In this document: piece after piece, positions 1 to 64,000 of the stretch
Layout: every line of letters begins with the position of its first letter
Position numbering within the stretch: position 1 is the stretch's first letter
Assembly (NCBI RefSeq): GCF_038561935.1
Contig: NZ_CP102770.1
Coordinates: forward strand, 2,480,001 to 2,544,000
Length of the DNA: 64,000 nucleotides
Reading direction: 5' to 3'
Source: Myxococcus stipitatus
Lineage (GTDB): Bacteria; Myxococcota; Myxococcia; Myxococcales; Myxococcaceae
Position numbers and translations under genes: made by a program
Notes under the pieces: generated by a model
Told to the model about the DNA's origin: nothing
Databases searched by the model: none
The model's input: the letters and a program-made list of their open reading frames with translations, nothing else

Positions 1-142
1 AGACGTCCTCCTGCACCACGACATGCGGATGCGAGTAGTCCGGGGGGGGCCCGCGCGAGTCATCCGGAGCCACCCAGAACACGTCGCCTCGGTGGATGTC
101 CTCGGACCGGGGGCCTGGGGGGCTTGCTGGGTTCGTCGTCAT
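1..142 (-). CDS. PemK/MazF-like protein, N-terminal part (cut by window edge)
   Basis: Translating the minus strand from the ATG at 142 gives 47 residues before the sequence runs out. After a Pro-rich tail comes RGDVFWVAPD, then a proline stretch and HPHVVVQED. This arrangement (GDvfWv, later HPhVVvQ) is the N-terminal strand pair of PemK/MazF-type toxins and of solitary myxobacterial relatives of that SH3-like fold. The toxin RNA-cleaving residues and any antitoxin partner lie outside the window, so toxicity cannot be judged. It is divergent from the next gene, with 89 bases between the starts. The family call rests on a short fragment and is tentative. Confidence 0.55.
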   Translation of the reverse strand, partial: MTTNPASPPGPRSEDIHRGDVFWVAPDDSRGPPPDYSHPHVVVQEDV

Positions 143-231
143 GGCGCGCCCGCGAGCCTCGCCCGCGGGGGGCTCCGTGGCAAGGCGCCGGGGCTTTCGT
201 CGGACGGCGGAGGCGCTTGATAGGGACGTCC

Positions 232-1167
232 ATGACCCATCGCTTTCGCGTGTCGGCCTTGCAGTGGGTGTCTTGGCTCGTGGTCCTCCTGTGCGGGGTT
301 CCCGCCATGGCCAAGGGGGCGGAGCGTCCGGAGTCCGTCGAGCTGCGCTGGAAGGTCGCGCGAGCGCCTCAGCGCTATGTGCTGAGCGTGCGGCGTGTGC
401 CCGAGGGCACGGGGCTGATTCGCCATGAGCCTTCCGCCGTGAGCCTCTGGGGGCTGCCGGAGGAGGAGCGCGTGAAGGGGGGCGTGCTGCTCATGCCGAG
501 CGAGCTGGAGCTGTCGGCGGAGCTGTCGCGCCTGCCCTCGGGGGATGTCTCCGCGCAGGTGAAGATGACGCGGGTCGTGGATGCGGCGCCGGAGGAGGAC
601 TCTCCCGCGGCCGTGCGGAGGCGGCGGCTCTTCAAGGCGCTGGAGGGGCAGGTCGTGGCCTCCTCGTCGATGATGGACCTGGGAATCATCACGGCGCAGC
701 TGACGCCCGTGCAGCACAACCTGGTGGCGCTCCTGTTCGAGCTGCCGGGGCGTCGCGTCGCCGTGGGCGACACCTGGACGCACAGCGCGGACCTGGTGGG
801 GGCGCGCTCGCCGTTCGACATGATGTTCTGGGAGGAGGAGCGCAGCGTGCGGGTCAACCGCGTCCGGCTCGCGTCGCTCGTGCGCGAAGCCAAGGGGCGC
901 ACCGTGGCGGTCATCGACTTCACGCTCATCGCGCAGGACCAGGGCGACTACGTGAGCTGGGGACCGGGACGCAAGCGCGTCCCGGCCTCCGATGCGGCGC
1001 ACTATGTGGGGCGGGGGGAGTTCCTCGTGGAGGAGGGCCGGTGGCGGAGCCTCTCCGGAGAGATCTCCCTGCGCGCCTCGGGGGGCGTGCTGGCGATGGA
1101 CCTGACGCATCGGTTCACGATGACGCCGGTGGATTCATCGCCAGCGAGTGGCCTCAGAGCTCGTTGA
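232..1167 (+). CDS. Secreted protein of unknown function
   Basis: A 311-residue protein. The ATG at 232 is chosen because the next 28 residues form a clean signal peptide (hydrophobic run around WVSWLVVLLCGVPAMA, likely cut after AMA); the frame stays open upstream but that part is Arg/Pro-rich and non-protein-like. The mature part is mostly beta-type with no Cys. A segment near residues 175-245 (VGDTWTHS, then repeated R/V-rich strands and VIDFTLIAQDQGDY) resembles myxobacterial periplasmic proteins of the DUF6263 type, but no catalytic motif is visible. Its last 14 bases overlap the end of the convergent LVIVD gene. Likely periplasmic or secreted; function unknown. Confidence 0.75.
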   Translation: MTHRFRVSALQWVSWLVVLLCGVPAMAKGAERPESVELRWKVARAPQRYVLSVRRVPEGTGLIRHEPSAVSLWGLPEEERVKGGVLLMPSELELSAELSRLPSGDVSAQVKMTRVVDAAPEEDSPAAVRRRRLFKALEGQVVASSSMMDLGIITAQLTPVQHNLVALLFELPGRRVAVGDTWTHSADLVGARSPFDMMFWEEERSVRVNRVRLASLVREAKGRTVAVIDFTLIAQDQGDYVSWGPGRKRVPASDAAHYVGRGEFLVEEGRWRSLSGEISLRASGGVLAMDLTHRFTMTPVDSSPASGLRAR

Positions 1168-2788
1168 GAATCAACAAGCCGCGAGCAAGGTCCACGAGGT
1201 ACACGTAGCCATCCCCGGGGACGCGGATGCCGATGGCACCGTCGAGGAGGTCATCGGTCCGACCGGGGTCCGACTCGCGATAGGTGTTGAAGTACGCAAT
1301 CTCTCGCGGCTGGGTGGGATTGGAGACATCCAGCACGCGCAAGCCCTCATGGTAGTAGGCGATGTAGAGCAGCTTGTCCTTGAGGATGAGATTGTGGATG
1401 GACGTCTGGGGCCGCAGCTTGTAGCGGCCGATGAGCTGGATGTTCGCCGGGTCCGTCACGTCCAGCACCCGCAGGTGGGTGCCCGAACCCTCACCGCCCT
1501 CGAAGGCGATGGTCTTCCCGGCGAAGGTCCCCACGGCGCTTGCGTGGCTCAACGGCTCCCGCCCGTCCACGGAGAAGGTGTAGCGGCCGAGCTGTCGCGG
1601 GTTCTTCGCATCCTTCACGTCAAAGACAACGTAGCCCGTCGAGAACTGGTTGACGTAGAGCTTCTCTTCATAGGCGAAGGAGTCATGGGCGGAGGGCACC
1701 CAGGACACTTCGTCGGGGGTGACCAGGCGGTTGAGCAGGACGGGCTCGAGCGGCGAGGAGATGTCGAAGATGAGCGTCTCCCCGGTCACCGCCGGAAGCG
1801 GGGACACCGCATACAGCCGGTTGCCCTCCACGAAGAGGGTGTGGACGTTGATGGGCGCGCCCGCCGGCAGGCTGCGCACGAAGACGGGCTCGGCGGGATT
1901 GGAGATGTCGAAGACGATGACGCCCATGGCCTTGCTGGCGATGTAGAGCGCGTTGTCCTTGGCCCAGGCCGCGTTCCAGTAGGAGTCGCCGGGGATGGTG
2001 ATGCTCTTCTTGAGGACAGGGTGGCTCGGGTCGCTGACGTCGACCACCGAGAGTCCGCCCGGGGCCTTCGTGTCGAAGTCGTCGATGGACACGACATAGG
2101 CGTGCTTGCGGTGGACGAAGACGTCCGCCGGGCGGGTGGTCTGGACGTGGATTTCGGAGAGCAGCCGCAGCCCGCCCGACGACTCGGACTCGCCTCGGCC
2201 CCAGGTCATCCGCGCGGCCTCGAAAGTGCCCGAAGCGATGAACTTCCCGTTGTTGCAGTGGGCAAAGCAGCCCGTCACCGTCCCCGGTCCCGAGACGCCG
2301 CAGCCCGCCAGGACCATCTGACGGACACTGGTCCGCCGGGGGACCTTCACCGAGAACTGGAAGCCCCCCTGCAATTGCTGTCGAACGAGCGGATTGCCCA
2401 CGAAGTACATGCTGCTCATGGTCCCGGTGCTGCCGTCTGAAGGGACTCGAAGTCCCACGGCCACGGGTTTGCCGGCGGTGTCTCGCATGTCCACCTGATA
2501 GATGCCGTGCGGGTCCAAGGTGGCAAGCGAGGCCGTGTCGCACTTCGAGAGGTCGAAGAGCGCGGGGTTGTCGCAATCGACGTTGGTTCCGGTAGGGGGC
2601 GTGTAGGAGCAGGGGGCGAAGACTCCCCGGTCGACCCAGTCGGAAGGCTCGACCAAGGGCGTATACGTCCCATCCCAGGGCTCCACGGGAGTGGGCGGGG
2701 GCTTGGGCTCGGGCTTGTCGGAACAAGCGAGCCCCAGCGAGACGACTCCAATCAGAACTGCATGGAAGGGGAATGCCGCGAACGCCAT
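1154..2788 (-). CDS. LVIVD-repeat cell-surface lipoprotein
   Basis: A 544-residue protein. The ATG at 2788 gives a short signal ending in the lipobox GLACS (Cys about residue 21), so the product should be lipid-anchored. After a Pro-rich linker and a Cys-containing N-terminal domain, the C-terminal two thirds is a series of about 45-residue repeats of the form (Y/L)V-DVSDP-P---(G/S), for example SVVDVSDPSHPV, IVFDISNPAEPV, LIFDISSPLEPV and LRVLDVTDPANI. This is the LVIVD repeat (PF08309), a beta-propeller of bacterial and archaeal surface proteins. No enzyme motif is seen. It is convergent with the preceding gene (14-base overlap). Role inferred: extracellular binding or structural protein. 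Confidence 0.85.
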   Translation of the reverse strand: MAFAAFPFHAVLIGVVSLGLACSDKPEPKPPPTPVEPWDGTYTPLVEPSDWVDRGVFAPCSYTPPTGTNVDCDNPALFDLSKCDTASLATLDPHGIYQVDMRDTAGKPVAVGLRVPSDGSTGTMSSMYFVGNPLVRQQLQGGFQFSVKVPRRTSVRQMVLAGCGVSGPGTVTGCFAHCNNGKFIASGTFEAARMTWGRGESESSGGLRLLSEIHVQTTRPADVFVHRKHAYVVSIDDFDTKAPGGLSVVDVSDPSHPVLKKSITIPGDSYWNAAWAKDNALYIASKAMGVIVFDISNPAEPVFVRSLPAGAPINVHTLFVEGNRLYAVSPLPAVTGETLIFDISSPLEPVLLNRLVTPDEVSWVPSAHDSFAYEEKLYVNQFSTGYVVFDVKDAKNPRQLGRYTFSVDGREPLSHASAVGTFAGKTIAFEGGEGSGTHLRVLDVTDPANIQLIGRYKLRPQTSIHNLILKDKLLYIAYYHEGLRVLDVSNPTQPREIAYFNTYRESDPGRTDDLLDGAIGIRVPGDGYVYLVDLARGLLILNEL

Positions 2789-2948
2789 GTCGTGGGCTCC
2801 TGTCGCTGGGCCATGTCCAAGAGGACAAGGCCACCGGTCAGTGCCCACACCGTAAGTGCCCGACAGAAATGAGAGAGGCCCGATTCCCGATGTCGCCGCG
2901 CCGGAGTGCAGGCGACAAGGGATATTCGGGCCCGGGCAAAGCGGCGTG

Positions 2949-3455
2949 TTAGCCTGGAGGGTTGCCCTCCGCTGCTCGGCCTCCCGTGGCTCCATTTCGC
3001 AGCAAGAGCGCCGCGCGCTTGATGGCCGCGCGGATGCGGACATACGTGCCGCAGCGGCAGACGTTGTCGCTCATGGCGGCGTCGATGTCCGCGTCGGAGG
3101 GCTGGAGATTCGTTCGCAGCAGGGCGACGGCGGCCATGATCTGCCCCGGCTGACAGAAGCCACACTGGGCCACGTCCTCCTCAATCCACGCCTCCTGCAC
3201 TGGATGCAGCCCCGACGCACCCAATCCCTCGATGGTCATCACCTCGCGGCCCGCCAGGTCTCCGACGGGGTGGATGCAGGGGCGGAACGCCTCGCCATCC
3301 AGGTGGCTGGTGCACGCGCCACACACGCCCACGCCACAGCCATACTTGGGGCCCTTGACGCCCAGGACATCGCGCAGCACCCAGAGCAGCGGCACGTCCG
3401 AGGGCAGCTCCACCGACACGCTTTGACCATTGAGGATGAACTGATGGGCCGGCAT
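2949..3455 (-). CDS. iorA: (2Fe-2S) subunit of molybdenum hydroxylase, isoquinoline 1-oxidoreductase alpha-type
   Basis: A 168-residue small subunit carrying two [2Fe-2S] clusters. The plant-ferredoxin-like N-terminal domain has [10 protein letters not shown] followed by a Cys about 12 residues on. The all-alpha C-terminal domain has CGFCQPGQ and CRCGTY. This is the CoxS/IorA/XdhC-type electron-transfer subunit that passes electrons from the molybdenum centre. It starts 2 bases after the stop of the large-subunit gene, so the two form an operon. Length and cluster motifs are normal. As in IorAB, no separate FAD subunit is encoded nearby, so the acceptor is probably a membrane-linked cytochrome or another external carrier (inference). 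Confidence 0.9.
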
Positions 3456-3457
3456 GG

Positions 3458-5617
3458 TCAGACTCCCTTGTCGAGGATGGGAAAGCGGGTGGGCATCGTG
3501 CCGGTCGCCCGGGCCAGGGCGTTGGTCAGGGCCGCCGCGGCGCTGGGGTAGCCCAGCTCGCCCACACCGCCCACGCGGTCATCCGACCGGACCAGGTGCA
3601 CCTGGATGTCGGCGGGGACGTGCTTCATCCGCAGCCAGTGGTAGTCCGCGAAGCTGCCTTCCCGCACGGCGCCCGAGTCGATGTGGATGCCCGCGCTCAG
3701 CGTGGTGGACATCGCATCCACCGCCGCGCCCTGCAGCTGCGCCTCGATGCCCTTGGGGTTGATGGGCAGCCCCACGTCCGCGGCGATGACGACGCGCAGC
3801 ACCTTGGGCTCGGCCCCCGTGACGTCCACCTCGACCAGGTGGGCGATGGAGCTGTTCCACTCCTCCAGGACGGCGACACCCTGGGCGACGCCCGGCGGCA
3901 GCGCGCGCCCCCACTGTCCCTCCGACACCACCTTGTCCAGCACGGCCCTGAGCCGCGTGGACGAAAGCCGCGAGCGCCGCAGCTCCACCGGGTCGACCTG
4001 GAGCTCGCGAGCCACCTGGTCGATGAAGACCTCGTTGGCCACGCCCACCTGGCTGGTGAACACCGAGCGGAAGGACGCGGTGGGCACGGGGAGGGGGACC
4101 TCGCGCAGCTCCTGCGTCACCAGCCCGAAGCGGTAGGGCAGGTGCTGGGTGAGGGTGAAGAACACGGCGCTCGTCACGTCGGGCAGCAGCTCTCCGACGA
4201 GCGCGGTGACGGCGTCGCCGAAGCCGTGGGGGAACTCCACCGTGGGAATCGCGGCGCGGTGGTTCCACCCGAGCAGCCCTCCGCCCGGGCCCACGTGGGC
4301 GAGGATGCGGTGGTGGCTCGCGGGGCGGAAGCGCCCGTGCCGCATGTCGTCGTTGCGGCTCCACATCAGCTTCACGGGCTTGCCGACGGCGCGCGAGACG
4401 AGCGCCGCCTCCACCGCGGCCTCGTTGAAGAACCTGCGCCCGAAGCCGCCGCCCGCCCGGAGGACATGCACGGAGACCTGGTGCGGCGCGAGCAACCAGC
4501 CCAGGGCCTTGGCCACCTCGCGCTGCGCGAACTTGGGGTCCTGCGCGCCCGTCCAGATGTCCGCCTGGTTTCCGCGCACATGCGCCACGCAGCTCTGCGT
4601 CTCCATGGGCGCGTGGGCCAGGTAGGGGAAGTCGAAGCGTCCCTCCAGCGTCCGTGCCGTGAACAGCGGAGGCAGGGGCTTGGGGCCGATGGCGTCGCGC
4701 AGCTTCGTCCGGATGTCCGCGTCGGACAGCGTGCTCGCAGGCCCCGGTCTCCAGGTGATGTTCAGCGCGTCCCGCGCCGCGAAGGCCTGCGCGAAGTTCC
4801 GAGCCACCACGGCCACGCCCGACTCCAGCCGCACCACGTCCACCACGCCGGGCATCGCCCGCGCGGCGGTGTCGTCGACGGACTGGATGGTGCCGCGCAG
4901 CGTCGGGGGGCGGGCCACGACGGCGGACAGCGCGTCGGGGACGTCCAGGTCCAGCGCATACCGGGCCGCGCCGGTGACGATGGCGCGCGCGTCGATGCGT
5001 CCGGTGGGCTGGCCCACCAGCGTGTACTCACTGGGGTCCTTGGGCTGCGTGGAGACCAGGGGCAGCAGCACCCGCGCGGCCTCCGCCGCCAGCTCGCCAT
5101 AGCCCAGCTTCCGGCCGTCGGGCGCGAGCACCTCGCCGCCCGCGGTGGTGAGCGGGAAGGCCAGCACCTTCCAGCGCAGGGCCGCCGCGGTGACCAGCCG
5201 CGCGCGAGCATCCGCCGCCGCCGCGCGGAGCGGGCCCGCCAGATAGCGCATCGACGAGGAGAGCCCGGTGAGCTGGATGAGATAGCGCGGGTCCGCGTCG
5301 GCGCTGCGCACCTCGACGCGCTCGAGCGGCAGGTCGAGCTCCTCCGCGACGAGCATGGCCACGGCGGTGGTGATGCCCTGGCCCACCTCCGTGCGCGGCA
5401 GCGTGGCGACGACGCGCCCATCGTCTTGGATGGCAATGGACAGACTGAGGGCCGTCTCGGACGGTGTCTGGGATTCCGGCGCCGCCTCGGCGGAAGGAAT
5501 GTCCAATCCCAGCCGCGCGGCGACCATCAACGTGGGCGAGGCGATGACCCAGGTCAGGAATCGACGCCGGTCCAGCTTCCCGGGCACGGCTGTGTCCTGC
5601 TCGAGCGTTTCCGACAT
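3458..5617 (-). CDS. iorB: Molybdopterin-binding subunit of aldehyde/isoquinoline oxidoreductase, Tat-exported
   Basis: A 719-residue large subunit of the xanthine dehydrogenase superfamily, IorB subgroup. The ATG at 5617 is chosen because it places a twin-arginine signal at the N-terminus (RRRFL at residues 17-21, hydrophobic stretch, Ala-rich cleavage region near AEAAPES). Co-factor motifs include GGGFGRRF in the central part. The order is iorB-iorA, with the iron-sulfur gene 2 bases downstream. Family members hydroxylate N-heterocycles or oxidise aldehydes to acids; the substrate cannot be read from the sequence. Tat export of the folded, cofactor-loaded enzyme places the reaction in the periplasm, consistent with electron transfer to a cytochrome. 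Confidence 0.88.
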
Positions 5618-5701
5618 GGCGCGGAGAAGAGCACAGGATTCCGCGACACCCAAGGAATGGCCAGGTCGGCTGCTCGACGCCGTACACCGGGCGTTGGAAT
5701 G

Positions 5702-5759
5702 TCAAAAGCAAAGCGCCACGAGCCGGGTGGCGGAGCGGACTCCGCCGGCTCGTGGCGCT
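5702..5759 (-). terminator. Intrinsic terminator of the RND efflux operon
   Basis: A perfect 15-base inverted repeat (AGCGCCACGAGCCGG at 5712-5726 against 5745-5759) encloses an inner stem CGGAG/CTCCG. On the minus strand the hairpin is followed by TTGCTTTTGAC. It lies 15 bases beyond the permease stop codon at 5775, the position expected for its terminator. Confidence 0.85.
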
Positions 5760-5774
5760 CTGGGGAGGGGCCGG

Positions 5775-8700
5775 TCAGGTCCCTTGCTGCGTGGCCGGCT
5801 CCGCGATGAGCGGGTTGGAGGCCGCCTGCGTGCTGGCGGGAGCCTCACGCGTCTTCGCGATGAGCAGGTAGATGGCCGGCACGAAGTACAGGGTGAAGAA
5901 CGTGCCGATGGCCATGCCCGTCACCAGCACCAGGCCGATGCTGTTGCGCGCCGCCGCGCCAGGGCCCTCCACGAGGACGAGCGGGAAGTGGCCCGCCACC
6001 GTGGCCATGGTGGTCATGAGGATGGGGCGCAGGCGGCCCGCGGACGCCTCCTTGATGGCCTCCAGCTTCGAGCGGCCCTCCTCCTGGAGCCGGTTGGCGA
6101 AGTCGACGATGAGGATTCCGTTCTTCGCGATGAGGCCCACCAGCGTCACCAGACCCACCTGGGAGTAGATGTTCAGCGTCGTGGTGAAGCTGTCCGTGAA
6201 GTACGGCATCGTCGGGTTCGGCATCTTCAGGAACGTCGTCAGGAGCGCGCCGAAGAGCGCCAGCGGCACCGAGCCCGCGAGGATGATGAACGGGTCCCTG
6301 AAGCTGTTGAACTGGGCCGCGAGCACCAGGAAGATGAGCACCACCGCCAGGCCGAACGCGGGGAGGAACTTGTTGCCCTCCACGCGCAGCTGCCGCGACT
6401 CACCCGTGTAGTCCAGCCGGTAGCCCTGGGGCAGGATGCGCGAGGCCTCCGTCTCCAGGTACGTCAGCGCCTCGTCCAGCGGCCGGATGGCCACGCCGCT
6501 GAGCTTCACGGCGTTGAGCTGCTGGAAGCGGTTGAGCGAGCGCGGCGCCACCGTGTCCTTGAGGGTCGCGATGGACGACAGCGCCACGAGCTGCCCGTCC
6601 GGACCGGTGACGTGGAGGTCCTTGAGCTGGTCGGGGTTGAGCCGCGACACGCGCAGCACCTGGGGGATGACCTTGTAGCTGCGCCCGGAGATGTTGAACC
6701 GGTTGACGAAGTTGCCGCCCACCGCCGCGCTCAGGTCCTGACCCACCGTGCCCAGGTCCAGCCCGAGCTGGGCCACCTTCTCGCGGTCCAGCTCGATGCG
6801 GGACTGCGGCTGGTCCAGCTTCACGTCAATGATGGGCGGGAACGCGAAGATGCCGCTCGCCGCCGCCTTGCCCTGCAGCTGCTCGGCGAAGCCCAGGAGC
6901 TCCTCCGTGCTCGCCGTGGAGGCGATGACGAACTCCACCGGGAAGCTGCCGCCACCGGGCAGCGCGGGCGGGATGATGGCGAAGGTCTGCACGCCCGGAA
7001 TCGCGTTCACCCGCACCTGCGTCTCCGCCAGGATTTCTCCCACCGAGCGCGTGCGCTCCTCCCACGGCTTGAGGCCCAGACCCCAGAACCCGCCGCCGGG
7101 GTTGGTGATCTGGAACGTGTACTCGGACTCCGGCATCTGCATCAGCGACTGGTTCATCTCGCGGACGGCCGGGGTGAGCTGCTCGATGGTGGAGTTGGAC
7201 GGCGTGTTGACGAAGCCGAAGATGACGCCCTGGTCCTCGTTGGGCGCCAGCTCCTGCGGCGACTGGGTGAACATGAGCAGGGCCAGCGCGCTGAGCACCG
7301 CCCACGACATGTAGACCACCCGGCGCGCGCCCATCGCGCTGTCCAGCGAGCGCGAGTAGGCGGCCCGCAGCCGGTCGAACGTGCGGTTGATGAAGCCCGC
7401 CAGGCCCTGGTTGTCATGCCCCGCGCGCAGCAGCGAGGCGGACATCATGGGGGAGAGCGTCAGCGCCACGACGCCGGAGAGGGTGACGGCGCCCGCCAGC
7501 GTGAGCGCGAACTCGCGGAACAGCGAGCCCGTCAGACCGCCCTGGAAGGCGATGGGGGCGTAGACCGCGGCCAGCGTGACGGTCATCGCGATGATGGGAC
7601 CCACCAGCTCCCGCGCGCTCTTCAGCGCCGCCTCCACGGGGCTCAGGCCCTCGCGCAGGTGGTGCTCCACGTTCTCCACCACGACGATGGCGTCATCCAC
7701 CACCAGGCCCACCGACAGCACGATGGCCAGCAGGGTGAGCAGGTTCACCGTGAAGCCGAAGACCTGCATCAGGAACACCGTGCCGATGAGTGACACGGGG
7801 ATGGCCACGATGGGGATGAGAATCGAGCGGACCGAGCCCAGGAACAGGAAGATGATGACGACGACGATGACCAGCGTCTCCACCAGCGTCTTCACCACCT
7901 CGTCGATGGCGCTGCTGATGTACGTGGTGCCGTCGAAGGCGATCTTCGCCTCCAGCTGCTTGGGCAGCTCGCGCTGGAGCGACTCCATCTCCTTGCGCAC
8001 GTCCTTGAGCACGTCCAGCGCGTTGGAGTGGGGGAGCACCCAGATGCCGATGAACACGGCCGTCTGGCCCGCGAAGGCCACGTCGCTGTCGTAGTCCTCG
8101 GCGCCGAGCACCACGTCCGCGATGTCCGACAGCCGGACGACGGCGTCGCCCTCGCGCCGCACGATGAGCTGCCGGAACTCCTCCACCGAGTGCAGGTCCG
8201 TGTCCGTGGTGAGGTTCACCTGGACGAGCGCGCCCTTCGTCTGGCCCACCGCCGCCAGGTGGTTGTTGGCCGCCAGCGCCTGGCGCACCTGCGCCGGGCT
8301 GATGTTGAGCGCGGCCATCCGGTCCGGCTTCATCCACACCCGCATGGCGAACGTGCGCGCGCCCAGGATGTCCGCGCGCTGCACGCCCGTCACGGAGGAC
8401 AGCCGGGGCTGCACCACGCGCGTGAGGTAGTCGGTGATTTCGTGCTGCTTGAGGAACTCGGAGGAGAAGCTGAGGTAGGCCACGGCGGCCTGGCTCTCCG
8501 CCGACTCGATGTTGAGCACGGGGACCTGGGCCTCGGGAGGCAGGTCTCCGCGCACCTGGTCGACCTTGGCGCTGATTTCGCTCAAGGCCCGGTTGGAATC
8601 GTAGTTGAGCTTGAGCCGGGCCCGGATGATGGACATGCCCTGCGTGCTCTGCGACTCCAGATAGTCGATGCCGTCCGCGGAGGCGATGGCGCGCTCCAGC

Positions 8701-8897
8701 GGCGTGGTGATGAAGCCGCGGACCAGGTCCGCGTTGGCGCCGACGTAGACCGTCGTCACGGTGATGTCGGCGTTCTCGCTCTGCGGATACTGCCGCACGT
8801 TGAGCGAGCGGATGGCCTGGAGTCCCGCGATGATGAGCAGGAGGTTGACCACCAGCGCCACGACGGGGCGCTTGATGAAGAGGGCGGTGAAGTTCAT
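5775..8897 (-). CDS. RND-family multidrug efflux permease (AcrB/MexF-like)
   Basis: A 1040-residue inner-membrane proton antiporter, the usual length for hydrophobe/amphiphile efflux (HAE1) RND pumps. It starts MNFTALFIKRP, the cytoplasmic lead of TM1. Two large periplasmic loops and two blocks of TM helices are visible. The TM4 region has GLVVDDAIVVVENVEHH with the acidic proton-relay pair, and the second half has the matching GLIAKNGILIVDFAN block. It lies 19 bases downstream of the adaptor gene in the same transcript and is followed by a strong terminator. No outer-membrane channel gene is adjacent, so the pump must borrow a TolC-like protein encoded elsewhere. Substrates are unknown. Confidence 0.95.
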   Translation of the reverse strand: MNFTALFIKRPVVALVVNLLLIIAGLQAIRSLNVRQYPQSENADITVTTVYVGANADLVRGFITTPLERAIASADGIDYLESQSTQGMSIIRARLKLNYDSNRALSEISAKVDQVRGDLPPEAQVPVLNIESAESQAAVAYLSFSSEFLKQHEITDYLTRVVQPRLSSVTGVQRADILGARTFAMRVWMKPDRMAALNISPAQVRQALAANNHLAAVGQTKGALVQVNLTTDTDLHSVEEFRQLIVRREGDAVVRLSDIADVVLGAEDYDSDVAFAGQTAVFIGIWVLPHSNALDVLKDVRKEMESLQRELPKQLEAKIAFDGTTYISSAIDEVVKTLVETLVIVVVIIFLFLGSVRSILIPIVAIPVSLIGTVFLMQVFGFTVNLLTLLAIVLSVGLVVDDAIVVVENVEHHLREGLSPVEAALKSARELVGPIIAMTVTLAAVYAPIAFQGGLTGSLFREFALTLAGAVTLSGVVALTLSPMMSASLLRAGHDNQGLAGFINRTFDRLRAAYSRSLDSAMGARRVVYMSWAVLSALALLMFTQSPQELAPNEDQGVIFGFVNTPSNSTIEQLTPAVREMNQSLMQMPESEYTFQITNPGGGFWGLGLKPWEERTRSVGEILAETQVRVNAIPGVQTFAIIPPALPGGGSFPVEFVIASTASTEELLGFAEQLQGKAAASGIFAFPPIIDVKLDQPQSRIELDREKVAQLGLDLGTVGQDLSAAVGGNFVNRFNISGRSYKVIPQVLRVSRLNPDQLKDLHVTGPDGQLVALSSIATLKDTVAPRSLNRFQQLNAVKLSGVAIRPLDEALTYLETEASRILPQGYRLDYTGESRQLRVEGNKFLPAFGLAVVLIFLVLAAQFNSFRDPFIILAGSVPLALFGALLTTFLKMPNPTMPYFTDSFTTTLNIYSQVGLVTLVGLIAKNGILIVDFANRLQEEGRSKLEAIKEASAGRLRPILMTTMATVAGHFPLVLVEGPGAAARNSIGLVLVTGMAIGTFFTLYFVPAIYLLIAKTREAPASTQAASNPLIAEPATQQGT

Positions 8898-8916
8898 GCG
8901 GTCTCTTCCCGGTGCA

Positions 8917-10107
8917 CTACGGGTTCACCGGCTGCGGGGCGAGCTCGGTGGAGGGCGCCAGCGCGTTGTTGACGACGACGGTCATGCCGTTGCGCAGCTT
9001 GAACACGCCGCTGCTCACCACGGTGTCGCCCGCCTTCAGGCCGGAGACGACCTCCACGAAGTCGCCCCGGCGCTCCCCCAGCCGCACGAACTGCTGGTTG
9101 GCGACGAGGGTGGCCTTGCCCGCGGCGTCCTTGCCCTCCACGAGCACGTAGACGGAGTCGCCGTACGGCGCGAAGAGCACCGCCGTCGCGGGCACGGCCA
9201 CCACCTGGCGGCTGGTGTCGGCGACCACGTCGATGTTGGCGAACATGCCGGGCAGCAGCCGCCCGTCCGTGTTGGGAACGGTCGCACGCATGCGCACGTT
9301 CCGGGAGGAGCGCTCCACCTCCGGGTTGATGGTCGTGAGCGTGCCCTCCCAGGTGTCCTGGGGGAACACGTCCACGCGCACGCGCACCTTCTGGCCGGAC
9401 TTCACGTTGGCCAGGAGCTGCTGCGGGACCTGGAACTCCGCGAGGACGGGGTCCACGGTGTGGAGGGTGGCGACGGGGTTGCCCGGGGAGATGACCTGGC
9501 CCAGCTCCACCTGCCGGATGCCGACGCGGCCGTCGAACGGGGCGCGGATGGACTTCTTGGCGATGAGGGTGCGCAGGTGGGCGACCTGGGCCTGCGTCTG
9601 GGTGGCGCGCGCGGCGGCCGCCTCCAGCTCCTGCGGCGTGTTCGCGCCCTGCTCGCGCAGCGACTTCGCGCGGGCGTGGGTGAGCCGGGCGAGCTCCGCG
9701 TCGGCCTCGGCGCCAGCGAGCTGCGCGGCCTCGCTGGAGACGTCGAGCTGGACCAGGACCTGGCCCTTCTTCACCGTCGCGCCATCCTGGAAGCCGATGT
9801 CGCGGACGATGCCGGGCAGCTCGGCGCCCAGCGTGACGCCGCGGAGCGCGACCACGGTGCCGACCGCACGCTGTGTCGCCTGCCAGTCGACGGCGGCGGC
9901 GGTGACGGACGTCACCGACTCGGGGGGCTGGGCGTAGGACGCGCCCGCTTCAATCATCGCTCCAATCTGGGCGGCCTTGATGCCCGCGAGCACCGCGATG
10001 ACACCAAGGAGGAGCAGGATGCCCACGACCCAGCGCTTCACGCTGCTGGGAGGGCGCTTCGAGGGCGAGACGACTTCGTCGGACGGGGACGTGGCGGGTG
10101 CACGCAT
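8917..10107 (-). CDS. RND efflux periplasmic adaptor (membrane fusion protein)
   Basis: A 396-residue HlyD/AcrA-type adaptor. The ATG at 10107 is chosen over an upstream in-frame start because it leads directly into a cytoplasmic tail, KRWVV and one TM anchor (VGILLLLGVIAVLAGI, about residues 25-45). Next come a lipoyl half-motif (GAELPGIVRDIGFQDGATVKKGQVLVQLD), an alpha-hairpin rich in Ala/Gln/Glu with periodic Leu, the second lipoyl half (SIRAPFDGRVGIRQVELGQ), a beta-barrel and a membrane-proximal domain. There is no lipobox, so anchoring is by the TM helix. It is the first gene of the two-gene efflux operon and links the permease to an outer-membrane channel. Confidence 0.93.
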   Translation of the reverse strand: MRAPATSPSDEVVSPSKRPPSSVKRWVVGILLLLGVIAVLAGIKAAQIGAMIEAGASYAQPPESVTSVTAAAVDWQATQRAVGTVVALRGVTLGAELPGIVRDIGFQDGATVKKGQVLVQLDVSSEAAQLAGAEADAELARLTHARAKSLREQGANTPQELEAAAARATQTQAQVAHLRTLIAKKSIRAPFDGRVGIRQVELGQVISPGNPVATLHTVDPVLAEFQVPQQLLANVKSGQKVRVRVDVFPQDTWEGTLTTINPEVERSSRNVRMRATVPNTDGRLLPGMFANIDVVADTSRQVVAVPATAVLFAPYGDSVYVLVEGKDAAGKATLVANQQFVRLGERRGDFVEVVSGLKAGDTVVSSGVFKLRNGMTVVVNNALAPSTELAPQPVNP

Positions 10108-10311
10108 GAGGGACGCTCGATGAGACGGAAAGGCGCGACCCTGTATAGGATTTGAGACTTTTGTGCGCTCTTGAAAGTGAGGGAGTGACGCAATCCCGCC
10201 CTGCGTCAACGTGACACTTGAATTCCCCGAGTGGCTGTGTCCCGCGAAGCTCGAACCGCGAGTGCTTCGAGCCCGCGACTCGGTGTGTCTGATTGCGGGA
10301 GCGCGGGGCCG

Positions 10312-11409
10312 TCAGACGCCCGTGACGTCGCGGATGAAGCTGATCATCCGATCACACGTGGTGCGCAGGTCCATGCGCTCCTCGGCCATGCGGCGGGCCT
10401 CCTGGCCCATCGCACGCAGGGCCTCGGGCCTGGCCACCAGCCCGTCCAGCACGCTCGAGAGCGCCGCGTAGTCCCCCACGGGGACGATGCGGCCGTCCAC
10501 GCCGTCGCGCACCAGCTCGCCCACGCCCCCCATGGGCGTGGTCACCACCGCGACGCCCGCGGCCTTCGCCTCCGCGATGGCCCAGGACGACATGTCCGCC
10601 AGGGTGGGCAGCACGAACAGGTCCGCGGCCTGGGCCAGGCCAATCAGCTCGGGCGAGTTGGGCTTCAGGCCCACGTGGATGTGGACGCCCGGCGGCGCCT
10701 CGAAGGACTGGGACGTCACCAGGTCCAGCCGCCAGCCACGCAGGCGCGTCTCCCGGGCCCAGCGCAGGAGCAGCAGGCCGCCCTTGCGGTCCAGGTCCCC
10801 CCCCACGAAGAGCAGGCGCACCAGGCCATCGCCCGCCTTGCGTCCCGGATTCGGACGCCACAGCTCCGTGTCCACGCTGGGCCAGGCGACGTGGACGCGC
10901 GAGCCCGGGACGCCGTACTCCTCCACGAGCGAGCGCTTGGTGTACTCGGAGAACGACAGCATGCCCTTCGCCACGGCGTAGGTGCGGCGGTGGAGCGCGT
11001 TCTTGGCCCGGCCCACCCAGCCGACGTGCTGCGAGCGCAGCCCGTAGTAGCGCAGGTAGGTCTCCAGGCCGCTGGGGGTGGCGTCGGTGGAGATGACGCT
11101 GGGCACGCGGTTCATGAAGTCATGGACCAGGTGCGCCATGCGCTGCGTGTGGACGACGGCGGCTTGAATCACGCCCTGCTCGGCCGCGCGCTGGAGCGCG
11201 GTGCGCGCGCGCAGCCCCCCACGCAGCGACAGGCGCGAGCGCACCAGCGGCAGGTGTTCCCACACGTCATCGGCGTGCTCGTCGATGGGCAGCCACACCG
11301 GCTCGATGTCCGTGCGTTGCGACATCGCGCGCTTGAGGTTCTGGAGGAAGACGGCGTTGCCGAGCGTCGTTTCGATGGCGAACGCGATGCGAGGGGGAGA
11401 CGTCACCAT
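10312..11409 (-). CDS. Glycosyltransferase family 4 protein
   Basis: A 365-residue GT-B fold enzyme. The ATG at 11409 gives the canonical N-terminal strand SPPRIAFAIETTLGNAVF. The C-terminal half holds the GT4 nucleotide-sugar binding elements: LLFVGGDLDRKGG (loop after the first strand), ADLFVLPTLADMSSWAIAEAKAAGVAVVTTPMGGVGELV with the E-x7-E-type region, and VPVGD. The N-terminal acceptor half contains SVISTDATP and SFSEYTKRSL. It is a soluble cytoplasmic transferase. There are no other polysaccharide genes around, so the acceptor (lipid, protein or small molecule) is not indicated. Confidence 0.85.
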   Translation of the reverse strand: MVTSPPRIAFAIETTLGNAVFLQNLKRAMSQRTDIEPVWLPIDEHADDVWEHLPLVRSRLSLRGGLRARTALQRAAEQGVIQAAVVHTQRMAHLVHDFMNRVPSVISTDATPSGLETYLRYYGLRSQHVGWVGRAKNALHRRTYAVAKGMLSFSEYTKRSLVEEYGVPGSRVHVAWPSVDTELWRPNPGRKAGDGLVRLLFVGGDLDRKGGLLLLRWARETRLRGWRLDLVTSQSFEAPPGVHIHVGLKPNSPELIGLAQAADLFVLPTLADMSSWAIAEAKAAGVAVVTTPMGGVGELVRDGVDGRIVPVGDYAALSSVLDGLVARPEALRAMGQEARRMAEERMDLRTTCDRMISFIRDVTGV

Positions 11410-11569
11410 CACTCTTGAGGCCCTCGAGCACATGTCGTTCGCGGTGAAATACCGGATGCGGAGATTCTCCTATCCTGTTCCGGGGGCTCTTGTTAGCCCC
11501 CAGTGGGTCGCGTGTTCGCGTTCTGGCGGAGCACGCGCGGCGATGCCGCATATTGGGTAGGGATGAGAG

Positions 11570-11598
11570 GCGGGAGGTTCACTGGAGGAACCTCCCGC
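11570..11598 (-). terminator. Hairpin terminator after the adenosine deaminase gene
   Basis: A perfect 11-base stem (GCGGGAGGTTC at 11570-11580 and its complement at 11588-11598) with a 7-base loop, 16 bases past the deaminase stop. The minus strand downstream reads CTCTCATCC, so the U-tract is weak. Confidence 0.6.
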
Positions 11599-11614
11599 GG
11601 TGTTTCATTTCCGC

Positions 11615-13204
11615 TCAGTTCGCGAAACGTTTCTCAAAAAGAGCGAACTGGCCCTCGAGCTTCCACTGCAAGGCCGCGCGCTTCTGGGCGGTGAGGAACC
11701 CGGCACAGGTGGACGACAGGGAGTCCGCGCCGGGCGCGTCGCTGTCGCATGCCGTCACGCGCCTGGTGAAATCATCGCGCTGGGCCCAGAGGCTGTCTCC
11801 CTCCAGGAAGGCGTGTTCCAGGCTGGCGCGAGCCAGTTGCTTGAGCCGCTTGTAGTCGAGCTGCTGGACGGTGGCGGCGGCGATGTATTCCTGGGTGATA
11901 TCCCCACGGAGGATTCCGGAGTCATCCGTCGCGAGGGTGACGGGGACGTTCTCCGCCAGGTACGTGGACAGGGGGTGGTCCACCCCCGACACTCCCAGCA
12001 GGACCTTGTTTGATGACAGACAGATTTCCACCAGGACGCCCGCCTCGCGCATGTCTTTCAGGAGCGCGACGACGCCCTCTCCGTCTGTTTCATCCAGCAC
12101 ATCCACGCCATGGCCGATCCGCTCCGCGTGCGCCAGCTTCACGGCGTTGCGGATGTGGAAGCGGAGGTGGTTCTGGTCCTGGGGCTTGAGCACTCCGGGA
12201 ATCAGCTCTCCGGCGTGGAGGGAGACGTGGAGCTTCTTGCGCCCGGGCGTGTTGTCATTGAAGTCGTCGAGCGTCCCCAGGGCGAACATCTCGTCGTTGT
12301 AGTACGCGAGCGAGTTCTCGTGTTCCTCGGGGGAGACCAGGTTGACGCCGACAATCTCGGGCACCAGCTGGGCCAGCTCATAGGCATACACCCACTGGCC
12401 AAAGACGTTGGCTCGCTCCGCCGTGCGGTTGGCCGACACCAGCAGCCGCACCTCCACGTCACAGCCGGGGTCCGCCTGGGGCGTTCCGCAGCGGAGCAGC
12501 TGGCGGCTGCCGCGCAGCGTGGCGGCGATGCTGTTGGCCTGGCGGACAAGGGCCACCTGGAAGTCGGGCAGGGCGACGAGCTGGGCGCGCCGGGCGAGCA
12601 GCGTCGCCGCATCCCACGGGTCCGTGGGCTGGAACAGGGGCACGGCGAGCCGGCCACCCGTGGAGGCCCCAAACCCTTGCATCAACTCCACGTAGACCTG
12701 GTTGTGCTGGCCGGCCCGGGAGATGATGTCCGCGTAGCTGTCGTCATTGCGTGCATCCGTCTGCACCGCGCCGTACTTGCCGAAGGCATCGAAGAAGTGC
12801 TGATGCGCGGCGAGGAGGGGCCCCGTGAAGCCTTCCATGGACCAGGCGCCGAGCACCGCGTTGTAGAAGTCGCGGTCCGTCGTCGTGTTGGCCAGGGGGC
12901 GGGTCCCCGTCGCGCACGGGTTGCTGGCCACGAAGGTGGTGGGGTGGACACACGCCCCATCCTCGGCCCCCCACTGGATGAGCTTCTCCATGGTGATGGC
13001 GCCAGAGGTGTGGCTGTGCAGGTCTCCGCCCTTGGGCATCTCGCGCAGGAAGGTGGCGAGCGCGGTGGGGTTGCCCCGGAGCGACTCCATGTGCTCCCGC
13101 GTGAGGTCCTCGGCGGGGCGCTGGACGGGCGGGTCCTCGTCATTTCCATTGCATGCGCTCGTCGCGAGCGCCATCGCGACGGTCCATCCCAAGAGTCTGT
13201 TCAT
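11615..13204 (-). CDS. Exported adenosine deaminase-family lipoprotein
   Basis: A 529-residue member of the adenosine deaminase (metallo-dependent hydrolase) family. The ATG at 13204 gives a signal peptide ending in the lipobox ATSAC (Cys about 18). Metal and catalytic motifs are present: KGGDLHSHTSGAI (HxH zinc pair), the SLHAGE strand with the metal His, RIGHGVD, EICLSSNK and VTLATDDSG (catalytic Asp pair). Cytosolic bacterial Add is about 330-350 residues; this one is longer and secreted, closer in plan to ADGF/CECR1-type extracellular deaminases. It probably deaminates adenosine released from lysed prey or DNA/RNA, giving inosine for purine salvage (role inferred). Confidence 0.88.
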   Translation of the reverse strand: MNRLLGWTVAMALATSACNGNDEDPPVQRPAEDLTREHMESLRGNPTALATFLREMPKGGDLHSHTSGAITMEKLIQWGAEDGACVHPTTFVASNPCATGTRPLANTTTDRDFYNAVLGAWSMEGFTGPLLAAHQHFFDAFGKYGAVQTDARNDDSYADIISRAGQHNQVYVELMQGFGASTGGRLAVPLFQPTDPWDAATLLARRAQLVALPDFQVALVRQANSIAATLRGSRQLLRCGTPQADPGCDVEVRLLVSANRTAERANVFGQWVYAYELAQLVPEIVGVNLVSPEEHENSLAYYNDEMFALGTLDDFNDNTPGRKKLHVSLHAGELIPGVLKPQDQNHLRFHIRNAVKLAHAERIGHGVDVLDETDGEGVVALLKDMREAGVLVEICLSSNKVLLGVSGVDHPLSTYLAENVPVTLATDDSGILRGDITQEYIAAATVQQLDYKRLKQLARASLEHAFLEGDSLWAQRDDFTRRVTACDSDAPGADSLSSTCAGFLTAQKRAALQWKLEGQFALFEKRFAN

Positions 13205-13366
13205 GTGTGGTTTCCCTGGCGGAATCACCGCGCAAGGCCTTTCTCGACTGGAGTGGCGCGCACTCTATCCGGGGGGCCTCCGGGAGCGGGTTGAATTCCC
13301 TGGAATCAATATTTTCCAGGGAAATGAGGGGTCGTTTGGGACGCGGGGGAGGACGGGTGCCAGCCT

Positions 13367-14788
13367 TCAGAGCACGCGCATGAAGGCGACCAGGTCCTTC
13401 TTCTCCTGGTCACTGAGGCGGGTCTCCAACACGAGGTTGAAGAACTCGACGGTGTCCTCCAGCGTCAGGAGGCGTCCGTCGTGGAGATACGGTGGACTCT
13501 CCTTGATGCCGCGCAGGGGGAAGGTCTTGATGGGGCCATCGGCGCCCATCATCGCCCCGTTCACCACGCGCGGCTTGTAGAAGCGCTCCGCCTTCAGGTT
13601 GTGCATCAGGTTGTCCGTGTAATACGGCGGCGTGTGACACACGGAGCACTGCGCCTTGCCGAAGAAGAGCGCCTGTCCGCGCGTCTCCGACTCGGTGGCC
13701 TTCTTCGGGTCCAGCTTCCCGTCGACGACGCGCAGCTTGGGCGCCGGGGGGAAGTCCAGGAGCGCCTCGAACTCCGCCATGAAGTGCACCTGGCTGCCGC
13801 GCTCGAGGATGTTGACGCCCTTCTTCGTGGCGATGACCGGGTCTCCGTCGAAGTAGGCCGCGCGCTGCTCGAACTCGGTGAAGTCCTCCACCGTCTTGAG
13901 GGCCCGCTGCGAGCCGAACAGGCGCTGGATGTTCACCCCGCGCAGGGTGGGCGTGTCGATGCGGTGACGGAACTCCTGGGGCCGGATGTCTCCCACCAGG
14001 TGGGTGGAGCCATTGGAGTGGCCGTTGACGTGACAGTCGAAGCACGTCACGCCCCGGCTGGCGAGCTCCGAGCGGCGGTCCGATGTCTGGTTGAACTGCT
14101 GCTGGGGAAAGGGCGTGACGAGCAGCCGCAGGCCCTCGAGCTGCTTGGGATTCAGGAGGCCGTTGAACAGCTCCTGATGGTTCATGATGGTGACGACCTT
14201 GCCCTGGGACACGTCGCCCAGGTCCGGCCGCGTGGTGAGGAAGATGGGCGGCGGGAACTCCGGCAGCACGTGGTCCGGCAGGTCGAAGTCCAGGTCGAAG
14301 CGCGTGAGGTCCCGGGCCTCCTGCCGCTTGATTTCATCGATGTGGAACTTGGGGAAGAGCATGCCTCCTTCCGGATGGTTCGGATGGGGCAGGGGCATGA
14401 AGCCCGCGGGGAAGAGGCCCTTCTCGCGGATGGCCTCCGGCGTCATGGCGGCCAGGCTCGCCCAGGTGACACCTTGTGGGAGCTTGACGCGCACGCCCTC
14501 CTGCACGGCCTTGCCTCGGCTCATGGTGACGCCCTGGGCCGGCCGGTTCGCCAGGTCATAGCGCTGGGTGAGGAGTTGTTGGTGCCGGGCGGCGATCTTC
14601 GGCTTGTCGGCCTTCATCCGGGACATGACCTGGGCGAAGGGCTCCGTCTGGTCCACCGGCATGTAGCTGGTGGCGCCGCGTGCCGGAGGGGTGGGGGGCT
14701 CCTGGGCCTGGACGGCTCCAGAGTCCATCAAGAGCAGCCCCATGACAGCGATTGCGATATGCGGACGGTCGAACAGAGACGGCTCCAT
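13367..14788 (-). CDS. Exported cytochrome c-like protein with two haem-binding motifs
   Basis: A 473-residue protein. The ATG at 14788 gives a signal peptide (AIAVMGLLLMDSGAVQAQ, cut after VQA). Two CxxCH haem motifs are visible: CFDCH near the middle and CSVCH in the C-terminal third, the latter followed by a typical di-haem peroxidase-like tail (MMGADGPIKTFPLRGIKESPPYLHDGRLLTLEDTVEFFN split over two motifs). The C-terminal part resembles the MauG/cytochrome c peroxidase superfamily; the N-terminal 200 residues are not recognised. Probably a periplasmic redox enzyme. It is flanked by a 162-base gap from the deaminase gene and looks monocistronic. Confidence 0.8.
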   Translation of the reverse strand: MEPSLFDRPHIAIAVMGLLLMDSGAVQAQEPPTPPARGATSYMPVDQTEPFAQVMSRMKADKPKIAARHQQLLTQRYDLANRPAQGVTMSRGKAVQEGVRVKLPQGVTWASLAAMTPEAIREKGLFPAGFMPLPHPNHPEGGMLFPKFHIDEIKRQEARDLTRFDLDFDLPDHVLPEFPPPIFLTTRPDLGDVSQGKVVTIMNHQELFNGLLNPKQLEGLRLLVTPFPQQQFNQTSDRRSELASRGVTCFDCHVNGHSNGSTHLVGDIRPQEFRHRIDTPTLRGVNIQRLFGSQRALKTVEDFTEFEQRAAYFDGDPVIATKKGVNILERGSQVHFMAEFEALLDFPPAPKLRVVDGKLDPKKATESETRGQALFFGKAQCSVCHTPPYYTDNLMHNLKAERFYKPRVVNGAMMGADGPIKTFPLRGIKESPPYLHDGRLLTLEDTVEFFNLVLETRLSDQEKKDLVAFMRVL

Positions 14789-14979
14789 GTGTGCGCTCCT
14801 TCTGTCTGGCTTCATGCAGACTGAGGCCCTGTCGTCCGGCCAAGCTATTCGATTCGAATTCGCACCCATCCGCACATTGCCGCGAACCGTTGGCCAGTTC
14901 ATACGAGGCCCCGCGTGGGCGGCGGAGTCCTACCCGGGACGTTGACCTGTCCACGAAAGCGGCGCGCGCGGGGAGCGCG

Positions 14980-15423
14980 TCACCCTCCGGCGGGAGCCAT
15001 CTGGGAGGAGGGCAGGGGCGGCACGTGGGTGGGCTTTCCGTGGGCGTCCAGCGCGACGAGCACAAAGCGCCCCCGCGTGCCGAGCTGCCGGTCTCCGGTG
15101 AGGAGGTCCTCCGCGAAGAGGTCCACCTCCACCGTCATGGAGGTGCGCCCCGTGGAGATGATGCGGGTGACGAGCTCCACGAGCTGCCCCTCGCGCACGG
15201 GGACATGGAAGTCCACGCGCTCGCTGCTCGCGGTGACCACCGTCCGTCGGGCATAGCGGGACGCGACGATGAAGGCGGCCTTGTCCATCAGGGCCAGGGC
15301 CTGGCCGCCGAAGAGGGTGCCGTAGTGGTTGGTCTGCTCCGGGAAGACCATCTCGATGAGGCGGGCTTCGGTGATGAGTCCCGGGGCGATTCGCTGGGGA
15401 GAGGTCTCGGACTCGGCGGTCAT
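14980..15423 (-). CDS. Acyl-CoA thioesterase, hotdog fold (YciA/BACH type)
   Basis: A 147-residue single hotdog-domain protein. The ATG at 15423 is chosen for normal length; the frame stays open upstream but with Arg/Pro-rich non-protein composition. The signature is [17 protein letters not shown] followed by [18 protein letters not shown], with the catalytic Asp-helix region and [19 protein letters not shown]. Members hydrolyse acyl-CoA esters to free acid and CoA. It is the last gene of the riboswitch-controlled operon, 28 bases after the small unknown gene. There it could recycle CoA from dead-end acyl-CoA intermediates (inference). Confidence 0.9.
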
Positions 15424-15451
15424 GGGCGGGTGGCTCGTCGGTGGGAGGGGT

Positions 15452-15781
15452 TCAAGGGGAGGCCACCTCGCGAGGCCCGTCGCGCGCGATGAGCTCGAGC
15501 AGGTCGGGCCGCACGCCGACGAGCAGGCGCCGCTCATCCCAGCTCCAGACGCCGTCGGTCGGGGAGGGCGGCGTGCCGCCGAAGGTGGGGAGCTCCGTCC
15601 AGGGCAGGTCGGTGAGCAGGGCGCCGTGGCGCTGGAGGACCTCCGCCAGCGCGTCGAGCGAGGGCAGGGGGCCCGTCTCGGACACACCCTCGGGGCTCGT
15701 GACGCGGTAGCTCCACGCGCGAGGCAGGGCCTCCGGGCCGGGGAAGATGTGCAGGGCCTTCTTCACGGGCAGCTCCTTCAT
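15452..15781 (-). CDS. Small conserved-looking protein of unknown function in the CoA-transferase/thiolase operon
   Basis: A 109-residue soluble protein. Its ATG at 15781 overlaps the thiolase stop codon by 4 bases (ATGA), which indicates translational coupling and fixes the start. It begins [25 protein letters not shown] and ends with [17 protein letters not shown]. There are no Cys, no membrane segment and no catalytic motif that I recognise. The sequence reads like a compact alpha/beta domain with [21 protein letters not shown] in the middle. Its place between thiolase and thioesterase suggests an accessory role in the pathway, but no function is claimed. Confidence 0.75.
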
Positions 15782-16980
15782 GGGTCGCGCTCCACGGTCA
15801 TCGCGAGCCCCTGGCCCACGCCGACACACAAGGTCGCGAGTCCCCGTCGTGCGTCCTGTCGCTTCATCGCGTGCACCAGCGTGGTGAGGATGCGCGCGCC
15901 GCTGGAGCCCAGTGGATGGCCCAGGGCGATGCCTCCGCCGTTCACGTTGACGCGCTCCGGGGGCAGCTCGAGGTCTCGGAGGCAGGCCAGGGCCTGGGCG
16001 GCGAAGGCCTCGTTGAGCTCCACCAGGTCCACGGAGTCCAGGCTCCAGCCCGCGCGCGCCAGGGCCTTGCGGGTGGCGGGCACGGGGCCCACGCCCATGT
16101 AGCGCGGGTCCACCCCCACGCTCGCGCTGCTCACGTAGCGGGCCAGGGGGCGGGCTCCTGTCTCGCGCAGCGCCTTCTCGCTCATCAGCAGCACCGCGGA
16201 GGCGCCGTCGTTGAGGGTGGAGGAGTTTCCCGCCGTCACGCTCCCTCCGGACTGGAAGGCGGGCTTCAGCGTGGCCAGCTTCTCCAGGGACGTGTCGGCG
16301 CGCGGTCCTTCATCGGCCTCCACGCGCGCGAGCGCCCCCTTGGGCTGGGCGACTTCCACCGCGACCCGCTCGTCCGAGAACGCGCCCGTCGCCTGGGCGG
16401 ACACCGCCTTGCGATGCGAGGCGAGCGCGAAGCCGTCCTGCGCCTCGCGGGTGATGCCCCACTTGCGCGCGACGTTCTCCGCCGTCTCGCCCATCTGCTC
16501 CAGGGGGAACAGCTGCGCGAGGCGGGGATTGGGGTAGCGCCAGCCCAGCGCCGTGTCCCAGGCCTCGCACCTGCCGGAGGGGAAGCCCTCCTCGGGCTTG
16601 GGCATGGACCAGGGGGCGCGCGTCATGGACTCGACGCCGCCCGCGAGCACGAGGTCCGCCTCGCCCACCTGAATCATGCGGCAGCCCTGGATGACGGCCT
16701 CCAGGCCGCTGGCGCACAGCCGGTTGACGGTGACGCCGGGCACGGAGGCAGGAAGCCCCGCGAGCAGCAGCGCCATGCGCGCCACGTTGCGGTTGTCCTC
16801 GCCCGCCTGGTTCGCGCAGCCGAGGAACACCTCGTCCACGAGGGCGCCCTCCACGTTGTTGCGCTGGAGGACGGCGCGCAGGACCTGCGCGGCCAGGTCA
16901 TCGGGCCGGACGCTCTTCAGCGCGCCTCGGAACCTGCCGATGGGGGTGCGGACCGCGTCGACGATGAAGGCCTCGACCAT
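15778..16980 (-). CDS. 3-oxoadipyl-CoA thiolase-like acetyl-CoA acyltransferase (PcaF/PaaJ type)
   Basis: A 400-residue thiolase. The nucleophile Cys is residue 89 (VNRLCASG); the C-terminal catalytic elements are [16 protein letters not shown] (His) and LCVGVGQG (Cys). The segment [19 protein letters not shown] at about 52-70 and the block GWRYPNPRL...[14 protein letters not shown] are the pattern of PcaF and PaaJ, which cleave 3-oxoadipyl-CoA to succinyl-CoA and acetyl-CoA. It lies 22 bases after the CoA-transferase B gene and overlaps the next gene by 4 bases. Adjacent CatIJ-like CoA-transferase supports 3-oxoadipate as the pathway intermediate. A broader acyl-CoA range is possible, since subfamily boundaries in thiolases are soft. 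Confidence 0.9.
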
Positions 16981-17002
16981 GGAATCTCCGTGAGTGTGTC
17001 GG

Positions 17003-17776
17003 CTAGAGGTAGAGGCGCTTGGGGTCGAGCTTCTCGCGCAGCAGTCGCAGCACGGAGGCATCGGGCTCGGGGGCCGTGCGCGGAGTCGGGGCGATGCGCA
17101 GGGACCAGCCGCAGGCCTGTTGGACCTGCTCGGGGGTGACGCCGGGATAGACCTCGGCGAGCACCGCCTCTCCCGTGGCGTCGAAGTCGAGCACGCCCAG
17201 GTCCGTGATGATGCGCGTGGGGCCGCCCCCTGGCATGCCCAGCTCCTCGCGAGACCTGCCGTTCACCCGGTGCCCTGGGCTGGTGACGAAGTCGCACGTC
17301 TCCACGAAGGTGCGCTTGCTCATGCGCATGACGATGAGCAGCCGCCGCGCGTGCACGGCGATTTCACACGCACCGCCGCTCCCAGGGAGCCGAATCTTCG
17401 GGTGGGCGTAGTCGCCGATGACGGTGGTGTTGATGTTCCCCCACCGGTCCACCTGGGCGCCGCCCAGGAAGCCCACCTCGATGAGCCCGCGCTGGAGCAG
17501 GCACTGGAAGATGTCCGCCTGCCCCACCACGGCCAGCGAGTCCGTCACCAGCGACGGGTCGCCGATGGACACGGGTAGCCGCTCCGGGATGGCTCCCACG
17601 GCGCCGGACTCGTAGATCATGAACAGGCCCGGCGCGTGGGTCGCCCGCGCCAGGTTGCACGCGAGGTTGGGCAGTCCGATGCCCACGAAGGTGACGTCTC
17701 CGTCCCGAAGCTCCTGCGCGGCGCGGTGGGCCATGCGCTCGGAGGCGGTCGGGGGTGCCAGCGTCTCAGTAGCCAT
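17003..17776 (-). CDS. 3-oxoadipate CoA-transferase subunit B (CatJ-like)
   Basis: A 257-residue class-I CoA-transferase beta subunit. The catalytic Glu is visible at residue 56 in IYESGAVG, following [12 protein letters not shown]. Further family blocks are [33 protein letters not shown] (split here across several motifs), [15 protein letters not shown] and [14 protein letters not shown]. Size and motifs fit CatJ of the 3-oxoadipate:succinyl-CoA transferase and the wider GctB/IpdB group. Retention of Glu distinguishes it from the decarboxylase AibB, in which this residue is Cys. The gene overlaps subunit A by 11 bases, as expected for a tightly coupled alpha/beta enzyme. Confidence 0.88.
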
Positions 17777-18674
17777 AGTCCACCCCCGCGCAGACGCGCG
17801 CCTTCGCGCGGAGCTTGTCGAGCAATCCGCTCTCCAGCCGCGACAGGTAGCCCCGCCGGTCCTTCACGCCGTAGACGAACTCCTCCAGCCAGGCGCGGTA
17901 GGTCTCCGGCTGGCGGGAGATGTCCTCCCACTTCACGTAGAAGTCGTTGTCCCGGTCGTGGAAGCCCTGCACGAAGCTGGGGTGGCAGCCCCAGGGCTCG
18001 TGCACCACGTGGCTGACGATGATGCCCGGCACCAGCGTGCGGTTGGGGTCCTTGCGGATGAGCTCGGTGGGGACAATCTCCTCGGCGACGACAATCACCT
18101 TGCGCGCGGCGAAGGCCACCTCCTTCTGCGAGCCGAGCAGCCCCCACACCTGCGCGTTGCCTTCGGCGTCCGCGCGCTGGCAGTGGATGATGGCCACGTC
18201 CGGATGGAGCGCGGGCACCGTGGCCAGCTCCCTTCCCGTGTACGGACAGCGCACCGTCTTGATGGAGGGATTGACCCGGGCGATGTCGCCGCCCTGGTAG
18301 TTGCTCAAGGGCCAGAACGGCAGGCCCGCGCTCGCGGCGAGCAGCCGCGACAGCAGGCCGAAGTGGGAGTACTCCTCCAGCTCCAATCGCTCGGAGGAGG
18401 ACGCCTCGCTGCGCCGCCGCAGCGCGTGGAGGCTGCCCACGCCGGGGTTGCCCGCCCAGCTGAAGACGAGCTTTCGCACCGCGCCCGCCTCGATGAGCTG
18501 GTCATAGACGAGGTCCGGGGTGAGGCGGATGGCCGTCAGGTCCTGGATGCCCTGGCGGATGATTTCGTGGCCCGCGGCGAAGCAGATGAGGTGGGTGAAG
18601 CCATCAATCACGAGCGAGCTGCCGTGCTTCACGCTCGCGGCGATGGCCTCTCGCATCGAACAGAGCTTGTTCAT
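17766..18674 (-). CDS. 3-oxoadipate CoA-transferase subunit A (CatI-like)
   Basis: A 302-residue class-I CoA-transferase alpha subunit. Motifs of the CatI/GctA group are VIDGFTHLICFAAGHEIIRQG, RLTPDLVYDQLIEAGAVRKL, FSWAGNPGVGSLHALR, and late on SHVVHEPWGCHPSFVQGF. It pairs with the following subunit B (11-base overlap) and starts 18 bases after the second aminotransferase gene. The family moves CoA from succinyl-CoA or acetyl-CoA to a dicarboxylate or oxo-acid. With a PcaF-like thiolase next door the most economical substrate is 3-oxoadipate. Glutaconate or an IpdAB-type ring-opening hydrolase role are the main alternatives. Confidence 0.88.
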   Translation of the reverse strand: MNKLCSMREAIAASVKHGSSLVIDGFTHLICFAAGHEIIRQGIQDLTAIRLTPDLVYDQLIEAGAVRKLVFSWAGNPGVGSLHALRRRSEASSSERLELEEYSHFGLLSRLLAASAGLPFWPLSNYQGGDIARVNPSIKTVRCPYTGRELATVPALHPDVAIIHCQRADAEGNAQVWGLLGSQKEVAFAARKVIVVAEEIVPTELIRKDPNRTLVPGIIVSHVVHEPWGCHPSFVQGFHDRDNDFYVKWEDISRQPETYRAWLEEFVYGVKDRRGYLSRLESGLLDKLRAKARVCAGVDYGY

Positions 18675-18692
18675 GGGGAACCTCGTGGGGTG

Positions 18693-20065
<1,373 letters not shown>

Positions 20066-20069
<4 letters not shown>

Positions 20070-21628
20070 GAGGCCATCCGTGTCTGCGCCTGCTCGCGCA
20101 TGAATTGGGAGACGTAGTAGGGGCCGCAGCCGCCCTTGCCGGACGCGCCGCTGGACTTCCAACCGCAGAACGACTGCACGCCGGGCCAGGCGCCCGTCGT
20201 CGCGCCTGTGCGGCGGTTGGCGTAGAGGACGCCGGCTTCCGCCTCGGCCATGAAGCGCTCCACGTCGGAGGTGCTGCGGCTGAAGATGCCGGCCGTGAGG
20301 CCGTAGTCGCAGTCGTTGGCCAGCCGCAGCGCTTCATCCAGCGTGCGGAAGCTCGTCACGCCGACGAAGGGGAGGAACAGCTCCTCGCGCATCAGCCGGT
20401 GCCCGTGCGACAGGGCCACCACGGTGGGCGCGACGAAGTGTCCCTGGGCGAGTGCTCCCCCCAGGCGCAGGCGCTCTCCGCCCGCGATGACGGCGCCATC
20501 CCGGCGCGCTTCATTCATCGCGCGCTCGAAGCGCTGGACGGCCGCGGCGTTGATGACCGGCCCGGTGAACACCGACGCGAGCGACGGGTCTCCCACCTGG
20601 GCCTCCCGCGCCTTGCTCGCGAGGCCATCGGTGAAGTCGTTCAGCAGCGACTCGTGGACGTAGATGCGGGACAGCGCGCTGCACTTCTGGCCGGACAGGC
20701 CGAAGGCGGAGCGGAAGCAGCCCTCGATGGCGGCGTCCAGGTCCGCGTCGCGGCAGATGATGGCCGGGTTCTTTCCGCCCAGCTCCAGGAAGCACGGCCG
20801 CACGCGGCCCGTGGACATCGTGCGATGGAGGGCCATGCCCACCGCCTTGCTGCCGGTGAACGAGACTCCGTCGATGCCCGGGTGCCGCGCCAGCGCGGCG
20901 CCGAGCGACTCGCCCTCGCCATGCACCACCTGGAAGACCCCGGGAGGCAGGCCCGCGTCCGCGAGCGCGTGGTAGAGCCCCTCCGCGCACCACGGCGTCT
21001 CCTCGCTGGGCTTGAGGATGACGGCGTTGCCTCCGAGCAGCGCACCCGCGCTCATCCCCGCGGCGAGCGCCAGCGGGAAGTTGAAGGGCGAGATGACGGC
21101 GAACACGCCATAGGGGCGCAGCACGCTCAGCGTGTCCTCGTGCGGAGACAGCCGCGCCATGGGACGGCGGAAGCCCTGGGCCTCCTCGAGCTGCCGGGCG
21201 TAGTAGCGCAGCAGGTCCGCGGACTCCTCCACGTCGCCCAGGGACTCCAGCCGGCTCTTGCCCACCTCCAGCGTCATCCGCGCGGAGAGCTCCAGGCGTC
21301 GCTCCGAAATCAGGTCCGCCGCCGCGAGGAGGATGCGCACGCGCTCCGCCCAGGGCGTGGCGCCCCAGGCCCGCTGGGCCTCGCGCGCGACGTGGACCAC
21401 GCGGTCGAGCTCCGAGACCGGGGTGCGGTGGAAGGACGCGAGCAGCTCGTCGGGGTTGGCCGGGTTGCGGCTCTCCAGCAGGTCGCCGCTCCGGTACGCC
21501 GCGCCGGCAATCCACGACGGGAGCTGTGCGCCGAGCTGGCCTCGGACGGCGCCCAGCGCCTCGTCGAACCGGGCATGCAGCTGGGACAGGTCCGCCTCCA
21601 ACACCGAATAGGTGATGCGAAAGCTCAT
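20066..21628 (-). CDS. Aldehyde dehydrogenase of the 1-pyrroline-5-carboxylate dehydrogenase group
   Basis: A 520-residue NAD(P)-dependent aldehyde dehydrogenase. Catalytic Glu is 282 (LELGGKNP) and catalytic Cys is 316 (SGQKCSALSR). Several stretches are specific to P5C dehydrogenases: EVGKSRLESLGDVEESADLLRYYA, the QKCSALSRIYVHES block, and near the C-terminus LYANRRTGATTG followed by GWKSSGASGKGGCGP. These enzymes oxidise glutamate semialdehyde, the open form of a pyrroline ring. The ATG at 21628 overlaps the upstream gene by 4 bases. There is no proline dehydrogenase domain. Position between two class-III aminotransferases suggests it oxidises the semialdehyde made by the first (inference). 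Confidence 0.92.
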
Positions 21629-22989
21629 GACTCCTCCTGGAAGAACTGGCGGATTCCGCGCGACAGGGTGTCGACCAGCTCGTCGACCTCCGCTTCGGTG
21701 ATGATGAGCGGCGGCCCCAGCATGAGCAGGTCGCCGTGAACGCCATCCGCGTGGCCGGTGTTGGACCAGAGCACCAGGCCGCGCTCGAGCAGCTTCGCCA
21801 GGAGGCGCTCCACCACCTTGCGCCCGCGAGGGAAGGGGCGGCGGCTGTGCGTGTCCTCCACGAACTCCACGCCCGCGAGCAGCCCCACGCCCTGCACCGA
21901 GCCCACGCAGGGCAGCGGCGAGAGCACCTCGCGCAGCTGGCGCTGGAAGTACGCGCCGACGCTCGCGGCATGGGAGACCAGGTCGTAGCGCTCGAAGTAG
22001 TCGAGCACGGCCAGTCCCGCCGCCGTCATCGCGGGAGCCTGGAGATAGGTCTGCGCGTGCATGAAGCCGCCGGAGCCCTGGCGCATCTCCTCCACGTGCG
22101 CCTGCTTCACGAGCAGCGCGCTCAAGGGCGCGTAGCCGCCGCTGATGCCCTTGCCGAGCACGAGCAGGTCGGGCTGGAAGTCGAACAGCTCGCTGGCGAA
22201 GAAGCGTCCGGTGCGTCCGCAGCCGCACATCACCTCATCGGCGATGGTGAGGATGCCGTACTCCCGGCACAGCGCGCTCACGCGCTCGAAGTAGCCAGGA
22301 GGCGGAGGCGAGGCGCCCGCGGAAGAGCCGATGACGGGCTCGGCGATGAAGGCGGCGATGGTGTCCGGGCCTTCGCGCTGGAGGGTCTCCTCCAGGAGCC
22401 GCGCGTAGTGCTCCGCGCCGTCGCGGGCGTAGTCCTCCAGGCCGCAGCGGTACGGGTACGGCGCGGGCGTGGTGACGACCTCCGACAGCAGCGGACCGAA
22501 GAACGTCTTGTAGTGAGGCCGCCCGGAGAGCGAGAGCGCGTAGAGGGTGTTGCCGTGGTAGCCGGGCACACGCGCGATGACCTTGGTGCGCTGGGGCTGT
22601 CCTCGCTCCACCCAGAGCTGTCGGGCGAACTTCACCGCGGCCTCCACGGCCTCGGAGCCCGAGCCGAGGAACGCGGCGCGGTCGAGCCCCGCGGGCGCCA
22701 GCGCGCACAGGCGCGAGGCGAGGGCCTCCGTCACCTCGGTGGTGAAGTGGGTGCCGTTGACGTACGCGACGCGCAGCAGCTGCTCATGGATGCGGTCCAC
22801 CACCTCGCGGTTGCCGTGGCCGACGCTGGCCACCAGCGCGCCGGCGGAGGCGTCGAGGTAGCGCTTGCCGCGCGCATCGTAGAGATGGATGCCCTGCCCG
22901 TGGGTGATGACGGGGAAGTCGCGCGCCAGGTTGCGCAGGAGCACGTGGCCCTGGGGATAGCGAACCGTCTGCCTTGCGTCGTCCCGCAT
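21625..22989 (-). CDS. Class-III aminotransferase, first gene of the B12-riboswitch operon
   Basis: A 454-residue omega-aminotransferase. GSGSEA (109-114) binds phosphate, DEVMCGCGRTG has the ring Asp (251) and the PLP Lys is 280 in LGKGISGGY. The ATG at 22989 is chosen because a good ribosome site (GGAGGAAG) precedes it and the reading frame further upstream runs into the riboswitch leader with non-protein composition. Relatives include omega-amino-acid:pyruvate and BioA-like enzymes. It is followed with 4-base overlap by the aldehyde dehydrogenase. Expected step: transfer of a terminal amino group of a diamine-type amino acid to give a semialdehyde. Confidence 0.92.
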   Translation of the reverse strand: MRDDARQTVRYPQGHVLLRNLARDFPVITHGQGIHLYDARGKRYLDASAGALVASVGHGNREVVDRIHEQLLRVAYVNGTHFTTEVTEALASRLCALAPAGLDRAAFLGSGSEAVEAAVKFARQLWVERGQPQRTKVIARVPGYHGNTLYALSLSGRPHYKTFFGPLLSEVVTTPAPYPYRCGLEDYARDGAEHYARLLEETLQREGPDTIAAFIAEPVIGSSAGASPPPPGYFERVSALCREYGILTIADEVMCGCGRTGRFFASELFDFQPDLLVLGKGISGGYAPLSALLVKQAHVEEMRQGSGGFMHAQTYLQAPAMTAAGLAVLDYFERYDLVSHAASVGAYFQRQLREVLSPLPCVGSVQGVGLLAGVEFVEDTHSRRPFPRGRKVVERLLAKLLERGLVLWSNTGHADGVHGDLLMLGPPLIITEAEVDELVDTLSRGIRQFFQEES

Positions 22990-23009
22990 CCGTCTTCCTC
23001 CACGCAGCG

Positions 23010-23029
23010 CGGGCGACCGAGGTCGCCCG
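23010..23029 (-). promoter_or_regulatory. Hairpin directly upstream of the first operon gene
   Basis: A perfect 9-base stem (CGGGCGACC and its complement) with a 2-base apex lies 21 bases upstream of the ATG at 22989 and just before the ribosome binding site. There is no following U-run, so it is not a standard terminator. It may belong to the expression platform of the cobalamin riboswitch or act on ribosome access; this is inference. Confidence 0.4.
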
Positions 23030-23235
23030 ACAGGGCTCCCGCGTGGAAGAAGGGCGTCACGATGCGCGCGAAGGCGCACCAGGCTCGGGAAGAGCCCACG
23101 GACCGACCTTCGCCCCCACGGGCGACTGAAGACGTGCGGGGTGAAGGGTCGGAAAAGTCGAGGCGCGCGAGGACTCGCATGGAAGTCCGTGCCCGCTCGA
23201 ACCTTCCGGCCGTCCCACGCGGCTCCAGGTCGAAA

Positions 23236-23258
23236 CCGTCCGTGGATTTCTCCCACGG
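23236..23258 (-). promoter_or_regulatory. Possible expression-platform hairpin of the riboswitch
   Basis: A CCGTGG/CCACGG stem with a 7-base loop (23240-23258) follows the B12 box by about 10 bases; on the minus strand it is followed by ACGGTTTCG. It could be the switchable hairpin of the riboswitch, but the U-run is short. The rest of the 270-nt leader holds no gene that I can support. Confidence 0.35.
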
Positions 23259-23261
23259 GCG

Positions 23262-23440
23262 GATGCGGGCAGGTCTTCGGGCTCGTGAGCGCTTCGGCGT
23301 GACGCCGGCTTCCTACTTCTCGTCGCTTCCCAGTTCCGAGGAACCAGTGCCGATGACGAGGTTCGTTCTCAGTTACCGCTGCGGGGCAGCCCCGGAATCA
23401 CACCGGGTTCCCTATTAAGCCTGGACGGTGAGGTCCAAGC
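23262..23440 (-). ncRNA. Cobalamin (B12) riboswitch
   Basis: On the minus strand the core reads AATAGGGAA, then CCGGTGTGATTCCGGGGCTGCC, CCGCAGCGGTAACTGAG (plus-strand 23368-23416), a variable domain, and at the 3' side the B12 box AGCCCGAAGACCTGCC (23268-23283), which fits the consensus AGYCMGVRGACCTGCC at all 16 positions. These are the conserved J6/3, kissing-stem and B12-box elements of the AdoCbl/cobalamin class. The aptamer lies about 270 nt upstream of the first gene of an eight-gene operon. In known cases B12 binding represses the downstream genes by termination or by blocking translation. Exact ends are approximate. Confidence 0.93.
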
Positions 23441-23481
23441 ACCAGCATGGCGCGGTTTGTACAGGCCGCTTCTTCGAGGTG

Positions 23482-24111
23482 TCAAGTTCGCGGGAGCGGC
23501 CGCGCCTCGAAGACCTTGGAGATGATGCGCCACTGGCCCTCGTCCTTCACGAGGCTCAGGTAGTCGGTGAAGTGACGGGGAGCCAGGGCGCACTCCAGCT
23601 TCACCATCGCGGTGTGCGGGCCCGCGAGGTCCACGGAGAGCAGCCTGTCGTATCGAGGCTGCTGACTCGCCGACGCGGGGACCCGGCCGCGCACCACGTC
23701 GAAGTACGTGGGCATGTCCAGCTCCTTGAGCGAGCCCTCCGCGGTGCTGAAGTAGCGCGCGCGAGGATGGAACACGCGGGAGAGCCGCTCGACGTCGGCG
23801 AAGTACAGTCCGTCCAGATACGTCGCGATGCAGTCGAGCAGCGCGGGCAGCTCGCCGCTGGTGTCGGCGAGCACGCTGGGGCTGGCGATGGGCGCGGGTG
23901 AGGGCGCGGCGGCCTTCTTCCGTCGGAGGTCGGAGACCAGCTCGCCGCCGACGCCCCAGTTGTCGGTCTCGATTTCGTCGAGGGTGACGAACGTCAGCGA
24001 CGGGTCCTTGTTCAGCACCTGGTGCAGGAGCGTCGTCACGCCTTTCACCAGCGCGGCCTTCTGCTCCCGCGTCACGCCCTCCTTCGTCACCTCCATCTTC
24101 ACGTACGGCAT
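23482..24111 (-). CDS. Tautomerase domain fused to an NTF2-like (lumazine-binding) domain
   Basis: A 209-residue two-domain protein. Residues 1-65 start MPYVKMEVTKEGVTREQKAALVKGVT, a 4-oxalocrotonate tautomerase domain with the catalytic Pro directly after Met; the ATG at 24111 is fixed by this. After a Pro/Ala linker, residues 85-209 form an NTF2-like fold of the lumazine-binding type (LLDCIATYLDGLYFADVERLSRVFHPRARYFST, VRGRV, DEGQWRIISKVFEARPL). Each domain is common alone as a small enzyme; the fusion is unusual. It lies just upstream of the riboswitch on the same strand. The substrate is unknown. Confidence 0.8.
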   Translation of the reverse strand: MPYVKMEVTKEGVTREQKAALVKGVTTLLHQVLNKDPSLTFVTLDEIETDNWGVGGELVSDLRRKKAAAPSPAPIASPSVLADTSGELPALLDCIATYLDGLYFADVERLSRVFHPRARYFSTAEGSLKELDMPTYFDVVRGRVPASASQQPRYDRLLSVDLAGPHTAMVKLECALAPRHFTDYLSLVKDEGQWRIISKVFEARPLPRT

Positions 24112-24289
24112 GGGGTGCTCCCGGTCAGGGGGCGCCGCGCCCGCGTAGGACTGGATGCGCTGTGATAGATGACCGCCACCCGCGCGGTGGGCTCCTGCAT
24201 TGCCATGACGACCTCCAGAGGCTGTGTCACGGATATGCAGGGGCGCCACGCCACGCGGCAGTCCTCCGTTGGGGAAAGGAACGTGTCCT

Positions 24290-25240
24290 GTGGGTGAACG
24301 ACGGCGACGAGGACAGGACACCCCCGCGCACGATGTGGAGTCCTTGCGCGTCTTCATGGAGGTGGTCCTCGCGGGCTCTCTCTCCGCCGCGGCGCGGAAG
24401 CGCGGGGTGGCGACCTCCGCGGTGAGCAAGCGGCTGGCTCAGCTGGAGAAGAGCCTGGGCGTGCCCTTGCTGGTGCGCAGCTCCCGGAGCATGCGCCTCA
24501 CGGAGGCGGGACAGGCCCTGGCCGAGCGTGCGCCCTCCGCGCTGCGAGAAGTCGAGGACGCGTTCGCCTCCGCGCGAGAGCTGGGCACCGCCACCCAAGG
24601 GGCCGTGCGTGTATCGGCGCCCGTCACGTTGACCGAGATGCACCTGGCGCCACTCACCGCGGACTTCCTCCTGGCGGAGCCCTCCATGCGCGTCGAGCTG
24701 GTGGTCGACGACCGGTTCGTGGACCCGGTGAAGGACGGCTTCGACCTGGTCATCCGCTCGGGGCCCGCCACCCACGTGAGCCTGGTCGTGAAGAAGCTCG
24801 CGAGGGACTCGCGGGTGTTGTGCGCGTCGCCCGACTACCTGAAGCGCGCGGGCACGCCCGCGACGCCGGAGGACCTGTCGCGCCACAACTGCATGCGGCA
24901 CGCGTTCAACGACTCGAGCGGGCGCTGGGCGCTGAACGTGGAGGGGCAGGGGCGCACGGTGCTCGTGCGCGGCAACCTGCGGCTCAACCATGGCGGCGCG
25001 CTCAAGGCGGCGGTGCTGCGCGGCCTGGGCATCGGGTACCTGCCTCTCTTCGTCGTGCGCGAGGAGCTGGAGCGAGGGACGCTCGTGCGGGTCCTCCCCC
25101 AGGTCGAGGTGGAGGCGCCGCCGTTCCTCATCGCCCTCCACCCGTATGGACGAAGGCCGCCGCGCCCGGTGCGTGGCTACCTGGAGTACCTGGCGGCGCA
25201 CCTGCCCCAGCGGCTGGGGCAGCCTCCGCTTCCGCGCTGA
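24290..25240 (+). CDS. LysR-family transcriptional regulator
   Basis: About 316 residues. The N-terminal winged helix shows LRVFMEVVLAGSLSAAARKRGVATSAVSKRLAQLEKSLGVPLLVR (here in parts), and the C-terminal effector-binding domain follows from about residue 95 (VRVSAPVTLTEMHLAPL, GYLPLFVVREELERGTL). The GTG at 24290 is chosen because GGGGAAAGGA lies 9 bases upstream; an internal ATG at 24356 would truncate the first helix. It is divergent from the tautomerase fusion gene (178 bases between), which is its likely target. Confidence 0.88.
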   Translation: MGERRRRGQDTPAHDVESLRVFMEVVLAGSLSAAARKRGVATSAVSKRLAQLEKSLGVPLLVRSSRSMRLTEAGQALAERAPSALREVEDAFASARELGTATQGAVRVSAPVTLTEMHLAPLTADFLLAEPSMRVELVVDDRFVDPVKDGFDLVIRSGPATHVSLVVKKLARDSRVLCASPDYLKRAGTPATPEDLSRHNCMRHAFNDSSGRWALNVEGQGRTVLVRGNLRLNHGGALKAAVLRGLGIGYLPLFVVREELERGTLVRVLPQVEVEAPPFLIALHPYGRRPPRPVRGYLEYLAAHLPQRLGQPPLPR

Positions 25241-25252
25241 ACGCGGGGCGCC

Positions 25253-26818
25253 TCAGTAGTTCCAGGCGGTGCAGTCCGTGGTCGTCCGCGTGACGAACTC
25301 CGCGAGCGTGCGCATGTTCCGGACGAACGTGCTCGTGTCGAGATAGTCGCCCGGCGTGGCGCCGCTCCGGGGGCCGCCCGGAGTGTACGAGGTGAGCCAC
25401 TTCTCGTTGTTGACCGCGGTGTCGACGGCTTGCGCGGTGTCGGCCCGGAGCTGATGGCACGTGCGCTTCATCGCGGACGTGTCGCTCGCCAGCCGGTGGT
25501 ACTCGGCGCGGAGGGCGGCGAGCTGCGAGGGAACCTCCCACGCGTAGTTCTGGTAGGTGGGCGGCGCGGAGGAGAACTGAACCGGGTAGCCGCCGGGCCT
25601 CACCGTGTAGAAGCCCACGTTCGACGGCGCCGTGTCATCGAGCTCGATGTAGCGATGGAGGAGGGTGTCGTTCGCGAAGTCGACGGTCTCGAGATACGTG
25701 AGCGCGGTGCCCACCGCGTCCCGGTTCGCCGTGACGCCCGGGTCGAGCTGGTAGAGGCGAAGGAGGGCCCACATGACATCCTGGCTCTCCTGTCCCGCGA
25801 TGGCGGGGACCTCCCAGTTGCGCGCCCACCGAGGCTGCATCTGGAGGTCGTACTGCTGCGCCCAGGCGGGCTGGGGCTGAGGCATCTGGGCCCGGCGGAG
25901 GAAGTCTCCGAACCTGGCGCGCATGGCCTGATACGTCGCTGCTTGCGCGGGGTAGACCTCCGCGGCCCAGGTCAACATCTCCACGAACGCGGACGCGAGG
26001 TTGTCATTCAGCGTGGGGTCGTCCCAGTACTCCACGGTGTAGGCGTTCGCGTGACACTGGGCGAGGCCACAGCTGGTGCCGATGGAGGGGGGATAGCTGG
26101 CGGTCAGCGCGGGCCGCGCCGCCACGGGGCCGGAGAAGACCTGCGGGAAGCCTCCGTGGGTGGGGTACTGCGAGGTCTCCATCCGCGCGCGAGCGTAGGA
26201 AGACGCGCTGGAGATGTCGGGATTGGCGAACCCGAGCAGCTGGTCCGCACGCATCATCGCGATGAGCGCGTTCTGGGTGACCTGGTCGTCATAGGTCGAG
26301 TACGCACAACCCCCGCAACTACAGGTCGCCGTGGTGTTCAGGTAGCAGGCCTTCAGCGTCGGCGTGGGCTTGAAGTCGGCGTAGAGGCGCCAGCCTCCCG
26401 ACTGGAGCTGGCCGTGGCGCAGCGCCATCGCGGTGCGTGTCGCGTAGGTCTTGAGGGCCGGGGTCGCCGGGTCGGCGAGGGCCGCCTCGACGAAGGCCAC
26501 CAGCACGTCGGGCGTGCCCGGGGACTGAATCATGATTTGATCCGCGTCGAGCTGGATGTCCCCCCAGCGCTCGTTCAGGTTGCTCGCGTTGTGGTGCCAC
26601 GCATAGCCGCCGTTTCGCGACACGAAGTCATTGAAGTACTTCGCCGCGTTCCGCATCCGTCCGAGCGCCTTGGTGCGAAGAGGCGTCACCGCCGCCCGCG
26701 CCTCCGCGTCCAGCGCGCCGGGAGGCGGTGTGTCCGTCCCTGCCTGCTCCACGTCGGGTGAGGAGCAGGCGGAGGCGGCGAGGGCGGGGAGGAGAAGCCA
26801 TACAGGTCGAATTTTCAT
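25253..26818 (-). CDS. Exported pectate lyase-like lipoprotein (PL10-type fold)
   Basis: A 521-residue protein with signal peptide and lipobox AASAC (Cys 18). The body resembles PL10 pectate lyases: an Asp-rich turn TYDDQVTQNALIAMMRADQL, a GGFPQVF segment corresponding to the GGWPQ loop, a DNLASAFVEML helix after a WDDPTLND loop, and WAQQYDLQMQPRWARNWEVPAIAGQES, the counterpart of the W-AQ-D--TL-PAWARAYEPPslSG-ES block that carries substrate-binding residues. Family enzymes cut polygalacturonate by beta-elimination using Ca2+. Five or more Cys occur in the middle. The call is by motif comparison only; an inactive relative is possible. Confidence 0.6.
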   Translation of the reverse strand: MKIRPVWLLLPALAASACSSPDVEQAGTDTPPPGALDAEARAAVTPLRTKALGRMRNAAKYFNDFVSRNGGYAWHHNASNLNERWGDIQLDADQIMIQSPGTPDVLVAFVEAALADPATPALKTYATRTAMALRHGQLQSGGWRLYADFKPTPTLKACYLNTTATCSCGGCAYSTYDDQVTQNALIAMMRADQLLGFANPDISSASSYARARMETSQYPTHGGFPQVFSGPVAARPALTASYPPSIGTSCGLAQCHANAYTVEYWDDPTLNDNLASAFVEMLTWAAEVYPAQAATYQAMRARFGDFLRRAQMPQPQPAWAQQYDLQMQPRWARNWEVPAIAGQESQDVMWALLRLYQLDPGVTANRDAVGTALTYLETVDFANDTLLHRYIELDDTAPSNVGFYTVRPGGYPVQFSSAPPTYQNYAWEVPSQLAALRAEYHRLASDTSAMKRTCHQLRADTAQAVDTAVNNEKWLTSYTPGGPRSGATPGDYLDTSTFVRNMRTLAEFVTRTTTDCTAWNY

Positions 26819-26852
26819 GACTTACTGATTTATCATGTTTCGACCTTGGGGC

Positions 26853-27590
26853 TCACCGTTGGCAGCGCAAGGCGATGCCGTGAGGATTGTCCAGGTAGTC
26901 CTGCCAGAACGCCTGGCCATACTTGAGGAGGCCCGCGGAGGAGCACTCGGGACGGGTCCAGGTGAGGGAGTGGAAGCCCGCCTCGCGGAGCACCTGCTCG
27001 TGGGTGGCCTGGCTCCAGTAGGAGAAGTGGATGGTGAAGGGCGTCTTCGTGTGCAGCTCCGCGGTGATGGCGTGTCCATCCTGGGGCGTCTGGGGGAAGT
27101 CCAGCATGCTGATGCCGTAGCGCGTGCTGTTGGGGCCCCGTGCGCTGAACCCGGGGTTGAAGGTGTAGGTGACGAAGCTGCCGCCTGGCTTCAGGTGTGC
27201 GTGGATGTTCCTGCACATGCGCAGCATGTGCTCGGGCGAGTGGGCGTAGTGCAATAGATAGACAGCCGTCACCAGGTCGAACTGGCCCAGGGGGGCCATC
27301 TCCGCGACATCCGACACGTGGTACTCGATGCCCAACCGCTGCTCATCCTCGAGCTTGCGGCCCACGCGAACCATCTCTTCCGAGATGTCGACGCCCACGG
27401 TCCGGCTGGCGCCGCGCGCCTTGAATTGCCGCGTGTAGAGCCCATCTCCACACGCCACGTCGAGGACGGACTGTCCGGCGACGGGGCCCAGGACCTTGAA
27501 GAAGGTATGTCCCTCGATGTACTCGGAGCGCACCGGCAGCACATCCCAGTCCGCGACCTTCTCACCGATTGAATCGTATTGCGCCGACAT
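26853..27590 (-). CDS. Class I SAM-dependent methyltransferase
   Basis: A 245-residue Rossmann-fold methyltransferase. Motif I is SVLDVACGDGLYTRQF, the acidic residue after strand 2 is in TVGVDISEEMV, motif post-II is HVSDVAEM and motif IV is FDLVTAVYLLHYA. The ATG at 27590 gives MSAQYDSIGEKVADW, a typical start for small-molecule methyltransferases of this group (Y-x-x-IG--Y). The C-terminal half holds FSYWSQATHEQVLREAGFHSL. Cytoplasmic; substrate unknown. It is divergent from the saccharopine dehydrogenase-like gene with a 285-base intergenic region in which I see no gene. Confidence 0.85.
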   Translation of the reverse strand: MSAQYDSIGEKVADWDVLPVRSEYIEGHTFFKVLGPVAGQSVLDVACGDGLYTRQFKARGASRTVGVDISEEMVRVGRKLEDEQRLGIEYHVSDVAEMAPLGQFDLVTAVYLLHYAHSPEHMLRMCRNIHAHLKPGGSFVTYTFNPGFSARGPNSTRYGISMLDFPQTPQDGHAITAELHTKTPFTIHFSYWSQATHEQVLREAGFHSLTWTRPECSSAGLLKYGQAFWQDYLDNPHGIALRCQR

Positions 27591-27875
27591 GTCTGACGAC
27601 CTTTCCCAGGAGTGTGCTGGCGTCGAGGTCCCCTTGAATCCGAGTCGGACCTGGGGCTCCCTGGCCGCACTGTAACGCGAGAGGCGGAATGTCATGTCTG
27701 ACCCGGACCTCGACGCGGACGGGACCTGAGGCTTCTCCGCGGGGGATTGATGCGAGGGACGCACGGGTGATGTGTCCAGACGTCACTCGCGCTCTCGCGG
27801 GGGGAGCGGCACAACCTCCTCACGAATCGCGAGGCCCGCGAGAGCGCGCTCGCGTCGCGGAAGGGACGTGTCGTG

Positions 27876-29006
27876 ATGCATCCGGGAGACGTGGGGCGTG
27901 AGGGGTCCATCGTCATCGTGGGCGGCTACGGACAGGTGGGGCAGGCGGTGGCCCGAGCCTTGGCTCCGGCCTACCCCGGGCGCGTGCGAATCGTGGGGCG
28001 TCGGGAATCGCGTGCGAAGGCGCTGGCCGCCAGCCTGGGGGAGGGGGCCCAGGGGTTCGCCTTCGACGTGGACGCGGACGCTCCCGAGCCCCTCCTCGCG
28101 GACGCCGCCGTGGTGGTGATGTGCGTGGACGCGAAGGATGCTCGCTTCGCGGCGTGTTGCCTTCGGGCGGGGGTCGACTACGTCGATGTGACGGCGAAGC
28201 AGTCGCTGTTGGATGCCATCGAGGGGCTCGATGCCCTGGCACGGGAGGCGGGCAGCAACGCGGTGCTCAGTGTCGGCGTGGCGCCGGGCATGACGAACCT
28301 GCTGGGCGCTTGGGCCATCACGGGGATGACGTCCGTGACGCGCTTGGACCTCTTCCTGCGGATGGGCGCGGCCGACTCCCACGGCGCGGCGGCGCTGGAG
28401 TGGACGCTGGACAACCTCGCGGTGGACTTCGAGGTCTTCCGGGAGGGGCAGCGGCGCCGCGTGCGAGGCTTCCGCGAGCGGGCCGAGGTCTCATTCCCAG
28501 GAGACGCTCGCGCCCGGAGCGCCTGGCGCTTCAACTTCCCTGACCAGCGCACGCTGGCTCGGACGCTGTCACTCCCCACCGTGTCGACCTGGCTTTGTTT
28601 CGAGCCTCCGCTGCTGACGTCTCTGGCGGCGCTCGCGGTCCGGTGGGGTGCGGCGCGGTGGCTGGGGATTCCCTGGGTGCGCCGGGGGCTCATGGCTCTC
28701 ACGGGCGGGGCCGGCCTGGGCCCGGATGTCTGTTCCATCCTCGCCAGGGCGGAAGGGACGCTCGCGTCGGGAGAGCGGGTCCTCCGGGAGGCTTCATTCC
28801 TGGGCCGTCGGGAGGCGGTCCTCACGGGAGAGGTCGCGGCCGAGGGGGTCCGGCGGTTGCTCACGGGCCACCGCCCGGGCGGGGTCTTTCATCTGGAGCG
28901 CTTCGCCGAGCCCGAGGTCTTCCTGCGCCGCATCGAAGCGAGGACTCCGGGCTCTCGGCTCCACGGCCCCGCCACGGTTGTCCCGAGGGGGGACGTGCCG
29001 GCTTGA
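27876..29006 (+). CDS. Saccharopine dehydrogenase-like NAD(P)-binding oxidoreductase
   Basis: About 376 residues; GTG 27873 and ATG 27876 are adjacent and either may start, with GGAAGGGA upstream. The N-terminal Rossmann motif is IVIVGGYGQVGQAVARALAP, followed by RIVGRRESRAKALA, where the Arg pair suits NADP. VCVDAKDARFAACCLRAGVDYVDVT is characteristic of the Sacchrp_dh_NADP family (PF03435). The C-terminal region has a weakly hydrophobic stretch near 240-270, as in several membrane-associated members. True saccharopine dehydrogenases are larger or have a recognisable C-terminal domain, so the substrate is unassigned. Confidence 0.82.
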   Translation: MHPGDVGREGSIVIVGGYGQVGQAVARALAPAYPGRVRIVGRRESRAKALAASLGEGAQGFAFDVDADAPEPLLADAAVVVMCVDAKDARFAACCLRAGVDYVDVTAKQSLLDAIEGLDALAREAGSNAVLSVGVAPGMTNLLGAWAITGMTSVTRLDLFLRMGAADSHGAAALEWTLDNLAVDFEVFREGQRRRVRGFRERAEVSFPGDARARSAWRFNFPDQRTLARTLSLPTVSTWLCFEPPLLTSLAALAVRWGAARWLGIPWVRRGLMALTGGAGLGPDVCSILARAEGTLASGERVLREASFLGRREAVLTGEVAAEGVRRLLTGHRPGGVFHLERFAEPEVFLRRIEARTPGSRLHGPATVVPRGDVPA

Positions 29007-29047
29007 AATAACGGACTCACGTTTGCTACTGTAATCGGGTGTACAGC

Positions 29048-29569
29048 ATGTCCGTGTTCATCGCGGCGACGCCGGAAGAGATGGCGCGCGCCCTTCCTGA
29101 TTGGACTCCCGAGAAGACCGCGCTGCCCAAGGGCCGAGTGACCAAGGCCCCGGGGCCGGGTGTCGTGGCGGGGGCCGGCGACTACAAGAAGCATCTGGAG
29201 GGCCTGCTGCCTCGGGGCCTGAAGTCGATGCCTCATGCGGTGTTGAAGAACGTCGTCTTCCAGCACCTGACGGCGGCCTGCTGGGCCATGGGTGCGGAGC
29301 TGCTCCAGGCGCCCCAGCCGTTCCTGTACCCGCCGCGCGAGGCCGCCGACGCGTCGCTGCACCCGCTGCCCGCGGAGGCCGTGCGGAAGCTGGCCAAGGC
29401 GAGTGACTCCAAGCTGGAGTCCGCCGCGAAGAAGCTGGCGCGCTCCTCCGTCTGCCAGGACCTGGGGTGGGATGCGCACGACGCGCTGGAGCTGCTGAAG
29501 CAGCTCAAGCCCGTCGCCGAGGCCGCCGTGGCGGAGTCGCGCGAGGCCTTCGTGTTCCAGCTTCCCTGA
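29048..29569 (+). CDS. Soluble protein of unknown function
   Basis: A 173-residue protein rich in Ala, Leu and Lys, predicted all-alpha, with no signal peptide or membrane segment. It begins MSVFIAATPEEMARALPDW; a GTG three codons earlier is an alternative start. A central PHAVLKNVVFQHLTAACWAMGAELLQ helix and a C-terminal DLGWDAHDALELLKQLKPVAEAAV helix are notable. I do not recognise the family. It stands alone, 41 bases after the oxidoreductase gene and convergent with the MerR gene (11-base gap). Confidence 0.7.
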   Translation: MSVFIAATPEEMARALPDWTPEKTALPKGRVTKAPGPGVVAGAGDYKKHLEGLLPRGLKSMPHAVLKNVVFQHLTAACWAMGAELLQAPQPFLYPPREAADASLHPLPAEAVRKLAKASDSKLESAAKKLARSSVCQDLGWDAHDALELLKQLKPVAEAAVAESREAFVFQLP

Positions 29570-29580
29570 GGACCCTCGCG

Positions 29581-30396
29581 TCAGGTCTGCTTCCCGGTCC
29601 ACGGGAGCGCGAGTTCCGTGAGCCAGGACTGTCCCTGCTGCGTCTCCACGCGAAGGTACGTCTCGCGCAGGGGTGTCGCCGGAGCGCGCTCCTTCGCGTG
29701 CAGGTGCGCGAAGAGCCGCGCCCAGGAGGGGCCCACGGAGTCAGGAGGCCCCGAGTGGACGAGGGTGGCCGCCTGGACCTCGGGGACCTCCTCCACGTGG
29801 ATTCCTTCCGGCGTGGCCCCGGGCGCGAGGGGCACGCACCAGGAGATGTCCGCGTCGTCCTCGCGGTACTCCGCTTCGTGCAGGAGGCAGAAGGGCGCAC
29901 CGGCGATGGAGGGACCACACGCGGCCAGCAGCCGAGGGAAGACCACCGACGCATCCGAGTAGCGCCCGCGCGCGCGATGCATCGCGACGCGGGCTGATGG
30001 AAGCCCTCTCTCCAGGATGGGCGGAGGCGCACGCAGATAGGCCTCCGCCTGGGACTGGTGACGCAGCAAGGTGTCCAGCGCGAGCACGGAGCGCTGCGCG
30101 CTCGCGGCCTCCTCGGCGAGTCGGGCCCGAACCTGCGCCAGCTGCTCCGCGAGCGAGGCGCCCTGGTTCAGCTCCACGAGCACGCCCCGAATCTCCTCGA
30201 GGGACAGCCGCAGGTCCCTCAGGGCGCGCAGCGTGTGGGCCACGGTGATGTCGCGCTCGGTGTAGTACCGATAGCCGGAGGATGGGTCCACGCACGAGGG
30301 TTCGAGCAGTCCCTTCTCCTGATAGAGCCGCAGCGCCTTCACGCTGAGGCCCGTGATGCGCGACGTCTCCCCGATGGCATACAGCAGTCCGCTCAC
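29581..30396 (-). CDS. MerR-family regulator with GyrI-like effector domain
   Basis: A 271-residue protein. The N-terminal DNA-binding domain shows YAIGETSRITGLSVKALRLYQEKGLLEPS and SGYRYYTERDI; a dimerisation helix runs to about 120. The C-terminal part (from about residue 125) has the GyrI-like/BmrR drug-binding shape with pairs of beta-alpha-beta-beta units and CVPLAPGA. The start is a GTG at 30396 that overlaps the hydrolase stop by 4 bases (GTGA), so the two genes are translationally coupled. Relatives such as BmrR bind hydrophobic cations and activate transporter genes; here the coupled hydrolase is the obvious partner. Confidence 0.88.
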   Translation of the reverse strand: MSGLLYAIGETSRITGLSVKALRLYQEKGLLEPSCVDPSSGYRYYTERDITVAHTLRALRDLRLSLEEIRGVLVELNQGASLAEQLAQVRARLAEEAASAQRSVLALDTLLRHQSQAEAYLRAPPPILERGLPSARVAMHRARGRYSDASVVFPRLLAACGPSIAGAPFCLLHEAEYREDDADISWCVPLAPGATPEGIHVEEVPEVQAATLVHSGPPDSVGPSWARLFAHLHAKERAPATPLRETYLRVETQQGQSWLTELALPWTGKQT

Positions 30397-31460
30397 CGCT
30401 CGACCTCCGTGAGGAAGGCGCGCACCGTGGCCGCGAAGTCCTCGGGTTGCTCCTCGAAGGGGAAGTGCCCGCTGTTCGCCAGCTCCACCAGGCGCGCGTG
30501 GGGCAGGGCTTCTACCACGCGCTGCGTGGCGGAGCGCGGCTGCAGGTCCCTGGCGCCGTGGATGACGAGTGTCGGCGCGCGCACCCGGCCCAGCCACTCG
30601 CGCCAGTCGTGGGTGCGGCCCAGGCTCAGGTAGAGGCCCAGGGAGAGGAACCCGCCCGCGGCGCCAGACCCGGGCATCCGCGCCTGGGCATGGTCGCGCT
30701 GCATCGCCTGGGCGTACAGCGGACCGAAGTGGCCGAAGTGCTCGGAGAGGCGCGCCTCGTCATCCTTCAGCCGCGCGGGGAAGTCGAAGGTGTGCTTCAG
30801 CCACTCCGTCAGCGCCTGCTGTCCGGGCTCATCCAGCCGCGCTCGCACCTGGGTGAACAGGTCCCCGTCGCCCGCGGGCATCGTCACCAGGGGCGCGGGG
30901 GCGACCAGCACGAGGGCCTCGACTCGCTCCGGCCACTCCGCCGCGTAGAGCGCTGCGACCAGGGCTCCGAAGGAGTGTCCCACCAGCGTCAGTCGCTCCT
31001 GTCCGAGCAGGCGCCGGATGCGCTCCAGGTCCGCGAGCTGCGCGCCGAGCCCCAGCCGTGCCTCGACGTCCTGCATGGCCTGCCACGTGCCTCCCGTCGG
31101 CGCCGAGGTGAAGGGGCGAGAGGACTCGCCACAGCCTCGCTGGTCGTAGAAGTGCCAGCGCAGCGTGTCGCTCGTCAGCGTCGCCGCGCGCCACGGCTCC
31201 ACGGGAGGCAGGCCCGGGCCTCCATGGATGACGATGATGTTTCTTCCCTGTCCCACGGCCCTGTGACGGAGCCGCACGTCGGGCGTCACCTGCCAGAACG
31301 GAGCATCCGTGGCCTGTCCTTCGGGGACCTCCAAGCGCTCTCCGCGCGCGGCGAGAACGGATTCCACGGTGCCGGGCTGGAAGAGGGCTCGGCCCATCCA
31401 CCACCAGGCGCCGAGCGCCGCGCCGACCAACAGGATGAGTGCTCCGAGTGCAACCGCCAT
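30393..31460 (-). CDS. Membrane-anchored alpha/beta hydrolase (proline iminopeptidase-like)
   Basis: A 355-residue serine hydrolase. The ATG at 31460 is preceded by GGAGGAGA at 5-base spacing and leads into one TM or signal anchor (VALGALILLVGAALGAWWW). The fold markers are NIIVIHGGPG (oxyanion hole), YDQRGCGESS, VGHSFGALVAAL (nucleophile Ser in GHSFG), VIHGARDL (Asp) and NSGHFPFEEQPE (His). HGGPG and DQRGCG-S are typical of S33 peptidases (prolyl aminopeptidases). It is the first gene of a two-gene operon with the MerR regulator. It probably acts at the outer face of the inner membrane or in the periplasm. Confidence 0.85.
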   Translation of the reverse strand: MAVALGALILLVGAALGAWWWMGRALFQPGTVESVLAARGERLEVPEGQATDAPFWQVTPDVRLRHRAVGQGRNIIVIHGGPGLPPVEPWRAATLTSDTLRWHFYDQRGCGESSRPFTSAPTGGTWQAMQDVEARLGLGAQLADLERIRRLLGQERLTLVGHSFGALVAALYAAEWPERVEALVLVAPAPLVTMPAGDGDLFTQVRARLDEPGQQALTEWLKHTFDFPARLKDDEARLSEHFGHFGPLYAQAMQRDHAQARMPGSGAAGGFLSLGLYLSLGRTHDWREWLGRVRAPTLVIHGARDLQPRSATQRVVEALPHARLVELANSGHFPFEEQPEDFAATVRAFLTEVER

Positions 31461-31576
31461 GATTCTCCTCCGCGAGGTGTGTCTGGGTGACATGCGCGGA
31501 GGGTGGCGGTCTCCCCTTGGGGGAGAGTCAACGAGGATTGTTGCGCGGGGTGCGGCACTGACCGTAGGTTCAGTGG

Positions 31577-32161
31577 ATGAGCGAGCTTCGGTCCATCCCT
31601 CTCGGCGAGTCGTGTGAGGTCGTGGTGGGGCAACTGCCGCGCGAGCTGGTGCCCGACGCCAAGGGCTTCCAGTCCCTCTGGGAGCTCCATCCGAGCGAGT
31701 TCCACGAAATCATGATTCACGGCCGGCAGGTCCGCACGCCGCGTTGGCAGCAGGCCTACGGCGCCGACTATCACTACACGGGCCGGGTCAACCGGGCGCT
31801 GCCGCTGGTCGCGCCGATGGAGGCGTGGCTGGCGTGGTCGCGAGAGACGTTCGACGTCCGCCTCAATGGGCTCCTCTTGAACTGGTACGACGGCACGGCA
31901 GGGCACTACATCGGCAAGCATCGCGACAGCGACCTCCACCGCGTCGAGGGCTCTCCCATCGTGACGCTCTCCTTCGGCGAAGACCGCGCGTTCCGGATGC
32001 GGCCATGGCGAGGCGAGGGGTTCACCGACATCCCCGCGGTGAACGGCGGCGTCATCGTGATTCCGTGGGCGACGAACCGGGCCTTCACGCACGAGGTGCC
32101 GGCGTCCGCGCGTGCTCGCGGACGGCGGATTTCGGTGACGCTGCGAGCCTTCGACACCTGA
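31577..32161 (+). CDS. AlkB-like 2-oxoglutarate/Fe(II) dioxygenase
   Basis: A 194-residue protein of the AlkB/ALKBH2 type. YHYTGRVNRALPL is the substrate lid, NGLLLNWYDGTAGHYIGKHRDSD carries the HxD iron pair, and HEVPASA supplies the distal His, followed by RRISVTLRAF, where the Arg binds 2-oxoglutarate. Length and spacing are normal. Family members demethylate alkylated bases in DNA or RNA. It stands alone between divergent and convergent neighbours, so regulation is not evident. Confidence 0.92.
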   Translation: MSELRSIPLGESCEVVVGQLPRELVPDAKGFQSLWELHPSEFHEIMIHGRQVRTPRWQQAYGADYHYTGRVNRALPLVAPMEAWLAWSRETFDVRLNGLLLNWYDGTAGHYIGKHRDSDLHRVEGSPIVTLSFGEDRAFRMRPWRGEGFTDIPAVNGGVIVIPWATNRAFTHEVPASARARGRRISVTLRAFDT

Positions 32162-32168
32162 GCCTGCC

Positions 32169-32906
32169 TCACGGGCCGTGGAGCGCCTGCAGCCGCTCGA
32201 CGGGGGGCGGTGCCGGGAGCGGATGGTGCGGCGTCCACTCGCGGAGCATCCTCGCGACGAGCGCATCGACCTGTCCCTCCGCGAGGGCGATGGAGCGCTG
32301 GAGCCGCTCACCGCCGAACTCGTCGTACTCGATGGCGACGGAGTTCACGTCCGTGATGCCGATGTAGCCGAACGCGGTGCGGATGCTCGGCTCGACGTGG
32401 TTCATGGCTTCGAGCCGCTCGCCGCGCCCGTAGCCGAAGTCTCCACGGGAGGTGAGGATGACGAGCTTCTTGTGGGCCTCGGTCAGCAGGGGCCAGTAGG
32501 GGTCCCCGGCGCGTGAGCGGTCGAACCCGAACGTGCGGCCCACGCGGACGATGTTGTCGATGTACGCCTTGAACTGCGCGGGCACGTTGAAGTTGTACAT
32601 GGGCACGCCCGCGACGATGAGGTCCGCGCCGAGCAGCTCGTCCACCAAGGCGTCGCTCTCCGCGAGCACGGCCTTCATCCAGGGCTCGCGCTTCTCGGGC
32701 GCGGTGAAGGCCGCATGAATCCAGGGACCCGTCACGGGGGCGGGAGGACTCTGCCCGACGTCACGGTAGACGACGGTGTCGCCCGGACGGCTTGCCTGCC
32801 AACGGGTGACGAAGCGGGAGGACAGCCGGCGCGAGTGGGAGCCGTGGGGCGTCTGCCCGGAGGCACCTGGGCGGGCGCTCGAATCGAGGTGAAGAATCCT
32901 GGCCAT
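32169..32906 (-). CDS. azoR: FMN-dependent NADH-azoreductase / NAD(P)H quinone reductase
   Basis: A 245-residue flavodoxin-like protein. The N-terminal strand ARILHLDSSARP binds the FMN phosphate; VAGVPMYNFNVPAQFKAYIDNIVRVGRTF is the AzoR signature, and LVILTSRGDFGYG follows. The family reduces azo dyes and quinones with NADH by a ping-pong mechanism. The protein is about 40 residues longer than E. coli AzoR, mostly at the C-terminus. It is divergent from a LysR gene (141 bases), a common azoR/lysR arrangement implying control by that regulator. Confidence 0.9.
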   Translation of the reverse strand: MARILHLDSSARPGASGQTPHGSHSRRLSSRFVTRWQASRPGDTVVYRDVGQSPPAPVTGPWIHAAFTAPEKREPWMKAVLAESDALVDELLGADLIVAGVPMYNFNVPAQFKAYIDNIVRVGRTFGFDRSRAGDPYWPLLTEAHKKLVILTSRGDFGYGRGERLEAMNHVEPSIRTAFGYIGITDVNSVAIEYDEFGGERLQRSIALAEGQVDALVARMLREWTPHHPLPAPPPVERLQALHGP

Positions 32907-33047
32907 GAGAGAGGTCTCCGACAGCGGGTCCGGTTGAGTCCCGCTCATCCATGGAGCGGGCAGGGTGTGAAATAGTGACGGCCCCCATGGCTGACAAACG
33001 TGTATTCCTCAGGCGATGGCTGAGGCTGGTTCATCTATGCTGACGCG

Positions 33048-33983
33048 ATGAGGGACCTTCCACCGCTGTCGGCGCTCCGAGCCTTCGAGGCGGCCGCGAG
33101 ACACCTGAGTTTCAAGATGGCCGCGGACGAGCTCGCGGTGACGCCGACGGCCATCAGCCATCAGGTCCGTCAGCTGGAGGAATGGCTGGGGCTGCGGCTC
33201 TTCGAGCGTCACGTGCGTCGGGTGGTCCTGACGAAGGAGGGGAAGGAGCTCTTCCCCTCGATGCGGGAGGGCTTCGACACGCTGGTGCGAGGCATCGACG
33301 CGCTCCGGGCGCCTCCCGCGCAGGAGGTGCTCACGCTCTCGTCCACGGTGGCCTTCACATCGAAGTGGCTGGTGCCGCGCGTGCCGGCGTTCAGGGACGC
33401 GTGTCCGGGGATGGACCTGCGGCTGCATGCCTCGGACGAAGCGGTGGACCTCCGGACGGGTGGCGTGGACCTGGCCATCCGCTACGGCCGAGGGGCATAT
33501 GAGGGACTGCGCTCGGAGCTGCTGTTCCAAGACCGCTTCGCGCCGGTGTGCAGTCCGCGCCTGGGCGTGAAGGGCGTGGAGGACCTGGCGCGCCATCCGC
33601 TCATCCACTTCGAGTGGCGCCGGGTCGACGAGGTGACGCCGACATGGGGGCGATGGTTCGCGAGCGCGGGCCGGCGCTACCAGGCCGCGGGCGGAGAGCT
33701 GCGCTTCTCGGATGAGTCACACGCCATCCAGGCGGCCATCGCGGGGCAGGGCATCGCGATGGTGAGCCTCGTGCTCGTCGCGGAGGAGCTGGCCAGCGGC
33801 GCGCTCGTGCAGCCCTTCGGGCCGGAGCTGGAGGGCTTTGCCTATCACCTCGTCCACCTGGAGACGCCCCGCCATGCCGAGCGGCTGGCGCCCATCCGTC
33901 AGTGGCTGCGCTCCGAAGCGAAGAAGACCGAGGCACGCGCTCCGGTGCGCAAGCGGAAGGTGAGCACCTCCCGGCGGCGCTGA
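33048..33983 (+). CDS. LysR-family regulator (GcvA-like)
   Basis: A 311-residue regulator. The helix-turn-helix has LSALRAFEAAARHLSFKMAADELAVTPTAISHQVRQLEEWLG in the GcvA/AmpR style (PTAISHQVRQLE). The effector domain runs from about 90 to 300 and ends with a basic tail (KRKVSTSRRR). It faces away from azoR and most likely controls it in response to a quinone or electrophile (inference). Confidence 0.9.
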   Translation: MRDLPPLSALRAFEAAARHLSFKMAADELAVTPTAISHQVRQLEEWLGLRLFERHVRRVVLTKEGKELFPSMREGFDTLVRGIDALRAPPAQEVLTLSSTVAFTSKWLVPRVPAFRDACPGMDLRLHASDEAVDLRTGGVDLAIRYGRGAYEGLRSELLFQDRFAPVCSPRLGVKGVEDLARHPLIHFEWRRVDEVTPTWGRWFASAGRRYQAAGGELRFSDESHAIQAAIAGQGIAMVSLVLVAEELASGALVQPFGPELEGFAYHLVHLETPRHAERLAPIRQWLRSEAKKTEARAPVRKRKVSTSRRR

Positions 33984-33990
33984 AGTCGCC

Positions 33991-34701
33991 TCAGACCTTC
34001 CACCGCCATTCGAGCCCGTCCGGCAGCTCCGCGGCGGCGAACTCCAGGTGGAGCACTCGCCGGTGGCCGGGCTTCGTCGCGGGCGAGGAGGCGTGCAGCA
34101 GCAGGGGATGGAACGCGAGCACGTCGCCTCGGTTCGCGAGACACGTCACGGGGGGGATGCGCGCCTTCCTGTCGTCGATGTCCGCCTCGGTGAGCCGTCC
34201 CTGAAGGTGGGTGCCGGGGAGGACTCGGACGGGTCCGTTTTCCTCACCGCAGTCATCGAGATGGATTCGCAAGGCCAGCATCCGGGTGAGCAGTGAGTCT
34301 GGCGCAAGTGTGTGCGTAACGCCTTCTTTGTGCGTCCAGGGGCCGAAGCCGGGGGCCTCGCGTTGCTCGCGGACGGCGATGGTGAGGTCCTGATGCCAGC
34401 GGACCTTCCAGTTGGCCTCGGCGGTCTTGTCGAACAGCAGGGCCCTGGCCACGAAACAATCCTTGCCCAGCACGGACCGCGCGAGGGCGCGGACCCCCAG
34501 GTCATCCGAGGCAGCTGTGACGGCCGCGGGGACATCGAGGACGTTGCGCTGCCCACCGCGCCGGTGTGTCAGCGAGGACTCGGTGCTCGCCGGCGGAAAG
34601 GCACTCTCCAGCAGTGACAGGAGTTCAGGCGAAGCGGCCTGCGGGCGGAGCGCGAACCCCTCGCGGCGCAGCTCCTGGATGAAGGTCTCTCGCCAGTCCA
34701 T
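33991..34701 (-). CDS. Phytanoyl-CoA dioxygenase (PhyH)-family protein
   Basis: A 236-residue non-haem Fe(II)/2-oxoglutarate oxygenase. The iron HxD is in KVRWHQDLTIAV; the substrate loop is RIHLDDCGEENGPVRVLPGTH; the distal His and 2-oxoglutarate Arg lie in LLHASSPATKPGHRRVLHLEF. The ATG at 34701 gives MDWRETFIQELRREGFALRP. Family members hydroxylate acyl-CoAs or secondary metabolites. There are no biosynthetic neighbours. It is convergent with the LysR gene (7 bases). Confidence 0.88.
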   Translation of the reverse strand: MDWRETFIQELRREGFALRPQAASPELLSLLESAFPPASTESSLTHRRGGQRNVLDVPAAVTAASDDLGVRALARSVLGKDCFVARALLFDKTAEANWKVRWHQDLTIAVREQREAPGFGPWTHKEGVTHTLAPDSLLTRMLALRIHLDDCGEENGPVRVLPGTHLQGRLTEADIDDRKARIPPVTCLANRGDVLAFHPLLLHASSPATKPGHRRVLHLEFAAAELPDGLEWRWKV

Positions 34702-34820
34702 GCGCCCAGCCAGCCATACCCACCTGCCTCCGTCCAGGGCGGATGCGCTGACTGAAACCGAAAGTGGAGCAGTGCGTATCGGTTGCGTTGGGTTCCGGGA
34801 CACAGGGGCAAGTCGCAACC

Positions 34821-35711
34821 ATGGAAATGATATCGAAGCTCGTCGTGTGTGCTGTCCTGTTCATGTCCGCGGGGAGCGCACATGCCGACGAAGGTGTGCG
34901 GGAGAAGCTCTCCCAGGCCGTGCGCCTCTTCGAGGCCATCGAGTATGAGGAGGCGCTCTCCGTCCTGGACCAGGCGCGGAAGATGCCGCAGACGCCCCAG
35001 GACGCCATCTCGCTCTTCTTGCTCCGGGGAATCATTCGGGCGGAGCTTGGCTATTGGAGGGACGCTCGCGCCGACTTTCGCGCCGCACTCTGGCGGAGCC
35101 TCGAGGCGGAGCTTCCCCTCAAGGTCTCCCCGAAGGTCGTGGGGGTCTTCGAGTTCGAGCGCGAGAAGGCCCTGGCGCGGCAGCGGTCCAAGAAGAAAGG
35201 AGCGGCCCCTCCGGGTGTTGGCGCGAAGCCCGCCTCGGAAGCCGTTCTCACGGAGCCAGCCGAGGTCGCGCAGGTCGGGCTGCCTGCGGTGGAAGAGCCT
35301 CCACGTCCGGCGCTGATGCCGTCGCCCGAGGTGCCCTTGGCCTCCGCCGAGCCACGAACTCCCGTGCTCCTTCCTACGCGAGCACAGGCTCTCGACGCGG
35401 ACCGGAAGGAGAGTGGCTTCCGGGTGGTGGGCCGCACCGTCCCGCTGGCGAGCATGGTGCTGCTGGGAGCGGGCGTCGCGGCCGGAGGCTCGGGGGTATT
35501 CTTCGGTCTGCGTTCGCAATCACAGGTGAGCGCCGCGCACAGGGCGGCGACCGAGGCGGGGGTGCGAGGGGAGCTCCGGCAATCACAGCGCAGCGCGACG
35601 ACCGCCAACGTGCTCTGGGGCACCGCGGGTCTCTCGGTCGCGGGCGCACTGACCACGTGGCTGCTGTTCGGCTCGAAAGAGGTGTTTGACATTCAGGAGG
35701 GTGTTCGATGA
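34821..35711 (+). CDS. Periplasmic TPR-like protein with C-terminal membrane segments
   Basis: A 296-residue protein. The ATG at 34821 gives a signal peptide (LVVCAVLFMSAGSAHA). The next about 90 residues contain two to three TPR-like helix pairs (AVRLFEAIEYEEALSVLDQARK; SLFLLRGIIRAELGYWRDARADFRAALW). A Pro/Ala-rich spacer of about 80 residues leads to two hydrophobic segments (ASMVLLGAGVAAGGSGVFFGL and NVLWGTAGLSVAGALTTWLLFG), a layout frequent in myxobacterial proteins encoded before a lipoprotein gene. Its last codon overlaps the next start by 4 bases. Function unknown, probably envelope-associated. Confidence 0.75.
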   Translation: MEMISKLVVCAVLFMSAGSAHADEGVREKLSQAVRLFEAIEYEEALSVLDQARKMPQTPQDAISLFLLRGIIRAELGYWRDARADFRAALWRSLEAELPLKVSPKVVGVFEFEREKALARQRSKKKGAAPPGVGAKPASEAVLTEPAEVAQVGLPAVEEPPRPALMPSPEVPLASAEPRTPVLLPTRAQALDADRKESGFRVVGRTVPLASMVLLGAGVAAGGSGVFFGLRSQSQVSAAHRAATEAGVRGELRQSQRSATTANVLWGTAGLSVAGALTTWLLFGSKEVFDIQEGVR

Positions 35712-37477
35712 AGCGCTCAGGTACGTGGTTCGTGGCGGCGGTGTCCCTGCTCATGGGGTGCGGTGTCCCTTCTCCCGAGGGGGTCCTGGATCGGCGGCGG
35801 CTCCCGCTCGCCATCGAGTATCCCGACAGCTACACGGTGGGCTGCATCCAGGTCTCGGAGCAGTCAGGATCCGGTGCGACCGTCGTGTTGGAGACGGTCT
35901 CTGACTTCGGCGCCAGGACTCCTCCGTTGAGGCTCTCGCCCCTGCTCTCGCTTGACTGGAGTGAGGGTGCGAAGCTGGTCATCACGGCGCATGAGCAGAC
36001 TTGCGACGGGAACGTCGTCGCCAGGGGCGAAGTGGAATACCCTGGCATGGGGCCGCGGTATGAGCACGACGTGTCGCTGGCGATTCATGACGCGGACCGT
36101 GATGGCTACATGGACGGGGCCCGTGCGCGTGAGTTTCCGGGCACGGACTGTGACGACGCTGTCGCGGCGAGGGCTCCCGGCCTGAAAGAGGTCTGTGACA
36201 GCCTCGACAACAACTGTGACGGGGTCGTCAATGAAGGACTCCCGGCTTTGTATCGCGACATGGATGGAGACGGAGAGGGGGCGCTGGGAGAAACGGAGGC
36301 GTCCATCGTCTGTGGGGACCCGGCGTCTCGGCCTGGCTACGTGGCGAACCACCTGGACTGCGAGGACGGCGACCCCAAGGTCAGCAAGGCGGGAATCGAG
36401 ATTTGTGACGCCATCGACAACGACTGCGACGGCGCCGTCGATGAGGGCATCACGTGCGGCGGAACGCTGAAGGAGGTCACCGACTACCACCTGAAGAACC
36501 CCGCTGGCGGGGGTGTGTGGAAGACGGTGGCGTCGGCACCCAGTGGTTACCCGGTCTGGGTTGCGGGGGAGGGGGGCCGGCTGATGGTTCGCAAGGCACG
36601 GGGCATGAAGTTCGAGAACTTCAGCTACGGCGTCGAAGCGGGCACGAGCGATTCTCCGGATGGAAGTCCACGTGCCACCGGCAAGTACTGCTCGGATGGC
36701 AATGTCGATTGGAACGCTGCCTGGGTGGACTCGGAAGGGTGGGTCTATCTGGGGGGCTCGAATGGTCAGCTTGCCATCCACGATGGGCAGACGTGTCGGT
36801 ATCAGAAGACGATGCCTCAGCGGCAGAGCGTGGTGGGAATGGTGGGCTACGAGGTTGGTGTGGACGTCACGTCCGTGCATCTCGCGACGGCGGATGGTGG
36901 CCTGTATTACTGGAGGACCTGGGAGTGGACGAGGGACAATGCGCCTATTGACTTCCAGAATGGCCGCGACAACTTCGCGAACTACACGGGCCTCATCGGG
37001 ACAACGTCAGAGGATGGGGTTCTCCTGGTGTCGATGAAGCGGGGCGGAAGTGCTGGCCAGCCAGGTGTCATGCGCTACGACACGGTTCGAAGCCTGTTGG
37101 TTCAAGAGAACCTGGCGCCCGCCTCGATACAAGGGGCGATGAACGATGTTGCCGGCTCTCCCATCGGCGCAGCCTGTGCCGTGGGAGACTCGGGCGGTGT
37201 CTGGACCTGGGTGTCTGGGAATCAGTGGACGCAAGTGCCGCCACCTCTCGGCGTGACGGCGGACTTCAGCAGCGTTGTGAAGTCGCCGGGCGGCGACTTC
37301 TACATCGTCGACAAGAGCCCACAGGGACAGCTGCGTCGCCTGACGAAATACAACACCTGGGCAACCACGCCACGGCTGCCCGATCCGGATGCCCCCTTGT
37401 TCGACATCTCGATGACCACCGCGGGGGAGTTCTGGATCGTGGGACGAGGCCGCGTGTACCACTATCCAGAACCGTGA
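35708..37477 (+). CDS. MopE-like lipoprotein with metal-binding repeats
   Basis: A 589-residue lipoprotein (lipobox LLMGC, Cys 18). Residues about 125-250 contain MopE-type putative metal-binding motifs (PF11617): DADRDGYMDG, TDCDDAVAARAPGLKEVCDSLDNNCDG, then MDGDGEGALGE and CEDGDPKVSKAGIEICDAIDNDCDGAVDEG. The Asp-rich D-D-D loops likely bind calcium. The C-terminal 330 residues look like a beta-propeller (repeated W/Y-V-L strands such as GWVYLGGSNGQLAIHDGQ). Base composition is slightly lower in GC here than in its neighbours. It is translated together with the TPR-like gene through an ATGA overlap; a surface complex is plausible. Confidence 0.85.
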   Translation: MKRSGTWFVAAVSLLMGCGVPSPEGVLDRRRLPLAIEYPDSYTVGCIQVSEQSGSGATVVLETVSDFGARTPPLRLSPLLSLDWSEGAKLVITAHEQTCDGNVVARGEVEYPGMGPRYEHDVSLAIHDADRDGYMDGARAREFPGTDCDDAVAARAPGLKEVCDSLDNNCDGVVNEGLPALYRDMDGDGEGALGETEASIVCGDPASRPGYVANHLDCEDGDPKVSKAGIEICDAIDNDCDGAVDEGITCGGTLKEVTDYHLKNPAGGGVWKTVASAPSGYPVWVAGEGGRLMVRKARGMKFENFSYGVEAGTSDSPDGSPRATGKYCSDGNVDWNAAWVDSEGWVYLGGSNGQLAIHDGQTCRYQKTMPQRQSVVGMVGYEVGVDVTSVHLATADGGLYYWRTWEWTRDNAPIDFQNGRDNFANYTGLIGTTSEDGVLLVSMKRGGSAGQPGVMRYDTVRSLLVQENLAPASIQGAMNDVAGSPIGAACAVGDSGGVWTWVSGNQWTQVPPPLGVTADFSSVVKSPGGDFYIVDKSPQGQLRRLTKYNTWATTPRLPDPDAPLFDISMTTAGEFWIVGRGRVYHYPEP

Positions 37478-37486
37478 CACTCCAGC

Positions 37487-37515
37487 CCTGAGCCGCGTGA
37501 GACGCGCGGCTCAGG
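37487..37515 (+). terminator. Hairpin terminator after the MopE-like gene
   Basis: A perfect 11-base stem (CCTGAGCCGCG at 37487-37497, complement 37505-37515) with a 7-base loop begins 10 bases after the stop codon. The following plus-strand bases are only weakly T-rich. The convergent gene 100 bases away may share it. Confidence 0.6.
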
Positions 37516-37617
37516 ACCACTTCAAGTCACACGTGGGGCGTCGGGCGCCAGTCGGAGCCCGGCGCGATGTTGCGCGTGTCGACGACCTTCGCCGCGTCGA
37601 CCTTCCGTGCGCGGAGG

Positions 37618-38313
37618 TCACCGGCTGACGGCGAGGTTGTACGTGTAATCGATGGGGGCGTTGGTGGGGGACACGCCAGTGACGTGGACGACGTGCTCCC
37701 CGGGAGGCAGTGAGAGCATGAGCCACCAGCCATCGCTGACGCCGGGCTGTGAGGAGCCTTGGAGGCAGGGGTCGGGGAGCTTTCCGACCAGGCTGGGGTC
37801 CGCGGTGAAGTGGAACATGCGCGTCGTGTGTCGGTGGGCGGTGGGGTCGATGACCTGTCCATCGACTGTCACCCGGAGGTCTCGGAACAGGGCGTTGAAG
37901 TCGGCGGCTCCCTGCGTGAGGAAGTCCTCCAGCGTCTGTCCCGGCGCGGGCTGGAAGTCAGGGTCGGGGCAGGGGTGGTCGTTGATGATGACCCACAGCG
38001 GGACGAGCACGGGCTTCGCGGCGGGGACCCGGCACGTCCTCCGGTACGTGGTGTCCCCGTCATACACGGGGACGAAGAAGACGGGCTCGTCCTGGCCGAC
38101 GCCGCAGTCCGCCTCCAGGATGAGCGCGGGGTTCTGGTGGGCGGGGACTTCGAAGTTCCAGCGGAACCAGGACTCGGTCCAATCGGTGATGCTCCGTCCT
38201 TCGACGGTCTCCTGAGGGGAGAAGACCTTGAGCTCGGGCTCCTCCGAGCCACAGCCTCCAAGTCCAGCCAGCGCGGTCGCATAGAGCACTGTCTCGAGAA
38301 TCCGTTTCATCAT
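37618..38313 (-). CDS. Lipoprotein of unknown function
   Basis: A 231-residue lipoprotein (lipobox GLGGC, Cys about 21). The mature domain has a motif-rich N-terminal part (SITDWTESWFRWNFEVPAHQNP; ADCGVGQDEPVFFVPVYDGD) and ends with a beta-sandwich-like stretch (GWWLMLSLPPGEHVVHVTG). Three Cys occur in the middle. I do not recognise a named family, although the W-RW-----P--NP pattern occurs in exported proteins of several proteobacteria. It is divergent from the LuxR-type regulator, which may control it. Confidence 0.72.
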   Translation of the reverse strand: MMKRILETVLYATALAGLGGCGSEEPELKVFSPQETVEGRSITDWTESWFRWNFEVPAHQNPALILEADCGVGQDEPVFFVPVYDGDTTYRRTCRVPAAKPVLVPLWVIINDHPCPDPDFQPAPGQTLEDFLTQGAADFNALFRDLRVTVDGQVIDPTAHRHTTRMFHFTADPSLVGKLPDPCLQGSSQPGVSDGWWLMLSLPPGEHVVHVTGVSPTNAPIDYTYNLAVSR

Positions 38314-38398
38314 GTGTACCTCCGTGACGAGAGGTGCCCAGGATAGGGATTGGCCTTGGGATGACCATTCCCCTGAACAGGGGATAGAGTCTCGAGGC

Positions 38399-39205
38399 AT
38401 GTCCGACTTCGTCACGTGGCGGGACGCGCGCGGTGCCTTCCGGTTGCTCGATGAGTTGAAGCAGGTGGGCCATGACACGCTGGCATGGCGGCGCCATCTG
38501 CTCACCGGACTGAGCTCGCTCGTGGGGGCGCAGGTGGGGCTCTCGGCGGAGACGCCAGAGGGAGGACTCCTGGCGCCGCCGCGTCACCTGGGCGCGGTCG
38601 ACCTGGGCTGGGGAACCCACTCCGACCGGCGCACCTGGATGCAGGTGTGCGAGCGTCCCGAGGCGGAGCTGGACCCCTCGGATGAGCGCATCTCGGCGCT
38701 GGGCGTGCGCTCGTTCACGCTCCACCGGCGGGAGCTCGCGAGTGACCAGCGCTGGTACAAGTCCATCATCTTCAACGAGCACTACCGGCCCGCCCGGCTC
38801 AATCACTATCTCCTGTCCGTGCTCCACGTGCCCGAGTACCGCGCGATGCACTTCGTCTTCTTGTTCAGGGCCCACTCAGACCGCCCCTTCGACGAGCGTG
38901 AGCGGCAGCTCGTCGGGCACCTGCACGGTGAGCTGGGGTTGCTCTGGAAGGAGGCGAGCGAGGTCCAGCTGCCGCGTCGACTCCAGCAGACGCTGTCCCT
39001 GTTCCAGGCGGGCTGTGGTGAGAAGGAGGTGGCGGACCGGCTGGGCATCAGTCCCAAGACGGTGCACGACTACAGCAAGGCCCTGCACAAGCGCTTGAAG
39101 GTGCGCAGCCGCGCGGAGCTGCTCGCGAGAGCGGCGTCCCTGCCTCGACCGCCACGACTGTTGATGCAGGACGAAGACGCCGTGGGGCCCGCTGGAAGGG
39201 TCTGA
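38399..39205 (+). CDS. LuxR-type helix-turn-helix regulator
   Basis: A 268-residue protein. The C-terminal 65 residues form a LuxR/FixJ DNA-binding domain (LSLFQAGCGEKEVADRLGISPKTVHDYSKALHKRLKVRSRAELL). The N-terminal about 190 residues look like a GAF/PAS-like sensor (WGTHSDRRTWMQVC, FVFLFRAHSDRPFDERERQL) with no phospho-acceptor Asp, so it is a one-component regulator. The start is the ATG at 38399. It is divergent from the lipoprotein gene, with 85 bases between the starts. Confidence 0.88.
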   Translation: MSDFVTWRDARGAFRLLDELKQVGHDTLAWRRHLLTGLSSLVGAQVGLSAETPEGGLLAPPRHLGAVDLGWGTHSDRRTWMQVCERPEAELDPSDERISALGVRSFTLHRRELASDQRWYKSIIFNEHYRPARLNHYLLSVLHVPEYRAMHFVFLFRAHSDRPFDERERQLVGHLHGELGLLWKEASEVQLPRRLQQTLSLFQAGCGEKEVADRLGISPKTVHDYSKALHKRLKVRSRAELLARAASLPRPPRLLMQDEDAVGPAGRV

Positions 39206-39299
39206 GTCCAGACAGGGGACACGCGCTCGTCTGGTGACGCTTGGACAGTCGCGACCCGGGGACATGGACGGTGCGCGCGATGAATTGCAGGAGGGCTCC

Positions 39300-40355
39300 A
39301 TGTCCAGCGCGCGATGTCTGCCCTTTCTCGCCGGTGTGTTGATGCTCGGCGTGGCCTGTGGTCCCGAGCATCCGGATGCCCCCAGGGGCAGGGGGTGGGG
39401 CGACAGGCCCGTCGTGTCGTCGCCTCCGTCGACTCCACCGGTTCCTCCGCTCCCACCGCTTCCGCCCGTGCCGCCCACCGTGGCCTGGAGCACGGGAGGC
39501 AGCGTGGCTCGCCAGGTCATCCCCCAGGGGAAGACGCGGGCGGAGTTCCAGTTGTGGGGCGCGGGAGGAGGCGGAGGTGCTCCAGGAGTGGGAGGCGGGG
39601 GCGCGTGGGTCCAGGCGTGGTTCCCCGTGAGCCTGGGCGACACCCTGGAGATTCGCGTCGCGGCGGGCGGCGCGGCGTACGGCGGTGGCGGAGGTGCTTC
39701 GTATGTCCTGCGCAATGGTGAGGTCATGCTCATCGCGGCGGGGGGCGGCGGGGGCGGAGTGGATGGGTGCACGGGCTGCTCGATGGTGCTGGGAGCGCAG
39801 CGAGGGGCTGGAGGCGGTGGGGGCGAGGCCGGCGGGGATGGCCAGGAGGGTCACTCCAACGACCACCTCCAGACGAACTCGGGCGGCGGTGGAGGGGCCA
39901 CGCAGACGGCGGGAGGTGCGCCGGGCGTGAGCAACGACCAGAACCCCCATGGCTATGACGAATGCACGGCCGACGGGTTCGCGGGTGGGAGGAATCAGGG
40001 CGGCGCGGCGCGGCAGTGCGCCAGGAGCAGTCCTGTCACCCCCGCGTGTCTCCAGGTCGGCGGTCAAGGCCTTGGAAATGGTTCTGGAGGCGGAGGTGGC
40101 GCGGGCCTCTTCGGAGGCGGCAGTGGGGCCCACAAGTGGACCTACACCGGCGGGGGCGGCGGCGGTGGTTCCTCGTGGGTCCATCCCAGCGCCACGTTGA
40201 TGTACAGCGAGGGGGGCGACGCTCAGAACCCTGGGGGCATCGGCTCGTCTGACTATGCGTTCTTCGCGGGACGCGGAGGGGACCCGGAAGCCGGCCCCTT
40301 CTCGGACCCGGCGCGGCCCGGCTCCTTCGGCCTGGTGACGCTGCGCTTGTGGTGA
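39300..40355 (+). CDS. Glycine-rich lipoprotein with an ALK-type glycine-rich domain
   Basis: A 351-residue lipoprotein (lipobox LGVAC, Cys about 20; start ATG 39300 after a GCAGGAGGG ribosome site). A Pro/Ser linker (PPVPPLPPLPPVPPT) leads to a domain made of FQLWGAGGGGG, GGGGAWVQAWF, GDTLEIRVAAGGAAYGGGGGASYVL and several poly-Gly runs ending GGGGGGGSSWV. This is the layout of the glycine-rich domain of ALK/LTK receptors (PF12810), which packs as a bundle of poly-Gly helices and also occurs in bacteria. Four Cys could form disulfides. Probably a surface or matrix adhesive module; function unknown. Confidence 0.7.
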   Translation: MSSARCLPFLAGVLMLGVACGPEHPDAPRGRGWGDRPVVSSPPSTPPVPPLPPLPPVPPTVAWSTGGSVARQVIPQGKTRAEFQLWGAGGGGGAPGVGGGGAWVQAWFPVSLGDTLEIRVAAGGAAYGGGGGASYVLRNGEVMLIAAGGGGGGVDGCTGCSMVLGAQRGAGGGGGEAGGDGQEGHSNDHLQTNSGGGGGATQTAGGAPGVSNDQNPHGYDECTADGFAGGRNQGGAARQCARSSPVTPACLQVGGQGLGNGSGGGGGAGLFGGGSGAHKWTYTGGGGGGGSSWVHPSATLMYSEGGDAQNPGGIGSSDYAFFAGRGGDPEAGPFSDPARPGSFGLVTLRLW

Positions 40356-40364
40356 GGCGCCACG

Positions 40365-40994
40365 TCACTTCGTCCCGCGCCGACGCACGAGTGGCAGGAA
40401 CACCTCGTCGACGATTTCGACCAGGACATCGTCAGGCGCGGAGGGGACTCCGCGCACCACGAACTCATTGCGCAGCAGCACGATGGCCACGGTCGCGACG
40501 CGGGGATGCAGGGACTGGGGGGCGGCTTCTCCACGAGCGACCGCTCGGGCCAGGATGGCCAGCCAGAGGGCGGCGCCCGAGTCGTTGGCCTGCTCAGGCA
40601 ACTGCGCCAGCATCTCCGCCGCGCCCCCCGCCGCGGCCAGCAGCTCGCGCAGGATGGCCCCGAGGGGAGAGCTCCAGTGCCGGTTCGCCCGGCGCAGCAT
40701 CTCGAGGACGTCGCCGCGCAGGGTGCCCGTATCCGGAGGCGGGACGGTCCGCGCCAGCTGTCGGTAGGCGGCGATGCCCAGCCCCAGTCGGTGCGGCCAC
40801 CGACGATAGAGCGCGTTCTTGTTCGTCCCCGCTCGCGCGGCGACCTTGTCCATCGTGAGCTCGGCGTAGCCCGACTCGAGGAGCTCCTCCGCGGCGGCTC
40901 GCAGGAGGGCTTCCTCCAGCTCCGCGCCACGTCGGCGCGTCTGGGGCTCGGCACTGGACTGCTTCCTGGGACTTCGACTCGGACGCTTCGCCAT
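40365..40994 (-). CDS. TetR-family transcriptional repressor
   Basis: A 209-residue regulator. The N-terminal helix-turn-helix reads LLRAAAEELLESGYAELTMDKVAARAGTNKNALYRRWPHR; the C-terminal ligand domain is of the TetR_C type with LLRNEFVVRG near the end. The ATG at 40994 is used; upstream codons run into the intergenic operator. It is divergent from the TIM-barrel gene, and a perfect palindrome lies between the two promoters, so it probably represses both genes. Confidence 0.9.
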   Translation of the reverse strand: MAKRPSRSPRKQSSAEPQTRRRGAELEEALLRAAAEELLESGYAELTMDKVAARAGTNKNALYRRWPHRLGLGIAAYRQLARTVPPPDTGTLRGDVLEMLRRANRHWSSPLGAILRELLAAAGGAAEMLAQLPEQANDSGAALWLAILARAVARGEAAPQSLHPRVATVAIVLLRNEFVVRGVPSAPDDVLVEIVDEVFLPLVRRRGTK

Positions 40995-41061
40995 GGGCCT
41001 CTCCCCGACAGGAGTACCCATCGTACCCCTCATGGCCCAGGACGTGACATCCACCTGGATG

Positions 41062-41090
41062 TTGGTTAGGGTACTGTTAGTACCTTATTT
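41062..41090 (+). promoter_or_regulatory. TetR operator within the divergent promoter
   Basis: GGTACT-GTT-AGTACC is a perfect 6-3-6 palindrome at 41070-41084. It sits in the spacer between a candidate -35 (TTGGTT, 41062-41067) and -10 (TTATTT, 41085-41090) for the TIM-barrel gene. A related degenerate pair, GAGTACC and GTACCC, occurs near 41012-41028, closer to tetR. Confidence 0.65.
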
Positions 41091-41114
41091 CGAATCGAAG
41101 AAAGGATGCGGTCC

Positions 41115-42140
41115 ATGCGCGCCAGGGGCATCAGCTACAGCACCGGCTTCCTCTTCAAGGGCTCGTCCTCGCGCGAGTCCTTCGACCCGGAGGTCGTCCA
41201 GCGCGAGCTGCGCATCATCCGGGACGACCTGCACTGCAACGCGGTCCGCATCATGGGCGGGGACCCGGAGCGGCTGGAGCTCGCGGCGTCGTTCGCGGCG
41301 GGCCTCGGGCTCGAGGTGTGGTTCTCTCCGTACCCCCTGGGGTTGTCGCCGGAGGAGATGCTCGCGTTGTTCGCCGACTGCGCCGTGCGCGCGGAGCGGC
41401 TCCGTCGCGACGGCGCCGAGGTCGTCTTCGTCACCGGCGCCGAGCTGAGCCTGATGAACCACGGCTTCCTGCCGGGCAACACGCCCGATGAGCGACTGGC
41501 GCTGCTGAAGCAGCCGGACCGTCTGCGCACGGTGCTGGGTGAGGTCAGCACCCGTATCAACGCGTTCCTCCACACGGCGGTGGCCCAGGTGCGGGAGCGC
41601 TTCGGGGGGAAGGTCACCTACGCCGCTGTTCCGCTCGAGCGCGTGGACTGGACGCCCTTCGACATCGTGTCGATGGACCTCTATCGCTCGTCCGAGTTCG
41701 TGAGCCAGTTCCGGGAGGGCGTGCGCTCACTCGTCGCGCAGGGAAAGCCCGTCGCGATGACGGAGTTCGGTGCCGCCAGCTACCAGGGCGCCGGAGACCG
41801 GGGCGCTCATGGCCTGGAGGTCGTCGAGTACTGCCAGGAGACCGGCGCGCCGCTGCGGCTGAAGGGGGAATACGTCCGCGACGAAGCAGGGCAAGCCCGC
41901 TACCTCCGCGAGCTCCTGGAGGTATTCGACACCGAGGGGGTGGACAGCACGTTTGTCTTCACCTTCGCGCTGCATGACCACCTGCACCGTCCGGACGGCG
42001 CACCCCAGGAGGACCTGGACCTGGCGAGCTATGGGCTCGTCAGGGTCCTGGACCAAGGGCGGGGTGTCACCTATCCGGACATGCCGTGGGAGCCCAAGGC
42101 CGCCTTCACCGAGCTCGCCAGGTTCCATCAAGGGCGCTGA
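41115..42140 (+). CDS. TIM-barrel glycoside hydrolase-like protein
   Basis: About 341 residues; ATG 41115 is chosen over ATG 41106 because the AAAGG ribosome site is 9 bases away. Strand-like segments NAVRIMGG, VWFSPYP, VFVTGAELSL, VTYAAVPLERVDW, DIVSMDLYRS, PVAMTEFGAASYQGA and STFVFTFALHDH follow the (beta/alpha)8 order of GH-A clan enzymes, with a Glu after strand 4 (GAEL) and another in TEFG after strand 7, the positions of acid/base and nucleophile. Databases often name relatives abortive infection protein, without mechanistic support. It is controlled by the divergent TetR repressor. Confidence 0.7.
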   Translation: MRARGISYSTGFLFKGSSSRESFDPEVVQRELRIIRDDLHCNAVRIMGGDPERLELAASFAAGLGLEVWFSPYPLGLSPEEMLALFADCAVRAERLRRDGAEVVFVTGAELSLMNHGFLPGNTPDERLALLKQPDRLRTVLGEVSTRINAFLHTAVAQVRERFGGKVTYAAVPLERVDWTPFDIVSMDLYRSSEFVSQFREGVRSLVAQGKPVAMTEFGAASYQGAGDRGAHGLEVVEYCQETGAPLRLKGEYVRDEAGQARYLRELLEVFDTEGVDSTFVFTFALHDHLHRPDGAPQEDLDLASYGLVRVLDQGRGVTYPDMPWEPKAAFTELARFHQGR

Positions 42141-42204
42141 GCGGCCAGGCGGGCGCGAAAAAAGAGGCCCGTATCCTTTCGCGGCCCCCGTTCGTCTCCA
42201 GGGC

Positions 42205-42804
42205 ATGGACCCGAGAACTCCAGCGCCCATCCGCCGCCGTTTGTTCGTCTCCCTCATCGTGTCCCTCGATGGCTACATCGAAGGTCCGAACCATGAGCTG
42301 GACTGGTTCCTCGACGGAGACCCGCAGTTCGAGCAGTACTGCGATGAGATGCTCGACTCGGTCGGCGTCGCGCTCTACGGGCGGCGCTCGTACGAGCTGA
42401 TGGTGAGCTACTGGCCCGACGCGGAGAAGAACCCTCGGACGGAGCGCGACCTCGCCTTCGCCCGGAAGATGAACGCGCTGCCCAAGGTCGTCCTCTCGCG
42501 GACGCTGGAGCACGCGACCTGGCGCAACACGCGCATCCTCAAGGACGACGTCCTGGAGCACCTCACCGCGCTCAAGCGCGAGCCCGGCAAGCCGCTCGTC
42601 GCATGGGCGGGTGCCGGCCTGGTCGGCACGCTGACGCGGCTGGGCCTGGTGGATGAGTACCGGCTCATCGTCCACCCCGTGCTGCTCGGCGGCGGGACGC
42701 CGTGGTTCCGAGACATTCCCGGGACACACAGGCTGAACCTGGTGCGCACCACGCAGCTCGGAAAGGGCCTCACCGTGCTGTGTTATGAGCCGGTCCGACC
42801 ATGA
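42205..42804 (+). CDS. Dihydrofolate reductase/RibD C-terminal-like protein
   Basis: A 199-residue RibD_C-type reductase domain (PF01872). It shows LFVSLIVSLDGYIEGPNHELDWF, ALYGRRSYELMVSYWP, KVVLSRTL, VAWAGAGLVGTLTRLGLVDEYRLIVHPVLLGGGTPWF and LGKGLTVLCYEPV, the standard YyaP/YwjB-like pattern. These NADPH-binding proteins are rarely characterised. Its stop overlaps the start of the sigma-factor gene by 4 bases, so the pair is co-translated. Confidence 0.88.
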   Translation: MDPRTPAPIRRRLFVSLIVSLDGYIEGPNHELDWFLDGDPQFEQYCDEMLDSVGVALYGRRSYELMVSYWPDAEKNPRTERDLAFARKMNALPKVVLSRTLEHATWRNTRILKDDVLEHLTALKREPGKPLVAWAGAGLVGTLTRLGLVDEYRLIVHPVLLGGGTPWFRDIPGTHRLNLVRTTQLGKGLTVLCYEPVRP

Positions 42805-43802
42805 GCGCGTCCACCAAGGACCTGTCGAACCTCGGCGACGGTGTGAAGTCCTCCTGGCAGCGGTTCCTGGATGTCTTCGAGCCGATGCGCCCGGAGCTCT
42901 ACCGCTACTGCCGCTACCTGACGCGCAGCCCCTGGGCCGCCGAGGACCTGGCGCAGGACACCTTGGCGCGCGCGTTCGTGACGTTGGGGACCCTGTTTCA
43001 CGAGGTCCCGAATCCTCGCGGGTGGCTGTTCCGCATCGCCTCCAACCTCTGGATGGACCGCGCGCGCCGCTCGCGCTTCGAGGAGGGCATGCCGCTCGCG
43101 GCGCCCGCGGTGCCCTCGGCGCAGGTGGACGCGCGGGAGCCTCGCGAGGCGGCCGGCACGCTGTTCGTCCAGCTGTCCCCACGGGAGCGCGCGGCGGTGG
43201 TGCTCAAGGATGTCTTCGGGCTGTCCCTGGAGGAGATTGCCGACGCGCTCTCCACGACGGTGGGCGCGGTGAAGGCGGCCCTCCACCGAGGGCGCGGGCG
43301 ACTCGCGGACCCGGAGTCCTCTTCCTCGCGGACGGTGGCTCCCGGAGTGCTGGACGCGTTCTGCGAGGCGTTCAACGCGCGCGACCTGCGGCGGCTCACC
43401 TCGCTGCTGCTCGACAACGCGGTGGTGGAGATTGTCGGAGTCGTCACGGAGTACGGGACGGAGGCCCCCGCGGACCCTCGCACCGGCTCCTTCGCCGGGA
43501 CGCTCGCGCCGATGACGTTCGACGAGCGCGGCGGGGTTCCTCCCGAGCTGCTGGAGGGCTACCTCGTCACGAGCCCCCGGTGCTCGGTCCACGCGTACCG
43601 CGACACGCACCTGCTCCTGTTCTGGTACGAGCACGTCGACGGGCTCAAGGTCCGCACGGTGATGACCGTGGACGTGGAAGGCGACGCCATCGTCCGCGTG
43701 CGCAACTACTTCTTCACGCCCGACGTCATCCGGGAAGTGTGCGAGGAACTCCAGGTTCCCTACCGGGTCAACGGCTATCGGTATTGGCCGGCCCGGCACT
43801 GA
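42801..43802 (+). CDS. ECF sigma factor with C-terminal SnoaL-like domain
   Basis: A 333-residue SigJ/ECF41-type factor. Region 2 is YRYCRYLTRSPWAAEDLAQDTLARAF with GWLFRIASNLWMDRAR; region 4 is LSPRERAAVVLKDVFGLSLEEIADALSTTVGAVKAALHRGRGRL. The last about 150 residues form an NTF2/SnoaL-like domain (FCEAFNARDLRRLTSLLLDNAVVEIVG), which in ECF41 factors regulates the sigma in place of an anti-sigma factor. ECF41 genes typically neighbour a redox or carboxymuconolactone decarboxylase-type gene; here the overlapping partner is the RibD-like reductase (4-base overlap). Confidence 0.9.
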   Translation: MSASTKDLSNLGDGVKSSWQRFLDVFEPMRPELYRYCRYLTRSPWAAEDLAQDTLARAFVTLGTLFHEVPNPRGWLFRIASNLWMDRARRSRFEEGMPLAAPAVPSAQVDAREPREAAGTLFVQLSPRERAAVVLKDVFGLSLEEIADALSTTVGAVKAALHRGRGRLADPESSSSRTVAPGVLDAFCEAFNARDLRRLTSLLLDNAVVEIVGVVTEYGTEAPADPRTGSFAGTLAPMTFDERGGVPPELLEGYLVTSPRCSVHAYRDTHLLLFWYEHVDGLKVRTVMTVDVEGDAIVRVRNYFFTPDVIREVCEELQVPYRVNGYRYWPARH

Positions 43803-43893
43803 GTGTCACGCGGGGTGGGTCCTGTCTGTCCCGGGCTTCGTTTGAGGAGAAATGTGATACGAGAAGAAAATTTCTGAAAACCGGAGGCTTGCC

Positions 43894-45633
43894 TTGACGT
43901 TGTTTCGGATGTGTCTGACTTCGCTGCTGGTCTTGTTGGTCGCATGCGGAGGTTCAGACCCCGCGGAGACACCCGACGCTGGACAGACTCCGCGAGACGC
44001 GGGGAATGAGCGCCCAGACTCGGGCTCCGACAGGCCGGACTCAGGGGGCGAGACCCCGGATTCAGGTGGGGAGGTGCCGGACTCGGGCTCGGAGACCCCG
44101 GACTCGGGCTCGGAGACGCCGGATTCAGGTGGCGGGGTGCCAGACTCGGGCTCGGAGACGCCGGACTCGGGCTCGGAGACGCCGGACTCGGGCTCGGAGA
44201 CGCCGGATTCAGGTGGCGAGGTTCCGGACTCGGGCTCCGGGACGCCGGACTCGGGCTCGGAGACGCCGGATGGCGGTTCGGGGAATCCCGATGCCGGGGC
44301 GCCGGTGAGCGTCATCGCCAACTGGGGCTTCGAGGAGTGGCCGGGCGCGCTGCCGACGCGGTGGTTCGGGAGCACGTCGAACATCGCCAGTGGGGACGTG
44401 CAGAAGGTGACGGCGCAGGCGTTCGAGGGTGTGAACGCGGTCCGGCTGGTCAACCCGTCGGGAACGCACAAGCGCTTCAGCACCGAGGCGATGACGATGC
44501 CCTCGGGCCGCTACACCTGCACCTACCAGGCGCGAGGCGAGGGTGAGATCCGCAACGCCTTCTACGGCACGGACTACTCCTCCTATTCGTCGTACACGAC
44601 CGTCAGCCCCGACGCGTGGAAGGCGGTGACCTACTCGTTCAATGTCGCCACCGACATCTACGACACGTTCGAGCTCATCTTCAGCGTGCGGAACACCGTC
44701 GGTGGGCACGTGGTCATCGACGACGTGCGCTGCACGCGCACCCCCGAGCCGTGTGACCAGGTCAGCTGCGAGTCGTGGGAGCGGTGCGTGAATGCCACCG
44801 CGACGTGTGAGCCGCTCTCGGGCCGCTGCAACAGCGCCACGGACTGCGCCGAGTGGCAGACGTGTGACGCGGAGAACCGGTGCGTGGTCGCCGAGAACCG
44901 CTGCACGCGTCACGCGGACTGCGCGGGGACGCCGCAGACGCCGTTCTGCGACATCTCCGAGCACCAGTGTGTCGAGGGCAACCCGTGTGCGGGTGTCACG
45001 TGCAGCAACCCGGCGACGACGTGCAACCCCACCAGCGGCGTGTGTGAGCTGGCTCCGGGGGCTTGTTTCACGACGCTGGACTGCCGTGGCGAACTGCCCG
45101 CGTGTGACCCGGCGACCCGCCGCTGTGTCGCCGCCAGCCACCCGTCGAACATCATCCCCAACGGCGGTTTCGAAATCTGGGACACGTTCTCGGTTCCGTA
45201 TCAGGGGAACCACTACCTGCCGGTCTCCTGGTATGGCCTGGACAACGGCATCACGGACCCTGGGACGGAGATCAAGGCCTCGCGGCTGGTGCCCTACACG
45301 AGCGTGGTGCACGGGGGGACGACGGCGCTGCAGTTCGTGGCGCCCATCCAGGTCGCCGAGCGCTTCTCCTCCGTGAAGTTCAACGTGGAGAGCGGCAACT
45401 ACTCCTGCTCCTACCGGGTGAGGGGCCACGGCAACATCCGTCACCGCATCTACTCGAGCGCGGGCTGGAGCAAGCAGACGGACATCCTCGTGGTCGACAG
45501 CAACGAGTGGCAGCCGGTGTTCTTCCGGTTCGCGGGCAACGTGCGTGACTGGCGGCTGTTCTTCTACCCGAGCCGCAGCGTGGCGGACCGCGACCACCTG
45601 CAGGTCGACGACGTCGTCTGCACGAAGGACTGA
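43894..45633 (+). CDS. Lipoprotein with PDSGS repeat stalk and two matching beta-sandwich domains
   Basis: A 579-residue lipoprotein (lipobox LLVAC, Cys 18). The start is TTG 43894, with CCGGAGG 6 bases upstream; the next ATG (43909) is too far from that site. Residues 39-136 consist of 14 heptads such as ETPDSGS, a low-complexity acidic stalk. Then come two similar about 150-residue domains (WGFEEWPGALPTRWFGS...VIDDVRCTR and NGGFEIWDTFSVPYQG...QVDDVVCTK) with CBM-like jelly-roll character. Between them is a Cys-rich segment with C-x(5)-C EGF-like spacing (about 18 Cys). The domain duplication and stalk suggest a surface binding protein. Confidence 0.8.
   Translation: MTLFRMCLTSLLVLLVACGGSDPAETPDAGQTPRDAGNERPDSGSDRPDSGGETPDSGGEVPDSGSETPDSGSETPDSGGGVPDSGSETPDSGSETPDSGSETPDSGGEVPDSGSGTPDSGSETPDGGSGNPDAGAPVSVIANWGFEEWPGALPTRWFGSTSNIASGDVQKVTAQAFEGVNAVRLVNPSGTHKRFSTEAMTMPSGRYTCTYQARGEGEIRNAFYGTDYSSYSSYTTVSPDAWKAVTYSFNVATDIYDTFELIFSVRNTVGGHVVIDDVRCTRTPEPCDQVSCESWERCVNATATCEPLSGRCNSATDCAEWQTCDAENRCVVAENRCTRHADCAGTPQTPFCDISEHQCVEGNPCAGVTCSNPATTCNPTSGVCELAPGACFTTLDCRGELPACDPATRRCVAASHPSNIIPNGGFEIWDTFSVPYQGNHYLPVSWYGLDNGITDPGTEIKASRLVPYTSVVHGGTTALQFVAPIQVAERFSSVKFNVESGNYSCSYRVRGHGNIRHRIYSSAGWSKQTDILVVDSNEWQPVFFRFAGNVRDWRLFFYPSRSVADRDHLQVDDVVCTKD
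44008..44301 (+). repeat. 21-base tandem repeat encoding (E/D)-x-P-D-S-G-(S/G)
   Basis: Fourteen tandem 21-base units, consensus GAGACGCCGGACTCGGGCTCG, in frame within the lipoprotein gene. Units differ at a few third positions and in the first two codons; some read EVPDSGS, GVPDSGS or ETPDSGG. Length variation between strains by slippage is likely. Confidence 0.95.
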
Positions 45634-45643
45634 GCGCGACGGG

Positions 45644-45675
45644 GCGCGCGTCGTGTCCTCGGGAACGACGCGCGC
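45644..45675 (+). terminator. Hairpin terminator after the repeat-stalk lipoprotein gene
   Basis: A perfect 11-base stem (GCGCGCGTCGT, 45644-45654, against 45665-45675) with a 10-base loop begins 10 bases past the stop. The U-run is poor (TCTGGCC). Confidence 0.55.
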
Positions 45676-45813
45676 TCTGGCCGTGGCGCCGGGTAGGCGC
45701 ATGTAGTGCGGGGCTGCCGGGTGGGCGACCGATGATTTTCGCGGTCCTGGGCCGTCAATGAATGCAAAGGCTCCGATAGACGGGCCAGCACATTGAGCGA
45801 AAGAGGACCTGCC

Positions 45814-46230
45814 ATGGCAATCAAGAGCGCGACCCCCTACCTGGTTTTCGGCGGCAAGGCGGAGGAGGCCATTGCCTTCTACGGCAGTGCGCTTGGGGCG
45901 AAGGTGCAGACGCTTCAGCGCTTCGGGGACATGCAGCCCGACTGTCCCGCCGCGCTGAGGGACTCGGTGGCGCACGCCGTGATTCAGTTCGACAGCGGCG
46001 CCACCCTCATGCTGAGCGACGGGTCCCCGGAGGACAAGCCGACCCCGGGAAGCTCCACGCATGTCGCGCTGGACATCGACAGCGCGGCGCAGGGGAAGGC
46101 GGCGTTCGACGCGCTCTCGAAGGGCGGAACCGTCACCCAGCCCCTCATCGAGGCTCCCTGGGGAGCGTCCTTCGGTGCGCTCCATGACCGCTTCGGCATC
46201 CGCTGGATGTTCAACGTGGCGAAGGGCTAG
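45814..46230 (+). CDS. VOC-superfamily protein (PhnB/glyoxalase-like)
   Basis: A 138-residue protein of the PhnB-like VOC group (PF00903/PF06983). It shows SATPYLVFGGKAEEAIAFYGSALGAKV, a central HVALDIDSAAQGKAAFDAL helix and the terminal APWGASFGALHDRFGIRWMFN. This last block is the typical end of PhnB/YdcE-type enzymes. The ATG at 45814 is preceded by AAGAGGA. Function in such proteins (isomerase, dioxygenase or resistance) is not assigned by sequence. Confidence 0.9.
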   Translation: MAIKSATPYLVFGGKAEEAIAFYGSALGAKVQTLQRFGDMQPDCPAALRDSVAHAVIQFDSGATLMLSDGSPEDKPTPGSSTHVALDIDSAAQGKAAFDALSKGGTVTQPLIEAPWGASFGALHDRFGIRWMFNVAKG

Positions 46231-46240
46231 GGGGCTTCGT

Positions 46241-47434
46241 TCAGCCGGGTGGGGCGCGCAGCAGCCCGTTCGTGATGACCTCCTGGGCGTCCTTCGGGAA
46301 GCCCAGCAGCAGCTCTCCGCCGCACTCCAAGCGGAGGGCTTCCTGGGCGAGGTGCGTGGTCATGAACAGCTCCTCCATGACCCGCACCTCCGTGCGCGCC
46401 CACCGCTTGCCGGCCGATGCCGCGAGGACACGCTCCACTGCGGAGTCGAAGTCCGTCCTGGGCAGCCACCGCAACAGGTCCACCAGCCGGTCCGCGTCGA
46501 ACGCGGGAAGAGACGTGCTCCCTCCGGTGATGGCGCGAAGGGCCTGGGGGCCTCGGCCCTGGGGGATGAAGGACAACTGCTCGGAGGTCAGGATGCAGTG
46601 GCCCCGCGACTCTCCGAGCTTCGCGGAGAAGAGGGCCACGGACTCCTGTCGTGCGCTGGTACGGAGGGCTTCTCGCAGAGGCGCCCAGCGCACCAGCTCC
46701 ACGAGCGCGGAGAGGTTCGCGGCGTCCTCCTGGCGCTGGGCGAACACGCCCCAGTCCGCGCTCGCGCGAAGCTCTCGTGTGGTGGCGTTGAGCGGGAGCC
46801 CTTCGTCAGGCAGGGCCTCCAGCCGCACACACCGAGGTCCCTGGAGCCCGGAGCGCCAGAGCAGGCGCTCATTCGTGAGCCGCACCCTCCCGGTTCCTGG
46901 CACCCAGCGCCGCCAGCCTGCGCCGGGTCCAGGCAACGATGTCCGGGGACCGGTGTCTCCATGAAGGGCCGATGCGCGGCTCCAGCCCGCCTGGGTTTCG
47001 AAGATGAGCACCTCGTGCAGGTCCAGCTCCCAACTCGAGGACTGACGTACCAACGCCTCCAGCCGGGTCAGCGCGGCTTCGAGGGACATATCTCCCGCGG
47101 AAACACCCAGGGTCTCCAACCGCTTCTTCACGAGGAGGTGAAGCCGCGTTCGGCCCTGCTCGACCTCCCTCGCCGCTTGGAGCACGGGCGTGTTGGCGGG
47201 CCAGCGCTCCACCTCCGCACGGCGGTGGACGCGAGACAGGGCCTCCCGCACGGCCTCCTCGTTGCCCACGAAGGTGGGAATCCGCTTCGGGCTTCGCGCC
47301 AGCTCGCGGTGCCAGCCGCGGCCCGCGAGCACCTGCTCGAGCGCTGCCTGGAGGTCCCGAGCCGCCATGACGATGGCGGCGCGCCCTTCGAGCTGACGCT
47401 CCACCTCATCGGAGGACTGGTCCTTCTTGGTCAT
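46241..47434 (-). CDS. Soluble protein of unknown function with two PH/GRAM-like segments
   Basis: About 397 residues from ATG 47434; a GTG at 47449 overlapping the amidohydrolase stop by 4 bases is an alternative start. The N-terminal 160 residues are helical and charged (LQAALEQVLAGRGWHREL; EVEQGRTRLHLLVKKRLETLG). Two strand-rich segments, GRVRLTNERLLWRSGLQGPRCV and GHCILTSEQLSFIPQGRG, resemble the start of GRAM/PH-like domains. No signal, TM or catalytic motif is found. It follows the amidohydrolase gene on the same strand. I do not recognise the family. Confidence 0.6.
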   Translation of the reverse strand: MTKKDQSSDEVERQLEGRAAIVMAARDLQAALEQVLAGRGWHRELARSPKRIPTFVGNEEAVREALSRVHRRAEVERWPANTPVLQAAREVEQGRTRLHLLVKKRLETLGVSAGDMSLEAALTRLEALVRQSSSWELDLHEVLIFETQAGWSRASALHGDTGPRTSLPGPGAGWRRWVPGTGRVRLTNERLLWRSGLQGPRCVRLEALPDEGLPLNATTRELRASADWGVFAQRQEDAANLSALVELVRWAPLREALRTSARQESVALFSAKLGESRGHCILTSEQLSFIPQGRGPQALRAITGGSTSLPAFDADRLVDLLRWLPRTDFDSAVERVLAASAGKRWARTEVRVMEELFMTTHLAQEALRLECGGELLLGFPKDAQEVITNGLLRAPPG

Positions 47435-47445
47435 GGAACGGGCGC

Positions 47446-48735
47446 TCACTCCGCCTGGAACACGATGCGCCCTTGGCGCACGGTCAGCCGCACCCGCGTC
47501 AGCGCTCCAATCTCCTGTGTGGGGTCACCCTGGACGACGACGACATCTCCGTCCATGCCGGGCGCGAGGCGTCCGAACCGGTCCTCCTGATGGAACTGCG
47601 CCGCGGGCTCCGTCGTCAGGCTGGCCAGGATGCGGTGGAAGTCCATCCCCGACTCCCTCATCAGCTCGTACTCCCGAATGGGGTTCACCTCGGGCTCGTA
47701 GCCCGCGTCCGTTCCGAACAGGACGCGCCCGCCCAGCGCCACATGGTGCGCCAGCTGCTTCCGGGCGGCCGCCACCTGACGCGCGATGACGTCCTCGGGC
47801 GCACCCGCCCGCTTGAACTCCGGCTCCCACAGCGACAGCGTGGGAATCAGCGCGACACGCTCGGAGATGATGCGCTGCTGGAGCGCCTCGGGGATTTCCT
47901 CGGACGAGGAGACCGTGTGCGCCAGCACATCCACGCCCCCCTCGACCGCCGCGGTGACTCCCGACACATTGGTGGGATGCGCGAACACGGGCTTGCCCCG
48001 CGCATGCGCCTCCTCCGTGGCCACGCGGATGCTGTCGCCCGCCATCACCGGAAAGGGCTGCTGCTTCGTCACGGAGACCGTGAAGAGCTTGATGGCATCC
48101 TTCCCGTGCTCGTCCAGCGCCTGCCGGACAACGGCCCGGGTCACCTCGGGCGTCGCGGCCTCGGGCAGCGTGCCCGGCGGCAGGTACACCGGAGCCCCAT
48201 GGAGCGGCACGAGGCCCGCCCCCGCGCCGAAGAGCATCGGGCCTCGCACCTCTCCGCTCTCGATGCGCCGCCGGATGGCCTCGAGGACGCCCGGCGCCGA
48301 GCCCAGGTCATACGCCCGCACAAAGCCATACCGGAGGAGGAAGTCCTGGAGCCGGCGCTCGAGCTGCGCCGCCGGCAGGGTCGCGGCCTGTTCCCAGACA
48401 GGCGCAGTGAAATGGACGTGGCTGGTCCAGAACCCAGGCAGTACCGTGAGCCCCGAGACATCCACCACCCGCGTCCCCTCCGGGATGCGTACGCTGTCCC
48501 GAGCCCCCACCGCGCTCACCCGTCCACCCGTGATGAGCACCACGCCTTCGGCGATGGGCGCGGCGCCGGGGGCCGGATGAATCGTCCCTCCCACGAGCGC
48601 GATACCAGGCTCACCCTTCGCACTGTCTGTCGTTGTTCCAGAGAGCGTCCGGCAGCCCGCGCCACTCGCGAAGAGCGCGGCCCATCCCAGTGCCAGGACA
48701 CTCCACCTCACGAAGCCATCCCGCCGTGTCGTCAT
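47446..48735 (-). CDS. Exported amidohydrolase-family lipoprotein
   Basis: A 429-residue metallo-dependent hydrolase of the imidazolonepropionase/prolidase-like type. The ATG at 48735 gives a signal peptide with lipobox GAGC. Metal ligands are visible: TSHVHF (HxH), KLFTVSV (the strand with the usual carboxylated Lys), FAHPTNV and LAHTVSS (His), and LFGTDAGYEPEVN (Asp). The C-terminal strand GRLAPGMDGDVVVVQGDP is typical. Probably a periplasmic peptidase or lactonase-type enzyme. An IS3 element sits 43 bases upstream of its start and may have replaced its original promoter. Confidence 0.85.
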   Translation of the reverse strand: MTTRRDGFVRWSVLALGWAALFASGAGCRTLSGTTTDSAKGEPGIALVGGTIHPAPGAAPIAEGVVLITGGRVSAVGARDSVRIPEGTRVVDVSGLTVLPGFWTSHVHFTAPVWEQAATLPAAQLERRLQDFLLRYGFVRAYDLGSAPGVLEAIRRRIESGEVRGPMLFGAGAGLVPLHGAPVYLPPGTLPEAATPEVTRAVVRQALDEHGKDAIKLFTVSVTKQQPFPVMAGDSIRVATEEAHARGKPVFAHPTNVSGVTAAVEGGVDVLAHTVSSSEEIPEALQQRIISERVALIPTLSLWEPEFKRAGAPEDVIARQVAAARKQLAHHVALGGRVLFGTDAGYEPEVNPIREYELMRESGMDFHRILASLTTEPAAQFHQEDRFGRLAPGMDGDVVVVQGDPTQEIGALTRVRLTVRQGRIVFQAE

Positions 48736-48816
48736 GGCGTCGCTCTTAACATCGGCCCTCCTCCGCCCCAGGATTTCTTGAGACACCTCTCTGGGGGATA
48801 ACCTCCCCCGCGTGAG

Positions 48817-49164
48817 GTGGATGTGAAGAAGGGGCAGAAGCAGGGCAGGACGGCGGAGCGCGGTCGGTTTTCGGCTAAGCGCAAGAAGGAGGCGGTGCTT
48901 CGTCTGCTCAAGGGCGAGGAGCTCGACGCGCTCTCACGGGAGTTGGGCGTCACCGCTGCGGTGCTCAGCGAGTGGCGAGAGAAGTTCCTGGCGGGAGCTG
49001 AGGCCAACCTCAAGAGTCGTGAGCCCGAGCCAGCGGACGACGAGGTGCTGCGGCTCAAGGCCATGGTGGGCGAGCTGATGATGAAGAACGAGCTGCTCGC
49101 CGAGAAGGCCCGGCTGCTGGAGGGTAACGCGCCGGGTTTTCCCTGGAGGAAGTCGAGAGGATGA
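48817..49164 (+). CDS. IS3 transposase OrfA
   Basis: A 115-residue protein with a GTG start. It shows the helix-turn-helix FSAKRKKEAVLRLLKGEELDALSRELGVTAAVLSEWREKFLAG followed by a leucine-zipper-like coil (DEVLRLKAMVGELMMKNELLAEKARLLEG), the DNA-binding and dimerisation half of IS3 transposases. Its stop overlaps the OrfB start (ATGA), so OrfB can be made by reinitiation or by frameshifting to the fused transposase. Confidence 0.88.
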   Translation: MDVKKGQKQGRTAERGRFSAKRKKEAVLRLLKGEELDALSRELGVTAAVLSEWREKFLAGAEANLKSREPEPADDEVLRLKAMVGELMMKNELLAEKARLLEGNAPGFPWRKSRG

Positions 49165-50057
49165 GCGCCCAGCTCTCGCCTTCCAGCGGCAAGCAGTACG
49201 GGCTGGCGCTCGTGACGGCCACCTGGCGCGTGCCGCGTGCCACGGTGTACCGGCACCGCGCCCGCCGTCAGGCCGCGGCTCCTCCGGCGGCCCGGCGAGG
49301 CCCTAGGACGGCGCTGACGGACGAGGCGCTGCTCAAGGCCATCTGCGGCGTGCTGGCCCTCTCGCCCTTCCTGGGCGAGGGGCACCGCAAGGTGTGGGCG
49401 CGGCTGCGTGCCCGGGGCGTGCGCACCTCGAAGGCCCGCTGCCTTCGGCTGATGCGTCAGGCGGGGCTGCTGGCCCCAGGCCGTGCCCGCCGGGTGCTGG
49501 GCCCGCGCCACCACGACGGCACCATCACCACCGCCAAGCCCGACGTCATGTGGGGCACTGACGCCACCTGCACGATGACGGCGCTGGAGGGCCAGGCCAC
49601 CGTCTTCATCGCCGTCGACCACTCCACCGCCGAGTGTGTCGGCATCCACGCGGCCAAGGTAGGAAATCGTTTCGAGGCCCTCGAGCCCATTCGCCAGGGC
49701 GTCAAGGCTCGCTTCGGTGCGTACGGCAAGGGCCTGGCCTCGGGGCTGACCGTCCGCCATGACAACGGCAGCCAGTACACCTCCGACGCCTTCCAGAACG
49801 AGCTGCGCTTCCTGGGCGCCGAGTCCAGTCCGTCCTTCGTCCGCAGCCCCGAGGGCAACGGGTGCGCCGAGCGCTTCATCCGCACCCTCAAGGAGCAACT
49901 GCTCTGGGTGCGCACCTTCGCAACCGTCGAGGAACTCCGGCGGGCCCTGCTGGAGTGGGCCCACCGCTACAACGAACACTGGCTGCTGGAGCGCCACAAC
50001 TTCCTCTCGCCGAGTCAGGCCCGGCGAGAGCTGATGCAGTCGAAGCAGGCGGCCTGA
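49161..50057 (+). CDS. IS3 transposase OrfB (DDE integrase)
   Basis: A 298-residue integrase-like protein. The DDE triad is visible as WGTDAT (D), VRHDNGSQYTS (D) and GNGCAERFIRTLKEQ (E), in an rve core after an HTH_21-type segment (GHRKVWARLRARGVRTSKARCLRLMR). It ends EEL-RALLEW-HRYNE, as in IS2/IS3. Length is normal; it catalyses DNA cutting and strand transfer. Confidence 0.93.
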   Translation: MSAQLSPSSGKQYGLALVTATWRVPRATVYRHRARRQAAAPPAARRGPRTALTDEALLKAICGVLALSPFLGEGHRKVWARLRARGVRTSKARCLRLMRQAGLLAPGRARRVLGPRHHDGTITTAKPDVMWGTDATCTMTALEGQATVFIAVDHSTAECVGIHAAKVGNRFEALEPIRQGVKARFGAYGKGLASGLTVRHDNGSQYTSDAFQNELRFLGAESSPSFVRSPEGNGCAERFIRTLKEQLLWVRTFATVEELRRALLEWAHRYNEHWLLERHNFLSPSQARRELMQSKQAA

Positions 50058-50134
50058 TTACGACCAACCTGGTGTCTCAACAATCCGGTGCGATACAGCC
50101 CGCGTCACTGACCACGACCGGAGGCCGCGAGGTC

Positions 50135-51037
50135 TCACACCTTCGTGCTCCAGCGCTCGACCATGAGGTCGATGAAGCGCCGCACCTTCGCCGGGAGGAA
50201 GCGCTTGCTCGGGTAGAGCGCCGAGATGGGCACGGGGTCCGTGTCGCACGAGGGCAACAGGGCCTCGAGCCGGCCGCTCTCGAGGTCCTCGTCGACCAGG
50301 AAGCGCGGGAGATAGGCAATCCCCAAGCCCGCGACCGCCGCATTCCGAATCGCCTCTCCACTGTCGAGACGGAGCCGGCTCCGCCCCTCCACCCGCACCC
50401 ACGCGCCGCCCTTCTCGCGCAGCCTCCAGCGTTGCCGCTGCGTCCGGCTACAGAAGTGAAGGCACTCATGCTCCGTGAGCTCCGCCAGCGAGGAGGGTGC
50501 GCCATGGGCCCGGAGATACGAGGGTGCGGCGCACACGACCGCTTCGTCCTGTCCCACGAGTCGCGACACCAGTCGGATGTCGGGGCTGGACACGTTGATG
50601 CGCACGGCCAGGTCGTAGCCCTCCTCGATGATGTCCACGACGCGGTCCGTGATGCTCACCTCCACCTGCACCTCGGGCCAGGCGCGCAGATACTCGTCCA
50701 CCAAGGGCAGCACCAGCAGTCGGCCGAAGGCATCGGGCACCGTGAGCCGCAAGACGCCGCGAGGTGTCCCCGGGCGCTGACCGACGCTCGCCTCCGCGTC
50801 ATCCAGTGCCGCGCGCACTTGCAGGCAGTGCTCATGGAAGACGCGTCCATCGTCGGTGAGGCTCACCTGTCGCGTGGTGCGATGGAGCAGCCGCACCCCA
50901 AGGCGGGCCTCCAGTCGCGCCAGGGCCTTCCCCGCCGCCGAGCGCGTCAACCCCAGGGCCCGGCCCCCGCCGACGAAGCTCCCCGCCTCCACGACGGCCA
51001 TGAACGCGAGCATCTCATCCAGCTGGGCGCGCTTCAT
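50135..51037 (-). CDS. LysR-family regulator
   Basis: A 300-residue regulator. The helix-turn-helix has LDEMLAFMAVVEAGSFVGGGRALGLTRSAAGKALARLEARLG, then LLHRTTRQVSLTDDG; the effector domain runs from about residue 95 (RGVLRLTVPDAFGRLLVLPL; AAVAGLGIAYLPRFLVDEDLESGRL). It is of the CrgA-like type. The ATG at 51037 is used. It is divergent from the RidA-like gene (103 bases), its probable target. Confidence 0.9.
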   Translation of the reverse strand: MKRAQLDEMLAFMAVVEAGSFVGGGRALGLTRSAAGKALARLEARLGVRLLHRTTRQVSLTDDGRVFHEHCLQVRAALDDAEASVGQRPGTPRGVLRLTVPDAFGRLLVLPLVDEYLRAWPEVQVEVSITDRVVDIIEEGYDLAVRINVSSPDIRLVSRLVGQDEAVVCAAPSYLRAHGAPSSLAELTEHECLHFCSRTQRQRWRLREKGGAWVRVEGRSRLRLDSGEAIRNAAVAGLGIAYLPRFLVDEDLESGRLEALLPSCDTDPVPISALYPSKRFLPAKVRRFIDLMVERWSTKV

Positions 51038-51140
51038 GGAGGGCCTTTCATTGTTGCTCCCGCGTCGGCGCAGTGGGGACTCCCGGTCGTCAATGGCCTC
51101 GCTATACGAGCCACCCGACACTTTCAACCGGAGCACTCAC

Positions 51141-51545
51141 ATGCCTGTCGTCCTGCTCAACCCCGAGGGACTCCCGAAGACCGAGGTCTATCGCCAGGTG
51201 GCCATCGCCACCGGCACCCGACAGATACACATCGCGGGGCAGGTCTCCTGCGACGCGCAGGGGCAGCTCGTCGCGGAGGGGGACCTGGCCGGACAGGTGG
51301 CGCAGGCCTGCCGCAATGTCTCTACCGCCCTGGCCGCCGCGGGGGCCTCGTTCAAGGACGTCGTGCGGCTCACGTTCTACGTCGTCGACTGGAAGCCCGA
51401 GCAGATGCCGGACTTCCTCGCGGGCATCGAGCGGGTCTCCCAGGAAGTGCATCGTGCGCCCGCGCCGGCCACACTGATTGGCGTCTCCACGCTCTTCGCG
51501 CCGGGATACCTCGTGGAGATTGAAGCCACCGCGGTCGCGGACTGA
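51141..51545 (+). CDS. RidA-family protein (YjgF/UK114)
   Basis: A 134-residue protein. The signature is in GTRQIHIAGQVSCDAQGQLVAEGDLAGQVAQACRNVSTALAAAGASFKDVVRLTFYVVDW and PATLIGVSTLFAPGYLVEIEATAVA. The catalytic Arg of true RidA imine deaminases lies in an R(S/A)-V context near the C-terminus; the corresponding stretch here is HRAPAPATLIGV without that Arg, so it is probably a Rid subfamily 4-7 protein rather than RidA proper. Control by the divergent LysR is likely. Confidence 0.85.
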   Translation: MPVVLLNPEGLPKTEVYRQVAIATGTRQIHIAGQVSCDAQGQLVAEGDLAGQVAQACRNVSTALAAAGASFKDVVRLTFYVVDWKPEQMPDFLAGIERVSQEVHRAPAPATLIGVSTLFAPGYLVEIEATAVAD

Positions 51546-52346
51546 GCCATGTCGCCAGTTGAGGTCCTCGCGAGTGGGGATGGGAGTGGCAGCCAGGTCG
51601 CTGGACTTGAGCGCGGTGCGGGATGCCTGGACGAAGAACCTGGGCCCGCTGTATGCGAACCCAGGTCTTGGGGTGAGAGGGATTATTTGACGCACACGGC
51701 CCGGCCGCGCTTGGCGGGGGAGAGGTCCATCTCCCAGGTGCGGGTGCCGGCGTTGTAGTTGACGCTCACGCCGTCGTAATAGCTGTCCTGGTTGAAACGG
51801 CCGCCGAGCTCCGGACCGGAACACCGCATCATGCGGGTCCGAATCACGGAGTGAGTCCGGGTAGAGCAACCCGAGTGCCAGTGCATGCTCCGAGGAGGGA
51901 CGCGTGAGGAACGGCACTGCTTGCCGCGAGGACGGGGGCAAACATTGCCGGTCGCGGCAGTGATTGCGATGAGGACCTCGAGGACCCGGCAGAGCTGTGC
52001 TCAACGACTGTGGGCGTCACTGCGAGCGGGTGTGCCTGATTGCCCCCATGCTCCGGGGCCAGGGTGTGACGGAGGGGGGCCGCTGCTCGGTGGATGTGCC
52101 TTCGAGGAGCGTTGCCGCGCCGGAGCCCTACCGGACTTCAGGGTGTTGTCATACCTGACGGCCCCCGGTGGAAAGACGCGGGCTTTCGAACTCCTCGAAT
52201 GTCGCAAGGGAGTGTTCAGAAGCGCTCAAAAGCACTGAGGATCCATAGAACTGAGACTGACCTTGGATGTTGATGCTTCTCACGAATCGCTGAATGACCG
52301 TTTGGGTTTCTGCGACGCAATAGTGGCGGTTCGAGGAGTTCACCCC
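51546..52346. other. 800-base gap with only a gene remnant
   Basis: No intact gene is supported here. Frames are short and overlapping. The region holds the remnant at 51683-51829 and, at its 3' end, the probable promoter/leader of the cytochrome-like gene (with CGAGGAGTT as ribosome site). Composition changes from GC-rich to more A+T-rich around 52200, consistent with a junction of older and acquired DNA. Confidence 0.5.
51683..51829 (-). pseudogene. C-terminal remnant of a secreted-type protein
   Basis: The minus strand encodes about 48 residues ending CSGPELGGRFNQDSYYDGV, then VNYNAGTRTWEMDLSPAKRG and a stop. It reads like a natural beta-sandwich C-terminus, unlike neighbouring frames, but has no upstream body: the frame becomes Arg/Thr-rich noise after 51830. 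Source family unknown. Confidence 0.4.
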
Positions 52347-53903
52347 ATGCTGACGTATGCGCTTCTCCTGGTCATGACCACGGCCATACCCCCGCCAGGC
52401 CTTTCCATGTCACCGCTCAATGGGTTGATCTACAGCGGTGACCCCGTGGGATTTCCGCTCACGGTTGGGGCATATGCCATTGCTCCCTATACCCCCTTGG
52501 AGATTCAAGTGCTCAAGAGGCCCGGGCTGGACCCGACCTTGGATGCCAATTGGGTTGTTTTGGCGACCATGAACACGGCCCCGAATCCCATCAGGTGGAA
52601 TGCAAACTCACCCGTCACGCTCTACTACGCCGTCACGCAGGTCACGCCCGTCCCCAGCAATCCCACTCCAGAGCAGGCCGCACGCTGGCCGCCCGGCAAG
52701 TTCGTGCAACTGCGAATCCTCGCCAAGGACTATTCAGGCAATCAGGTGCTCCCAACCTTCGACGTCGCTACCTTCTTCCAGTGCTCCGACGACAACCTCG
52801 AGACGAACTGGGTAGATTTCGTGACGATATGCGGGTCGGCATTTCCAGGGGCTGCCGTGATGTCTACCGTCAACAACCCCGCGGATCTTCACGCGGGCGT
52901 CAACACGTACGACTACCTGGGCAGGAAAGGGGATGCGACGCAGTTGGCGACGCTCCTGTATTACGCCACGTCCGGACTCCCCTCCACCCTGAATGGCTTC
53001 AAGCAGCAGTACGGCTTCCCCACGAATGAGGCGAGTGCCGTCTACTACAACGAAGCTGACCTCGGCTTCGGGCGCGAGATGCATTGCAAGTCCTTTGGCG
53101 CGCCCCTCGGGACGGGTGTTGCATGTTACGTGAACAACTACGGCACCAATGCCCGGCAGGCGGCATTTCCCGCGGATCCGACGAAGGCCCTCACCCTGGC
53201 CCACGGAGGGCATGACGCGTTCGCTACGGTGGCAATGGTGTACACTCCGCCCAATTCCATTGATGCCATCAAATTCATTGTGTATGACGCCAATGGTCAG
53301 CAGTTGACCACTGCGCCGCTCGACTCTACGGGCGCGCACGCATCGGTGCCGAACAATTGCTTGGGGTGTCACGGTCTGAATTCGACCGCCTACCTCGTGC
53401 AGAACCCCGCGCTCGTCACGGTCAGTCAGGACGCCCGGTTCCTCCCGTTCGATCCGTTCTCCTTCAAGTATCTGAGCGAAGGTGACTCCCAGGCGCAGCG
53501 CGAAGGCTTTCGAAAGCTGAACGCGCTCGTCGCACTCACTCCCATGTCTCCTGCGACCAGTCAGTTCATCCAGGGCCTCTATGGTGGAAAGCAGCCTTCG
53601 GACCCGACCGCGGTCGCCACGGATCGCTTCATTCCTTTCGCCTGGAATACAAACAATGCCGACCGGACCATCTATACGGGTGTCGTCAAGCCATTCTGTC
53701 GCGGGTGTCACATGACGAGCACGTCGAGCTCTCTCGACTTCGACAGCCCAAGTGATTTCGCGCCCCAGTACGTCCATGAGGCCCCATGCTCTTCAAGCCA
53801 TCTCATGCCGCACGCCGAGCACACACTCCGGCTCTTCTGGAACAGTGGTGCGCGTGCATATCTCACCCAGCGCTATCAGGTCGCGAACGCTTGCTCTCCA
53901 TGA
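52347..53903 (+). CDS. Exported protein with two CxxCH cytochrome-type motifs
   Basis: A 518-residue protein starting with a signal peptide (MLTYALLLVMTTAIPPPGLS). The N-terminal 90 residues form a beta-rich domain. CLGCHG (about residue 345) and CRGCHM (about 455) are CxxCH haem-attachment motifs, so it may bind two c-type haems; there is no second axial Met motif that I can point to. Its GC content and third-position use are visibly lower than in adjacent genes, and it lies between an IS3 element and a decayed transposase, signs of lateral acquisition. The upstream in-frame extension to 52263 is rejected because it lacks a signal. Function unknown. Confidence 0.75.
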   Translation: MLTYALLLVMTTAIPPPGLSMSPLNGLIYSGDPVGFPLTVGAYAIAPYTPLEIQVLKRPGLDPTLDANWVVLATMNTAPNPIRWNANSPVTLYYAVTQVTPVPSNPTPEQAARWPPGKFVQLRILAKDYSGNQVLPTFDVATFFQCSDDNLETNWVDFVTICGSAFPGAAVMSTVNNPADLHAGVNTYDYLGRKGDATQLATLLYYATSGLPSTLNGFKQQYGFPTNEASAVYYNEADLGFGREMHCKSFGAPLGTGVACYVNNYGTNARQAAFPADPTKALTLAHGGHDAFATVAMVYTPPNSIDAIKFIVYDANGQQLTTAPLDSTGAHASVPNNCLGCHGLNSTAYLVQNPALVTVSQDARFLPFDPFSFKYLSEGDSQAQREGFRKLNALVALTPMSPATSQFIQGLYGGKQPSDPTAVATDRFIPFAWNTNNADRTIYTGVVKPFCRGCHMTSTSSSLDFDSPSDFAPQYVHEAPCSSSHLMPHAEHTLRLFWNSGARAYLTQRYQVANACSP

Positions 53904-54016
53904 GCCGGAGCTGCATGCGGTGAGGATTCGGGGATGGGAGCGAGGAAGGCACAGGGCCTCGGTCCCACCGGTGCACGGTGAGCCCCTGGACGCCGGCCGC
54001 GCATGCGGCGGACGTG

Positions 54017-54742
54017 TCAATCACCTGGCGGCTCGTAGCCGTACTTGGCGGGCTCGGGCTCACCGTCGCGCCACTCAATGAGCAATCCCAGGGGCTCCTG
54101 CTCTCGCAGGAGTGACGACGCGGCGCAGGGCAAAGCGTGCCGACAAGGCATAGGCGGTGTCCGCCAGGCGGACGCCCGGAGCCCCCCCGGTCCTCCATGG
54201 CCCGCTCAATCATTCGCAGCGCCAGTTGGGGCTTCGTCCTGAAGCCAACCTCGGCGGGGATGCGGGCCTCGCGGCGACGCGCCTCGTCGTTGGCCCCAGC
54301 ACTCGGGCAGGTGCTCGGTGCGGGTGGCCACGCTGAGGCTGACGCCAAGCTGACAGGTGGCCACCTTTCCCGCCGAGCCGGTGTGCTGCTGCTGGATTCC
54401 CACCGAAGGCTTGCCCTGCTTGAGGAATCCCGTGTCGTCCACAATCCATGCTTCCACCGACGCCTGCCGCGTCATCGCCTCCAGCGCGTACCTCGCGACC
54501 TGGCGCCGCACGTCCCGGTCGCTCCACTTCGAGTCCACCGCGAAGTGCAACAGGCGCTGGTGCATGACATCCACCCGCTCGGGGGGGCGGACACGCCCGG
54601 GCTGCCAGGGGCTCCACGTTCTTGCGCTCGCCGTTCCCCAGCAGGCCCATCGCAGAGAGGGCGAATGAGCCTCGCCGACTCTCCGCACCCAGCACCTCGC
54701 TGACTTAATGAGGGTTTGCCTGCCCAGCCCTCCGTCGCCCAT
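54017..54742 (-). pseudogene. Decayed IS701-like transposase
   Basis: Fragments of one transposase are spread over two or more minus-strand frames. LLGNGERKNVEPLAA (N-terminal block) is in one frame; ARYALEAMTRQASVEAWIVDDTGFLKQGKPSVGIQQQHTGSAGKVATCQLGVSL is in another, containing the DDTGF catalytic Asp and the K-G-K-SVGI-RQ block of IS701/DDE_5 proteins; REARIPAEVGFRTKPQLALRMIERA and LLIEWRDGEPEPAKY follow in others. At least two frameshifts and a shortened C-terminus make it inactive. No clear terminal repeats were found. Confidence 0.85.
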
Positions 54743-54774
54743 TCCTGCTTCGGCCTACCCCTGACGCAGTCGTG

Positions 54775-55692
54775 TTAGTTGACGTCCTCGCGCGCGAGGA
54801 GCTGGATTCCTCCGCACAGCGGGCAGAACGCGCTGAACGTCGTCACGTCGGAGTCCGGAGGCATCTCCGGAAAGCGCAGCCGCGCCATGGTGCTGGGCGC
54901 GTCGAAGGCCTCGCTCCAGCCGCACTTGTCGCACGGCGCGATGAGCCAGTTCGCCCGCTCCTGGAGATACTTCTCCGTCACCTGGAGCGGGTGGGCCAGG
55001 CCCGTCCCCGTGATGAAGCGGAGCTCATCGTCCTGGCGGATGCCCTGGAGCTGGTGAGGCGCATTGAGCAGCCGGGCGACGTAGACCCACGTGTCGCCGG
55101 GCGAGTCCACCTGCGAGGGCGTCGCCTGCTCGAGATTCATGAGCACCCGTCGCGCCGGGCCCTGCTCCGCGCGCAGGACGCGAACCCAACACATCTCGGG
55201 CGCGCGCTGGGTCCGCCGGGGCTCACCGTCATGCACCATCACCTGCAAGTCGTTCGGATGCCGCTCATGGAAGAGTCCCTGGAGGGCTGGGTCCTTGCGC
55301 CAGGGGGACTCCGGGTCGGGCTGGGGACCGTAATGCACCAACCAGGAGGGCGCCGCGGGCAGGCCCCGCGCGGAGACCTCCTCCGCCGTGAGGACCCGGT
55401 AGGGAAAGCCCCCGGGAAGCCGGAGGGTGAAGGCGGGCTGCTCGATGGCCTCCGCCGAGCTCTCGGGGCCTCCCTTGGCGGACAGCCCCGCGTCCGGGTC
55501 GACGTAGGTGAAGCCGAGAAACCGCTCCTGGAACTGCCATGGCAATTCCATCCACACCCAGCATCCCCAGGGGATGGCGCCCGACACCTTGTCTGGTGGA
55601 CGGCCCACCGTCACCCGGACGGCATTCGAGGGCTCCGACGGGCGCGGCCTGGGCGAGGTGCCACGGAATCTCTTTCGGAACCAGTCGAACAT
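54775..55692 (-). CDS. Protein of unknown function with a zinc-ribbon-like C-terminus
   Basis: A 305-residue soluble protein starting MFDWFRKRFRG. The C-terminal 60 residues contain CDKCGW and CPLCGG, two CxxC knuckles 40 residues apart that probably bind zinc. The body has WVWMELPWQFQERFLGFTYVDPDAG and LQVMVHDG; no catalytic pattern is recognised. The start is fixed by the next upstream codons being non-protein-like. It is divergent from the phosphatase-like lipoprotein gene (143 bases). Confidence 0.7.
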   Translation of the reverse strand: MFDWFRKRFRGTSPRPRPSEPSNAVRVTVGRPPDKVSGAIPWGCWVWMELPWQFQERFLGFTYVDPDAGLSAKGGPESSAEAIEQPAFTLRLPGGFPYRVLTAEEVSARGLPAAPSWLVHYGPQPDPESPWRKDPALQGLFHERHPNDLQVMVHDGEPRRTQRAPEMCWVRVLRAEQGPARRVLMNLEQATPSQVDSPGDTWVYVARLLNAPHQLQGIRQDDELRFITGTGLAHPLQVTEKYLQERANWLIAPCDKCGWSEAFDAPSTMARLRFPEMPPDSDVTTFSAFCPLCGGIQLLAREDVN

Positions 55693-55835
55693 CCCCGCAG
55701 TCTGCCATGGACTCAGGGAAATTCCTCTCAAGGCATGCGCTCGCCTCGTGGCTCTGGCTCCACGGGAGGGGGCGACCCACGCGCTGATACCCGGGTGAAC
55801 GGAATCTTTTGCGTCACATTTCGTTCAGTTGCGCG

Positions 55836-56729
55836 ATGCGTCTGTCCTTGCTGCTCGCCCAGGCCTCGCCCGGTGCTCCCCCGCTTGTCGCGCTTCGACG
55901 CCGGCGGGGCCTGTCCCCGTGGATGCTCCTCTTGTTTGTCTTCCTGACGGGGTGTCCGCTCGCGGAGAACTACACGGACGAGGACGGACCTCGGTACGGC
56001 GGAGACCATCGAATCCCCGCCGCGGCCCCCGAGGAGGCGCCGTCCTCGCTCACCGTGGTCACCTTCAACCTCTCCTTCGCCGAGCACGTCACGGAAGCCA
56101 TCACGGCCTTCAAGCGCTCCCCGCTCGCGGACGCGGACATCATCGCGATGCAGGAGATGGATGCGCCCGCCGTGGACCGCATCGCGAGGGAGCTCGGGAT
56201 GACCTATGTCTATTACCCGGCCTCCGTGCAGGTGGATGGCGGTGACTTCGGCAACGCGCTGCTGAGCCGCTGGCCCATCATCGCGGACAGGAAGCTCCAC
56301 CTCCCGCACGACGACCCGTACCACCAGCGCCGGCGCATCGCCGTCATCGCGACGGTGGATGTCCATGGCACCCCCGTGGAGCTCGTCTCCGTGCACAACT
56401 CCACGCCCATCGTCGGGCTCGGCGGACGGCTGGACCAGGCGGAAGCCATCATCGACGCCATCGACGGGAGCGGACCCTTGCGAGTGATTGCCGGTGACTT
56501 CAACACCTCCGACCCGGGGAGCCAGGGGCAGACGGTGAAGCTGTTCTCCCGGCGGAACTTCCAGTGGGCCTCGGAGGGCGTGGGGGACACCGTGGAGTCG
56601 GTGATTGGCGGCTTGCCGCTCGACTATGTCTTCGCCCAGGGGCTGCCTGTGTTGGAGCGCGGCGTGGACAGACGTCCCGCGGGCAGTGACCACCATCCGG
56701 TCTGGGTGCGCTTCGCATGGCCTCGGTGA
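55836..56729 (+). CDS. Endonuclease/exonuclease/phosphatase-fold lipoprotein
   Basis: A 297-residue protein with a long N-terminus before lipobox FLTGC (Cys about 40). EEP-superfamily residues are visible: VVTFNLSF (Asn), IIAMQEMD (Glu), VSVHN, IAGDFNTSD (Asp/Asn) and the terminal GSDHHPVWV (Asp-His pair). The set fits Mg2+-dependent DNase I-like or inositol-phosphatase-like enzymes. Signal and lipobox put it outside the cytoplasm, so extracellular nuclease or phosphodiesterase activity is possible. The ATG at 55836 is preferred over the TTG at 55809. Its TGA stop shares a base with the next start. Confidence 0.85.
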   Translation: MRLSLLLAQASPGAPPLVALRRRRGLSPWMLLLFVFLTGCPLAENYTDEDGPRYGGDHRIPAAAPEEAPSSLTVVTFNLSFAEHVTEAITAFKRSPLADADIIAMQEMDAPAVDRIARELGMTYVYYPASVQVDGGDFGNALLSRWPIIADRKLHLPHDDPYHQRRRIAVIATVDVHGTPVELVSVHNSTPIVGLGGRLDQAEAIIDAIDGSGPLRVIAGDFNTSDPGSQGQTVKLFSRRNFQWASEGVGDTVESVIGGLPLDYVFAQGLPVLERGVDRRPAGSDHHPVWVRFAWPR

Positions 56730-57403
56730 TGTCTCGGCTCATCCTTCGCGCTCTGGGGGTGGGGGGCGTGCTCCTGTTGGCTCCCGGATGCTTGAGCGGA
56801 GCGCGCAACCTGGGCGCCGCGACGACGCCGGTGGGGACGACGGAAGTCGGCGTGTCGATGAACACGATTGCCTTCGAGCACGGCCGGGAGAAAGCCTATC
56901 TCCCCATCCCCGAGCTCCACTTCCGCAAGGGCGCGGGAGAGGGCTGGGATTGGGGCGGGCGTCTCACGTTGCTGGGCCTGGAGCTGGGGACGCGGCACCG
57001 CGTCCTGGAGAGCCCTTCCTGGACGCTATCGCTCTCCCCGAGCGCGGGCATCTGGTACGTGCCCGTCACGAACAACTACTCGGAGCCCGTCAACCTGCGC
57101 CTCGGCGCGCAGGCGCTGCTGGACTGGCGGGTCAGCCGGCGGTGGACGCTCACCGGAGGCGCGTCACTGACGGGGGCCTTCGCGGGGCCGCTCACGGCGG
57201 TGCAAGGCCGGTTCAATGGCTCACACCTGCTGGCGGCTCCCGGTGGCTCGCTGGGCATCGCGTATCGCTTGAAGCCCAACCTCGAGGTGCGCGCCGAGGG
57301 AGGCTTCGAGATACCCATGGAGCTGAGCGGAGGCCGGCGTCCGATGGCCGGCCATGCCGGGCTGACGCTGCGCTGGTGGCGCGACGACGCCCGGCGACGG
57401 TGA
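56729..57403 (+). CDS. Outer-membrane-like beta-barrel lipoprotein of unknown function
   Basis: A 224-residue protein; ATG 56729 directly overlaps the previous TGA (TGATG), indicating coupled translation, although ATG 56717 is possible. A signal with lipobox LAPGC is followed by about 10 alternating beta strands ending in aromatic residues (WDWGGRLTLLGLELGTRHRV, SLSPSAGIWYVPV, WTLTGGASLTGAF, GSLGIAYRLKPNLEVRAEGGFEI, GHAGLTLRWW), suggesting a small outer-membrane barrel. The final strand ends in RWW followed by a basic tail. Function unknown. Confidence 0.7.
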   Translation: MSRLILRALGVGGVLLLAPGCLSGARNLGAATTPVGTTEVGVSMNTIAFEHGREKAYLPIPELHFRKGAGEGWDWGGRLTLLGLELGTRHRVLESPSWTLSLSPSAGIWYVPVTNNYSEPVNLRLGAQALLDWRVSRRWTLTGGASLTGAFAGPLTAVQGRFNGSHLLAAPGGSLGIAYRLKPNLEVRAEGGFEIPMELSGGRRPMAGHAGLTLRWWRDDARRR

Positions 57404-57406
57404 GGG

Positions 57407-58465
57407 CTACGGCTTCACGTCCTTCGGACGAGGAAACAGCGGCGGGTTGAGCCGCGTGAAGCCGTCGAGGTTGTAGTAGGGCGTGTAGGGGTAGGGGGGC
57501 GTCTGGAAGCTCACGGCCTCCAGCTTCGCCAGGTGCTCCTTCGACAGCGACCACCCCACGGCGCCGAGGTTGTCGCGCAGCTGCGCCTCGTTGCGCGCGC
57601 CGATGATGACGCTTCCGACGGTCGGCCGGGTCGTCAGCCAGTTGAGCGCGATTTGAGGCACGCTCTTCCCCGTCTCCTTCGCGATGTCATCGAGCACGTC
57701 GATGACGCGGTAGAGGTGCTCGTCATCGACGACGGGGCTCATGGAGGCGGTCTGGTGGAGGCGGCTCTCCTTGGGCAGGGGTTGCCCGCGCCGCACCTTG
57801 CCGGTGAGGCGGCCCCAGCCGAGCGGGCTCCACACCATCGTGCTGACGTTCTGGTCGACGGCGAGCGGCATGAGCTCCCACTCGTAGTCGCGCCCGACGA
57901 GCGAGTAGTAGGCCTGGTGGACGACATGCCGCGGGTAGCCGTGGCGGTCGGCGATGGCCAGCGACTTCATGAGCTGCCAGCCCGCGAAGTTCGACGCGCC
58001 GACGTAGCGGATCTTCCCCTGTCGCACGAGCTGGTCCAGCGTCGAGAGCACCTCCTCGATGGGCGTGCCCGCGTCGAAGGCGTGCAGCTGGAAGAGGTCG
58101 ATGTAGTCCGTGCCCAGCCGCCGCAGCGCACCTTCCGTCGCGCGGATGAGCCGGGCCCGGGAGGAGCCCGCGTCCTGCGGTCCATCCCCCGTGGGAAGCG
58201 AGGCCTTCGTCGAGATGAGGACCTGCTCGCGCCGTCCCTTGATGGCCGCGCCGAGCACCTCCTCCGACGCGCCATTCGAGTAGACATCGGCCGTGTCGAA
58301 CAGCGTCACGCCCGCCTCCAGGCAGAGGTCCACCAGCCGCCGCGCCTCGCTGATGCCCGTGTCGCCCCACGCGCTGAACAGCGGCCCCTGCCCACCGAAC
58401 GTGCCCGCGCCGAAGCTGAGGACAGGCACCTGAAGCCCGGAGGCCCCTAGACGTCGATACTCCAT
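57407..58465 (-). CDS. Aldo/keto reductase
   Basis: A 352-residue AKR-superfamily oxidoreductase. The catalytic tetrad is visible: FDTADVYSNGASEE (Asp and Tyr), LISTKAS (Lys), and LFQLHAFDAGTP (His). NADPH binding is by VIIGARNEAQLRDNLGAVGW. It begins MEYRRLGASGLQVPVLSFGAGTFGG; ATG 58477 (MEQVMEYRR) is an alternative. The extended C-terminus (PPYPYTPYYNLDGFTRLNPPLF) is typical of the YajO/AKR13-like group. Cytoplasmic; physiological carbonyl substrate unknown. Confidence 0.92.
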   Translation of the reverse strand: MEYRRLGASGLQVPVLSFGAGTFGGQGPLFSAWGDTGISEARRLVDLCLEAGVTLFDTADVYSNGASEEVLGAAIKGRREQVLISTKASLPTGDGPQDAGSSRARLIRATEGALRRLGTDYIDLFQLHAFDAGTPIEEVLSTLDQLVRQGKIRYVGASNFAGWQLMKSLAIADRHGYPRHVVHQAYYSLVGRDYEWELMPLAVDQNVSTMVWSPLGWGRLTGKVRRGQPLPKESRLHQTASMSPVVDDEHLYRVIDVLDDIAKETGKSVPQIALNWLTTRPTVGSVIIGARNEAQLRDNLGAVGWSLSKEHLAKLEAVSFQTPPYPYTPYYNLDGFTRLNPPLFPRPKDVKP

Positions 58466-58752
58466 GACTTGCTCCATTTCCGGCCCTGGGGACTGCCCCG
58501 GCCGACGGTGCGTCATGTAGCGACCAGGCCCCCCGAGGCGAAACGGGTCGCGAGGCACAGTGCCTGGGCGCTGAATTCACAGGTGCCCCGCGCCGGAGCA
58601 CCGAGTGCAAGTGGCTGAAAACCCAGGGAAACCGAGGGGGACTTCCTCCGGAGTCCGGAGGAGTCGGGGGTCGTGTCGATTCGCTTCCCGCGGATTCGTC
58701 GCCGTGGCACAGGCACGGGACTCGGCCCGGTTCGACTCAGGAGACACACGCG

Positions 58753-59475
58753 ATGCGGTTCATGGTCATGCACAAGGTGACGGAGGAGATGGAGAAGGGG
58801 ACCCCGCCGACGCCCGAGGAGATGGAGGGAGTGGGGCGCCTCATCGGGGACGCGCTGCAGCGGGGCATCTTCGTCTCGGCCGAGGGGCTCCATCCGACGT
58901 CGCAGCGGGTGCACCTGGCCTACCGGAAGGGCCTGAGGACGCTCACCCCGGGGCCGTTCACGGAGCTAGGGGAGCGCGTGGCCGGCTTCATGCTCATGAG
59001 CGTGCGGTCGAAGGAGGAGGCCCTCGCCTGGTGCGACAAGTTCGCGACGGCGGTGGGGGATGTCGAGCTCGTCCTGGGGGCCGTCAAGGAGCCGTGGGAC
59101 GTGGGCATGGCGCCGAGGCCGGAGAACCCGCCGCTGCGCTTCCTGTCGCTGTACATGGCGGATGAGCGCTCGGAGAAGGACCTGCCGCGCGAGGCGTGGC
59201 AGGCCGAGCGCTTGAAGGTGCTCTTCGATGAGATGACGCGGGTGGGGGTGCTCCAGGTCTCCGCGGAGCTTGCGAGCACGCGGCGGGGCTCGCGTGTGCA
59301 CTTCGAGGGCGGGCGGCACACGGTGATGGACGGACCGTTCGCGGAGTCGAAGGAGCTGGTCGCGGGCTACGCGGTGCTGGAGCTGCCGTCGAAGGCGGAG
59401 GCCGTCGAGTGGTCGACGCGCTTCGGCTCGGTCGTGAAGGTCCGTGAAATCGACGTCCGCCCGCTGGCGGAGTGA
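58753..59475 (+). CDS. Protein with two YCII-like (DGPF) domains
   Basis: A 240-residue protein made of two tandem YCII-type modules (PF03795). Module 1 starts MRFMVMHKVTEEMEKG and has TLTPGPFTELGERVAGFMLM; module 2 starts LRFLSLYMAD and has HTVMDGPFAESKELVAGYAVLEL. The DGPF box is intact only in module 2; module 1 reads TPGPF. A His/Asp pair in such proteins has been proposed catalytic. Function unknown. These genes often neighbour sigma factors, but not here. Confidence 0.88.
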   Translation: MRFMVMHKVTEEMEKGTPPTPEEMEGVGRLIGDALQRGIFVSAEGLHPTSQRVHLAYRKGLRTLTPGPFTELGERVAGFMLMSVRSKEEALAWCDKFATAVGDVELVLGAVKEPWDVGMAPRPENPPLRFLSLYMADERSEKDLPREAWQAERLKVLFDEMTRVGVLQVSAELASTRRGSRVHFEGGRHTVMDGPFAESKELVAGYAVLELPSKAEAVEWSTRFGSVVKVREIDVRPLAE

Positions 59476-59583
59476 CTCGGCGCCCTCCCTCCAGGGGCGG
59501 TGAGGCCGTGCCCTGGGGGGCCTGGTGTGCTAATCCAGGAGGGTCGTAGGACGACTTTCAACCCTTCAGCCCGGAAGACCTCC

Positions 59584-60525
59584 ATGGCAGGCAGCAGTCT
59601 ATTTGCGCTCATCGACGACATCGCGACCATCCTGGATGACGTCTCCATCCTGACGAAGGTGGCGGCGAAAAAGACGGCGGGCGTGCTTGGAGACGACCTG
59701 GCCCTGAACGCCCAGCAGGTGACGGGCGTGAGCGCGGACCGCGAGCTGCCGGTGGTGTGGGCGGTGGCGAAGGGCTCGCTGGTCAACAAGGCCATCCTGG
59801 TGCCTGCGGCGCTGGCCATCAGCGCGCTGGCGCCCTGGCTGGTGACGCCGCTCCTGATGGTGGGCGGCGCGTTCCTCTGCTTCGAGGGCTTCGAGAAGCT
59901 GGCGCACAAGTTCCTGCACAGCGAGGAGGAGGACCAGGAGCACCGCGCCGAGCTGCGTGAGGCGCTGGCGAATCCGAACGTGGACCTGGTGGCGATGGAG
60001 AAGGACAAGATCAAGGGCGCGGTGCGCACCGACTTCATCCTCTCCGCGGAAATCATCGCCATCACCCTGGGCACCGTGGCGACGGCGACGTTCGCCACGC
60101 GCGTCTCGGTGCTGGCGGGCATCGCGCTCATCATGACGGTGGGCGTGTACGGGCTGGTGGCGGGCATCGTGAAGCTGGACGACGCGGGCCTGTACCTCAC
60201 CCGTCAGGCGGGGGCCTTCCAGCGCCGGCTGGGCGCGGGCATCCTCCGCGCGGCGCCCATGCTGATGAAGTTCCTCTCCGTGGCGGGGACGGCGGCCATG
60301 TTCCTGGTGGGCGGCGGCATCCTCGTGCACGGCATCTCCGGCCTGCATCACGCGGAGGAGTCCTTCACCGCGTGGGCCTCGACGGTGCCGGGCGTGGGCA
60401 GCGTCCTGGGCGGCCTGGCGTCCATGCTGCTCAACGCCGCGGTGGGCCTGGGGGCTGGCGCCGTGACGGTGCTGCTCTTCACCGTGGGGCAGAAGCTGTT
60501 CAAGAAGAACAAGGGCGCGAAGTAG
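59584..60525 (+). CDS. yedI: Multi-pass membrane protein of the DUF808 (YedI) family
   Basis: A 313-residue integral membrane protein of PF05661. It begins [49 protein letters not shown], the near-invariant N-terminus of the family, followed by about seven TM helices ([104 protein letters not shown]). Ends in a Lys-rich tail. A transport role is suspected but not established. It is followed by a strong terminator. Confidence 0.93.
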
Positions 60526-60537
60526 CCGGTAGCACCC

Positions 60538-60596
60538 GAAGGGCCACGGTGGGCGTGCGGCTCCGACGCGCCCCTGTGGCCCTTCTTCGGTTTGAC
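60538..60596 (+). terminator. Intrinsic terminator after the DUF808 gene
   Basis: A stem of GAAGGGCCAC (60538-60547) with its exact complement (60576-60585), continued inside by GGGCG/CGCCC pairing, is followed by TTCGGTTTGAC. It lies 12 bases after the stop codon and ends just before the promoter of the GntR gene. Confidence 0.8.
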
Positions 60597-60620
60597 GAAA
60601 CTTGGTAACCAAGTTAGGAA
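60592..60620 (+). promoter_or_regulatory. Promoter and operator of the GntR regulator gene
   Basis: Candidate -35 TTGACG (60592-60597) and -10 TAGGAA (60615-60620) are 17 bases apart. The spacer is filled by the perfect palindrome AACTTGGTAACCAAGTT (60599-60615), containing TGGT-A-ACCA, which resembles FadR-type half-sites. The GTG start at 60628 lies about where transcription should begin, so the mRNA could be leaderless, although AGGA at 60616 could also serve as ribosome site. Confidence 0.75.
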
Positions 60621-60627
60621 TGACGGC

Positions 60628-61314
60628 GTGCCTGGCTCATCCCGTCAGAAGCCGCAGCGTGCCGCGGAGCTCGTGCTCGAGGCGCTGTGCGTCGCCATCT
60701 TCGACGGCAAGCTCAAGGAGGGGGACCCCCTGCCTCCAGAGCGAGTCCTCGCGGAGACGCACGGCGTCTCGCGCATCATCGCGCGCCAGGCGGTGCATAC
60801 GCTGGTGGACGCAGGTCTCGTCGAGGCTCGGCAGGGCGGAGCCTCTCGCGTGTTGGACGTCGCCGCGGCGGATGCCCGGGCGCTGGAGCTGCTCTTCCGC
60901 TATGGCTCGCGCCTTCGAGGGGGTGGCGCGCGGCTCCGCGAGGAGCTGGTCGAGTACCGGCTCCTGTACGTGGTGATGATGCTCGACGCCGCGCACCGGA
61001 AGGCGACCGACGAGGAGCGGCGCGCCTTGCTCGCGTTCGTGGAGGCGTGTCCCGCCCAGCCCTCGGAGGCGCGGGCCCGCCAGCTCGACACGGAGTTCTG
61101 GCGGCACGTCACCGCGATGGGCCGGAATCAAATCATGCGGATGGAGATGGCCCTGTGGGAGCGCTGGGCGGACCCGAGTGCTCCGCTCGATGGCAAGGCC
61201 GACGAGCTGCGCTGGTTCTACCACGTGCTCGCCAAGCAGCTGCTGTCGCGCCAGGACCCGATTCCCTTCTACCTCGCGACCATCCGTCCGACGTTCGCTC
61301 CTGCTTCCCGCTGA
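60628..61314 (+). CDS. GntR/FadR-family transcriptional regulator
   Basis: A 228-residue regulator. The N-terminal winged helix reads AELVLEALCVAIFDGKLKEGDPLPPERVLAETHGVSRIIARQAVHTLVDAGLVEARQGG; the C-terminal FCD-like helical domain contains EYRLLYVVMMLDAAHRKATDEE and DTEFWRHVTAMGRNQIM, with metal-binding-type His. The GTG at 60628 is chosen because the reading frame above it overlaps the -35/-10 and operator. The same palindrome recurs before the downstream flavin oxidase, indicating autoregulation and control of that gene. Confidence 0.9.
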   Translation: MPGSSRQKPQRAAELVLEALCVAIFDGKLKEGDPLPPERVLAETHGVSRIIARQAVHTLVDAGLVEARQGGASRVLDVAAADARALELLFRYGSRLRGGGARLREELVEYRLLYVVMMLDAAHRKATDEERRALLAFVEACPAQPSEARARQLDTEFWRHVTAMGRNQIMRMEMALWERWADPSAPLDGKADELRWFYHVLAKQLLSRQDPIPFYLATIRPTFAPASR

Positions 61315-61358
61315 ACCCGGTGTGGCCGGCACCGGTGTGTGTATTGGCTTGTCCGCTC

Positions 61359-61375
61359 AACTTGGTAACCAAGAT
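61359..61375 (+). promoter_or_regulatory. Second copy of the GntR operator, before the flavin oxidase gene
   Basis: AACTTGGTAACCAAG (61359-61373) is identical to 15 bases of the 17-base palindrome at 60599 and lies 12 bases upstream of the start codon, so a bound regulator would block transcription or initiation. Confidence 0.75.
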
Positions 61376-61385
61376 GGGAGTCCCG

Positions 61386-62822
61386 ATGAAGCGCTTCAGT
61401 CGGATGGGTGCCCTGGCTGCGATTTCACGGCGGTCGTTGCTGAAGTGGCCCGCGGCGACGTGTGCGGTCTCCGTGCTGGGAAGCAGTGAGGGCCTCGCGC
61501 ATCCTCGCGTCTGGGACGTCGACGTCGACGTCGCCGTCGTGGGCGCGGGGCTGTCTGGCTTGAGCGCCGCACGGATGCTCGCTCGCGCGGGGCGCAGTGT
61601 CGTGGTGCTCGATGCGCGGGACAGGGTGGGGGGCCGCACGTTGAACCAGCGCACCGTGGGGAATCACCCGGTCGATGGCGGTGGACAGTGGATTGGCGCG
61701 AGCCAGACGCGCGTCATGGCGCTCGCGGACGAGCTGGGCATCCAGCGGGTCGCGCAGCACGAGGCGGGGCTTCGGGTCGCCCACGTCAATGGCAGGCGCA
61801 TCACGTTCGAGAAGGAGGTTCCGGGCGCGGAGACCCTGCGTGTCCAGGCGATGTTGGAGGGGCTGGCGCAGCGGGTTCCGCTCGAGGCGCCATGGACTGC
61901 TCCGGGCGCCGTGCTGCTGGATGCGCGGAGCGTCGCGGACTGGCTGCAGGCGAACGAGGTCGGGGAAGAGGCGCGTGGCGCGGTGGCGGGGACGATTGGA
62001 ACGACGCTGAGCGCGAGCCCCGAGAACATCTCCCTGCTCTGGTTCCTCTTCTATCTGCGCTCCGCGGGTGGCTTCACGGAGCTCAACGAGGGGGCGCAGC
62101 AGTATCGGTTGGAGGGGGGGGCCCAGGCCCTCTCGCTGCGGCTCGCGGAGGAACTCTCGGGCAGCGTCGTGCTGGGGGCTCCCGTGCGTCGCATCCGGGG
62201 ATGGTGCACGGACTCGGTGGTGATTCACTCCGATGTGGGCACGGTGCGTGCGCGCCGCGCCATCGTCGCGATGATGCCGAGGGACGTGCAGCGCATCGAC
62301 TTCACGCCAGCGCTTCCGCGCCAGCGCGAGGCTCTTCAGCGGTCCTGGGGCGCGAGCGCGGGCTTCAAGGTGCACCTCGTCTTCGACCGTCCCTTCTGGA
62401 GAGAGGAGGGGCTCGCGGGGGTGGGCTTCACGGATTCAGGGGTGGTGGAGCTGACGTTCGACAGCACTCCGGCGGATGGCTCGGTGGGTGTCCTATTGGC
62501 GTTCGTGAGTCCCTCGGCGGCACGGCTGCCCGTGGCGGTCCGTCGTGCTCGTGTCATCGAAGATGTGGCGAAGCTCTTTGGCGAGCAGGCGCGAGTGCCT
62601 CGGGACTACCTCGAGCAGGACTGGGCGCGCGAGACGTGGAGCGCGGGCTGCGTCTCTCCACTGCCTCCGGGGTTGATTTCGTCATGGGGCAGTGCGCTCA
62701 AGGCTCCCACCGGACGCATCCACTGGGCGGGCACCGAGACTTCGGGCGTCTGGTGTGGCTACCTCGACGGCGCCATTCGAGCGGGCGAGCGCGCCGCGTC
62801 CGAGGTGTTGTCCCTGCTCTGA
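61386..62822 (+). CDS. Tat-exported flavin monoamine oxidase-family protein
   Basis: A 478-residue FAD enzyme. The ATG at 61386 is preceded by GGGAG; the N-terminus shows a Tat motif SRRSLLKWPAA and hydrophobic core (about 14-35). FAD binding is by VDVAVVGAGLSGLSAARMLARAGRSVVVLDARDRVGGRT, with the second flavin motif at the C-terminus (IHWAGTETSGVWCGYLDGAIRAGERAA). The internal motif GGGQWIGASQTRVMALADELG is typical of amine/polyamine/L-amino acid oxidases. It should act in the periplasm, producing H2O2 from an amine. The substrate may be the inducer sensed by the adjacent GntR regulator (inference). Confidence 0.9.
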   Translation: MKRFSRMGALAAISRRSLLKWPAATCAVSVLGSSEGLAHPRVWDVDVDVAVVGAGLSGLSAARMLARAGRSVVVLDARDRVGGRTLNQRTVGNHPVDGGGQWIGASQTRVMALADELGIQRVAQHEAGLRVAHVNGRRITFEKEVPGAETLRVQAMLEGLAQRVPLEAPWTAPGAVLLDARSVADWLQANEVGEEARGAVAGTIGTTLSASPENISLLWFLFYLRSAGGFTELNEGAQQYRLEGGAQALSLRLAEELSGSVVLGAPVRRIRGWCTDSVVIHSDVGTVRARRAIVAMMPRDVQRIDFTPALPRQREALQRSWGASAGFKVHLVFDRPFWREEGLAGVGFTDSGVVELTFDSTPADGSVGVLLAFVSPSAARLPVAVRRARVIEDVAKLFGEQARVPRDYLEQDWARETWSAGCVSPLPPGLISSWGSALKAPTGRIHWAGTETSGVWCGYLDGAIRAGERAASEVLSLL

Positions 62823-62914
62823 ACACCGGGGCGTCGGTCGCATGGCGGCTCCGGGCGCGCAAGCCAGATAGAGTGGGGTGACGCGAGCGCACCTCGCGCG
62901 GACGGAGCCCTGCC

Positions 62915-63646
62915 ATGTCGCATTCCGTCGTCCCCACCCTTGTCGGCGAAGCCTTCTCTCCGTGGACGCAGAAGGCTCGCTGGGCCCTGGAGTATTGCGG
63001 CGTCGCGTTCGCCTATCGCGAATACGTCCCGACGCTGAGCGAGCCGTGGCTTCGTTGGCGCATGCGGCAAGCGTCGGGCAAGGTGTCGGTGCCCGTGCTG
63101 CTCGTGGGCGATGAGGTCGTGCGTGGCTCCTGGGACATCGCTCGCTTCGCCGCGCGGCGGGCCGGTGACAGCCGGCTCGGTGACTTCGAGGCCATCGCCC
63201 CTTGGAACAGCCTCAGCGAAGCGGCGCTCGCCGAAGCGCGGACCCGCGTGGTCCTTCGCACCTTGGCGGACCCGGAGGCGCTCGACGAAGCCTCCGCCGC
63301 GATACTCCCGCGAGTGCTCTGTCGCCCCCTTCGATTCATCGCCCGCGATGCCGCGCGCCGGCTCGACCGCAAGTATCGCGACCTCGTCGTGCCGGGCTCC
63401 CTCCGACACGCGCTGGAGCGAACCCGTGCCGGTCTGCGCGACATGGGCGGCGAGCACCTGTTCGGTCACTTCACCTATGCCGACATCACCATGGTCGTGG
63501 TGCTGGAGGCGCTGGCCCCCGCCGCGCGCATCCATCCACCGCTCGGCCCCGCGGCGCGCCGCTGCTGGAGTGACGCGGCCTTGGCGGAGGAGTTCTCGGA
63601 CCTGCTGCACTGGCGCGCACGCTTGATGACAGCCCATCCGGTGTAG
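62915..63646 (+). CDS. Glutathione S-transferase-like protein
   Basis: A 243-residue GST-fold protein. The thioredoxin-like N-terminal domain begins VVPTLVGEAFSPWTQKARWALEYCGVAFAYREYVP with SVPVLL (cis-Pro) and GSWDIARFAA; the C-terminal helical domain includes HFTYADITMVVVLEAL. No CxxC is present; the potential N-terminal Ser/Pro-Trp site (SPWTQK) is in the position of the catalytic residue. Substrate unknown. It is followed 12 bases later by the ATPase gene. Confidence 0.82.
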   Translation: MSHSVVPTLVGEAFSPWTQKARWALEYCGVAFAYREYVPTLSEPWLRWRMRQASGKVSVPVLLVGDEVVRGSWDIARFAARRAGDSRLGDFEAIAPWNSLSEAALAEARTRVVLRTLADPEALDEASAAILPRVLCRPLRFIARDAARRLDRKYRDLVVPGSLRHALERTRAGLRDMGGEHLFGHFTYADITMVVVLEALAPAARIHPPLGPAARRCWSDAALAEEFSDLLHWRARLMTAHPV

Positions 63647-63658
63647 GAAACACCGCGC

Positions 63659-64000
63659 ATGCGCATCGCCTTCTCCGGCACCCACCGCGTGGGGAAGTCC
63701 ACCCTCGTCGAGGAGCTCTCCGACCTCCTCCCCTCCTACGCGACCGTGGACGAGCCCTATCTCGAGCTGGAGGAAGAGGGCTACGAGTTCGCCTCACCCC
63801 CCTCGGTCGAGGACTTCGAGGCCCAGCTCGCCCGCTCCATCGACCACCTGGGTGACACCGACACCGGGCCCGATGTGTTGTTCGACCGCTGCCCCGTGGA
63901 CTTCATCGGCTACTTGCAAGCCCATGACGACGCCGAGTCCTTCGACCTGGATTCATGGCTGCCCCGCGTGCGCACCGCCCTCCAGTCGTTGGATTTGATT
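63659..64000 (+). CDS. P-loop ATP-binding protein, N-terminal part (cut by window edge)
   Basis: The ATG at 63659 opens 114 codons that continue beyond the window. It starts MRIAFSGTHRVGKSTLVEEL, a Walker A motif (GTHRVGKST), followed by VDEPYLELEEEGYEFASPPSVEDFEAQLARSI and DVLFDRCPVDFIGYLQ (DRCPVDF resembles the DR-P/Walker-B-like region of AAA/nucleoside-kinase-like ATPases). The family resembles single-domain AAA_28/thymidylate-kinase-like proteins. The rest of the protein is needed for a firm call. Confidence 0.75.
   Translation, partial: MRIAFSGTHRVGKSTLVEELSDLLPSYATVDEPYLELEEEGYEFASPPSVEDFEAQLARSIDHLGDTDTGPDVLFDRCPVDFIGYLQAHDDAESFDLDSWLPRVRTALQSLDLI

Follow-up and report, generated by a model that had tools for sequence, protein, structure and literature searches.

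Two identical palindromes lie in the DNA of Myxococcus stipitatus analysed here, one directly before a gntR gene and the other directly before the amine oxidase gene that follows it. The locus raises the question whether both are operators through which the regulator controls itself and its neighbour. The answer favoured here, with a probability of about 0.86, is an ordinary self-regulated two-gene switch, in which a GntR repressor of the FadR subfamily would act on its own gene and on the adjacent monoamine-oxidase-like gene. The features concerned are listed below, with positions in the window (the whole stretch of 64,000 nt that was analysed).

60592-60597, + strand: -35-like TTGACG of the gntR promoter, from the sequence; TTTGAC invariant in 5/5 genomes
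60599-60615, + strand: candidate operator site 1, AACTTGGTAACCAAGTT, with core CTTGGTAACCAAG at 60601-60613, inside the -35/-10 spacer; 16-bp invariant run 60600-60615 in 5/5 genomes
60615-60620, + strand: weak -10-like TAGGAA, 17 nt past TTGACG, from sequence and genome comparison
60628-61314, + strand: gntR, FadR-subfamily-like transcriptional regulator of 228 aa with a GTG start; Pfam GntR match, in 5/96 family genomes
61359-61375, + strand: candidate operator site 2, AACTTGGTAACCAAGAT, with its core at 61361-61373; 17-bp invariant run in 5/5 genomes
61386-62822, + strand: monoamine-oxidase-like flavoprotein of 478 aa with the N-terminal twin-arginine motif SRRSLLK; Pfam Amino_oxidase and PDB matches

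The palindrome and its two positions

The 15-mer AACTTGGTAACCAAG occurs in the 64,000-nt window at 60599-60613 and 61359-61373, and its core CTTGGTAACCAAG is a 6+1+6 palindrome. A sequence-only reading had held these to be the sole two places, each directly before a gene, and this holds for the genome as a whole: exact copies of CTTGGTAACCAAG, and likewise of CTTGGTWACCAAG, number two in 10.17 Mb, both at the gntR/oxidase locus. The genome scan that it had proposed thus returned no unrelated loci. Up to three mismatches to AACTTGGTAACCAAG gave four matches in the window, which are the two sites on both strands, against a chance mean of 0.17. One mismatch to CTTGGTWACCAAG added a single genomic place (L003), 5' of a 320-aa frame; one-mismatch sites never precede the best homologue of the gene downstream of L003 in G061, G070, G072 or G066, the homologue in G066 being merely 45 % identical. 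At two mismatches to ACTTGGTNACCAAGT 18 distinct places were found besides the two sites (24 rows, some on both strands). Up to three mismatches gave 244 places/strand over the whole genome versus 266 for the reversed pattern. These loose matches are therefore at chance level, further targets were not accepted from them, and in a genome scan the near-exact form of the palindrome alone is meaningful. Repeated palindromic words (6-bp arms, spacer 0-4) are not rare per se, as the window holds five of them versus a mean of 1.24 and a maximum of 5 in 100 first-order Markov sequences. The weight lies in position, genome-wide uniqueness and conservation.

As for position, the palindrome at the first site fills the spacer between -35 and -10, as had been read from the sequence alone: 17 nt separate TTGACG and TAGGAA. 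The TAG of the -10-like element is present in the same register in four of the five genomes with gntR (G066 has TTAGAG), and a consensus promoter scan that was stricter on the -10 listed no promoter at site 1. In all five genomes the GTG start of gntR lies 14 nt past the palindrome. Because TAGGAA ends 7 nt 5' of this GTG, the geometry TTGACG/17 nt/TAGGAA/GTG indicates that the gntR messenger may be leaderless.

At site 2, where no clear -10 was found, the core ends 12 nt 5' of the oxidase ATG in all five genomes. Another ATG, at 61374-61376 directly 3' of the site, reads ATA in G072, so the oxidase most likely starts at 61386 and a start at 61374 is unlikely. Transcription of the oxidase gene might start at the gntR promoter and continue into it, site 2 then acting as an additional block. 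Between the genes, at 61317-61335, there is one terminator-like hairpin, which does not exceed chance (one found versus 0.6 expected).

The distance between the two sites is 759-761 bp in all five genomes. Such nearly constant spacing could point to a pair of sites looping over gntR, but it follows from the length of gntR, 228 codons in each of the five, plus 45-47 nt. The regulator could also act as an activator; at least one FCD regulator, CitO, induces its targets (PMC4746285). A site placed within the -35/-10 spacer is instead suited to obstructing the polymerase, and activation or looping, taken together, is considered rather unlikely. The same candidate operator stands before gntR and before the oxidase gene, which is the arrangement of an autoregulated local regulator.

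Distribution and conservation in relatives

Among the 96 genomes searched from the family Myxococcaceae, five carry gntR (E 1e-20, up to 30 first-look candidates scored per genome). A search of the class (147 genomes, E 1e-15) returned the same five carriers, and a search of the phylum (195 genomes, E 1e-12) returned 17 genomes, of which 12 contribute 13 distant homologues with 31-37 % identity. The exact operator is present in six of the 96 family genomes. Each of the five carriers has exactly two copies, which precede the same two genes, gntR and the oxidase gene, in every case; G067 has one copy, which was rejected as an operator since it sits inside a 514-aa open frame and was taken as chance. 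The exact operator is absent from the other 90 of the 91 family genomes without gntR.

This distribution bears on the possibility that some other regulator, encoded elsewhere, recognises the palindromes and has gntR as just one of two targets. The pairing of the GntR protein with the site is indeed a prediction. However, further targets would be expected of an unlinked regulator, and the near-complete absence of exact sites from genomes without gntR, set beside the two copies in each carrier, makes this explanation improbable.

Alignment in relatives, which the sequence-only reading had proposed as a check, revealed that both sites are invariant in all five genomes with gntR. At site 1 the invariant run spans 16 bp, and the TTTGAC of the -35 element is likewise unchanged; at site 2 the run spans 17 bp and is accompanied by TTGT. 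Among the fourfold-degenerate columns of gntR 50 of 107 are invariant in these genomes, and 16 invariant columns in a row would have a probability of ~5e-6 if columns were independent, which is a rough figure. The depth of this conservation is limited by the fact that all five carriers belong to one genus, Myxococcus; Myxococcus sp. CA023 (G066) differs from the other four at 36-44 % of the fourfold sites.

In four of the carriers (G000, G070, G061 and G072) gntR and the oxidase gene lie 3' of a DUF808 gene. In CA023 both genes and both sites are found at another locus, between two unrelated frames and without DUF808 or GST neighbours; the DUF808 gene of CA023 sits on a different contig. The flanking frames are presumably DUF4082-like and GNAT-like proteins. 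This second, unrelated locus argues that the two genes and both sites behave as a unit. A GST-like gene lies 3' of the oxidase gene in the window (62915-63646) and has no match in the stretches of G072 and CA023 that were examined, for which reason the unit is taken to comprise gntR, the oxidase gene and the two sites. In G072 the oxidase gene is directly followed by a homologue of the window gene at 63659. Within the genus, 22 of 27 genomes lack the unit. At nine further DUF808 loci (88-91 % identity in seven, 68-69 % in G066 and G063) neither gntR nor the oxidase gene is present in the 4.6-7.4 kb downstream. A scan of named genomes with two short peptide patterns yielded CA023 and one locus of a MAG (L019, 43 % over 53 residues).

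Since the unit has two distinct genomic locations and most genomes of the genus lack it, the 15-bp direct repeats flanking gntR could be recombination or insertion scars (target-site duplication). The repeats, however, are palindromes in promoter positions, and both copies are invariant while their flanks diverge. The second copy separates gntR from the oxidase gene instead of marking the distal end of the unit. Apart from the open-frame copy of G067, no exact leftover copy was found in family genomes without the unit, including the seven with a DUF808 gene of 88-91 % identity, and among the 96 genomes an empty site with exactly one repeat copy was not seen. Scars are therefore a very improbable explanation. 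The small autoregulated system that had been predicted is supported by the invariance of the sites in the five carriers, by the lack of copies in 90 of 91 non-carriers and by the second locus in CA023. Neither outcome named in advance as speaking against it, poor conservation or copies at many unrelated loci, was seen.

The regulator and its site compared with the FadR subfamily

The N-terminal part of the regulator is a GntR winged helix-turn-helix (HTH; PF00392, 4.9e-13, 49 bits versus a cut-off of 27). A match to FCD (3.6e-4, 21.4 bits) stays below the Pfam cut-off of 24.3. The best PDB sequence matches are an Rv0494/FadR chimera, a DNA-binding domain of the FadR family (LutR) and PdhR. A model of the regulator, built from two sequences, is usable for the HTH; its C-terminal half is helical but poor, with a mean pLDDT of 55.8 for the whole model and the lowest values C-terminally. 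A Foldseek search with this low-confidence model ranked the FadR chimera and FadR first, at TM 0.37-0.38, values below 0.4 that support a FadR type weakly. The base-contacting residues of FadR include Arg35, Arg45, His65 and Gly66 as given in Table 1 of PMC4494728. In the author's alignment these correspond to Arg39, Arg49, Gln69 (His in FadR) and Gly70, which are invariant in the five carriers. The regulator resembles the FadR subfamily (FadR, PdhR, Rv0494) in a winged HTH with Arg, Arg and Gly at contact positions, and also in having a palindromic candidate operator a short distance from where gntR itself begins.

The site itself departs from the rule of the subfamily. That rule is TKGT/ACMA with GT and AC 3 nt apart, or 2 nt in several groups (PMC4494728). 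The site ACTTGGTAACCAAGT can be read as TGGT-1 nt-ACCA, or at canonical spacing as TTGG-TAA-CCAA. TKGT-N3 (or N2)-ACMA therefore does not describe it, the spacing being 1 nt or, at 3 nt, GG/CC replacing GT/AC. This departure does not exclude membership of the subfamily by domain, because members with other motifs, NanR and BioR, are listed in the same source (PMC4494728).

All 13 distant homologues (31-37 % identity) were compared for helix and site. Eleven have the helix NRSS[VI]RE where the regulator studied here has SRII, and all 11 (L095, L096, L097, L099-L103, L105-L107) carry TGGTCGGACCA between 260 bp upstream and 30 bp downstream of the point where the match begins. The full ACTGGTCGGACCAGT, a site of the kind known from E. 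coli FadR, is present in 10 of these 11. The other two homologues, with helices SRLM and SRLT, lack TGGTCGGACCA, and TTGGT[AT]ACCAA occurs in none of the 13. With a palindrome near the start of their own genes in 11 of 13 homologues, autoregulation from there looks usual in the wider family. Two direct repeats of ACTTGGT (L093, ~1385-1415) lie 5' of the closest distant homologue, the 37 %-identical SRLM regulator of G190; they are inside the preceding open frame, are probably due to chance and were rejected as a site.

When the two types of site are aligned by their centres, the outer ACT/AGT of the carriers' site and its G/C at ±3 agree with the other type, and the differences fall at the centre and at ±1, ±2 and ±4. 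The helix has S in place of N at HTH position 37, II in place of SS at 39 and 40, and Q in place of E at 43. The pairing of SRII with ACTTGGTAACCAAGT, versus NRSS with TGGTCGGACCA, suggests a coupled change of helix and site. Such a change fits PMC4494728, where HTH residues 39 and 40 are tied to the bases at ±1 and ±4 of the site. According to the same paper Arg at HTH position 28 and Gly at 59 prefer G/C at ±4 (PMC4494728). Both residues are kept here and yet ±4 is T/A, which counts against the canonical register; on the reading with 1-nt spacing the preference of Arg28 and Gly59 is satisfied. It is a tentative proposal, somewhat less likely than not, that this FadR-subfamily repressor represents a natural change of specificity, isolated from the parent regulon: helix (SRII versus NRSS) and core (ACTTGG-TAA-CCAAGT versus ACTGGT-CGG-ACCAGT) differ together from the commoner form among its relatives, the GT/AC rule is broken, the ACT/AGT arms are kept and there is one private target.

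In the alignment with the distant homologues Asp154 and one His are kept, a Trp occupies a position at which only 3 of the 11 NRSS homologues carry His, and a Tyr occupies one at which all 11 do. These positions, Asp154 and the aligned His, Trp and Tyr, were assumed to be those of metal ligands. Loss of metal ligands was considered as a clue to the ligand of the regulator and, as the alignment is weak there, no conclusion was drawn.

The oxidase and the proposed control

The Amino_oxidase domain (PF01593, 3e-60) is matched over the entire profile (1-443 of 443). The best PDB match is the monoamine oxidase 8p84 (residues 46-477, 1.2e-92), followed by putrescine oxidases. The Cys of the SAGC motif aligns with a Cys in 8p84 and an Ala in the putrescine oxidase 3rha; in MAOs this Cys holds the FAD. 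By its full-length domain match, with 8p84 closest, the protein resembles these members of the flavin amine oxidase family. Unlike them, it has an N-terminal twin-arginine motif, seen in the window as SRRSLLKWPAATCAVSVLG, in which the motif is followed by a hydrophobic stretch. The putative Tat signal of the exported oxidase proposed in the sequence-only reading recurs as SRR[SF]LLK in all five carriers, and the oxidase would accordingly be exported via Tat.

Binding by the GntR protein, repression as the sign of its action and the nature of its ligand are all predicted from sequence. The protein, presumably as a dimer, would bind ACTTGGTAACCAAGT at two places, in the spacer of its own promoter and directly before the oxidase gene. 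Without ligand the polymerase would be blocked and both genes would be shut, so that the regulator would limit its own synthesis and repress the oxidase. A small molecule, in the simplest case the substrate of the enzyme or a related amine or aldehyde, would bind the C-terminal domain and release the GntR protein from the DNA, upon which the exported oxidase would be made.

Judged in this way, the locus is very probably an ordinary but unusually clean autoregulated switch. It offers a clean two-site, one-target regulator in Myxococcus and a way to track down the signal to which an amine oxidase bearing an export motif responds. Furthermore, NRSS with TGGTCGGACCA and SRII with ACTTGGTAACCAAGT form a comparison pair for testing base choice by FadR-type helices. 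Literature searches found no paper joining GntR, monoamine oxidase, operator and palindrome, none on a Myxococcus GntR with an amine oxidase, none on a GntR-family regulator of putrescine oxidase, none linking FadR to TGGTCGGACCA and none on a bacterial monoamine oxidase structure. Judged from titles, none is evidently on a GntR regulator with monoamine oxidase, and among the matches listed the papers that spell out the operator motif look unrelated to GntR regulators.

In the class, oxidase matches at 1e-60 were found in 32 of 147 genomes, namely the five carriers (79-100 % identity) and 27 others (43-47 %). Fifteen of these 27 less similar loci were examined, and there tblastn (E up to 1) gave no gntR match within ~1.5 kb on each side. 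In all 15 an ATG precedes the FAD motif by a few codons, and with this choice of start, which is the author's, the 15 oxidases are read as having no leader. Most of the 15 frames are open further upstream, and L025 reads SRRF there.
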